Virus record (IMG/VR): IMGVR_UViG_3300030012_001772
Span: 1 to 37,327 of that record
Reading direction: 5' to 3' (one strand)
Source of the DNA: a virus
Length of the DNA: 37,327 bases
Below the pieces are notes generated by a model. The model did no database searches. It was not told the origin of the DNA and was given only the letters and a program-made list of their open reading frames with translations. Shown in pieces: positions 1 to 37,327 of the stretch. The position numbers were made by a program, and so were the translations under genes. How positions within the stretch are numbered: the stretch's first letter is position 1; each line of letters begins with the position of its first letter.

Positions 1-410
1 CATCTTTGGAACAATCTTTGATTGATATCCAAGCTTTCGTTGATGAGAGAGGTCTTAAAATCGCTGCTCAAGGTGTAAAAATGATAATTCCAAAAGAATT
101 ACAATTTACAGCTGAGAGATTAATGAAGTCTCCTCAAAGAACTGCAACTGCAGATAACGACATCAATGCTATTGCTTCTATGGGAATGATCCCTCAAGGT
201 TACAGAGTGAATAACTTTTTAACTGACACGGATGCGTTTTTCCTTATGACTGATGTACCTAACGGCATGAAAATGTTTGTTAGATCACCAATCAAAACAG
301 CAATGGAAGGTGACTTCGATACAGGTAATGTTAGATTTAAAGCTAGAGAAAGATATTCTTTTGGATTCTCAGATCCAAGAGCGATATTTGGAAATGGTAA
401 ATTAGTCTAA
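1..410 (+). CDS. Major capsid protein, C-terminal part (5' truncated by window edge)
   Basis: The reading frame is already open at base 3 and no start is visible, so this is the last ~135 codons of a gene that begins outside the window. The C-terminal residues include RYSFGFSDPRAIFG, a motif I recognise from the end of HK97-fold major capsid proteins of marine phages. The capsid protein builds the icosahedral head. Its position before virion genes, and the strong terminator right after it, fit a highly expressed capsid gene. The capsid call rests on motif recall and gene order; the HK97 fold itself is inferred. Confidence 0.8.
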   Translation, partial: SLEQSLIDIQAFVDERGLKIAAQGVKMIIPKELQFTAERLMKSPQRTATADNDINAIASMGMIPQGYRVNNFLTDTDAFFLMTDVPNGMKMFVRSPIKTAMEGDFDTGNVRFKARERYSFGFSDPRAIFGNGKLV

Positions 411-436
411 TACTTACATTAGTATTACAAATTAGA

Positions 437-466
437 AGGGGCGGTGTTCACATCGCCCCTTTTTTT
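437..466 (+). terminator. Intrinsic terminator after the capsid gene
   Basis: A 7-bp stem pairs AGGGGCG (437-443) with CGCCCCT (454-460) across a 10-nt loop and runs directly into a run of seven T. It is the clearest rho-independent terminator in the window. It lies 27 nt after the capsid stop codon. Confidence 0.9.
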
Positions 467-475
467 ATGTATAAT
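447..475 (+). promoter_or_regulatory. Sigma70-type promoter overlapping the terminator
   Basis: TTCACA (447-452, 5 of 6 to consensus) and TATAAT (470-475, perfect) are separated by exactly 17 nt. The -35 box lies in the loop of the preceding terminator and the -10 box follows its T-tract. Transcription would start near base 482 and read into the gene at 561. The promoter is inferred from sequence only. Confidence 0.65.
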
Positions 476-481
476 GAAAAG

Positions 482-560
482 ACCTAGATTAATTAATCTG
501 CAGACTGGCTAGGCAGACGCTATAGAGACTGCAGGTGTAAAACTATAGGAGAAATAAATT
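482..560 (+). promoter_or_regulatory. Structured 5' leader with possible pseudoknot near the RBS
   Basis: The predicted ~80-nt leader holds a perfect 14-bp palindrome (486-499). It also has two copies of CTGCAG (498-503, 529-534) and two of CTATAG (520-525, 543-548). Pairing each copy with its partner gives interleaved stems, the topology of an H-type pseudoknot. The second CTATAG overlaps the Shine-Dalgarno AGGAG (547-551). CCTAG (483-487) could instead pair with CTAGG (509-513). Folding was done by eye. Confidence 0.4.
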
Positions 561-1151
561 ATGGCAAATACAACTTTTTCAGGACCAGTCCGATCGGAAA
601 ATGGTTTTGAAACAATCGTAAAAAACGCAACAACAGGTGCAGTTACAAAAATTGCAGATGTTAATGGCGTAACAGGCGGAAACTCAGTTACAGCTGATGC
701 AGCTGTAGAATCAGGTGCTTTATTTTTAAGCAGTATCGCAACTGATGGTTTCGTGATGAAAACTTACCAAGCGACTGTGTCAGTAGCAAACGCTGCAACA
801 ACAGGCGATGAAGCAGCAATTGGTTTTCCAGCAAACTTCATTCCAATGTTCTGTGTAGTTAGAAACACAGCAGCTACAACTACTGGTGGAAATATCACAG
901 ATGTAGGAACAGCTGGCGACCCTAACGCATATGTAGATGGAGCAGTTTTATCTACAAGTGCAGCAGGAGCACAAATCTTTGCTTGCAACGGTGTTGCGGG
1001 TGTAGGATCTGGTGGATCTGGAACGACAGCAGGAATACCATTAACACCTGATGAAATCAGAGTGACAATGGCAGATCCTGGAGCGTCTGGTGCGTCTATC
1101 GTAGTAACATTTATTGGTATTACATTTACAGAAACATTAGACTTAGTATAA
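561..1151 (+). CDS. Putative virion structural protein (capsid decoration or head-associated)
   Basis: This 196-aa protein is rich in Ala, Gly, Thr and Val, has no signal peptide or membrane segment, and looks beta-rich. It starts MANTTFSGPVRSENGF, an opening I recall from small proteins found directly after capsid genes in marine phages. A good ribosome site, AGGAG at 547-551, precedes the ATG. Its place after the capsid gene, with its own promoter and terminator-separated message, suggests it is made in large amounts. Head decoration is the favoured role but is inferred; another beta-rich virion part is possible. Confidence 0.6.
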   Translation: MANTTFSGPVRSENGFETIVKNATTGAVTKIADVNGVTGGNSVTADAAVESGALFLSSIATDGFVMKTYQATVSVANAATTGDEAAIGFPANFIPMFCVVRNTAATTTGGNITDVGTAGDPNAYVDGAVLSTSAAGAQIFACNGVAGVGSGGSGTTAGIPLTPDEIRVTMADPGASGASIVVTFIGITFTETLDLV

Positions 1152-1161
1152 TAATTAAACT

Positions 1162-1181
1162 GGTGCTCCTTCGGGAGCACC
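1162..1181 (+). other. Perfect 8-bp hairpin with TTCG loop between genes
   Basis: GGTGCTCC (1162-1169) pairs fully with GGAGCACC (1174-1181) across a TTCG tetraloop, a very stable RNA hairpin. No T-tract follows, so it is not a normal intrinsic terminator. It may stabilise mRNA ends or mark a processing site between two virion genes. Confidence 0.7.
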
Positions 1182-1196
1182 TAATTTGGAGAAAAT

Positions 1197-1808
1197 ATGT
1201 CAAGTACAAGTATACAGGCGAAAATGTTTAAAGCTGTTTCAGCAAGTACAACAGCAATTGCTGCTGTACAATCTCCATCAGGTTCAGGAAACATGACCTT
1301 GACTGGATCTGCTGTGAATGACGGCTCAAACATGTCAACGACTGTTACACTGACCTCTGCTAACAATAATGCTTCTGTTTCTTTCACAGTCACAGGAACT
1401 GATGCGAGTGGTAATGCTGTTTCTGAAACAATTGGTACTGGTCCAAATAACAACACGGTAACAGGATCAACAAAGTTTCTAACAGTAACTCAAATTAGTC
1501 ACTCAGCAACCATTTCAGCAGTTTCTGCTGGATTTACAGCAACAACTGATACCACTGGTATCGTATTTGCTGGAGCGACAAGAGTTAGAGGAATGCATGG
1601 AGTATCAAATGCTTCTGCTGCTGGTGCAATGATCATTAGAAACGGATCTCAAACAGGAGGAAAAAGACTAGAACTAGATGCCCCTGCGGCAGCTGGTATG
1701 ATAGATCCTTATATTCCTGATGAAGGTATTCGTTATCCTGATGGTGCATTCATCGATATTAGTAGTGGGTTTGATAGTGTAACGGTATTTTTCGATGGAA
1801 GTTACTAA
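1197..1808 (+). CDS. Putative virion structural protein, beta-rich
   Basis: This 203-aa protein is dominated by Ser, Thr, Ala, Asn and Gly. Residues ~25-115 show the alternating pattern of an Ig-like or other beta-sandwich domain, followed by a domain containing MIIRNGSQTGGKRLELD. The ATG follows a GGAG site (1188-1191). It lies between another virion-like gene and small basic genes and ends 49 nt before the next start. I do not recognise a specific family. A minor capsid or head-tail role is inferred from composition and position. Confidence 0.5.
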   Translation: MSSTSIQAKMFKAVSASTTAIAAVQSPSGSGNMTLTGSAVNDGSNMSTTVTLTSANNNASVSFTVTGTDASGNAVSETIGTGPNNNTVTGSTKFLTVTQISHSATISAVSAGFTATTDTTGIVFAGATRVRGMHGVSNASAAGAMIIRNGSQTGGKRLELDAPAAAGMIDPYIPDEGIRYPDGAFIDISSGFDSVTVFFDGSY

Positions 1809-1857
1809 TAAAGTATATACATCGGAACTTTTAAAATTAAAGCGTGGAGGCGATACG

Positions 1858-2121
1858 ATGCCTCCACGAAGTAAAAAGTATTTTCGATCTACAAAAAGTG
1901 GAGCGGGAATGACAGCAGCTGGAGTTGCTAAGTATAGGAGAGATAATCCTGGTTCAAAACTTAGAACAGCAGTTACTGGAAAAGTTAAACCAGGGTCTAA
2001 GGCCGCAAAGAGGCGTAAATCATTTTGTGCTAGAAGTGCTGGACAAATGAAGAAGTTTCCAAAAGCTGCTGCAGATCCAAACTCTAGATTAAGACAAGCT
2101 AGAAGGAGATGGAAATGTTAG
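1858..2121 (+). CDS. Small Lys/Arg-rich protein of marine-phage type
   Basis: The start was set at ATG 1858 because TGGAGG (1845-1850) sits 7 nt upstream; an in-frame ATG at 1795 inside the previous gene has no such site. The 87-aa product is very basic and ends with the pattern KSFCARSAGQMKKF followed by PNSRL and a terminal RRRWKC. I recognise this from small proteins scattered in marine phage genomes. The two conserved Cys and high charge suggest nucleic-acid or metal binding, but no function is established. It overlaps the next small gene by 7 nt. Confidence 0.6.
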   Translation: MPPRSKKYFRSTKSGAGMTAAGVAKYRRDNPGSKLRTAVTGKVKPGSKAAKRRKSFCARSAGQMKKFPKAAADPNSRLRQARRRWKC

Positions 2122-2228
2122 AAAAAATTAAACAAAAAATTTTATGGATATCCAGAGAAATTCCTAGAAGAATTAAAGGTGTTTGGAACAAATATGTTTC
2201 TTGGGTATTTTCAGGTTTTAATAAGTAA
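2115..2228 (+). CDS. 37-aa basic amphipathic small protein
   Basis: A short frame starting MLEKIKQKILW overlaps the end of the preceding gene by 7 nt. It is preceded by AAGGAG (2103-2108) at 6 nt spacing, one of the best ribosome sites here. The product mixes Lys/Arg with Trp, Phe and Ile and could form an amphipathic helix that meets a membrane. No family is recognised. The strong site and the exact fit between stop 2121 and the next start at 2232 support translation. It sits just ahead of a membrane-anchored protein, so a role in lysis is conceivable but not shown. Confidence 0.5.
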   Translation: MLEKIKQKILWISREIPRRIKGVWNKYVSWVFSGFNK

Positions 2229-2231
2229 TTT

Positions 2232-2600
2232 ATGGCCCTAAAAATTTCTGAGTCCGCTGCCGTACAAATGCCGATGAAGACGGTTGCCAGTTTGATCGTT
2301 CTCGTAGCCATGGGCGTATTTGCGTACACAGAATTAACAGGGAGATTAGTATCGTTGGAGACTTCACGGGAGCTCATGCAAGCTGATCTCTTAAAGAAGT
2401 CCGAGCAGTTACCTGTGGACCAGGAACAGCTGATGTTATTGGAGGATCTTTATAAGACCACCGAGAAGATAGAAAAAAGAATTGAGGATATGATGCACAA
2501 TAAAGTTAATATACAATTTTTACAGAAACAAATGGAAAAAGCTTTGTTAGATATAGAAGTATTGAAAGACAAAGTAAGAGCTAACGGAGGTCATAAATGA
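2232..2600 (+). CDS. Single-pass membrane protein with coiled coil
   Basis: The 122-aa protein has one hydrophobic segment at about residues 16-34 and then a long charged helical part (about 38-118) with heptad-like Leu/Ile spacing. I recall similar MALKISESAAVQMPMK-type proteins in marine phages. It overlaps the next start by ATGA (2597-2600). The short N-terminal tail, membrane segment and coiled coil fit an inner-membrane spanin or a structural membrane protein. Membrane topology is inferred; the lysis role is a guess from nearby lysis-type genes. Confidence 0.55.
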   Translation: MALKISESAAVQMPMKTVASLIVLVAMGVFAYTELTGRLVSLETSRELMQADLLKKSEQLPVDQEQLMLLEDLYKTTEKIEKRIEDMMHNKVNIQFLQKQMEKALLDIEVLKDKVRANGGHK

Positions 2601-2809
2601 TCGCAGAAGTGGTGGCCCTCCTAATGTTTATAGGGCCAGAAATTAAAGAACACAGAATACAACCATCGATGAGTGTATGTCTAAAGCATAAAAGAGAAGC
2701 AACTAGAACTATACAAAACGATGTATCTTATAAATGCATTAAATCTAAAGCAGAATTAGATGAGAATATTGATGGGTCTAAATCAATAAAAGCATTAATA
2801 TTAGAATAA
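2597..2809 (+). CDS. Small hypothetical protein with N-terminal hydrophobic stretch
   Basis: This 70-aa product starts MIAEVVALLMFIGPEIKEH, a short hydrophobic run that could be a weak signal or membrane anchor, followed by a charged part with two Cys (about residues 28 and 47). It overlaps the coiled-coil membrane gene upstream (ATGA) and a tiny hydrophobic frame downstream (TAATG), so the three are probably co-translated. I recall relatives in marine phages but no function. An outer spanin partner is possible, but no clear lipobox is seen. Confidence 0.5.
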   Translation: MIAEVVALLMFIGPEIKEHRIQPSMSVCLKHKREATRTIQNDVSYKCIKSKAELDENIDGSKSIKALILE

Positions 2810-2865
2810 TGGAACCTATCTGTTATGTTCTCTTAATACTTTGGTTGATGGGTATTTCTAATTAG
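2809..2865 (+). CDS. Possible 18-aa hydrophobic peptide
   Basis: An 18-codon frame encoding a peptide rich in Leu, Ile, Val and Trp starts at the A of the preceding stop codon (TAATG, 2807-2811), the coupling arrangement used by many genes here. It could be a mini membrane peptide. It is short enough to arise by chance, and nothing else supports it. Confidence 0.25.
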   Translation: MEPICYVLLILWLMGISN

Positions 2866-2873
2866 TATATATC
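2845..2873 (+). promoter_or_regulatory. Candidate promoter for the carbamoyltransferase gene
   Basis: TTGATG (2845-2850) lies 15 nt before TATATA (2866-2871) or 17 nt before TATATC (2868-2873). The ATG at 2882 follows within ~10 nt and has no Shine-Dalgarno sequence, so any message would be almost leaderless. Each box matches consensus only in part. Confidence 0.35.
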
Positions 2874-2881
2874 TACCGTAA

Positions 2882-4486
2882 ATGAATATATTGTCATTCC
2901 ACATTGGACATGATGGAAGTGTAACTATTTTACAAGGAGATGAAATAGTAATACACCATCAGCTTGATAGATTTAACGGACTCAAACATCAATTTTACCC
3001 AACCATAGACTTATTCGATAAAATTAAAAGTTTAAAAATAAAATTTGATAAAGTCATTGTTACTAGTATGTCTGAAGGTAACAGATTTCCAATAACATAT
3101 TTTTTATGCAAATATTTAAATATAGATCAATCTAAAATTATTACAATTAACCAAAACGAACACCATTTATTTCACGCTATTTGTGCTAGACATTTTTTTG
3201 ATTATCCTAAAAACGCTGTATATTTTATTGCTGATGGTGATGGTGGAGATAAACCCATACATAATAAAAACAATCAATTTTTAAATGGGGTTACAGGTTC
3301 TGAATGTGAAAGTATTTATGATGAAAAATTAAATTCTATATTTAAATATTATGTTACAGATAGACAGATAAATTTGATTACTGACAAATTTTCAATAACA
3401 AGAAACCTTTCATTAGGTAAGGCTTATCAAAAATTAGTATATGAATTAGGTCTAAATGCACATGAAGAAGGAAAAGCTATGGCTTTATCTTCATACGGTA
3501 AGTTTAGTAATGACATTGCCAACAAGTTAGTTTTTGACAGTAATTGGAATCTTAATTGGATGAGCAATATTGAAGAGAATTGGGAACCCTCGAATTATTT
3601 TAACAGGTATATGTTAAATCCAAGTGTTAATCACACAGCAAAAGATTCTAAATCTTTAGACTTTGTAAAAACTTTCCAAATTGTCTTTCAGCTTTTAGCA
3701 TTACAAAAAATTAAAAAAATAAATAATAAATATGATACATTAGTTCTATCAGGGGGCTGTGCTCAAAATGTTCTTAATAATACATTTTTAAAAGAAGAAT
3801 TAAAAAAGAATATTTTAGCAGATCCTTTCAATGGTGACTTTGGTATATCTTTAGGCTCTGCTTTGCATTATACAAATGTAAAAGTAAAACCATTAAAACA
3901 CATTTGTTCTGGTTTTAGTCCCAAATTATCTCTAGAAAAATTTAAAAGTAAAAATGTAACACCTCAAGAGGTTGCAGAAATTTTAATTAAAGAACCTATT
4001 GCTATATTTAGTGGTAAATCCGAACAAGGTCAAAGGGGATTAGGATTTAGATCATTATTAGGTAATCCATTAGATGAAAAAATATTACAAAAAATCAATG
4101 ACATAAAAAAAAGAGAATGGTATAGACCTTTTGCTTGTACTGTTTTAGAAGAAAATGCAGGAGAATTATTTGAGTTGGAGCCTAATCAAACTTCCCCTTA
4201 TATGATGTTTGTTTTTAAATGTAAGGATAAGAGGCTCAAAAATGTGTGTTCTGTAGATAATTATAGTAGAATTCAAACTTTAAACAGAAAATTTCATAGT
4301 AAATATTATGATTTAATAACTGCGTTTAATCGACTTACTAAATTACCAGCCGTACTTAACACTTCACTTAATTTACCAGGTAGAGTAATATGTGAAGATA
4401 CAAATGATTTGTATTTTATAATGAATAATAGTTCATTAAAATATTGTTATCTAAGTGACGAAAATAAATTATTATGGAAAATGTAA
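2882..4486 (+). CDS. NodU/CmcH/TobZ-family carbamoyltransferase
   Basis: Enzymes of this family move a carbamoyl group from carbamoyl phosphate, through carbamoyl-AMP, to a hydroxyl of a sugar or similar acceptor. The 534 aa match the usual length of 500-600. The Kae1-like N-terminal part shows GHDGS (9-13), HHLFHA (94-99), an Asp/Gly-rich turn (118-123), EGKAMALSSYG (197-207) and SGGCAQN (290-296). The C-terminal part shows GQRGLGFRS (383-391, where relatives usually read GPRALGxRS), REWYRPFA (411-418) and NTSLNLPG (493-500). It looks intact. The gene is visibly more AT-rich than the virion genes around it and may have its own promoter, as expected for a cargo gene. The acceptor is unknown. 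Confidence 0.85.
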   Translation: MNILSFHIGHDGSVTILQGDEIVIHHQLDRFNGLKHQFYPTIDLFDKIKSLKIKFDKVIVTSMSEGNRFPITYFLCKYLNIDQSKIITINQNEHHLFHAICARHFFDYPKNAVYFIADGDGGDKPIHNKNNQFLNGVTGSECESIYDEKLNSIFKYYVTDRQINLITDKFSITRNLSLGKAYQKLVYELGLNAHEEGKAMALSSYGKFSNDIANKLVFDSNWNLNWMSNIEENWEPSNYFNRYMLNPSVNHTAKDSKSLDFVKTFQIVFQLLALQKIKKINNKYDTLVLSGGCAQNVLNNTFLKEELKKNILADPFNGDFGISLGSALHYTNVKVKPLKHICSGFSPKLSLEKFKSKNVTPQEVAEILIKEPIAIFSGKSEQGQRGLGFRSLLGNPLDEKILQKINDIKKREWYRPFACTVLEENAGELFELEPNQTSPYMMFVFKCKDKRLKNVCSVDNYSRIQTLNRKFHSKYYDLITAFNRLTKLPAVLNTSLNLPGRVICEDTNDLYFIMNNSSLKYCYLSDENKLLWKM

Positions 4487-4572
4487 TTGTAGAGCCATTT
4501 TTACCAATCAATACAATAATAGCTTTTATATTATTATGTGTGGTAATATATTATGGTTTAAATGATAAATGA
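4474..4572 (+). CDS. 32-aa single-pass membrane peptide
   Basis: A 32-codon frame overlaps the carbamoyltransferase end by 13 nt and the next start by ATGA (4569-4572). Without it those genes would be separated by an unexplained 82-nt gap. The product has a short acidic N-terminus and one continuous hydrophobic segment at about residues 11-28, ending in a charged tail. No family is recognised. It could be a small membrane regulator or lysis accessory. Support comes from the overlaps at both ends and the membrane-segment pattern. Confidence 0.5.
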   Translation: MENVIVEPFLPINTIIAFILLCVVIYYGLNDK

Positions 4573-5216
4573 GTTACCTAAACGCAAACATACCTGTGCA
4601 GTATGCACAAATAAGAAGGGAGTATCTTTATGATCTTAAAAAACATCATGGAGAAGTTGAAGATTGTATTATCTTCGGTTTATCGAGCATTACGGGGCGT
4701 AGTCCTCTTTTTCATTGTATTATGGAAAATGGAGCTGTCTTCTATCGTCTACCAATATCTGCATTCATTCAAAGAGGTTTTAAACCGAATGATGTTCCTA
4801 AGCGTAGGCTTGACGAGTTGGTTCTATGGAACTGTTTTAGTTATTTTCCTGCTGTTCATTCTTGGGACATTCTAGATGGCCAAGCGGGCAAGTACATTGG
4901 TAAGGATAAAAAGTGGCATTCAGGTGCTTATCTTTTTACTTTGGATTTTGCTCATCCTGAGTCTAATATCCTAGATACAGACCATTCTGAAATACCACAT
5001 GAACATAAATGTGCGCATATATTAGCATTAGATGATGGTAATTATGCAGCACAACCGAACAACAGGTTGATTTGGGATATTCCATCCTTTACAGTTAAGG
5101 ATAATGTTCCAGATTGGAAAGTACAAACTTCTGAATGGAATGTAGAGGATTCAAGAAAGTGGCAGACAGAAGATACAGATAAATTTTTTTATGAAATAGA
5201 GGAGAAGAAAAAATGA
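4569..5216 (+). CDS. Conserved hypothetical marine-phage protein
   Basis: This 215-aa soluble protein starts MSYLNANIPVQYAQIRREYL, which I recall as the opening of a protein family found in many marine phages, usually near lysis or tail genes. No catalytic motif is evident. It is rich in aromatic residues and His, with a conserved-looking ALDDGNYAAQPNNRLIW stretch near residues 157-173. It overlaps its neighbours by ATGA at both ends, so it belongs to one translation block with the M15 peptidase. Function is unknown. Confidence 0.6.
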   Translation: MSYLNANIPVQYAQIRREYLYDLKKHHGEVEDCIIFGLSSITGRSPLFHCIMENGAVFYRLPISAFIQRGFKPNDVPKRRLDELVLWNCFSYFPAVHSWDILDGQAGKYIGKDKKWHSGAYLFTLDFAHPESNILDTDHSEIPHEHKCAHILALDDGNYAAQPNNRLIWDIPSFTVKDNVPDWKVQTSEWNVEDSRKWQTEDTDKFFYEIEEKKK

Positions 5217-5683
5217 AGTTAACCGCAAACATAACCTTAGACGAGCTTACCAAGAGCCAGGTAGCAGAGCGTAAGGGTATTAATAATAATCCTAACCCTG
5301 CGCAGATTGAAAATCTTAAAGCATTAGCTACAAACATATTGCAGCCAGTCAGATCTCATTTTGACAAACCATTAATTATATCATCAGGATTCCGTTGTGC
5401 TCAGCTTTGTGTAGAAATTGGTAGCAGTGTGAACAGTCAACATGTGGCAGACGATAATGCAGCAGCAGCAGACTTTGAAATACCTGGTGTTGATAATAGA
5501 GAATTAGCTTCTTGGATTAGATCAGAGCTAGAATATGATCAGCTCATCTTAGAATTTTACAAAGATAATGAACCAACATCGGGTTGGATTCATTGTTCTT
5601 ATTCAACAGATCATAATAGAAATCAATCATTGCGTGCACAAAGAGTAGATGGTAAGGTTTCATACACACCATGGATGGAGTAA
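5213..5683 (+). CDS. M15-family peptidase, putative endolysin
   Basis: This 156-aa protein fits the peptidase M15A group, zinc enzymes that cut D-Ala-containing bonds in peptidoglycan. The zinc ligands are visible as His77 in SQHVADDN, Asp87 in AAADFEI and His127 in GWIHCSY. SSGFRC at 57-62 is also typical. There is no signal peptide, so it would need a holin or spanin to act, and small membrane proteins lie both upstream and at 27319. It is the only clear murein hydrolase in the window. Lysis is the likely role; acting as a virion-borne hydrolase during entry is an alternative. Confidence 0.82.
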   Translation: MKLTANITLDELTKSQVAERKGINNNPNPAQIENLKALATNILQPVRSHFDKPLIISSGFRCAQLCVEIGSSVNSQHVADDNAAAADFEIPGVDNRELASWIRSELEYDQLILEFYKDNEPTSGWIHCSYSTDHNRNQSLRAQRVDGKVSYTPWME

Positions 5684-5684
5684 T

Positions 5685-6056
5685 ATGCCTATAGGTAGAG
5701 GACAAATTCCTGCTCAAATCGAAGGAAAGCTTAGAGGAGCTAGAGGAGAAAAAAGAAAAGTTAAAGTTTATTCTAGAGGGGGAGACCCTAGGATAGGGAC
5801 TGGTAAAAAACCAAAAGGTTCCGATAGGAGATTATATACAGATGAGAATCCTAGAGATACTGTTAAAATTAAGTTTGCGACTCCTGCTGATGCTCGTGCG
5901 ACTGTTGCAAAAGTTAAGAAGATATCTAAACCATTTGCGAGGAAAATACAGATTTTAACTGTTATGGAGCAACGAGCGAAGGTGATGGGTAAAAGACAGG
6001 TGGTTAGCATTGCAAATCAAGCCAAAAAACAAATACGCAAAACTCGTAAGGTCTAG
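5685..6056 (+). CDS. Lys/Arg-rich hypothetical protein
   Basis: The start is ATG 5685, next to GGAG (5677-5680) and just after the endolysin stop; an upstream in-frame ATG at 5649 lies inside that gene. The 123-aa protein is very basic, with a Gly/Arg/Lys-rich first half (GRGQIPAQIEGKLRGARGEK) and a helical Lys-rich second half. No Cys or known motif is seen. It heads a group of five basic proteins. Nucleic-acid binding, perhaps packaging DNA with the virion, is an inference from charge only. Confidence 0.5.
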   Translation: MPIGRGQIPAQIEGKLRGARGEKRKVKVYSRGGDPRIGTGKKPKGSDRRLYTDENPRDTVKIKFATPADARATVAKVKKISKPFARKIQILTVMEQRAKVMGKRQVVSIANQAKKQIRKTRKV

Positions 6057-6153
6057 AACATACAGACCTAAAGTGATACAATCAGATAAGTTGTACAACC
6101 GTAAAAGGGAGAGAAAAAACACTCTCAATGCGGCCGCTAAAAAATATGAGTGA
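6010..6153 (+). CDS. 47-aa Lys/Arg-rich protein with TTG start, overlapping both neighbours
   Basis: The frame runs +1 to the upstream gene. It starts at TTG 6010, 6 nt after AGGTGG (5998-6003), and ends at TGA 6153. The peptide contains NKYAKLVRSRTYRPKVI and LYNRKRERK, a composition and spacing I recall from short basic proteins of marine phages. It explains the 71-nt gap after 6056, the unexpected GC-rich stretch at 6130-6137 (an Ala-Ala-Ala run) and the coupled start of the next gene. No function is known. The TTG start is the weak point. Confidence 0.5.
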   Translation: MQIKPKNKYAKLVRSRTYRPKVIQSDKLYNRKRERKNTLNAAAKKYE

Positions 6154-6322
6154 TAGAGAACAGATAAATAAAGACAAAGTTATTAGGTATGTTCAAAAAA
6201 AATCTGAAGATACTAAACTTATGTCTATGTTTAAACTTCTAAGAAGCGAAGTAGATATTAACGGAACTGGTACACATAAGTATAGATTAAAAGAAGGTAA
6301 AAACAAAGGTAAAGTATTATGA
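6146..6322 (+). CDS. Small hypothetical basic protein
   Basis: This 58-aa frame starts at ATG 6146, overlapping the stop of the 47-aa frame by 8 nt; an ATG at 6128 would add six residues. Neither has a clean Shine-Dalgarno sequence, so translation coupled to the upstream frame is likely. The product is charged and helical with a C-terminal YRLKEGKNKGKVL. It overlaps the next start by ATGA (6319-6322). No family is recognised. Confidence 0.45.
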   Translation: MSDREQINKDKVIRYVQKKSEDTKLMSMFKLLRSEVDINGTGTHKYRLKEGKNKGKVL

Positions 6323-6702
6323 CAAAACTATGTCCAAGAGGTAAAGCAGCAGCAAAAAGAAAATTTGCGGTATACCCTAGCGCCTATGCTAATGCCTACG
6401 CATCAAAAATTTGTGCAGGTAAAATTAAAGGTCCAGACGGCAAAAAAAGAAAAGATTTTAGAGGACCTAAACCTGCAAAACTTGGTGCGATGATGAAATA
6501 CGCAACAGGTGACCAAGTTAAAGTAAATAAAGTTATTAAAGGTTTGAAAAAAGCATCTAAAACACATGCTGCTCAAGCTAAAACTTTAAGCACAGTAAAA
6601 GCAAGTGAAGGTAAGTACATGGGTTCTTACATTAAGAGTGAAGTAGGCGGAAAGAAAATTTCTAATAAGTCTTACGAGTCTTATTACAAAGGAATGATCT
6701 AA
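6319..6702 (+). CDS. Lys-rich protein with CPRGKAAAKRKF...YPSAYANAYASKIC motif (DUF5872-like)
   Basis: This 127-aa protein begins MTKLCPRGKAAAKRKF and carries YPSAYANAYASKICAG at about residues 19-34. I associate that motif with a family usually labelled DUF5872 in phages and large viruses; the label is from memory. Two conserved Cys (5 and 32) could bind metal. The rest is Lys-rich and helical. It is coupled by ATGA to the gene before and TAATG to the gene after. Function is unknown. Confidence 0.6.
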   Translation: MTKLCPRGKAAAKRKFAVYPSAYANAYASKICAGKIKGPDGKKRKDFRGPKPAKLGAMMKYATGDQVKVNKVIKGLKKASKTHAAQAKTLSTVKASEGKYMGSYIKSEVGGKKISNKSYESYYKGMI

Positions 6703-7289
6703 TGTCTAAAAGAGGCACATGCTGGGTTGGTTACGAACAAAAAGGCATGAAGAAAAAAGGAAATAAAATGGTTCCAAATTGTGTACCTGCAGGTATGAAA
6801 AGTGGTGGACTTAAAGAATGGTTCAGACAAGACTGGGTAGATATTGGAGCAAAGAAAAAAGGTGGAGGATTTAAAAAATGTGGAAGAAAATCTGCAAGTG
6901 GATCAAAAAGAAAATATCCAAAGTGCGTCCCTGCTGCCAAAGCAGCAAGCATGACAGAATCCCAGAGACGGAGTGCCGTTGCAAGAAAAAGAAGTAAAGC
7001 GCAAGGTGTTGGTGGTAAACCTACTAATGTCAAAACTATTTTAAAAAGAGACATTGGTGGTGATGTAAAAAAACCGCGATTGACTAAAGGAAAATTTAAA
7101 GTAAATTTATTTACTTTTGATATGCCTAAAACAGAATATGGAGATAATATAATAACTGCTGTAGAGGACACTAAAGTCGACATAGATCCAAACTTAAATT
7201 ATAATAAAATTTATAAAAACAATGTGGAGTTAGATATAGGTATATCTTCTAAAGGCAAAGGCGGATTTAAAATAAGGAAAAGGTTTTAA
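6702..7289 (+). CDS. Lys/Cys-rich protein with WVGY and KYPKCVPA motifs (DUF6321-like)
   Basis: This 195-aa protein has WVGYEQKGMKKKGNKMVPNC near the N-terminus, then LKEWFRQDWVDIG, CGRKSASGSKRKYPKCVPAA and MTESQRRSAVARKRSKAQG. The middle block matches my memory of the DUF6321 pattern, with paired Cys that could hold a metal. The last ~80 residues are a different, less basic domain. It is co-translated with the DUF5872-like gene. Basic Cys-rich proteins like these are common in marine phages but have no established role. Confidence 0.6.
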   Translation: MSKRGTCWVGYEQKGMKKKGNKMVPNCVPAGMKSGGLKEWFRQDWVDIGAKKKGGGFKKCGRKSASGSKRKYPKCVPAAKAASMTESQRRSAVARKRSKAQGVGGKPTNVKTILKRDIGGDVKKPRLTKGKFKVNLFTFDMPKTEYGDNIITAVEDTKVDIDPNLNYNKIYKNNVELDIGISSKGKGGFKIRKRF

Positions 7290-7291
7290 TT

Positions 7292-7990
7292 ATGGCAACA
7301 TCAGGTTCAACATCATTTGATTTAAATATTGACGAGATTATAGACGAAGGCTATGAAAGATGTGGCCTAAGACCAATGGCTGGTTACGATTTAAAGACAG
7401 CTAGAAGGTCTTTAAATTTATTATTTGCTGATTGGGGTAACAGAGGTGTGCACCTTTGGAAAGTTCAATTAAATGAACAAGCCTTAACAGCAGGAACAGC
7501 TACTTACACTGTTGCCTCAAATGTAAACGATGTTTTGGAAGCTTACATATCAACTACGGCTGCAGCTGGTGATAATGCTAACACACAAGATGTAGCTCTT
7601 ACAAAAATAGATAGATCTGCATATTCAGCTTTACCAAATAAATTAGCTACGGGTCAGCCATCTCAGTATTATGTTGATAGACAAACGACACCTAAAATAA
7701 GTTTATATGTTGCACCTGATGCTTCAACTTACACAACTTTAAAATTTTATACTATTAACAGAATTGAAGATGCTACAGCTTATAACGATCAACAAGCAGA
7801 TGTAGCTTACAGATTTTTACCTTGTATGTGTGCGGGTCTTGCTTATTACTTATCTATGAAAAAAGCACCTGACAGAATACAAGCTATGAAATTAATTTAT
7901 GAAGATGAACTAAAAAGGGCTTTGGAAGAAGATGGACAGAGAACATCCTTGTATGTAACTCCACAATCATACTTTCCAAATTTATCATAA
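7292..7990 (+). CDS. P22 gp4-like tail accessory/head-tail adaptor protein
   Basis: This 232-aa protein has the pattern of gp4-type adaptor proteins, which form the first ring under the portal: an N-terminal helical part with YERCGLRPMAGYDLKTARRS, LLFADWGNRGVHLW (about 50-63), a beta-rich middle, and a C-terminal helix with YRFLPCMCAGLAYYLSMKKA. These features are familiar from marine podovirus and siphovirus relatives. It starts the head-tail connector run and overlaps the next gene by one base (TAATG). The family placement is by recall. Confidence 0.7.
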   Translation: MATSGSTSFDLNIDEIIDEGYERCGLRPMAGYDLKTARRSLNLLFADWGNRGVHLWKVQLNEQALTAGTATYTVASNVNDVLEAYISTTAAAGDNANTQDVALTKIDRSAYSALPNKLATGQPSQYYVDRQTTPKISLYVAPDASTYTTLKFYTINRIEDATAYNDQQADVAYRFLPCMCAGLAYYLSMKKAPDRIQAMKLIYEDELKRALEEDGQRTSLYVTPQSYFPNLS

Positions 7991-8430
7991 TGGCTAAATA
8001 CGCAAACGGAACTAGATCAAAAGCAATATCTGATAGAAGTGGTCAAGCATTTCCATATCAAGAAATGGTTACTGAGTGGAACGGATCTTTTGTTCATATA
8101 TCTGAATTTGAAGAAAAGCATCCTCAAATAAGAAGAAAGAGAAATGTTGCTGATGCAATAGCGTTACAAAAAGTAAGACCAATGAGATTTCAACAACCCA
8201 AAACTGTAGCTTCTAATGATGTTACATTAGCTGATTCAGGAGGCACTTCTGTAGGAGTAGCTAATTTAACTTTACCTGGAGACTTTGCTTTTGAAACTTT
8301 TGAAACAGTGGTTACTAGCAATGGGATAACAACATCTTTACAAACTATGCAACCAAGAGATCCTTCTTTACAGAATAGAAGAAGAGAAGCTTCAGCTCGA
8401 GTAGGATCTGTAACAGTGAGTATATCATAA
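7990..8430 (+). CDS. Virion-associated protein resembling a zinc-ribbon family but lacking the Cys
   Basis: This 146-aa protein matches the layout of a phage family that begins with a CxxCG...YP and a later CxxC zinc ribbon followed by DHPQ. Here the first pair is Ser14/Ser17 (ISDRSGQAFPY), the second Cys pair is also gone, and KHPQ remains at 43-46. The structural role next to the adaptor genes is inferred from position. Start and stop overlap both neighbours as TAATG. Confidence 0.55.
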   Translation: MAKYANGTRSKAISDRSGQAFPYQEMVTEWNGSFVHISEFEEKHPQIRRKRNVADAIALQKVRPMRFQQPKTVASNDVTLADSGGTSVGVANLTLPGDFAFETFETVVTSNGITTSLQTMQPRDPSLQNRRREASARVGSVTVSIS

Positions 8431-9083
8431 TGGCAATAACTTATTCAGCATTTTTAACACAAGTAAGAAACTACACAGAAGTAGATAGTAATGTATTGAG
8501 TGATACTCTGCTAGATCAGTTTATAAGAAACACAGAGTTAGATATAGCTGGTCAAGTTGATTACGATGATTTGAGAAAATATGCAAACTCTCAGACAACA
8601 AGTGGAAACAGGTATGTTTCTATGCCTGCTGATGCATTAATATTAAGATCTGTTCAAATTATTAGTTCTAATGTGAGGGACTTTTTAGAAAAAAGAGATA
8701 CTAGTTTTATATCTGAATTTTCACCAAATGATACAGTAACAGGAACACCAAAATATTATGCTAATTGGGACGAAACAAATATATTACTAGCACCAACTCC
8801 TAATGCAGCTTTTGATATACAAATTAACTACATCAAAGACCCACCACATTTTGATAGCTCAACAAATACATATCTATCCCAGCATCATGAGGCGATGCTT
8901 TTATATGGAGTATTGAAAGAAGCTTTTTCATTTTTAAAAGGACCTGAAGATCTATACAAATTGTATTCTGACAGGTATAATCAAAGCATACAAGCTTTTG
9001 GTCTACAACAAATGGGTAGACGAAGAAGAGGAGAATACGACAGTGGAGTTCCTCGAATTAAAATACCTTCACCGTCACCATAA
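8430..9083 (+). CDS. Putative head-tail adaptor (SU10-type adaptor-like)
   Basis: This 217-aa protein has the common order of adaptor proteins: an N-terminal helix with FLTQVRNYTEVDSNVLSD, a helix with DQFIRNTELDIAG, a beta-rich centre with PKYYANW, and a C-terminal helical part with YLSQHHEAMLLYGVLKEAF. I recall this from phage adaptor families such as that of Vibrio phage SU10. It would form part of the connector between portal and tail. No Shine-Dalgarno sequence is needed because it starts by TAATG coupling. Confidence 0.6.
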   Translation: MAITYSAFLTQVRNYTEVDSNVLSDTLLDQFIRNTELDIAGQVDYDDLRKYANSQTTSGNRYVSMPADALILRSVQIISSNVRDFLEKRDTSFISEFSPNDTVTGTPKYYANWDETNILLAPTPNAAFDIQINYIKDPPHFDSSTNTYLSQHHEAMLLYGVLKEAFSFLKGPEDLYKLYSDRYNQSIQAFGLQQMGRRRRGEYDSGVPRIKIPSPSP

Positions 9084-9098
9084 ATTTAAGGAGATAAA

Positions 9099-9536
9099 AT
9101 GGCAATAACAACTAACGCAATATGTAATTCTTTTAAAAAAGAATTATTAGAAGCGACTCATAATTTTAGTAACCCAGGTGGTAACAGTTTCAAACTAGCT
9201 TTGTACGGAACACCTGCTACGCTAGGAAAATCAACGACATCTTTTACAACTGGAGGACAAGTAACTTCACCATCAGGTGGATACTCCTCAGGTGGTAAAG
9301 CACTTGTAAACACAGGAACATCTTTAGCTACTAACACGGCTATCACAGATTTTTCTGATTTATCATTTGTTGGTGTAACAATCACAGCAAGAGGTGCTTT
9401 GATTTACAATGACACTAACGGTGATAAAGCTGTAGCTGTATTAGATTTTGGCGGTGAGAAAACTGCATCTGCAGGAACTTTTACAATTCAGTTTCCAGCA
9501 TTTACAACGAGCGCAGCAATATTGAGAATCGCATAA
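9099..9536 (+). CDS. Putative tail/virion structural protein
   Basis: This 145-aa protein starts MAITTNAICNSFKKELLEAT and has a beta-rich body with FKLALYGTPATLG, ITARGALIYND and VAVLDFGGEKTASAGTFT. I recognise the pattern from small virion proteins in marine tailed phages. A strong AAGGAG site precedes the ATG, and the intergenic gap on each side is short, so it can be translated independently at a high level. Exact place in the tail is unknown. Confidence 0.6.
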   Translation: MAITTNAICNSFKKELLEATHNFSNPGGNSFKLALYGTPATLGKSTTSFTTGGQVTSPSGGYSSGGKALVNTGTSLATNTAITDFSDLSFVGVTITARGALIYNDTNGDKAVAVLDFGGEKTASAGTFTIQFPAFTTSAAILRIA

Positions 9537-9556
9537 TTTAGGAGGGAGCCGATGCT

Positions 9557-10837
9557 ATGGCAGAATTAACTTATACAGTTACCGTAGCATCGGGTAGCCT
9601 CTACGGTGGAGGCGCTGGCAATGTTTTCTATTTAGACGGTGCCAGAAATTCTACTGGTCCAGGAACAGTATCATGGGTTAACGGTGGTACTTTACGATTT
9701 GAACAAAGTGATGCATCAAACGACAATCACCCTTTAGTATTTTCTACAACAACAGGAACTGGTGGAATTATTTCATCAGGCATAACTTACTATTTAGATG
9801 GTGCAAGTAACCAAGCAGGGTACACTAACACTACAACCTTCAATGCAGCCACAACAAGATATGTTGAAGTAACTCCTTCTTCTGAAACAGATTTTTATTA
9901 CCTTTGTTATGTTCATGGTATTGGCATGGGAGGTATTTTTGATATTACTCAAAAAACTTGGGGCGCACAAAGTTGGGGTACAGGAGTTTGGAGTGATCAA
10001 TCCTCGACAGCTGCTGCTGTTACAGGATCAGCATTAACCTTATCACAAGGAGATGCTCAAGGTGTTTCTGTTAATGGATGGGGTAGAGCTGAGTGGGGTT
10101 CAGGAGCTTGGGGTATAACTGGATCTGTTTTAGCAGAAGGTCAATCTTTATCTTCAAGTTTAGGAACAATAACTGTAGATGCTAAAGTTGAAATCGGTTG
10201 GGGCCGAGGTGGTTGGGGTAACAGAGCTTGGGGAGAAACATATTCTGTTTTACCAGCAGGACAACAAGCAACTTTAACACAAGGTAGTGTAACACCAGTA
10301 GTTGATCATACTGTTCAAGTTTCTGGATTAGATTTATTAACAATTACACAAGGTGTAAATTCAATTCAAATCGATGGTAATGTCACTGTGTTTGTTGGTG
10401 AAGACGCTTTACAATCTTCAATAGGAACACTAGCAAGCGTTACTGGAGATGGATTTACAGGTGTTGTATCAGGTCAATCTGTAACCTCTTCAGTTGGTCA
10501 AGTTATTCCTGCACCTAAAATTCCAGTAGATGTGACTGGTATTTCAATGTCCTTAACTTTGGGATCAATCACATTAGTTCAAACCACTGTTGAGAGCGTT
10601 ACAACAGCAGGCTTATTAACTGGATCGATAGGATCTATTACTCCGATATCAGGTTATGATGTAACAGGACAAGCTTTAGCTAGCTCACTTGGGTCAGTAA
10701 CAGTAAATGGTGCTGCAAATATTACTGTTTCTGGTATAGGGTTGACAGCAAATATTGGCTCGGTTAATGTAACCGCATGGAGCGAGATCGACCCTGGTGT
10801 AAATAATGTTTGGACTGAGGTTGATAGAGCAGCTTAA
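9557..10837 (+). CDS. Tail protein with N-terminal cupredoxin-like domain and WG repeats
   Basis: The first ~130 of 426 residues look like a beta-sandwich with the residues of a type-1 copper site: His58 in NHPL, then Cys117, His120 and Met124 in YYLCYVHGIGM. Plastocyanin-like proteins use His plus Cys-x2-His-x4-Met, very close to this Cys-x2-His-x3-Met. After it come three Trp-Gly-rich segments (about 134-145, 174-186, 218-229) and a series of Thr/Ser/Val-rich repeats containing SSLGTITV or SSVGQV. AGGAGGGAG (9540-9548) drives its start. It sits just before the tail-fibre gene. Whether copper is bound is not shown. Confidence 0.6.
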   Translation: MAELTYTVTVASGSLYGGGAGNVFYLDGARNSTGPGTVSWVNGGTLRFEQSDASNDNHPLVFSTTTGTGGIISSGITYYLDGASNQAGYTNTTTFNAATTRYVEVTPSSETDFYYLCYVHGIGMGGIFDITQKTWGAQSWGTGVWSDQSSTAAAVTGSALTLSQGDAQGVSVNGWGRAEWGSGAWGITGSVLAEGQSLSSSLGTITVDAKVEIGWGRGGWGNRAWGETYSVLPAGQQATLTQGSVTPVVDHTVQVSGLDLLTITQGVNSIQIDGNVTVFVGEDALQSSIGTLASVTGDGFTGVVSGQSVTSSVGQVIPAPKIPVDVTGISMSLTLGSITLVQTTVESVTTAGLLTGSIGSITPISGYDVTGQALASSLGSVTVNGAANITVSGIGLTANIGSVNVTAWSEIDPGVNNVWTEVDRAA

Positions 10838-10858
10838 TTTTGTTAAACTAGGAGATAT

Positions 10859-12238
10859 ATGGCATCAAGTTATTCTACAGATCTAAAACTCGAATTGATG
10901 GTAACTGGCGAAAACGCTGGTACATGGGGTGATAAAACAAATACAAATTTAAATTTAATTCAACAAGCCGTAGCAGGTTTTGAACAAGTTACACTATCAA
11001 GTGGTGGAACTTTAGCGTTAGTAATGTCTAACGCTTCTTTATCAAACGCAAGAAACATGGTAATCAAATTTGCAACTGCATCAATTGCAGCCAGCACAGT
11101 TTGTACAATACCTGACAGTATTGAAAAATTTTATATCTTTGATTGCACAGGTTTAACAAACCCATCTAATTTAACAATTAAAACAGCTTCAGGAACAGGT
11201 TTCTCACCTGACAGAGCGGCAATCTTTGCAGCCTACGCTGATGGAACAAACCTTAAAGAAATATCTTTAGATACTCTAGGCGGAACTATTGGAACATTAC
11301 AAGTAGCAGACAACACTATAACTGCAGCAAAAATTTCAAACAACGCTGTAACAACTGCAAAAATTTTACAATCAAATGTTACAACTACTAAACTTGCAGC
11401 AAATGCAATTACAACTAATCAAATTACACAATCAAATGTGACATTAAACAAAATGGCTCCTAACTCTGTAGGACCAGCGCAATTACAATCAACAGCCGTA
11501 ACAGCTGGATCTTACACAACAGCTAACATTACAGTTGATGAAGATGGAAGATTGACTGCAGCTTCAACAGGATCTGCTGGCTCAAACGACATGGTTAGAA
11601 CTTTTTTTGCTGAAGGACCAAGCAGTGATACTTACACTGCACAACCAGGGACAGAAAAAATTTTGGTTTATATGTGTGGTGGAGCTGGTGGCGGTGGAGT
11701 CGGGCCAGGATCATATGCAAAAGGACCAGGAGGAAATGGTGGAATCGGAATATTTACTGCTCCAATAACTTCTCCAGCACCTTCACCTTTTACTGCACCT
11801 TATTCAATGGGAGCAGGCGGTGGCGGTCAAGGTAATCAATCAATGGTTTATTCAGGACAAGCAGGATCAGATTCTACATTTGGCAACCCAGCAACAATGA
11901 CTTGTACTGGAGGCGGAGGTGCGTCTTCTGTTCCAGCACCCAATCATCCTCCAACAAACCAACAAGGTTATGCAAGAGGTGGAACTGGTGGTACTGCGAG
12001 TGGTCCAGCATTGTTATTAAATTTATCACAACCAACTGGATTTCCAGGAAACTTAGAAAACAGAACAAATGCAGCTGTAGCTCCATTCAAAGCTCTTTTC
12101 GTAGCTGACCCTAATGCTCCATCAAATTCAGCTGAGTTTGGTGTTTATGGAGTGGGTGGTAATCAGACAGGTCCAAATATGTCTTCTAACGATGGTCGTC
12201 CAGGTGCAATTTTAATATTTGAGGATAAATTAAGCTAA
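10859..12238 (+). CDS. Tail fibre protein with decapeptide repeats and Gly-rich tip
   Basis: The N-terminal ~145 of 459 residues, starting with SSYSTDLKLELMVTGENAGT, look like a phage tail-fibre attachment domain. Six ten-residue repeats follow at 151-210, built on x-N-x-[VI]-T-x-x-K-[IL], as in trimeric fibre shafts. The C-terminal part (about 250-459) is Gly-rich with CGGAGGGGVGPG and MGAGGGGQG, like the Gly-rich tips of phage adhesins. It probably contacts the host surface. AGGAG precedes the start and the next gene is coupled by TAATG. Confidence 0.72.
   Translation: MASSYSTDLKLELMVTGENAGTWGDKTNTNLNLIQQAVAGFEQVTLSSGGTLALVMSNASLSNARNMVIKFATASIAASTVCTIPDSIEKFYIFDCTGLTNPSNLTIKTASGTGFSPDRAAIFAAYADGTNLKEISLDTLGGTIGTLQVADNTITAAKISNNAVTTAKILQSNVTTTKLAANAITTNQITQSNVTLNKMAPNSVGPAQLQSTAVTAGSYTTANITVDEDGRLTAASTGSAGSNDMVRTFFAEGPSSDTYTAQPGTEKILVYMCGGAGGGGVGPGSYAKGPGGNGGIGIFTAPITSPAPSPFTAPYSMGAGGGGQGNQSMVYSGQAGSDSTFGNPATMTCTGGGGASSVPAPNHPPTNQQGYARGGTGGTASGPALLLNLSQPTGFPGNLENRTNAAVAPFKALFVADPNAPSNSAEFGVYGVGGNQTGPNMSSNDGRPGAILIFEDKLS
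11309..11488 (+). repeat. Six decapeptide-coding repeats in the tail fibre shaft
   Basis: Six in-frame 30-bp units encode ten-residue blocks such as DNTITAAKIS, NNAVTTAKIL, QSNVTTTKLA and QSNVTLNKMA. QSNVT occurs twice, two units apart. Nucleotide identity is moderate, so these are old repeats at the protein level. Confidence 0.75.
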
Positions 12239-12729
12239 TGGCTTTTATATATTTTAACATAAATAGACTACCTTGTATGGGTGTTAGAAACGAAAACGAT
12301 CTTAAGTTACATAGAGGAGATTTTGATTTTATCAAAGCTGACGGTAGATTAAAAACTGTAAGCGATGATGATTTTAATAGTTATATTTGTGGAGAAAAAC
12401 TTGCAAGTTTAGATGGAGATAATGTTGTTATAAGTGATAAACTACTACATCCTGAGACTGCAGCGACTGATGGTGAAAACTTAACATCTGAAATGTTTGA
12501 AAACGACAAAAATAATTATATTAAACAGCTAGATAAATTTTTAGCTCACCACGGTGCTAAACTAAGCAGACCTGAGTTTTCTGATTTAAACACAAGACTA
12601 CAAGCCTTTAAAACAGCATTAGAAAATGTCGATTCATCTTCTATCTCTTTCCCACTTAATGTGAATTTTGAAAGATATTGGATTGATAATGAATCTGTTG
12701 AAGGTTTTGATAAAAGTTTTATTCTTTAA
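12238..12729 (+). CDS. Hypothetical protein downstream of the tail fibre
   Basis: This 163-aa soluble, acidic protein starts by TAATG overlap with the tail fibre stop. No motif or family is recognised. Such a place is typical for tail-fibre assembly chaperones or a second tail-tip protein, but there is no sequence evidence for either. It is the last gene before a probable new promoter. Confidence 0.45.
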   Translation: MAFIYFNINRLPCMGVRNENDLKLHRGDFDFIKADGRLKTVSDDDFNSYICGEKLASLDGDNVVISDKLLHPETAATDGENLTSEMFENDKNNYIKQLDKFLAHHGAKLSRPEFSDLNTRLQAFKTALENVDSSSISFPLNVNFERYWIDNESVEGFDKSFIL

Positions 12730-12731
12730 AG

Positions 12732-12758
12732 TTTACTTTTACAACATTTTTCTATAAA
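12732..12758 (+). promoter_or_regulatory. Candidate promoter before the first oxygenase
   Basis: TATAAA (12753-12758) lies 15 nt after TTTACT (12732-12737). The ATG at 12767 follows 8 nt later without a Shine-Dalgarno sequence. The -10 is good; the -35 and the short spacer are weak. Confidence 0.4.
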
Positions 12759-12766
12759 TATTCATT

Positions 12767-13342
12767 ATGTCTTTAGAAAAATATATTAAAGTATATCCAG
12801 CAATACCTGATCCAACAACCATTAGTAAGTTTATACAATATTTAAATAAAACTTTTGATGACAAAAAATTTGTTTCGGGATCTATAGCTGGTGGTGTTAA
12901 AAAACCAGATGTTGTAGATAAAAAAGTTAGGGATGTTGATATTTTAGGATTAGACTCATTAAATGATTCTTTAAGTAATGTGCATTGGTTTAATTATATA
13001 AACTATTTAATTGTTCAACAAATGTCTAATTATATCAGAGAGTTTCCAGATATTCGTGAAGCAGGTATTATGGACATGCAGGCTTTAAGATATGGAATAG
13101 GAGGTCATTATAAATTTCATGTTGATGATGGCCCAACATTCAATAGAAAATATAGTTGTATTCTAATGCTTAATAATGATTTTGAAGGTGGAAATTTATG
13201 CTTCAATTTAGATGGAAAGATTAAGAAAATGGAAACTAAACCAGGACATGTAGTTATTTGGCCAAGTAATTTTATGTTTCCTCATGCGGTTGAGCCATTA
13301 ACTAAAGGAGTGAGATATTCAGTAGTATCATGGATGCGTTAA
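12767..13342 (+). CDS. 2-oxoglutarate/Fe(II)-dependent oxygenase (prolyl 4-hydroxylase-like)
   Basis: This 191-aa protein shows the double-stranded beta-helix core of non-heme iron oxygenases: His118-x-Asp120 in KFHVDDG, distal His173 in FPHAVEPLT and Arg183 in GVRYSVVSW, the usual 2-oxoglutarate anchor. NNDFEGGNLCF and KPGHVVIWPS are also typical. Such enzymes hydroxylate proteins, small molecules or nucleic acids using O2 and 2-oxoglutarate. All key residues are present, so it is probably active. Substrate unknown. It overlaps the second oxygenase by 13 nt. Confidence 0.85.
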   Translation: MSLEKYIKVYPAIPDPTTISKFIQYLNKTFDDKKFVSGSIAGGVKKPDVVDKKVRDVDILGLDSLNDSLSNVHWFNYINYLIVQQMSNYIREFPDIREAGIMDMQALRYGIGGHYKFHVDDGPTFNRKYSCILMLNNDFEGGNLCFNLDGKIKKMETKPGHVVIWPSNFMFPHAVEPLTKGVRYSVVSWMR

Positions 13343-13875
13343 TTAACGGATATAAGCATATTAAAAATTTTCTTACAAAAGAGGAAATAGATTTATTAAC
13401 TCATTATGCAAGATTAAAACACAGAACTAATTATACTAGTTTTGATACTGAGCAAAGTGATCAAGGCGATACTATGTTTTATGGTGATCCTGTAACTGAT
13501 TCATTATTGATTACTAAAAAAGATTTAATGGAAAAAGAAACAAATTTAAAATTACTTCCTACTTATACCTTTTGGAGAATGTATACTTATGGAGCAGACT
13601 TAAAAAAACATAAAGATAGACCAGCATGTGAATATAGTGTAACTGTTAAAATAAATTCTGATGGTATTAAATGGCCTATTTACATGGAGGGTGCAGAAAT
13701 AGAGTTAGAAAATGGAGACGCTGTTATTTATAAAGGATGTGATTTAGCACATTGGAGACATAATTTTCAAGGTGATTGGCACGCACAAGTCTTTTTACAT
13801 TATGTAAATGCAGACGGCCCTCATAAAGAATGGTTCAAAGATAAAAGAATATTATTAGGAACAACAAAAGGTTAA
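13330..13875 (+). CDS. Second 2-oxoglutarate/Fe(II) oxygenase-like protein
   Basis: This 181-aa protein has LPTYTFWRMYTYGADLKKHK with His94-x-Asp96 followed by RPACEYSVTV, the usual start of the iron site in this fold. A distal His is present at 141 or 144 in GCDLAHWRHNF. A clear Arg equivalent for 2-oxoglutarate is not obvious. It shares little sequence with the neighbouring oxygenase, so this is not a simple tandem duplication. The pair is translationally coupled. Substrate unknown. Confidence 0.72.
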   Translation: MDALINGYKHIKNFLTKEEIDLLTHYARLKHRTNYTSFDTEQSDQGDTMFYGDPVTDSLLITKKDLMEKETNLKLLPTYTFWRMYTYGADLKKHKDRPACEYSVTVKINSDGIKWPIYMEGAEIELENGDAVIYKGCDLAHWRHNFQGDWHAQVFLHYVNADGPHKEWFKDKRILLGTTKG

Positions 13876-14109
13876 ATGAAAATAGAACAAGATAATAAAA
13901 CAGGCGGAGCAGATATAGTATTTACTTGGAGAGAAGTATGGATAATTATTAAATACAGAAGATTAAGATTTGACCAAGCAAGTTTCAAAGCTTTTAGTGG
14001 CAAACTTTTAAAATGTATAATGGATTGGAATTTAAACTTTGATGTTCCACTTGTTAAACAAGTAGAAGAAAAAGATATTGTGGGTCCAGATGCTAAAACA
14101 AATAAATAA
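13876..14109 (+). CDS. Conserved hypothetical small protein
   Basis: The ATG follows the oxygenase stop with no gap. This 77-aa protein contains GGADIVFTWREVWIIIKYRR and a helical remainder. I recall relatives in marine phages placed near oxygenase or tail genes, without known function. The hydrophobic stretch is broken by charged residues, so a membrane anchor is unlikely. Confidence 0.5.
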   Translation: MKIEQDNKTGGADIVFTWREVWIIIKYRRLRFDQASFKAFSGKLLKCIMDWNLNFDVPLVKQVEEKDIVGPDAKTNK

Positions 14110-14137
14110 AATTATACAAAAAAAGATAGAGCGAGAA

Positions 14138-14626
14138 ATGTTTCTTCATGAGGTAACTCTGGATGTTGACTCAGATTATTTCATACAAGAAATAGAAAAA
14201 AAATTAGCAGAGAAAAACTTAAGTTATAGAACTAATGTAGAAGGCAAAATGACTACATGGAATGCATTTGTAGATAACCCTAATTTTATACAAGTGCTTA
14301 AATCTGGATTAGATGCTCTAACAAACCATATAGAATACGAGCATGTATATTTAGCAGATGCTTGGGGTATAAAGATTGATAAAAATGATTACACAAAATT
14401 ACATGATCATGCATCGTCTATGTATTCAGGTATATTGTATTTAAATGATGTAGATCAAAAATTAGTATTTCCTGAGTTAAATATGAGTATAACTCCTAGA
14501 AAAGGAACTTTTATAAGTTTTTCAGCTTGGTTAAAACATAAGGCAGATCCAAATCAAGGGGAAACAAAATATGCAATTCCTTTTAATCTTAACCCCGCAC
14601 AGCACAAATCTTTCAAGCCTGATTAA
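14138..14626 (+). CDS. Third 2-oxoglutarate/Fe(II) oxygenase-like protein
   Basis: The start is set at ATG 14138, giving 162 aa; in-frame ATGs at 14078 and 14090 would overlap the previous gene. The iron-site pattern is His89-Asp90-His91 (KLHDHASSMYSGILYLND) with distal His134 in SAWLKHKADPNQ. The usual Arg in the last strand appears as Lys144 (GETKYAIPFNL). This resembles a phage oxygenase group with HxH and a WLxH motif. The Lys change could alter co-substrate use. Substrate unknown. Confidence 0.7.
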   Translation: MFLHEVTLDVDSDYFIQEIEKKLAEKNLSYRTNVEGKMTTWNAFVDNPNFIQVLKSGLDALTNHIEYEHVYLADAWGIKIDKNDYTKLHDHASSMYSGILYLNDVDQKLVFPELNMSITPRKGTFISFSAWLKHKADPNQGETKYAIPFNLNPAQHKSFKPD

Positions 14627-14639
14627 GATTTTCAAGATA

Positions 14640-14668
14640 TTTAAAACTCTAATATAAAATGATATAAT
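14640..14668 (+). promoter_or_regulatory. Candidate promoter for a leaderless tail gene
   Basis: TATAAT (14663-14668, perfect) lies 17 nt after TTTAAA (14640-14645, 4 of 6). The ATG at 14674 is only 5 nt past the -10 box, so transcription would begin at or next to the start codon. No Shine-Dalgarno sequence is present. Confidence 0.5.
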
Positions 14669-14673
14669 GCATC

Positions 14674-16857
14674 ATGGCTTTAGCAAAAGTAAATATAGCA
14701 CCAGGGTTTGATAAACAATCCACACCTTCAGACGCAGAAGGTCGTTGGGTAGATGGTGACAATGTAAGATTTAGATATGGCGAGCCTGAAAAAATAGGTG
14801 GTTGGGAAGCTTTAGTAGATGATAAAATAGTTGGTGCTGCTAGAGGACAACATGTTTGGGCAGACACCGATGGTAAAAGATATGCTGCAATAGGCACTGA
14901 CAAAGTTTTAGTTATTTATTATGAAGGTGCTTTTTACGATGTAACTCCTTTAGAGACAGATAATTTTTCAACAGGTGCAAGTATAACAACGGCCAACGGA
15001 CAAACAACAGTTACTATAACAACATCTGGAGCCCATAATTTAGAAGTAGGTGAAATTACAACTTTTGCAAACGCTGGATCTTTTACTACGGCTGACACAG
15101 TTTACACAGCAACAGATTTTGACAACAAACTTTTTGAAGTACAATCTGTTCCTACTACAAACACTTTTACAATTACAATGCCCACACTCGAATCAAAATC
15201 AGGTGTAACCACAGACGGAACTTTAGATGTAAATCCTTATGAACCTGTAGGACCATTAAATCAAACTTATGGATACGGTTGGGGCACATATCTTTTTGGA
15301 GGACGATCAATTGCAGCTACCACAACAACAATTAACAATAGTGGTAATATGCTTGTTGGTGCATCTTCAGTGGTTCTAACAAGCACAGCAAATCTACCTT
15401 TGACTAACGGTAAATTAAGAATTGGTTCTGAAGATATGAGCTACACAACCAACACCACAGGGACAAACACTATCAGTGGAATAACTAGAGGCATAAATGG
15501 AACGACAGCTGCAGAGCACACTAACGGGGCAACTGTAACTGACATTACAGATTTTGTAGGTTGGGGTGACGCTTCTGCATCAAGCACAGTAACAATCGAG
15601 CCTGCCAACTGGTCTTTTGATAATTTTGGAAGTATTCTAATTGCTACAATTCACAACGGAAAAACATTTACTTGGAACCCTGCATCAGGCAATGCACTAA
15701 ATACGAGAGCAACCATTGGTACAGGTATGCCAACAAGATCTGTAATGACAATAGTGTCAGACAGAGACAGGCATTTATTTCACTTAGGAACTGAAACGAC
15801 TATTGGCACTCCTTCAACACAAGATAAAATGTTTATTAGGTTTTCTGATCAAGAAAGCACAAGTGATTACGCACCAACTTCAACGAACACCGCAGGAACA
15901 TTTAGGTTAGATGACGGAACTAGAATCATGGGAGCTTTCAAAGGTAAGGATTATATTTTAGTTTTAACTGATACTGCTGCATATGAAATGCAATTTGTTG
16001 GACCTCCATTTACATTCTCTATTCGTAAAGTTGGTTCTAATAATGGATTGTTAGGAAATCATGCAGGAGTGTTCGCAAATGGTGCAGTGTATTGGATGGG
16101 AAAAACAGGAGGCTTTTATGTTTATGATGGTACTGTCAAATCACTTCCGTGTTTAGTAGAGGATTTTGTATTTACCACAGATGGCAACAATCCTGGTATA
16201 AACTATAATTCTGGTCAAATAGTTTTTGGTGGTATTAATGAATTATATTCTGAAATAAATTGGTTTTATCCTTCATCTGGTTCTAATGTCATAGATAAAG
16301 TAGTTACTTATAACTTTGCGGAAAATGTTTGGACTACAGGAACATTAGACAGAACAACATGGATAGGTTCTACCGTATATGAAAAACCTTATGCAACAGA
16401 TTATAATTCTGGAGATACCCCAACATTCCCAGTTATAAGTGGTATTTCAAATGGAGCGTCTATTTATTATGCTCATGAGGTAGGTGTGAATCAAGCAAAT
16501 GCAGACGGCACTGAGACTGCGATTACCTCTTTTATTAAATCAGGAGAGTTTGATTTAAATGGTAATTCTGGTGTTCCTGGTGATGGAGAGTTTTTGATGA
16601 GTATAAGTAGATTTTTACCAGACTTTAAAAGAATTAGTGGTAATGCAAAAGTTACCATATTTGTAAATTCTTTTCCTCAAGGTTCAACTGCAGCTTCCAG
16701 CCCTCTAGGGCCTTTTACAGTAAGTAGCTCAACAACTAAAATTAACACAAGAGCTAGGGCAAGACTGGCTGCTGTACAAATAGAAAACGAAAGTCTTAAT
16801 GAAAGTTGGAGATATGGAACTTTTAGATTTGATGTCAGAGTAGATGGTAGAAGATAA
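14674..16857 (+). CDS. Large tail protein, probable tail nozzle/hub (P22 gp10 or T7 gp12 analogue)
   Basis: This 727-aa protein begins MALAKVNIAPGFDKQSTPSD and contains RWVDGDNVRFRYGEPEKIGG, a signature I recall from large tail proteins of marine podovirus-like phages. The start fits a beta-propeller-like nozzle protein, and a Thr/Ser/Gly-rich inserted part at about 93-300 looks like Ig-like or ornamental domains. The end, ESWRYGTFRFDVRVDGRR, is also typical. It is separated from the adaptors by fibre and oxygenase genes, which is unusual. Role inferred from family recall and size. Confidence 0.6.
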   Translation: MALAKVNIAPGFDKQSTPSDAEGRWVDGDNVRFRYGEPEKIGGWEALVDDKIVGAARGQHVWADTDGKRYAAIGTDKVLVIYYEGAFYDVTPLETDNFSTGASITTANGQTTVTITTSGAHNLEVGEITTFANAGSFTTADTVYTATDFDNKLFEVQSVPTTNTFTITMPTLESKSGVTTDGTLDVNPYEPVGPLNQTYGYGWGTYLFGGRSIAATTTTINNSGNMLVGASSVVLTSTANLPLTNGKLRIGSEDMSYTTNTTGTNTISGITRGINGTTAAEHTNGATVTDITDFVGWGDASASSTVTIEPANWSFDNFGSILIATIHNGKTFTWNPASGNALNTRATIGTGMPTRSVMTIVSDRDRHLFHLGTETTIGTPSTQDKMFIRFSDQESTSDYAPTSTNTAGTFRLDDGTRIMGAFKGKDYILVLTDTAAYEMQFVGPPFTFSIRKVGSNNGLLGNHAGVFANGAVYWMGKTGGFYVYDGTVKSLPCLVEDFVFTTDGNNPGINYNSGQIVFGGINELYSEINWFYPSSGSNVIDKVVTYNFAENVWTTGTLDRTTWIGSTVYEKPYATDYNSGDTPTFPVISGISNGASIYYAHEVGVNQANADGTETAITSFIKSGEFDLNGNSGVPGDGEFLMSISRFLPDFKRISGNAKVTIFVNSFPQGSTAASSPLGPFTVSSSTTKINTRARARLAAVQIENESLNESWRYGTFRFDVRVDGRR

Positions 16858-17021
16858 TGGCAAAAATCATTATACAAATACCTGAGCCAAAAGAAAAATA
16901 TACGCAAGAAGATCAAAGACAAATTTTACAAGCATTACGAACGCTTCAGACTCAGTTGAACTTCTCTTATGAGAATGATATAAAAAATGAAGCAGATGCA
17001 TTTAATTATTTTTTATCATGA
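16857..17021 (+). CDS. 54-aa conserved small phage protein
   Basis: It starts by TAATG overlap with the tail gene and ends by ATGA overlap with the next gene, filling the interval exactly. The peptide MAKIIIQIPEPKEKYTQEDQ continues into a helix rich in Gln and Leu and ends NEADAFNYFLS. I recall very similar small proteins, with EDQRQI and FNYF, at the same site in marine phages. Soluble and helical; function unknown. Confidence 0.65.
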   Translation: MAKIIIQIPEPKEKYTQEDQRQILQALRTLQTQLNFSYENDIKNEADAFNYFLS

Positions 17022-17359
17022 CAATACAATATAAAAATCAAGGAATTAACTTAGATAGTACAGGAACAACATCTGTATTATCTTGCCCAACAAGTGCCAC
17101 TTTTATTATAAAACAAATACAAGTAGATAACTCTAGTGGTAGCCCAGTAAACTTATCAGTGCAAGTTACAGACACTTCAGCTTCAGCTACTTTTTCTATA
17201 TCTAGAAAAGCTATAGCAGCAAATACTGTCTCTAATATTATAACTCAAACCTTAATTCTTGAGGGTGGTGATATATTAAAAATGACGGCAGGCACTGCAG
17301 ATGAGATACAAGGAATTATATCTTACGCACAAATAGATAGATCGCAGGAAAATGGCTAA
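17018..17359 (+). CDS. Putative small virion structural protein
   Basis: This 113-aa protein is beta-rich with ASATFSISRKAIAANTVSN and LILEGGDILKMTAG. It begins MTIQYKNQGINLDSTG, a pattern I recall from proteins next to tail genes in marine phages. It overlaps the small gene before it (ATGA) and the Lys/Arg-rich one after it (8 nt). A tail or neck location is inferred. Confidence 0.5.
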   Translation: MTIQYKNQGINLDSTGTTSVLSCPTSATFIIKQIQVDNSSGSPVNLSVQVTDTSASATFSISRKAIAANTVSNIITQTLILEGGDILKMTAGTADEIQGIISYAQIDRSQENG

Positions 17360-17486
17360 GAAAAAACCTATGTTTGGGGTAAATAATTACCACAAACGAA
17401 CTCCAAAGAAACGGCCTGGTGTACACACTAAAAGAAGAAACAAAAGAAAACCACATCGTAAGAAATATCGTGGACAAGGACGATAG
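17352..17486 (+). CDS. 44-aa Lys/Arg/His-rich small protein
   Basis: The frame starts inside the previous gene's last codons and ends just before a palindromic promoter-like site. The peptide has MFGVNNYHKRTPKKRPGVHT and ends KKYRGQGR. I recognise it as a small protein repeatedly found among marine phage tail genes. Strong positive charge suggests RNA or DNA contact, but nothing is established. Confidence 0.65.
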   Translation: MAKKKPMFGVNNYHKRTPKKRPGVHTKRRNKRKPHRKKYRGQGR

Positions 17487-17502
17487 TTTGGTATACTAAA
17501 CT
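17471..17502 (+). promoter_or_regulatory. Promoter-like site inside an 18-bp palindrome
   Basis: The 18-bp sequence at 17485-17502 is palindromic except for one G-T pair, centred on GTATAC. TATACT (17492-17497) within it could be a -10 box, 15 nt after TGGACA (17471-17476). The gene at 17506 starts 8 nt after this -10 and lacks a Shine-Dalgarno sequence. An operator overlapping a promoter is one reading. Confidence 0.4.
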
Positions 17503-17505
17503 CGT

Positions 17506-17682
17506 ATGGCAATTTTACAAAAAATTAAATGTGATACTAAAACTATTTATAGAAGTATCAAAACAGGTGAAAGATACGAAACAGAAGAAGCCTTTTTAAA
17601 ACAACACCCAAAAGAAGACATGGCAACAGATGTAGAAGTACAAGTTCCTGATCTTCCTATATTTAGTAAGACACAAAAATGA
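17506..17682 (+). CDS. 58-aa hypothetical protein
   Basis: The frame starts MAILQKIKCDTKTIYRSIKT and continues with charged, helical sequence to FSKTQK. It ends by ATGA overlap with the glycosyltransferase start (17679-17682), which supports it being real. No family recognised. It probably heads the glycosyltransferase transcription unit. Confidence 0.5.
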   Translation: MAILQKIKCDTKTIYRSIKTGERYETEEAFLKQHPKEDMATDVEVQVPDLPIFSKTQK

Positions 17683-18614
17683 AACCTTTAGGCGGAACAG
17701 AACTACAACATGATTTTTTAGAGCAATATGTTTCTAAAGATTTGTTAGATAAATTTCAAATATGTACTTCAGTACCAGGCAAAGTGCCTTTGTCAAAAGA
17801 TAAAATAAATATACTTTGGCAAAAGATGGCACCTGACCAACCACATTTTCAAGATTTTTTTAGGAGTGAAGAGAAGATAAATCAATACGATTACTATGTA
17901 TTTAATAGCCATTGGAACTACGAGCAGTTTAGAAAAACCTTTTCATTACCTGAACATCGTTGCACAGTTATAAAAAACGGAATACCTGATATTGAAAAAA
18001 GAGATCCTGAGCCTAAAAGAGATAAAATAAAATTAATATATCATCCTACTCCTTGGAGAGGGTTATCTGTTTTATTAGGTGCAATGCAATTGATTAACAA
18101 TCCTAATGTAGTTTTAGATGTATATAGTAGCACACAAATTTATGGTGATGATTTTAAAAAAGAAAATGATCACACATATAAAGATTTATATGAGCAAGCT
18201 GAAAAGTTACCTAATGTAAATCTTATTGGATATAAACCTAATAAATATATTTTAGATAATTTGCATACTTATGATGCTTTTATTTACCCAAACATATGGG
18301 AAGAAACATTCTGCATATCTGCTCTTGAAGCATTAGCTTGTGGTTTATATGTAGCGACAACGGACAACGGAGCATTATACGAGACATGCACGGAGTTTCC
18401 TATCTATATTCCTTGTGATAAAAATTGGGAAAATCTTGCACGACAATTTGCTGCTGTCATAGATGGTATAGCTGGACAAATTAATACTGATGGCTGTAGA
18501 AATCATTTAAGATTTCAACAAAACTTTTTTAATCATTTTTACAATTGGAAAACTATAGCTGGTCATTGGACTGGTTTTTTACAGGGAGCACTACAAAATG
18601 CTAAAAGCACTTAA
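17679..18614 (+). CDS. GT-B fold glycosyltransferase (GT4-like)
   Basis: GT4-type enzymes move a sugar from a nucleotide sugar to an acceptor. The 311-aa protein begins almost directly with GGTELQHDF, a usual N-terminal loop motif; the start at 17679 overlaps the previous stop, so little is missing. The C-terminal nucleotide-sugar site is visible as Glu209-x7-Glu217 in EETFCISALEALACG, with TPWRGLSVLLGA at 124-135. It has no membrane segment. It may decorate virion proteins, modify host glycans or modify DNA; sequence does not decide. Confidence 0.82.
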   Translation: MKPLGGTELQHDFLEQYVSKDLLDKFQICTSVPGKVPLSKDKINILWQKMAPDQPHFQDFFRSEEKINQYDYYVFNSHWNYEQFRKTFSLPEHRCTVIKNGIPDIEKRDPEPKRDKIKLIYHPTPWRGLSVLLGAMQLINNPNVVLDVYSSTQIYGDDFKKENDHTYKDLYEQAEKLPNVNLIGYKPNKYILDNLHTYDAFIYPNIWEETFCISALEALACGLYVATTDNGALYETCTEFPIYIPCDKNWENLARQFAAVIDGIAGQINTDGCRNHLRFQQNFFNHFYNWKTIAGHWTGFLQGALQNAKST

Positions 18615-18786
18615 AAAGAGATATGAAGCACAAATAGCGGAAGCTTCTACAACTATAAAAATATATCTTAGTAATTCAGTAGGGATTGGAGAACACCCAC
18701 AACATCTAGACGAAATAGATAAATTACTACAAAACATAGTAGATGCTGAAGAAAAAATTAAATTAATAGATAGGTGGGTTGGTTAA
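18598..18786 (+). CDS. 62-aa conserved helical protein between glycosyltransferases
   Basis: This peptide begins MLKALKKRYEAQIAEASTTI and contains VGIGEHPQHLDEIDKLLQNI, a pattern I recall as a conserved small marine phage protein. It is all helical, and probably coiled-coil forming. It overlaps the glycosyltransferase before it by 17 nt and the next start by TAATG. Function unknown. Confidence 0.6.
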   Translation: MLKALKKRYEAQIAEASTTIKIYLSNSVGIGEHPQHLDEIDKLLQNIVDAEEKIKLIDRWVG

Positions 18787-19610
18787 TGCAAGATCACAGC
18801 AAACCTATATGGTTTGAAAAACCAAAAGCAACCGTTAATGGTAAACCTAAACCTAAAAAATTCTCAATATTCGTAGCAACTCCATGCCACAGTGATGTTT
18901 CTTTGCATTTTTTTCAAGCTTGCTTAGAGTTTCAAAAACAATGTATGAAAAATGATGTGTTGGTTTGTTTTCAAGTAATGAAATCATCTCTAGTTACACA
19001 AGGTAGAAATCTTTGTGTATCAAGTTTTATGGAAACAGATAGTACACATTTATTATTTATTGACTCCGATATTGATTTTGAATCTGCATCTATATTTAAA
19101 ATGATAGCTGCTAAAAAAGATGTTATTTCAGTTCCCTATGCTTTAAAAAGTTTGAATTGGAAACAGGCTTGGGAAAGAATAAAAGAGGGTAAAATTAAAA
19201 ACGAACATGATTTACAATATAAAGCTTTGTATCAATATCCTATGAAGCTACCTAACGAAAAAGAAGTTACAATTGAAAACGGTGTAATAGAGGTAACTCA
19301 CTCTCCTACTGGGTGCATGTTAATTAAAAGAGAAGTCATAGAGAAGATGATTAAGGCTTATCCTGAAAAAGAGATAATACAAAAAACAATTATTAATGGT
19401 AAATTAACTAACAGACCTTTCTTTTATAATCTTTTTGATACTGACTTTGATCCAATAAAAAAGCAATATTTAGGCGAAGATTTTGCCTTCTGTAAGAGAT
19501 GGAGAGATATAGGTGGTAAATGTCATGCGTTAGTCACTGAAAAAATAACTCATGTCGGAGAACATCAGTATAGATCTTCTTTTTGGGATGAGTTGTCAAA
19601 GACCTCCTAA
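18786..19610 (+). CDS. GT-A fold glycosyltransferase (family 2-like)
   Basis: The start is placed at ATG 18786, which overlaps the previous stop as TAATG; an in-frame ATG four codons earlier is less likely. The 274-aa protein has FSIFVATPCHSDV, VTQGRNLCVSSFM and FIDSDIDF (Asp93-Ser-Asp95), the DxD nucleotide-sugar and metal motif. Later, YLGEDFAFCKRWRDIGG matches the acceptor-side ED motif. It lies 172 nt after the GT-B enzyme, so the two probably act in one pathway. No membrane segment. Confidence 0.78.
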   Translation: MQDHSKPIWFEKPKATVNGKPKPKKFSIFVATPCHSDVSLHFFQACLEFQKQCMKNDVLVCFQVMKSSLVTQGRNLCVSSFMETDSTHLLFIDSDIDFESASIFKMIAAKKDVISVPYALKSLNWKQAWERIKEGKIKNEHDLQYKALYQYPMKLPNEKEVTIENGVIEVTHSPTGCMLIKREVIEKMIKAYPEKEIIQKTIINGKLTNRPFFYNLFDTDFDPIKKQYLGEDFAFCKRWRDIGGKCHALVTEKITHVGEHQYRSSFWDELSKTS

Positions 19611-19626
19611 AATGGTAATATTTCCT

Positions 19627-19638
19627 AATTAGCTAATT
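19627..19638. repeat. 12-bp palindrome before the ejection-protein cassette
   Basis: AATTAGCTAATT is a perfect palindrome 19 nt upstream of the ATG at 19658, which has an AAGGAA ribosome site. It could be an operator, but AT-rich palindromes of this size can occur by chance. Confidence 0.3.
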
Positions 19639-19657
19639 TAAAGGAATACATAATATT

Positions 19658-20749
19658 ATGGCAGGACCACTCGCATTTTTACCCTACGCACTAGCAGCCT
19701 ACGGAGGATACAAAGGTTATAAAGGATCTAAAGACGCTGGTGGATCAGGAATACAAAGAATACTTGGTGGAATTACAGGAGCTGTCGCTGGGTACTATGG
19801 CGGTAAAGGAGTTTTAGGTGGCGGATCAGCGTTAGGTTTACCAGGTTTTGCTACAGCACAATCTCAATTTGCTCCGATGGCATTTACAAAATTAGGACCA
19901 ATGCAAACTTTAGGACAAACATTTCCCTCTTTAGGTATTCAACAGGTTAATCCTTTACCAGGGGATGACATAGGTACAACTTCGATAGCAAATGAAATTG
20001 CTAAAGCACAAATGGGGTCAAATGCACAATTGGGACAAAGAGCAGATCAAAACTTTTTACAAAAATTATTTACAAGACAAAGAATGACAAAAGGAGATAA
20101 ACCTATGTTCACTGGAGAATTAGAAATAAGTCCAGGTAAAGCAGCAACGGGAGTTGCGGCCTTAGCTTATCTATCAGGCGCATTCGAAAACCAACCACAA
20201 GATGTTTTCACACCTACATATAATTTAGCTGTGGCAGAATTACAAAAACAAAGAGGTGGTTTTAAATATATAGATCCAGTAGACGGCACAGAAAAAACTT
20301 TTGAACAATTATACATACCTGAAGCTGATCCTGCAAATCAAGGTGATTTAAGAATGGGTCCTTATGCTGTTGAGAAACAAAGACTAAGAGAAGGTGGATT
20401 AGCAGAAATAAAAAAATTTAACGAAGGTGGTATTAACTATCTTCCAAGTAAAAGATCTCATGACGAAGACGATGCAAACAATTATGTTAGAGCATCGGGA
20501 TATGTCGAAGATGGGTCTGGCACAGGAGACAAAGACGAAGATACAATGTTAGCTCAATTAGCAGACGGTGAGTTTGTAACAAGAGCAGATGGAGTATTAG
20601 GCGCAGGAATCATAGCTGGTGCAAATCCAAGTAGCATGAAAGATATGAGAGAAAAAGGTGCACAATACTTCTACGAACAACAAAAGCGATACAAAAGAGT
20701 TTTTGATTTATTAGAGGGAAGTAGAAATGCAAAAGCCCAAGCCAATTAA
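19658..20749 (+). CDS. Putative internal virion protein
   Basis: This 363-aa protein has a Gly-rich, hydrophobic N-terminal part (about 1-70) that could insert in a membrane. The C-terminal part contains DTMLAQLADGEFVTRADG and GAQYFYEQQKRYKRVFDLL. I recall the DGEFVxxAxxV pattern, with a closing helix, from large virion proteins of marine phages. It heads a block of four large genes that look like ejection proteins. Start supported by AAGGAA (19641-19646). Confidence 0.6.
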   Translation: MAGPLAFLPYALAAYGGYKGYKGSKDAGGSGIQRILGGITGAVAGYYGGKGVLGGGSALGLPGFATAQSQFAPMAFTKLGPMQTLGQTFPSLGIQQVNPLPGDDIGTTSIANEIAKAQMGSNAQLGQRADQNFLQKLFTRQRMTKGDKPMFTGELEISPGKAATGVAALAYLSGAFENQPQDVFTPTYNLAVAELQKQRGGFKYIDPVDGTEKTFEQLYIPEADPANQGDLRMGPYAVEKQRLREGGLAEIKKFNEGGINYLPSKRSHDEDDANNYVRASGYVEDGSGTGDKDEDTMLAQLADGEFVTRADGVLGAGIIAGANPSSMKDMREKGAQYFYEQQKRYKRVFDLLEGSRNAKAQAN

Positions 20750-21182
20750 ACCTGACATATCAGTTCTATCAGTTGAGCCTAAATACATAGATAAGTTTTG
20801 GCCTCTCTGTGAATTTATGGTTACAGAAGCGTTAAAGTATTCAGGTGGTTTTGCAGAACCAAGAGACATAAAAGATTTATTAAAAAAAGACGAAGCACAA
20901 ATGTTTCTTGTTTTTGGTAGTGATGAAGAGGAGCTTAACCAAGTGTTTGCATTATTTGTTACTCGTATCGCTGCTTTACCAAATTACTCTCAACTTGAAG
21001 CTATTATCTGCACAGGAAGAAAAAGACATTTATGGGAGGATAAGATAGTGAATACAGTAACAAAATTTGCTAAACTTAATGGCTGTAAAAAACTAAGCTT
21101 TTGGGTTAGACCAGGTTGGTCTAAAGTTTCAAAAAAGTGGGGTTGGAAAGCTAAACATATTCAAATGGAGAAGGATTTATAA
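20727..21182 (+). CDS. GNAT-fold protein in the ejection cassette (T7 gp13-like position)
   Basis: This 151-aa protein has the order of a GNAT acetyltransferase fold: EPKYIDKFWPLCEFM helix, strand QVFALFVTRI, LEAIICTGRK, and a final KLSFWVRPGW strand. The acetyl-CoA loop Q/RxxGxG/A is not clear, so activity is doubtful. T7 internal core protein gp13 is also reported as GNAT-like, and the gene lies among internal virion genes here. It overlaps both neighbours. Confidence 0.55.
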   Translation: MQKPKPIKPDISVLSVEPKYIDKFWPLCEFMVTEALKYSGGFAEPRDIKDLLKKDEAQMFLVFGSDEEELNQVFALFVTRIAALPNYSQLEAIICTGRKRHLWEDKIVNTVTKFAKLNGCKKLSFWVRPGWSKVSKKWGWKAKHIQMEKDL

Positions 21183-22051
21183 TGGGATCAATAATAGGAA
21201 GTGTATTTGGCGGAGGAAGTAAATCAGCTCCAGCACCATCAGGTGGCGGAACTAGTAGTCAATTTCAACAATCAGTTATAAGAGAAGCACCAGGTATTGA
21301 AGAGCGTAAAATAGAATTAATGGATCTTGCGCGTGCCGCTGCAGACAAACCCGTAACTATTCCAGCAATGCAAGTTGCACCATTTAGTGCACTTGAACAA
21401 CAAGGACTTACTGCTGCGGGAACAACAGGAGTGGGTCAGCCAACAGTAACATCGGGCATCGGACAATTACTTGCAGCACAAACTCCAAACATAAATCAAT
21501 TTTTTAATCCTTATCAGTCATATGTAATTGATGAAATAAATAGACAAGCAGCGCAAGCTCAAAATAGATTAGGTGCACAAGCTGTCATGTCAGGAGCTTT
21601 TGGCGGTGGAAGAGAAGGAATTGCTCAAGCAGAATTAGAAAGAGCAAGATTAGGTCAAGTTGGATTAGCTCAACAAAAAGGTTTTGGAGCAGCATTAGGT
21701 GCAGCTCAACAACAACAAGCTCAACAGGCACAAATTGGTAGTCAGTTAGCACAAATAGGTTCAGGTCAACAACAGATGGCACAAGCAGATTTACAACAAT
21801 TATTGTCAGCTGGTGGTTTACAAAGACAATTAGCTCAGACTACATTAGATGCTGCTAGACAATCTCAATTACAACAAGCTTTCGAGCCTTACCAAAGAGC
21901 TGAATTTTTATCTAACATTTACGCTGCTGGACCTAAGTCACAATCAACACTTACAGCTTCAACTCAACCACAGACAAGTCCATTAGCACAATCTATTGGA
22001 ACTGGTATAAGTGCATTCCAAGCATTCCAAGGTATGCAGGGAGGGAGATAA
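21182..22051 (+). CDS. Putative DNA-ejection protein, Gln/Ala-rich
   Basis: This 289-aa protein is Gly-rich at the N-terminus and then strongly Gln/Ala-rich and helical. It contains FFNPYQSYVIDEINRQAAQA and GAFGGGREGIAQAELERARL, which I recall from P22 gp7/T7 gp14-type internal virion proteins in marine phages. These leave the capsid with the DNA and form a channel across the host envelope. TAATG couples it to its neighbours on both sides. Confidence 0.68.
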   Translation: MGSIIGSVFGGGSKSAPAPSGGGTSSQFQQSVIREAPGIEERKIELMDLARAAADKPVTIPAMQVAPFSALEQQGLTAAGTTGVGQPTVTSGIGQLLAAQTPNINQFFNPYQSYVIDEINRQAAQAQNRLGAQAVMSGAFGGGREGIAQAELERARLGQVGLAQQKGFGAALGAAQQQQAQQAQIGSQLAQIGSGQQQMAQADLQQLLSAGGLQRQLAQTTLDAARQSQLQQAFEPYQRAEFLSNIYAAGPKSQSTLTASTQPQTSPLAQSIGTGISAFQAFQGMQGGR

Positions 22052-24252
22052 TGTCCCTTAATAGAGTTTTAAACAGACCATTGTTTCGACAACAAGCTTT
22101 GAGGAAAGGTGCTTTGAAACCTATCAAAGCATCAAATGGTAATTTTGTAATGAACCCTACACCAACGAGTTTTCAAACAGCTTCGAATTTTAGACCACCA
22201 ATGAATGTTCCTCAACCAGGTATGTTTAGTAGAGCTGGGCAGTTCATGAAAAGAATGGGATCAGATGTTAGAAATTTTCCATCTACAGCTGTTCAACAAG
22301 TTACTAAGCCAAGAGTAAGAGTGCCTTTTGGTATGGGAGGTGGTCTAGGCGGATTATTAGGTTACGAGGGTTTATACTCAGGAGTATCAGGACTTACAAC
22401 AAAATTAGGTATGCAACCTGGTATGGCTAAAAATGTAGTTGATTTTGGTTTAACTACTGCGGGAATGTTCAATCCATACACAAGAGCTTTAGGTTTAGGT
22501 ATTACAGGATTAAAAGCTGCAAGAGCTTTAGGAAGCCCAGTAATAGATTATTTTGGCCAAGAAAGAGGATTAAAACCTGGTGATACAAGAAAAGCTTTAA
22601 CTGTTGATCTAGGCAAACCTTTATTTTCAGATGTATTCAAACCAAGAAACCTAGAAGAAATAGCTAAACAAATTTATCAAAAAGAAGAAAAAGACTCTCC
22701 AATGCAAATTGCATCAGGAAGAGGTGCTGGTAATTATGATAGTTTAACTCAGCCAGAAAACGAAACACAAGTTGGCAACAATACTGTTGTAGATTTAAAT
22801 AAAGTTGTAAAAAATGTATCATTTGGAGAAACCCCTGATAGTCAAGGACCAATGCCATCAGGTATTGATGGAGGATTAACGGGTCCTGTAGGTGCAGAAC
22901 CAGGAGCGCCTATGGGTGCGAAACCACCTGCTCCTGTTAAGGAACCAAAACCATTACAAAAAGCTCAACAAATCTTTAATCAATCTCAGCAAGGTAAAGG
23001 CACAGAAAAACCTATCGGTGGTAAATTGTACACTAAAGATTTAATTGATAGAGCTAAACAAATAAGATCAGAACTTGGCATGGATCCACAAGGCGATCTT
23101 GCAAGAACAACTTTCTTATCATCATTAGCAGCAGGTTTAATGGCAGGCACAACAAGAAAAAGTGGCTTAGGTGGTGCTTTAGAAGTTTTAGGTAACGCTT
23201 TAGGTCCAGCAGTAAATAACTATGCTGTAATGAAGCTTAAACAAAACGAGTTAGAAAATAAATCAATGGAAACTTATTTAGGGTTTGCTCTAGATGAAAT
23301 GAAATTATTTAATGAAGCTGCAGCTGGAGAACCTTTCGATGGTCAATTAGGTGTTGTTCAGTTTATAGATGAAAATGGTAATACAATAAATGTAAAAGGT
23401 AGACAAACAAAAGGTGGAACAATTGAGTTTGCTACAGGTCAAATAGGACCAAGAGGTAATGAGGTTTATGCAAGTATTTCAAGTCAAGCGACTGTTCCAG
23501 GATTTGGTAAAGTAAATCAATTTTTAGATAAGAAAACAGTTGATCAAGAAACTATTAAAATTGGTGATACATTATCTAATAGATATAAAACATTTAAAAT
23601 TACCAACGATGTATTAGATACTATCGCAGCACAACCTGAGTCTGTTGGACCTGCAGGTGCTATTAATTTATTTAAAACAAGACTTGGTTCTGCTCTAAGC
23701 GACTTAGGATTCTCATTTGGTGGATCAAAAGATCAAGCAAGAGCAACAGCCGAAGCTTACAGATCTCAAATTGAGAGTTCAGATTTAGATGAAAAAACTA
23801 AGAAAAGATTATTAAAATCTACTGACTTTAACAAAATATATAAAGAAGCAGAGAAAAGAATTAAAGCTAGAACACCTGGTAAGGTAGATGCTGAAACACT
23901 TGAGTCTTTAGCTGTGGCTGAAACAACATTAGTATATGCATTAGCCAACTCATTTAAAGATAAAGATAGATTGACTGCTAGAGATGTAGCTGCAGCAGAA
24001 AAACTTGTAAACCTATTTACATTGACTAGAGGTTCTGCATCTGTAGAGGCATCAATTAGAGCGATTGGTAAACAATTACAAGACGATATTATTAGATATG
24101 AAAATGATTATAGAAGAGTCGGTGGATTAGAAAGAACTCTTCAAAATATGAGAGTTCAAAATCAGTTTAGATTACAAGAGGGTCAAACAGTAACTGATGC
24201 ATTTATAAAAGGTTTAGATGAAGCTGGTTTATTAGAGGAGTTTAATAAATAA
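22051..24252 (+). CDS. Large internal virion protein
   Basis: This 733-aa protein has a basic N-terminal part, a Gly-rich hydrophobic region near residues 85-150, a Pro-rich linker near 270-310, and long helical C-terminal parts. It lies between an ejection-type protein and a 1024-aa protein, as large ejection proteins do. A strong GGGAGGGAGA site precedes its start as well as TAATG coupling. No enzyme motif was identified. Role by context. Confidence 0.55.
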   Translation: MSLNRVLNRPLFRQQALRKGALKPIKASNGNFVMNPTPTSFQTASNFRPPMNVPQPGMFSRAGQFMKRMGSDVRNFPSTAVQQVTKPRVRVPFGMGGGLGGLLGYEGLYSGVSGLTTKLGMQPGMAKNVVDFGLTTAGMFNPYTRALGLGITGLKAARALGSPVIDYFGQERGLKPGDTRKALTVDLGKPLFSDVFKPRNLEEIAKQIYQKEEKDSPMQIASGRGAGNYDSLTQPENETQVGNNTVVDLNKVVKNVSFGETPDSQGPMPSGIDGGLTGPVGAEPGAPMGAKPPAPVKEPKPLQKAQQIFNQSQQGKGTEKPIGGKLYTKDLIDRAKQIRSELGMDPQGDLARTTFLSSLAAGLMAGTTRKSGLGGALEVLGNALGPAVNNYAVMKLKQNELENKSMETYLGFALDEMKLFNEAAAGEPFDGQLGVVQFIDENGNTINVKGRQTKGGTIEFATGQIGPRGNEVYASISSQATVPGFGKVNQFLDKKTVDQETIKIGDTLSNRYKTFKITNDVLDTIAAQPESVGPAGAINLFKTRLGSALSDLGFSFGGSKDQARATAEAYRSQIESSDLDEKTKKRLLKSTDFNKIYKEAEKRIKARTPGKVDAETLESLAVAETTLVYALANSFKDKDRLTARDVAAAEKLVNLFTLTRGSASVEASIRAIGKQLQDDIIRYENDYRRVGGLERTLQNMRVQNQFRLQEGQTVTDAFIKGLDEAGLLEEFNK

Positions 24253-27200
24253 TGGCTACGATTCAACAACTACAGGAACAATTAGATAATAGATCGTTAG
24301 ATCCTAATACACTTAGTCCTAAACAAAGAAAAATTATTGATGAGTTAATTAGAAGAAAAAAACTCACTGGCCCGTCAATGTCACAATTATCAGAACAAAG
24401 AAAAGAAGTAGCTGATCAATTAGCTACAGAGGAAGAGTTTAGGAGAGATCCCATAGCTACAGCATTAGCAGCAGAAGATTCTTTTTTTAAAGGTAGACCA
24501 ACAGCTGTGTTCGCTGGAGATATAACGGGTTCTATAGCTCCTTACTTAACAATGAGAGAACAAATTTACGGTGCAGCTAAATCAGGTAATCTTTGGAAAA
24601 AAGGTCCTGGTAAAATGGCACAGGTTGCTGGAGCATTAGCAGATAGATTACCAGGCAGATTAAAATTATTAGGTGGTGCGTTTAAATTATTAGGTAGAGT
24701 CGCAGATGTGCCAACAAAAGTTTTACAAAGTCCATTAGGAAGAGCTGAAATATATTCTATTTTAGGTGGAACGGCAGGAGCAGGAGCGGGTTCAATTACA
24801 TATGATATGTTGAATGAGCAAGCAGGAACATTTATAGCATCTCAAATATCTGATCAATTTGCAGATCTTAAGCCAGGCGAGGTAGATGCAGACATAACAC
24901 TTAATGCATTAAATGAAATGAAATCAGCATTGATGTGGAATACAGGTGCATCATTACTTACACCATTAATTGCAGGACCTTTAGGTAAAGCAGGTAAAAA
25001 ATTATTTGGTACAACAGGAGCTAAACAAAAAGAATTGGCAGAGTACGCACGAGACAAGGGTTTACCTATTCCATTAATTCAGGCTATGAATGATGGTCCT
25101 TTAACAAGTGTTGGAAAAGGTTTCTTTAAAACTGTGGGTGTATTTCCATTTATTGGTCCTATTGCTAATCAAGCTTTTCAAGGTGCGGAACAAAAAGCAG
25201 GTAGAATGTATTTAGATCAATTAGCTTCTTATGCACCATTAATGAAAACAGGAGCTTTATCACATTCTATTTATAACCAAGCTGCAAAAGTATTTAATGA
25301 CAACATGGATTTAATTGGCGCTAAATATAACGCCTTTGAAGAACTAGCAAATACTGTAGGTAATCCAGCAATAATTAAATTGGATAAAACTGTAGCAAAA
25401 GCTCAAGAATTAAAATCTTCTTTTGGTGATTTATTTCCTTCAACTGAAAGAGCCATGACATCTAAAAATATAGATGAAGTATTAAAGCAATCAGGTGACC
25501 CTATTAATTTATTTTATGATGCAATGGATGCTATTGGAACGAACATGATTACACCTAAACAATACAAAGGTGTAATACAAATGTTAAACAATGCAATACA
25601 AGGCACAGATTATAAAACATTAGGCAGACAAATGTTCATGATAAGGGAAGCATTAGAAAATGATTTCAACGCCTTTGGTGCAAATCTTACTAAGGGTGCT
25701 TTTTTACAAGACCAAGGTATCAAGGCTACATTTGATGGTTTAGCCAAACAAAGTCCAGAGAGAGCAGAGGCTTTTATACAGGGTAATATAAGAAACGCAG
25801 AAAAATTAAGAGATAAGTTATACGATGCTAATGCTACATTTAATAAAGTATTAAACATGTATACAACTCCTGCTGCAGCAAGATCATTACAGAAGTTTGA
25901 TAGAACATTATTCACTAACAAAGGCACATTTGGAATTGTGGGTAGAGAAGCTATGCCTAGAGATTTATTGTTTTCTACGATGGAAAGAGATGTGTTTCAA
26001 TCTAACTCTCCTGAAGCATTAAAAAGTTTTAAAACTTTAATAGGTGCAGAGGGTAAATACGCAACAGAAAATGGCAAACAATTATTTAAAGCAGCTAAAG
26101 CTAGATATATGTTTAATGCATTTCTAGATTCTTTTGATTCAGCAACAGCGCCACAAGCCAAATCTGTTTTCAGAGATACAATTGATTTAGCTCCAGGTGT
26201 AAAAGCTGGAACAGAATATGCACAAGATGCAATGCAAAGATTAGGCACAGATTCTATTGAGCAAGCTAGAGGTTTTAGAATACAGGATGTTAGACAAGGT
26301 AATGGAATATTCGATGTAAAAGACATCAGATTCTCTCCAGAGGACTTTGCTCAATTTAACATTAACAAATTTATGAATAAACTTGGTATTGGTAAAGCGA
26401 CTGAAGATCTTGGTCGAGATAAAATGGTTGAGATGTTAGGTAAAGAGGGAGCAAAAGATTTTTATGGATTTACTAATTACATGAAATCAATATCTGACAT
26501 ACCCGTATCAGATACATCTACATTCTTACAAAGAAGATTTACACTAGGTTCTTTTGGATCAGTAGCTGGTGGTATGTTTATTGGTGGTGCTGCTTTTGCT
26601 GTAAACCCATTTGCACCTGCAATATTTTTATTAATGGCTAGAAGAGCGGGTCTTATGCTAACAGATCCAACAGCTTTAAGATATATGAACGATGCATTAT
26701 TACCTGAAGAACAATTAAAATTATTAAAAGGTAAGTCAATAGGTGAAGTTCAAAAAGGTTTATTTGGAACTACAAGAAAGTTCACTGGAAGAAGTATTAA
26801 TCCTAAACTTACAGCATTAGGACTTACAAGAAAAAGAGATGCCTTTGCAAGATTATATAATTACTTTGCAGATCAAGAACAAGATTTACCAAGAGTAGAT
26901 CCAAGAAGTGTAGATCCAAAAGAAATACAGGAAAGATTATTAAATTTATCTTATCAGATACCACAACCTATTTACGATGATAAAAACTTACCTAAGGATG
27001 TTATTGAGACTATGTTTGCTGGAGACTTTACTAAGTCATCAGGCAATGCTGAATTAGATAATGATATGGTTGCATATTTAAATAGAACGGTAGAAGCAGA
27101 CACAGAAACAGTTTTAGAACAAGCTCAAAGAGATCAAGAAGCAGACGATCCAAGCATCACAGATGATCTTCAATTACAACCTGCGTTTGGTCAACAACAG

Positions 27201-27326
27201 ATGGCACAACCACCACAAGTTCCACAAACACCACAAGGTCAAGTGACTGCGAATCAAATACAAACTCTATTCCCTTTTGATACAACTGCTGCAGCTATAG
27301 CACAAAGGAGACAGGGTCGTGGCTAA
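24252..27326 (+). CDS. Very large internal virion/ejection protein
   Basis: At 1024 aa this is the largest gene in the window. It is mostly helical and has hydrophobic Gly-rich segments near residues 165-185 and 230-245, and near 765-795, which could cross a membrane during DNA entry. The C-terminus is Gln/Pro-rich. Size, place and composition match T7 gp16-like or P22 gp16-like proteins. A lytic transglycosylase motif was looked for and not found. It overlaps the holin-like gene by 8 nt. Confidence 0.55.
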   Translation: MATIQQLQEQLDNRSLDPNTLSPKQRKIIDELIRRKKLTGPSMSQLSEQRKEVADQLATEEEFRRDPIATALAAEDSFFKGRPTAVFAGDITGSIAPYLTMREQIYGAAKSGNLWKKGPGKMAQVAGALADRLPGRLKLLGGAFKLLGRVADVPTKVLQSPLGRAEIYSILGGTAGAGAGSITYDMLNEQAGTFIASQISDQFADLKPGEVDADITLNALNEMKSALMWNTGASLLTPLIAGPLGKAGKKLFGTTGAKQKELAEYARDKGLPIPLIQAMNDGPLTSVGKGFFKTVGVFPFIGPIANQAFQGAEQKAGRMYLDQLASYAPLMKTGALSHSIYNQAAKVFNDNMDLIGAKYNAFEELANTVGNPAIIKLDKTVAKAQELKSSFGDLFPSTERAMTSKNIDEVLKQSGDPINLFYDAMDAIGTNMITPKQYKGVIQMLNNAIQGTDYKTLGRQMFMIREALENDFNAFGANLTKGAFLQDQGIKATFDGLAKQSPERAEAFIQGNIRNAEKLRDKLYDANATFNKVLNMYTTPAAARSLQKFDRTLFTNKGTFGIVGREAMPRDLLFSTMERDVFQSNSPEALKSFKTLIGAEGKYATENGKQLFKAAKARYMFNAFLDSFDSATAPQAKSVFRDTIDLAPGVKAGTEYAQDAMQRLGTDSIEQARGFRIQDVRQGNGIFDVKDIRFSPEDFAQFNINKFMNKLGIGKATEDLGRDKMVEMLGKEGAKDFYGFTNYMKSISDIPVSDTSTFLQRRFTLGSFGSVAGGMFIGGAAFAVNPFAPAIFLLMARRAGLMLTDPTALRYMNDALLPEEQLKLLKGKSIGEVQKGLFGTTRKFTGRSINPKLTALGLTRKRDAFARLYNYFADQEQDLPRVDPRSVDPKEIQERLLNLSYQIPQPIYDDKNLPKDVIETMFAGDFTKSSGNAELDNDMVAYLNRTVEADTETVLEQAQRDQEADDPSITDDLQLQPAFGQQQMAQPPQVPQTPQGQVTANQIQTLFPFDTTAAAIAQRRQGRG

Positions 27327-27519
27327 CGGAAAAGATCCAAGAACTACTGGTGAGCATATCATAGCTCTTTATGGCCATATCTCAGGCTTGAAAAAACAGC
27401 AAGACCATATGCACAAAGGTCTTGATGATGTTAGGCAAAAAGTTAACTGGTTTTTTGTTGCATTAGTTGGTGGCATGGGCGCAATTATTTTGACATTGGT
27501 AAATTTATTGGCTAATTAG
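27319..27519 (+). CDS. Holin-like small membrane protein (XhlA-type layout)
   Basis: The gene starts at GTG 27319 after AAGGAG (27305-27310). The 66-aa product has a soluble amphipathic half with GEHIIALYGHISGLKKQQDH and one C-terminal hydrophobic segment (about 43-64). This is the layout of XhlA-type haemolysin/holin accessory proteins. It would help the M15 peptidase reach the cell wall. The two lysis-like genes are 22 kb apart, and the call rests on topology and resemblance. Confidence 0.55.
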   Translation: MANGKDPRTTGEHIIALYGHISGLKKQQDHMHKGLDDVRQKVNWFFVALVGGMGAIILTLVNLLAN

Positions 27520-27523
27520 TGTA

Positions 27524-28198
27524 ATGTCACTAATTAAAATAAACAAAAAATATCCTTACAAAAAACATAATAGATTCCAATCAGAGACAGGTCGAAAGTA
27601 TTTAGTGAACGAATCACCTGTACCAAGTGTAACTACAATATTATCAGCGACTAAAGATAGAAAACATTTAGATGACTGGCGAAGAAGAGTGGGTAATGCC
27701 GAAGCTGATAGAATTATGAACAATGCATCAAGCGTAGGAACTGAAATGCATAGAGTATTAGAATTTTATTATAATGGTGAAAAATATTTTAATGAAACTG
27801 AAGAGGGTATTAAACCAAGAAAAATGGCTGAAGTTATTAAGGACTCATTAGTTATTGATGAAGTTTGGGGTAACGAAGTATCATTAGCTTATAAGCAAGA
27901 ATATGCAGGAACTACAGATTTAGTAGCTATGGCATATGGAAAACCATCTATAGTTGATTTTAAACAATCTAATAGGCCAAAACGAGAAGAGTGGATAGAA
28001 GACTATAAATGTCAGTTGGGTGCCTATTATTTAGCCCATAAAACGCATTACGGCCCCATAGAGCAGGGGGTAGTGGCTATTGCGACCCGAGACCTACAAT
28101 ATCAAGAATTTAAGCTCTCAGAGCCTGTATTACACGAATATGCAGAGAAATTTCTTGAAAGACTAGATGCTTACAAAAAAGCAATGAAAAAAGGTTAA
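27524..28198 (+). CDS. PD-(D/E)XK exonuclease (RecB/Cas4-like)
   Basis: This 224-aa protein carries all motifs of the RecB-like nuclease group: Gly72-x3-His76 in SVGTEMHRVLE, Glu118, Asp132 in AGTTDLVA, Asp145-x-Lys147 in SIVDFKQS, and Gln164-x3-Tyr168 in CQLGAYYLA. In phages such enzymes resect DNA ends for recombination or degrade host DNA. No Cys cluster for an iron-sulphur site, as in Cas4, is present. Its stop overlaps the stop of the minus-strand helicase gene by 4 bases. Confidence 0.85.
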   Translation: MSLIKINKKYPYKKHNRFQSETGRKYLVNESPVPSVTTILSATKDRKHLDDWRRRVGNAEADRIMNNASSVGTEMHRVLEFYYNGEKYFNETEEGIKPRKMAEVIKDSLVIDEVWGNEVSLAYKQEYAGTTDLVAMAYGKPSIVDFKQSNRPKREEWIEDYKCQLGAYYLAHKTHYGPIEQGVVAIATRDLQYQEFKLSEPVLHEYAEKFLERLDAYKKAMKKG

Positions 28199-28213
28199 AG
28201 AAGCCAATCTTTA
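28187..28213 (-). terminator. Weak candidate terminator within the convergent gene ends
   Basis: On the minus strand, TAAAGA (28213-28208) can pair with TCTTTA (28201-28196) across a 6-nt loop, followed by a T-run over 28192-28187. The stem is AT-rich and weak, and lies in the helicase's last codons and the exonuclease stop. Confidence 0.25.
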
Positions 28214-29628
28214 GCTTTATCACCTAAAGTCTTAGCAGATAGATGTATTTTCTTTTTAAGAGCTTGCACAATTCTTTCATCAATTGTGTCTTTAGCTATA
28301 ATGTCTATATAAACTACATTCTTTGTTTGACCAATTCTGTGAGCACGATCTTCAGATTGCAAACGAACTTCTAAATTATAATTGTTAGAATAATAAATTA
28401 CATACTTAGCTGCAGTCAAAGTTAATCCATAACCACCTGTAGTAGGATTACCAACAAAGAATCTACATTTAGGATCTTTTTGAAAACGATCAACGGCCAC
28501 CATTCTATCTTGTTGTGATACTTCTCCGTAGATTGAAACCACTGATTCACTTCCATATTTTTCACTAAGCTTACCAATTATCTCATGAATATTGTGCACA
28601 TATGTTGCCCATATGATCACCTTTTGATCTGTTTCTTCTAGTATCTCTAGAAGAGCTTTAAGTTTCTCATTATCAAATTGTAATATTTCACCATCATCAC
28701 TTTTACAATATCCATTTGCAACTTGGTGTAATCTAAGAATTTCTGTTAATTGGTTATGTACTGATATTGTTTCATTCTCAAATTTAGCCAAAGCTTCTAT
28801 CTTAAGTCTTTGATAAACTCTTCTCTGCTCTCCTGATAATTCAATCTCTCTTTTCTGATAAATCTTTTCTGGAATATCTAAACACTCATCTTTAGTTAAT
28901 CTCAAAGAAAAAGCTTTTAATTTTTGCTCTAATTCATCTAAATTTGTAAATCCATCAGGAACCATAATAGCTTCACCTCTTGCTACATAGACTTCATCAA
29001 AGGTGCAATATCTATTTCTAAATGCATAAAAGCTTTTAAATCCTAATAATGCTGGATCAAGGAAGGCACATTGTGTATAAAGATCTAATGGAGATTTTGT
29101 TACTGGTGATCCTGTTAGTATCCGCCTCATACGCGCTCGCCATCTTAGCGCTAAAATGTTTTTTGTTCGTTTTGCTTTTGGGTTTTTTATGGTCGTGGAT
29201 TCATCAATTACCATTATATTATTTGGCTGGTTAATTAAAAATCTATTACATTCATCTAATCCCTTTTTTGTAGATAAAGCTTCAACATTAATTAAGAAAA
29301 ACTTTAACTTAGTTTTTTCTGTTAAGAATTTTTTATATTGTTTAGGCTTATCAACTTTCCAAGCAAATATAGATCTATCAATCTCTGTGGGTAAATGTGT
29401 GTCTATCTCATTACGCCAAACTGTATAGACAGATTTTGGGGCAACAATAAGCGCAGCATCTATACGATTTTTTAAATATAGGTAACCTATGTTGTCTATT
29501 GTAGTTTTGGTTTTACCTGTCCCCATCTCCATAAACAAAGCATAAGTTGTTCGATCAGCTGATTCGCCTAATGCTTTTCTTTGATGTTCATAAGGTTGTG
29601 TCTTATAAGGGTATTTCCATTTTGCCAT
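28195..29628 (-). CDS. SNF2-type superfamily 2 helicase/ATPase
   Basis: This is the only large minus-strand gene. The start is ATG 29628; a TTG two codons earlier is the only longer option. The 477-aa protein has Gln16, motif I EMGTGKTKTT (from residue 34), motif II VIDEST (140-145, DEST in place of DEAH), motif III LTGSP (171-175) and motif VI QSEDRAHRIGQ (424-434), the SNF2 signature. SNF2-like proteins translocate on double-stranded DNA. Phage versions may remodel DNA-bound proteins during replication or recombination. It is divergent from the ssDNA-binding-like genes, so control is probably separate. Confidence 0.87.
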   Translation of the reverse strand: MAKWKYPYKTQPYEHQRKALGESADRTTYALFMEMGTGKTKTTIDNIGYLYLKNRIDAALIVAPKSVYTVWRNEIDTHLPTEIDRSIFAWKVDKPKQYKKFLTEKTKLKFFLINVEALSTKKGLDECNRFLINQPNNIMVIDESTTIKNPKAKRTKNILALRWRARMRRILTGSPVTKSPLDLYTQCAFLDPALLGFKSFYAFRNRYCTFDEVYVARGEAIMVPDGFTNLDELEQKLKAFSLRLTKDECLDIPEKIYQKREIELSGEQRRVYQRLKIEALAKFENETISVHNQLTEILRLHQVANGYCKSDDGEILQFDNEKLKALLEILEETDQKVIIWATYVHNIHEIIGKLSEKYGSESVVSIYGEVSQQDRMVAVDRFQKDPKCRFFVGNPTTGGYGLTLTAAKYVIYYSNNYNLEVRLQSEDRAHRIGQTKNVVYIDIIAKDTIDERIVQALKKKIHLSAKTLGDKAKDWLL

Positions 29629-29640
29629 ATCCAAGTTTCT

Positions 29641-29667
29641 TGTATATTTTTATGTTTGACTTTGCAA
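29641..29667 (-). promoter_or_regulatory. Candidate promoter for the SNF2-like gene
   Basis: Read on the minus strand, TTGCAA (29667-29662) precedes TATACA (29646-29641) by 15 nt, and the ATG at 29628 follows 12 nt later. It overlaps the plus-strand promoter below, so the two could exclude each other. Both boxes are imperfect. Confidence 0.35.
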
Positions 29668-29683
29668 GGGAAAAGTCTATAAA
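29656..29683 (+). promoter_or_regulatory. Sigma70-type promoter for the replication genes
   Basis: TTGACT (29656-29661, 5 of 6) and TATAAA (29678-29683, 5 of 6) are 16 nt apart, one of the best plus-strand promoters here. Transcription should start near 29690, about 5 nt before the ATG at 29695, leaving almost no leader and no Shine-Dalgarno sequence. Confidence 0.6.
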
Positions 29684-29694
29684 CCGAATCAGAT

Positions 29695-30237
29695 ATGGAT
29701 ATCGAAAAGTTTTCAAATTTAGAAGTTGATACTGCGAGCACGAAATCAATCTCGGACGCTTGTAATGAAATGAAAAAACTTGAAAATGAAATAGAGCAAG
29801 CAGAGGAAGTTCTTTCTCTTAAAAAAGCTAAATACAAAGATTATCAGGAACGAAAAATACCAGAGCTTATGCAAGAGGCTGGTGTTAACGCTATTAAACT
29901 TGCTGATGGTACGCAAGTTGAAGTAAAACCTTTTTATGGGGCTAGAATACCTGAGAGTCGTACCGATGAAGCTTTTAGTTGGCTTCGAGATAAAGGTTTT
30001 GGAGATTTAATTAAAAATACAGTCACAACAACTTTTAACAGAGGACAAGACAATCAAGTTGCAGAATTAGTAAAGGTATGTGAACAATACGGGTTTAAAT
30101 ATTTGCAGAAGCAAAAAGTTGAACCTATGACATTGAAAGCCTTTGCTAAAGAACAAGTTGAAAAAGGAAAGGAACTCCCGTTTGATTTATTTGGTATCTA
30201 TATTGCAAATAAAGCAAAACTAAAAACGAAGGAGTAA
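29695..30237 (+). CDS. Conserved phage replication-region protein with coiled coil
   Basis: This 180-aa protein has an N-terminal coiled coil (about 20-60) and a compact domain containing VEVKPFYGARIPESRTDEAF and WLRDKGFGDLIKN. I recall this pattern from phage proteins placed just before ssDNA-binding-like and primase genes. No enzyme motif is seen. It is the first gene of the plus-strand replication unit. It could be a recombination or replication accessory factor. Function unknown. Confidence 0.55.
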   Translation: MDIEKFSNLEVDTASTKSISDACNEMKKLENEIEQAEEVLSLKKAKYKDYQERKIPELMQEAGVNAIKLADGTQVEVKPFYGARIPESRTDEAFSWLRDKGFGDLIKNTVTTTFNRGQDNQVAELVKVCEQYGFKYLQKQKVEPMTLKAFAKEQVEKGKELPFDLFGIYIANKAKLKTKE

Positions 30238-30239
30238 AC

Positions 30240-31019
30240 ATGTCTAACGCAAAAGACCTCGCTACAAAAAAGAAAAACGAAGTAGCAACAATCGACATCG
30301 AAAAATTTGCAGATCAAGGTTTTGAAAACATTGATAGCAAATCACTGCAGTTACCATTTCTTAAAATCTTAGGACAGTTATCACCACAAGTGACAGCTGG
30401 AGATTCTAAGTATATTGAGGCTGCAAAACCAGGAATGATCTACAATACTGTAACAGATAAACTCTATGACGGTAATAAGGGCATCTTGGTGATACCTGCT
30501 TATTACAAGTTTGAATACATTGAATGGGCGGACAGAGGACAAGAAGGTAGTAATGCACCTAGAAATATCTATCCAGCTGATAGTGATATCATGTCTAAAA
30601 CTAATAGAGGTGATGACGGTAAAGATAGATTGGAATCTGGAAACTACATAGAAGAGACAGCTTCTCACTTTGTAGTCGTAGTCGAAGAAAGTATGGCCAG
30701 CGAAGCATTAATCACAATGAAATCTACTCAAAGAAAAAAATCTAAGAAGTGGAACTCAATGATGAATATGATGCAAGTACCTAAAAAAGATGGCAAAGGT
30801 TTCTTTAGACCTGCACCATTTACTCAACAATACAGATTGAAAACTGTTTTGGAAAAAAACCAATTAGGATCATGGTATGGTTGGGAGATTACATCAGAAG
30901 GATTAGTCCAAGATGAAAGCTTAGTGAATAGAGCTTACAAGTTTAGACAATCTTTAATGAGTGGTAGTGTAAAAGTAAAACACGGCCAAGAAGAAGAATC
31001 AGCTAAAACACCATTCTAA
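30240..31019 (+). CDS. Putative ssDNA-binding protein
   Basis: This 259-aa protein follows a strong AAGGAG site two bases after the previous stop. It is rich in aromatic residues (for example YYKFEYIEWADRG) and ends EEESAKTPF. That acidic tail with a terminal aromatic residue recalls bacterial SSB (ending DDDIPF) and T7 gp2.5. Its place before the primase and helicase fits. No OB-fold match could be confirmed by eye, so this is an inference from tail and context. Confidence 0.5.
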   Translation: MSNAKDLATKKKNEVATIDIEKFADQGFENIDSKSLQLPFLKILGQLSPQVTAGDSKYIEAAKPGMIYNTVTDKLYDGNKGILVIPAYYKFEYIEWADRGQEGSNAPRNIYPADSDIMSKTNRGDDGKDRLESGNYIEETASHFVVVVEESMASEALITMKSTQRKKSKKWNSMMNMMQVPKKDGKGFFRPAPFTQQYRLKTVLEKNQLGSWYGWEITSEGLVQDESLVNRAYKFRQSLMSGSVKVKHGQEEESAKTPF

Positions 31020-31021
31020 AT

Positions 31022-32593
31022 ATGGACTTTAGTAAATCCTTGGAGCAGTTTAAAAAGCTGTTCCAAGGGTCTGATACATATCATGGTCAATCGAAAAAGT
31101 TAGGTAAAAAAAGATCTGACGGAAAAGATGAATGGCGTAGCTGGATAAACCCTATCCCTATGACAGATCAAAATTGGTTAGACCATTTAGAAGGTAAAGA
31201 TAGTTTTGGAACTGTTCCAATACGAGATGACTCCACAGCAAGTTGGGGAGTAATAGATGTTGATAGATACAACATTGATCATAAAAAATTTATAAAAATA
31301 ATTAGAGAAAGAAAATATCCGTTTGTACCCTACAGATCTAAATCAAATGGTTTACATTTAATTTTACATTTATCCGAACCTGTAGCTGCAGCTGAAATGA
31401 GAAAAAAGATGATATCAATTGCATCTGACCTTGGTGTTAATGATGCAAAAACTGATATATTTCCTGCACAAGATACAGTAGATCTAACTCCTGAAAAATG
31501 GGATGACAAACAAAAAGGTCAATTTGTTAATTTACCTTATCACAATGCGAAGTTTCCTACACGATGTGCCATGGACGATGAAGCAAAAAGCTTATCCTTT
31601 GATAAATACATAGAGTATGTAAAACAATTTGTAATTACGAAAGATCAGTTTAAAAATCTTAAAACAGCAACGGACACCGAAAACAAGCAATGGCCAAATT
31701 GTGTAAATAAATTTATTAGAAACCAAGTAAGAGAAGGCGAAGGCCGTAACGATGCCATGTTTAATGTAGGTGTTTTGTGCAAAAAGGTTAATGAGGATAA
31801 AGATTATTGGGAGGCTGAGATTAGAGAAATGAATAAAACTATTTGTGTTCCGCCTCTTACACCAAAAGAGATAGCTAAAGTAATAGAACAAGTTGAAAAG
31901 AAAGATTACTCGTATAAGTGTGGTACATCTGTTGCAAGAATGTTTTGTAATGGATCTTCACAATGCGCTAAAAGAAAATTTGGTATTGGTTTAAACGAAG
32001 CTATTCCTGAAGTGGGCAAGTTAGTTAAAGTAAATTCATATCCAGACCCTTATTGGCTTCTGCCTATACAAGGCAAAGTTGTTAAATTAGATACAAAACA
32101 ATTATACCAACAACAATTATTAGGAGAGAGATTATTAAATTACGATATTGTTTGGAGACCTTTAAAACCAAGTAAAAGAGATCCCGATCCCTACAGAGAT
32201 TGGTTAGAAGAATTAATTTCTAATAAACAAGACATGGAAGGTTTTGATGGAGAAGAAGAAAAAAAAGAAGTATTCAACACTAGGATAATAAAATTCTTTG
32301 AAGATACAGATACAATTACAGAGTTTGATCAAATTGAGCATGATAATATTTTTCAAGATGGAAAAGAAATTAGATTTAAACTAGAGACTTTTAGGCAGTT
32401 TATGAAAAAACAAGGCTACAATTGGTCAGAAAAAGATTGTACTATATTCTTACAAGGAGCAGGTTGTGAGAAAAAAGCAAAATTCCAAGGTATACAAGCT
32501 AGACACTGGGTTGCAACATTACCAAAACAAACAGAGCACAGAAACAAAGATGTCAAATTCACTAAAGCAAAAGCTCCATGGGAAAACAATTAA
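31022..32593 (+). CDS. AEP-type primase (archaeo-eukaryotic primase fold)
   Basis: Primases of this fold make RNA or DNA primers. The 523-aa protein shows Asp79-x-Asp81 in WGVIDVDRYN, Ser108-x-Gly110-x-His112 in SKSNGLHLILHL, and a likely third Asp at 145 in TDIFPAQ. A Cys set at 300, 309 and 315 (YKCGTSVARMFC then QC) could bind zinc or an iron-sulphur cluster. A basic/acidic C-terminal part has no recognised helicase motif. It sits between an SSB-like gene and a UvrD-like helicase. Confidence 0.75.
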   Translation: MDFSKSLEQFKKLFQGSDTYHGQSKKLGKKRSDGKDEWRSWINPIPMTDQNWLDHLEGKDSFGTVPIRDDSTASWGVIDVDRYNIDHKKFIKIIRERKYPFVPYRSKSNGLHLILHLSEPVAAAEMRKKMISIASDLGVNDAKTDIFPAQDTVDLTPEKWDDKQKGQFVNLPYHNAKFPTRCAMDDEAKSLSFDKYIEYVKQFVITKDQFKNLKTATDTENKQWPNCVNKFIRNQVREGEGRNDAMFNVGVLCKKVNEDKDYWEAEIREMNKTICVPPLTPKEIAKVIEQVEKKDYSYKCGTSVARMFCNGSSQCAKRKFGIGLNEAIPEVGKLVKVNSYPDPYWLLPIQGKVVKLDTKQLYQQQLLGERLLNYDIVWRPLKPSKRDPDPYRDWLEELISNKQDMEGFDGEEEKKEVFNTRIIKFFEDTDTITEFDQIEHDNIFQDGKEIRFKLETFRQFMKKQGYNWSEKDCTIFLQGAGCEKKAKFQGIQARHWVATLPKQTEHRNKDVKFTKAKAPWENN

Positions 32594-34160
32594 GTTCTTT
32601 GGTCCACCAGGAACAGGTAAAACCCACAGACTTTTAAAAAGAGTAGCAAGATTTTTAAAAAGAGGTATCTCTCCTGATGAGATTTGTTATATCTCATTTA
32701 CAAATAAGGCTGTTGAAGAATGTAGGGACAGAGTTCGTAAACAATTTAAAGGTTACGATGAAGACGATTTTAAATATTTTAGAACTTTACATAGCTTAGC
32801 TAGACAACAATTCGCTGACATACCTGTCTTAGATCCAAAGGTAGACATGCTGCAGTTTCACACTCAATATGGCACAGTTAAAATAAACTATAAACCAACT
32901 TGGGATGATCAAAGAGTTTACAACAACTGGTCTTTACAAATTTATGATAGAGCAAGAAATATGAAAATGGATCCAATAGATCTGTATAAGAAAGAACCTA
33001 GAAAGAAAGTTAGACTACAACAGTTTAAATCAATAATTGCAGGATACGAACAATACAAAACTTACGAAGCGAACCCAGGTGAGTTTAAAAACGACAGATT
33101 AGATTTTACAGACATGGTGCAAAAATATATTGAATCAGGTTTAGCATTACCTTTTAAAATATTAATGGTAGATGAAGCTCAAGATCTTACCCCTCTGCAA
33201 TGGGACATGGTTGTTAAGTTAGCTATGAATTCAGATAAAGTTTATATAGCAGGTGATGATGATCAGGCTATTTACGAATGGAATGGTGCTGATGTTATCT
33301 TCTTTCAAACCTTTCCTGGTAAAGTAAAAATACTTAAACAATCTAGAAGACTAAACAAAAAAGTACATTTCTTTTCTAAGTGTCTTTTAAACGGTATGGA
33401 AGGTCATCGAATACAAAAAGAATTTACATCTAACGGTAGTGATGGAGAGATCTATAAATGGAGCACATTAAAAAAGATACCTTGGGAGATACAAGGATCT
33501 TGGATGGTGCTTGCACGAATCAATGATGTAAAGAAAGAAATGCAAGATGAAGCTAGAAAGTTAGGTTTATATTTTCAAGATATGCGTGGGAACAAATCAT
33601 TTGATATTAATCAATGGAAAGCTATTGGTGATTGGCAAACCATATGCGATGGTGGTGCAATAACGAGAGAAGATGCCTGTAATATGTATAACTACTTGTT
33701 AAACATAGATCACGGCTACCGATCAGCGGACAGCAAAAAGTGGAGCTTTGCTCACCCAAATCAAGTATTCAACTTTGATCAGTTACATTTACAAGGTGGT
33801 ATGGTAGAGGATCGAAAACTATGGATTGATGCATTTCAGAGAAAGTTTAAAGATAAGGAAAAAAGTTACTTTAGAAAGCTTCTAAAAAGTGAAGTTAATT
33901 TGGATAACAAAGCTAGAATTATTATAGATACTATACACCAAGTAAAAGGTGGAGAAGCAGACAATGTTGTAATATCAGCAAAGTGTAATTTTCCATCTCA
34001 TTTTGATAGAAAAAATTTAGAGGACAGAGTGAAAGAATTAAGAGTTTGGTATACTGGAGTTACAAGAAGCATTAACACGCTGCATTTACTTGGAACTTAT
34101 CACAAATACCATTTTCCCTTGAGTAAATATTATAAATTGTATAAAAGTAACTATGTCTAA
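32550..34160 (+). CDS. UvrD/PcrA-like superfamily 1 helicase
   Basis: The start is placed at ATG 32550, overlapping the primase by 44 nt; an in-frame ATG at 32466 would overlap by 128 nt. The 536-aa protein has motif I GPPGTGKT (18-25), Ia CYISFTNKAVEE, motif II VDEAQD (207-212), motif III GDDDQAIYEWNGA (235-247), motif V TIHQVKGGEADNVV and motif VI WYTGVTRS. These unwind DNA 3' to 5'. It is smaller than host UvrD, as phage forms often are. With no DnaB-like helicase visible, it may serve the fork. Confidence 0.88.
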   Translation: MSNSLKQKLHGKTIKFFGPPGTGKTHRLLKRVARFLKRGISPDEICYISFTNKAVEECRDRVRKQFKGYDEDDFKYFRTLHSLARQQFADIPVLDPKVDMLQFHTQYGTVKINYKPTWDDQRVYNNWSLQIYDRARNMKMDPIDLYKKEPRKKVRLQQFKSIIAGYEQYKTYEANPGEFKNDRLDFTDMVQKYIESGLALPFKILMVDEAQDLTPLQWDMVVKLAMNSDKVYIAGDDDQAIYEWNGADVIFFQTFPGKVKILKQSRRLNKKVHFFSKCLLNGMEGHRIQKEFTSNGSDGEIYKWSTLKKIPWEIQGSWMVLARINDVKKEMQDEARKLGLYFQDMRGNKSFDINQWKAIGDWQTICDGGAITREDACNMYNYLLNIDHGYRSADSKKWSFAHPNQVFNFDQLHLQGGMVEDRKLWIDAFQRKFKDKEKSYFRKLLKSEVNLDNKARIIIDTIHQVKGGEADNVVISAKCNFPSHFDRKNLEDRVKELRVWYTGVTRSINTLHLLGTYHKYHFPLSKYYKLYKSNYV

Positions 34161-34434
34161 GAAACAAATTGGTGGATCTCATTATAAAAAGTATGTCATT
34201 GAGCCTTGGACATTTATTAGAGAGAATTTATTAAATCCTTTTCAAGCTAATGTAATAAGATATGTTGTAAGATATCAAGATAAAAACGGTATAGAAGACT
34301 TACAAAAAATTATCCATTATTGTGAAATGGAAATTGAACTTATAAAAAGAAAAAAGAAGAAAGAACTTCCAGATGATTCACATCAAAAGGAAGAGGAGTG
34401 GGCTCAAATGATAGCTCAAATGCAAGATTCATGA
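34153..34434 (+). CDS. DUF3310 protein
   Basis: This 93-aa protein has GGSHYKKYVIEPWTFIRENL near the start and RYVVRYQDKNGIEDLQKIIH at 56-75, the signature of DUF3310. That family is common among phage nucleotide-metabolism and replication genes and is sometimes labelled a nucleotide kinase without proof. It overlaps the helicase end by 8 nt and the polymerase start by ATGA. Confidence 0.8.
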   Translation: MSKKQIGGSHYKKYVIEPWTFIRENLLNPFQANVIRYVVRYQDKNGIEDLQKIIHYCEMEIELIKRKKKKELPDDSHQKEEEWAQMIAQMQDS

Positions 34435-36302
34435 GTCATCAATTAAATTTTATATACAATGATAGTGATTGGGTTGCTCCATCAGAGTATCCTGATCTAA
34501 GACATGCAAATGAAGTTGCGATAGATTTAGAAACTAAAGATCCAAACTTAAAAACTAAAGGATCTGGCTGGGCAACATTTGATGGTGGTATCGTTGGTTT
34601 TGCTGTAGCTGCACTTGGTCAGCAATGGTATTTTCCAATACAACATGATGCTGGTGGTAATATGGATCTAGCTGTAACAACTGCGTTCATGGTTGATTTA
34701 TTAAAAAGACCTAGCACAAAAATATTTCATAATGCTTCCTACGATGTGGGTTGGTTATTAGCAAATGGTTTTGAAATAAACGGTAAGATAGTAGATACGA
34801 TGGTAGCTGCAGCACTGATAGATGAAAACAGATGGAGCTTCTCTCTTAACGCTTGTGCAAAAGATTATCTTGGTGAAATTAAAAACGAAACATTTCTAAA
34901 AGAAAAAGCAAAAGAATGGGGCATAGATCCTAAACAAGATCTCTGGAAGATGCCTGCAGGCTATGTTGGATTTTACGCAGAGCAAGACGCAGCATTAACA
35001 TTAAAGCTGTGGCATAGATTTAAAGCAGAAATACAAAAACAATCGATTAATGATGTTTGGGAAATGGAGATGGAGCTCTTACCAATATTAATTAAAATGA
35101 GACAAACAGGAATAAGAGTCGATGAAGCTAAAGCTGCATTATTAAAAAAAGAATTTAGATTAAAAGAAAAAGAAGTTTTACATAAGATAAAAAAAGAAAC
35201 TACCTTAGATGTAGATATTTGGGCAGCAAGAAGTGTAGCGCAGGTGTTTGATAGATTAGGTGTTGAATATCCAAGAACTGCAAAATCTAATGAGCCATCT
35301 TTTACAACTAATTGGTTACAAAATTGTGAACATCCTATTGCAGGATTAGTAAGAGAAGCAAGAGAAATAAATAAATTTCATTCGACATTTATAGATTCCA
35401 TACAAAGATATGTACATAAAGGTAGAATACACGCAGAGATAAACCAATTGAGATCAGATCAAGGCGGAACTGTGTCAGGCAGATTATCTTATGCAAACCC
35501 TAACCTTCAACAAATACCAGCTAGAAACAAAGAGTATGGCAATAAAATAAGGTCCCTATTTCTTCCTGAGGAGGGCAGACAGTGGGGTTCATTTGATTAT
35601 TCACAACAGGAGCCACGATTAGTAGCTCACTACTCTGCGTCTATTGGAGAGCGTCTAGATGGATCTGATGAATTTATTCAAGCTTATGCAGACGAATCAG
35701 CAGACTTTCATCAAATTGTGGCTGATATGGCAGGTATATCTAGGACACAAGCCAAGACAATCAACTTAGGTCTTTTCTATGGTATGGGTAAAGCAAAATT
35801 ATCTAAAGAACTTGGTATTGATAAAGAAAGAGCAGAGATTCTTTTAAATAAATATAATTCGAGAGTGCCTTTTGTAAAAAAATTAGCAGCAGCTGTAACA
35901 CAGTCTGCTAGTAAATTTGGTTTTATTAGAACTATAAAAGGTCGTAAATGTAGATTTGATAAATGGGAGCCAGCAACTTTTGGTATGAATCAAGCTATGG
36001 ATTATAATGAAGCTAAAGCTAATTATGGAAATAATATTAGAAGAGCATTTACTTACAAAGCTTTAAATAGATTAATACAAGGATCAGCTGCAGATCAAGC
36101 AAAACAAGCTATGATTGATTGTTATAAAGTAGGTCATTTACCATTATTACAAATACATGATGAATTATGTTTTAGCATTGGATCAGATCAAGACATTGAG
36201 ATGATTAAGAATAGAATGGAAAATGCAGTAGAAAATTTAAAGGTGCCTTTTAAATGTGATGTAGCTCTGGGTAAATCTTGGGGCGAAGCTAAAGATGAGT
36301 GA
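34431..36302 (+). CDS. Family A DNA polymerase with 3'-5' exonuclease domain
   Basis: The start at ATG 34431 overlaps the DUF3310 stop (ATGA); a GTG at 34398 is less likely. The 623-aa protein has the proofreading domain first: Asp32 and Glu34 in AIDLETKD, Asp105 in FHNASYDVG, and Tyr182-x3-Asp186 in YAEQDAALT. The polymerase domain has motif A Asp389 (FDYSQQEPRLVAH), motif B Arg438-x3-Lys442-x3-Leu446-Gly-x2-Tyr450, and motif C His576-Asp577-Glu578. There is no 5' nuclease domain, as usual in phages. Leu446 stands where E. coli Pol I has Phe762. Confidence 0.92.
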   Translation: MSHQLNFIYNDSDWVAPSEYPDLRHANEVAIDLETKDPNLKTKGSGWATFDGGIVGFAVAALGQQWYFPIQHDAGGNMDLAVTTAFMVDLLKRPSTKIFHNASYDVGWLLANGFEINGKIVDTMVAAALIDENRWSFSLNACAKDYLGEIKNETFLKEKAKEWGIDPKQDLWKMPAGYVGFYAEQDAALTLKLWHRFKAEIQKQSINDVWEMEMELLPILIKMRQTGIRVDEAKAALLKKEFRLKEKEVLHKIKKETTLDVDIWAARSVAQVFDRLGVEYPRTAKSNEPSFTTNWLQNCEHPIAGLVREAREINKFHSTFIDSIQRYVHKGRIHAEINQLRSDQGGTVSGRLSYANPNLQQIPARNKEYGNKIRSLFLPEEGRQWGSFDYSQQEPRLVAHYSASIGERLDGSDEFIQAYADESADFHQIVADMAGISRTQAKTINLGLFYGMGKAKLSKELGIDKERAEILLNKYNSRVPFVKKLAAAVTQSASKFGFIRTIKGRKCRFDKWEPATFGMNQAMDYNEAKANYGNNIRRAFTYKALNRLIQGSAADQAKQAMIDCYKVGHLPLLQIHDELCFSIGSDQDIEMIKNRMENAVENLKVPFKCDVALGKSWGEAKDE

Positions 36303-36537
36303 AGAATATAATAGTGGCACTGCTTACAGAGCCATGTTAAAATTATTTAGAGAGGCGAAAAAAGAAATGGCAGAAGAAAAATACATACCTAAAAGACCTA
36401 GCTGTTTGAGATGCTGGGATAAAAGAGAAGTTTGGGTTTGGAAAGATACAACAGAAACACAAAAGATAAGAGTAGACTGCCCAATGTGTAGCCCACAACG
36501 GCCACCGCAAGAGTTAAGAGATCTTGGTATTATTTAG
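36295..36537 (+). CDS. Small zinc-ribbon-like protein
   Basis: This 80-aa protein has two pairs, CLRC (37-40) and CPMC (62-65), spaced like a zinc ribbon. The N-terminal part is helical and charged. It overlaps the polymerase end by 8 nt and the next gene by one base. It may be a small DNA- or RNA-binding factor, or a regulator. No family is named. Confidence 0.6.
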   Translation: MSEEYNSGTAYRAMLKLFREAKKEMAEEKYIPKRPSCLRCWDKREVWVWKDTTETQKIRVDCPMCSPQRPPQELRDLGII

Positions 36538-36992
36538 TGAAAATAAAACCCATAAGTTTAAAGTTTGCTAACGCTTATGTAGAGAAATACCATAGGCACA
36601 GTAAAAAATCACAAGGGTGCAAATTTTGTATAGCTGCGATAGAGTCAAATGAAAATATATTAGGCATTGCTATTGTTGGTAGACCTGTTGCAAGAAAATT
36701 AGATGATGGTTACACAGGAGAAATTTTAAGAACTTGTACAAATGGAGCTAAAAATGTTAACAGCTTTCTCTACGGTGCATGCGTTAGGGTATGGAAAGAG
36801 ATGGGTGGTAAAAAGATAATTACTTATACACTCGAAACAGAGTCAGGAATAAGTTTAAAAGCAGCTGGTTTCATTAATGACAGCATTACAAAATCATTTC
36901 CAAAAGGCAAAGGTTGGACCACAAGAAAAAATAGAGAGTGGCAACCAAAAGTCCATTCACTAATTAAATTAAGATGGGTAAAAATTATTTAG
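36537..36992 (+). CDS. XF1762-family (GNAT-like) protein
   Basis: The start is GTG 36537, overlapping the previous stop (TAGTG). The 151-aa protein has YVEKYHRHSKKSQGCKF, AIVGRPVARKLDDGYTGE, RTCTNGAKNVNSFLYGACVR and TYTLETESGISLKAAGF, a pattern I recognise as the XF1762 group seen in phages and bacteria. It is thought to be GNAT-related, but the substrate is unknown. Its stop overlaps the stop of the minus-strand gene below by 3 bases. Confidence 0.75.
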   Translation: MKIKPISLKFANAYVEKYHRHSKKSQGCKFCIAAIESNENILGIAIVGRPVARKLDDGYTGEILRTCTNGAKNVNSFLYGACVRVWKEMGGKKIITYTLETESGISLKAAGFINDSITKSFPKGKGWTTRKNREWQPKVHSLIKLRWVKII

Positions 36993-37165
36993 GTTTCTTT
37001 TTTGGTAATAGGTTTTGTTCTTTTATAGTCTGCCCATTTACAATTGTATGTTTGAAGCCCTGTTTCAGTGAGTATTTTAATAATGTGGCCTCGTTCGGTT
37101 GATTCAACATAGTGCCTAATATAGTTAGGAATATCAGCATAAGAGTCTCCTTTATTTTGAGCCAT
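36989..37165 (-). CDS. 58-aa minus-strand hypothetical protein
   Basis: The frame begins MAQNKGDSYADIPNYIRHYV and continues with a short domain, ESTERGHIIKILTETGLQTY, ending in a basic tail. It is tail-to-tail with the XF1762-like gene. The sequence looks like a real soluble protein with a helical core. It is preceded on its strand by AT-rich DNA with TATAAC and CAGGG. Function unknown; early or regulatory genes often lie on the opposite strand. Confidence 0.55.
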   Translation of the reverse strand: MAQNKGDSYADIPNYIRHYVESTERGHIIKILTETGLQTYNCKWADYKRTKPITKKET

Positions 37166-37201
37166 AGATACCCTGCGTTATAAATGATTTTTTTATAGGT
37201 T

Positions 37202-37221
37202 GCTAGTATTTTTTTACTAGC
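37202..37221. repeat. Perfect 7-bp inverted repeat with T-rich loop
   Basis: GCTAGTA (37202-37208) and TACTAGC (37215-37221) flank a run of six T. The repeat covers the stop codon of the minus-strand gene at the edge. No T-tract follows the stem on either strand, so it is a poor terminator; a binding site is as likely. Confidence 0.5.
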
Positions 37222-37327
37222 TGTTATTTAGAAGACCTTCTGATGCATCAATAACACTTTGTTCATTGATTCTTTTTTTTAGGTCTTTAATTTTTATATC
37301 GATCCACTTCATGTCAGTAGTTACTCT
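37217..37327 (-). CDS. Short minus-strand gene, possibly truncated at the window edge
   Basis: On the minus strand a frame is open from the edge to TAG at 37219-37217. An in-frame ATG at 37312 would give a 31-aa peptide MKWIDIKIKDLKKRI and so on; upstream codons are also open, so the gene may start outside. The peptide is charged and helical. Nothing is recognised. Confidence 0.4.
   Translation of the reverse strand, partial: RVTTDMKWIDIKIKDLKKRINEQSVIDASEGLLNNS

Follow-up and report, generated by a model that had tools for sequence, protein, structure and literature searches.

A predicted blue-copper (cupredoxin) domain recurs as a mobile module in tail proteins of marine phages

Copper proteins are known in cells as electron carriers and enzymes, and cupredoxins tolerate either Met or Gln as the axial ligand, Gln being known from stellacyanin. 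Iron in phage tail fibres has reportedly been treated by Bonnain et al. (2016). The plastocyanin gene petE, where borne by phages, counts among known metabolic genes. Phage Ig-like display domains are mobile, optional beta-sandwich modules that are thought to contact cell surfaces weakly (PMC10385173), and HxH motifs in the T4 tail fibre hold iron, the same having been proposed for marine phages (PMC11705849). For a cupredoxin in a virion no report was found in a literature search that left out most subscription journals, and the main text of the paper on HTVC023P-type genomes mentions neither copper nor cupredoxins.

The window analysed here, that is, the whole stretch of DNA of 37,327 bases, is a virus record. 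One of its ORFs encodes a protein of 426 amino acids without a signal peptide, in which the following features were annotated:

9557..10837, + strand: 426-aa virion (tail-module) protein (ORF; C-terminal comparison with HTVC027P gp68)
9557..9952, + strand: predicted cupredoxin domain, residues 1-132 (AlphaFold2 pLDDT 91.5, pTM 0.86; PDB fold matches; family alignment)
9698..9700, + strand: Phe48, invariant core residue (73-sequence alignment)
9728..9730, + strand: His58 (NHPL), first proposed copper ligand (invariant; paired by hhalign with the N-terminal ligand His of plastocyanin-type proteins)
9905..9907, + strand: Cys117, proposed copper thiolate ligand (invariant; paired by hhalign with the plastocyanin Cys)
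9914..9916, + strand: His120, proposed copper ligand (invariant; paired by hhalign with the second plastocyanin ligand His)
9926..9928, + strand: Met124, proposed as axial ligand and replaced by Gln in the P-RSM6-like subfamily (family alignment and phage set)

In translation the residues read N57-H58-P59-L60 and C117-Y-V-H120-G-I-G-M124, the latter a C-x2-H-x3-M loop, which agrees with the original prediction in all four ligand residues and in their spacing. Residues 133-426 are a Gly/Trp/Ser/Thr-rich repeat region. There is a strong case, built on a predicted model and on sequence comparison, that residues 1-132 are a cupredoxin domain carrying the putative type-1 (blue) copper ligand set H58/C117/H120/M124.

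The AlphaFold2 model of the domain was built on a 73-row alignment (pLDDT 91.5, pTM 0.86). A strand at residues 111-117 ends at C117 and is followed by a loop (118-120) and another strand (121-131). Comparison of the predicted fold with cupredoxins, as originally proposed, came out in favour of the claim, the PDB fold matches of this good model being mostly cupredoxins: the top Foldseek match is a Nitrosopumilus multicopper oxidase (9cck, E 4.4e-4, probability 1.00), followed by nitrite reductases, plastocyanin (probability 1.00) and laccases, and in the VIA ranking rusticyanin leads (Z 7.7, rmsd 3.2, 106 residues), ahead of nitrite reductase and laccases. The VIA matches also include an aspartic peptidase family (SO1698, Z 7.0-7.1). 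The range aligned by VIA stops seven residues past Met124, and likewise past the axial ligands Met92 in plastocyanin and Met148 in rusticyanin. Strand order, the hhalign register and these aligned ranges would suit ligand side chains that converge on one site. An earlier model, built on 23 near-identical sequences, was of poor quality (pLDDT 72), and its plastocyanin match (Z 4.3) was not taken as proof; a few antibody or Ig rows came with this poor model, and the top 50 rows of the good one contain none. Since the VIA Z values lie below 8, homology is not proven by structure alone and is settled by the sequence evidence.

Neither the window protein nor its domain gave a Pfam match above cut-off, PF00127 (Copper-bind) included. 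In PHROGs, phrog_27200 and phrog_30742 match only when the domain is queried alone; a sequence search of the PDB returned chance immunoglobulin matches, and the A2 profile reached azurin (E 0.5) and pseudoazurin (E 1.6) at values that are not significant. In the phage alignment, two members show a weak PF00127 match (best E 0.046). The PF00127 cut-off of 21.2 bits is exceeded by a Woeseiaceae protein (L404, 21.4 bits) and by the protein of L401/L424 (24.0 bits), and the Woeseiaceae members are 50-57% identical to phage members. When aligned to plastocyanin by hhalign, H58, C117 and H120 fall on the plastocyanin ligands, with a probability of 22% for the window-anchored profile and 70% for the profile that includes cellular members. 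The homology to blue-copper proteins is carried by these PF00127-passing cellular members together with the hhalign register. An ORF with a Gln-type copy also encodes, at L258:3096-3419, a second, more classical cupredoxin (CTQHPLMVGNLTVV), a link on the way to ordinary cupredoxins.

Marine bacterial and archaeal assemblies have the domain in proteins that resemble lipoproteins or adhesins and also contain cadherin, Big_9 or DUF4214 domains, and some contigs in those cellular assemblies are phage sequence (L391). In Prochlorococcus and Burkholderiaceae assemblies (L397, L400, L405) it is joined to DUF4214; these are possibly marine bacterial surface proteins with a copper-type site.

Close relatives of the window domain are common among marine viral contigs. 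The best 80 matches comprise 57 distinct sequences, and the four ligand residues are kept in 57/57. Across the 73 aligned domains, which are 22-90% identical to the window, the only invariant columns are Phe48, His58, Cys117 and His120, and the axial position is Met, or Gln in one subfamily (P-RSM6-like). The ligand loops of 210 distinct domains are C-x2-H-x2-M in 118, the x3-M form in 59 and the x2-Q form in 33. Some of the search peptides included ligands, and a subset was therefore defined of 143 distinct domains with at least one ligand-free search peptide; the ligand set H...C-x2-H-x2/3-(M/Q) is kept in 143/143. Ligand conservation as an artefact of ligand-bearing search peptides was rejected on this result and on the phage set obtained by tblastn and HMM. 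Searched by tblastn against phages, the window domain gave no match at E<1e-3; a looser E-value limit returned weak cyanophage matches, which were the entry point to the wider family. The cyanophage domains share FDQSD...HPL...C-x2-H-x2-M at about 30% identity. The profile scan of genome contigs used a 12-row subset of the 73-row alignment.

A second phage set was collected from cultured phage genomes by tblastn and profile search, with no ligand patterns used, and holds 35 copies. All four ligands are intact in 24 of them; in S-BM3 (L452), counted as intact, the C-x2-H-x2-M loop sits past an insertion. Cultured phages with intact sites include P-HM2, P-RSM6, S-B68, HTVC028P and Baldr. The remaining 11/35 are degenerate and have lost the Cys, examples being gp7 second domains, PSS2 gp080 and one tail-fibre type. 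Every Cys-bearing copy (24/24) also holds both His and Met/Gln. Among the 11 Cys-less copies, His120 is missing in 10, Met/Gln in 10 and His58 in 6. This co-loss has a Fisher p of 6e-8 when relatedness is ignored, and of 1.8e-4 for His120 after grouping related copies. Together with the 73-row alignment, the joint loss in phage copies upholds the expectation that the ligands would be conserved or co-vary in marine viral homologues. Because the ligands are invariant in 57 relatives, make up three of the four invariant columns and are retained or lost jointly, the putative ligand pattern of the window domain is beyond chance, and from the same all-or-none conservation it is quite probable that copper occupies the predicted site. 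Some phage copies being ligand-degenerate, not every one would be able to bind copper, and the fold can serve on virions copper-free. Intact and degenerate copies stand alongside each other in the same proteins, which makes them a natural control. Cyanophage PSS2 gp080 (L448, 112 aa) is a stand-alone domain gene annotated as a baseplate wedge subunit, with the three main ligands gone.

The genes flanking the 426-aa protein are:

8430..9083, + strand: SU10-type adaptor protein, a member of the conserved cassette (Pfam SU10_adaptor, E 3.1e-21)
9099..9536, + strand: phrog_644 protein, the gene upstream in the conserved cassette (PHROGs match; order shared by relatives)
10859..12238, + strand: tail-fibre protein encoded downstream, Gly-rich in its C-terminal part (phrog_31104, phrog_863, phrog_28766; Gly_rich_2)

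The gene order in the window is phrog_12985 protein, 7990 protein, SU10 adaptor, phrog_644 protein, 9557 protein and tail fibre, and it recurs among relatives. With the adaptor upstream and the tail fibre downstream, the claimed position in a tail module beside the tail fibre is supported. The DNA polymerase and adaptor of the window are closest to those of Pelagibacter phage HTVC023P (61% and 68% identity), so a SAR11-type host is likely. Residues ~133-426 are orthologous to gp68 of Pelagibacter phage HTVC027P (31% identity over 282 aa), a protein without the N-terminal cupredoxin domain. Related phages carry the domain in one of three places: N-terminally on the 7292 homologue (79 ORFs), C-terminally on the 7990 homologue (44) or N-terminally on the 9557 homologue (166), counts that include overlapping copies of the same contigs. 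One contig (L073) has two copies, a C-terminal one on the 7990 homologue with intact ligands (L073:4001-4384) and one of the 9557 type. Cyanophage genomes give up to four domain matches each, in gp7-type baseplate wedge, connector and tail-fibre proteins. The pelagiphages HTVC028P and Baldr carry the domain in tail fibres, and a Pelagibacteraceae single-cell assembly holds a T7-type tail fibre that bears it. The predicted cupredoxin domain is a mobile module of tails, with grafts on three adjacent genes of the tail region. A metabolic plastocyanin gene was rejected as an explanation, given the lack of a signal peptide and the fusion to a virion protein.

Elsewhere in the window, the tail-fibre gene is followed by three consecutive ORFs (12767, 13330 and 14078, spanning 12767-14626) whose products look by eye like 2OG-Fe(II) oxygenase/prolyl-hydroxylase-type proteins; in the matching region HTVC027P has a single annotated 2OG-Fe(II) oxygenase, gp73. 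Positions 2882-4486 encode a NodU/Nol-like carbamoyltransferase (phrog_1601, E 3.9e-94), an auxiliary gene adjoining virion genes, and 17679-19610 hold a glycosyltransferase (phrog_2170) and then a phrog_1574 protein.

Within the domain, comparison of the window with three near relatives (L008, L009, L012) delimits one further feature:

9625..9922, + strand: divergent-allele patch with 65 substitutions in L008, L009 and L012 (comparison with the window)

Most 60-base steps on both sides of the patch are 95-100% identical to the window. The patch holds 26 synonymous and 18 replacement codons, and the four ligands are identical in both alleles. The variability of the domain peaks at residues 67-75. 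Mapped on the adaptor tree, where 8 rows are YLT, the loop allele at residues 71-73 (YLT or IIS) takes 8 changes, and shuffled labels take a mean of 7.6; the allele is thus unlinked to the adaptor tree. The domain has been swapped by local recombination in the window lineage. This fits an exposed domain that exchanges loops while the metal site stays constant; the allele swapping may also be general recombination.

Modular spread and local allele swapping point to surface recognition rather than to stability, redox sensing or a metal receptor. The protein, which lacks a signal sequence, would be made and assembled in the host cytoplasm, and the site would load one copper ion, either from the cell or from sea water following lysis. 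The metal would lock the Cys/His/Met loop and give a stable beta-sandwich that we infer to be exposed on the virion, and the variable loops 67-73 and 84-92 may touch the host envelope weakly, as Ig-like domains do elsewhere. Host-surface recognition by a domain with a metal-locked loop is a role whose chances we consider evenly balanced. The full reading, a virion-displayed domain with an intact type-1 copper site, mobile among marine phages and metal-locked, whose exposed loops contact the host envelope, may equally well prove right or wrong. Towards a wider generalization we lean slightly to the doubtful side: marine tailed phages, including SAR11-phage relatives and cyanomyoviruses, might share a recombining blue-copper module of tail and baseplate, a large unnamed cupredoxin family, with copper-carrying virions and a part in recognition or redox sensing.

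The best surviving alternative, unlikely in our judgement and still to be reckoned with, is that copper, or a metal-free Cys/His/Met core, has no role beyond stabilising a decoration domain of the beta-sandwich type. Phages commonly carry small decoration domains, and the ligand-less gp7 second domains and PSS2 gp080 hold the fold position; however, stabilisation has no need for three invariant ligands amid mostly variable columns, and the swapping of loop alleles suggests an external partner. We think it improbable that the domain is a redox device in which Cu(II)/Cu(I) cycling, on meeting a host reductant or electron carrier, alters the state of the tail or triggers ejection. Type-1 sites evolved for electron transfer and the Met/Gln variation at the axial position would tune the potential, but neither a partner, a fused redox enzyme nor an adjacent haem protein was seen, the cellular relatives stand in adhesin-like or lipoprotein contexts (cadherin, Big_9, DUF4214) and not in oxidoreductases, and the copies occupy several virion positions, some of them site-less.

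More improbable again is a copper counterpart of the Ferrojan horse, in which the tail engages a metal-uptake receptor of the host by way of its bound copper or some other metal. Metal levels are low where SAR11 and cyanobacteria live; yet type-1 sites are buried and bind their metal tightly, receptors that take copper from proteins are not known in these hosts, and the site is lost with the domain retained in 11/35 phage copies. The precedent in its favour is the iron of the T4 tail-fibre HxH motifs and its proposed extension to marine phages (PMC11705849). Chance resemblance, that is, an unrelated beta-sandwich that happens to contain His, Cys, His and Met, could draw on the window protein lacking a Pfam family above cut-off and on VIA Z values below 8, but was rejected as very improbable, being contradicted by ligands that are conserved and lost together, by homologues that exceed the PF00127 cut-off and by PDB fold matches in which cupredoxins dominate.

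Among the possible roles, surface recognition by a metal-locked domain remains the one we prefer. Since the tails of many marine viruses bear the domain, their particles may carry copper. Were copper bound, abundant ocean viruses would amount to a pool of protein-bound copper, and the iron-in-tails hypothesis would gain a copper analogue testable in the cultured phages P-HM2, P-RSM6, S-B68, HTVC028P and Baldr. To find a blue-copper domain as a recurring component of virion tails would be to find the fold in a new use.

Compared with the proteins of PF00127 (plastocyanin, amicyanin, pseudoazurin), the window domain has the same eight-stranded-type beta-sandwich, the same topology and the same order of His, Cys, His and Met, its Cys likewise ends the penultimate strand, and bridging members of the family exceed the Pfam cut-off. 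Unlike those proteins, it has no signal peptide, is one domain of a virion structural protein and carries an extra segment between the first His and the Cys (59 residues in the window). Its C-x2-H-x3-M loop is intermediate in length between those of amicyanin (x2) and plastocyanin (x4), and most phage relatives have x2. The phytocyanins stellacyanin and mavicyanin share an axial Gln with the P-RSM6-like phage subfamily, but they are secreted plant proteins and the window domain has Met. Cyanophage petE is, like the window domain, a blue-copper protein encoded by marine phage, yet it is a metabolic gene of host photosynthesis outside the virion, whereas window-type domains lie inside tail structural proteins. 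Ig-like display domains such as T4 Hoc are also mobile beta-sandwiches on virion proteins, of a different fold family and with no metal site. The HxH motifs of tail fibres likewise place a transition metal in a phage tail, as the proposed copper site would; they bind iron at trimeric fibre tips, whereas the window has a globular domain with a putative Cys/His/Met copper-type site.
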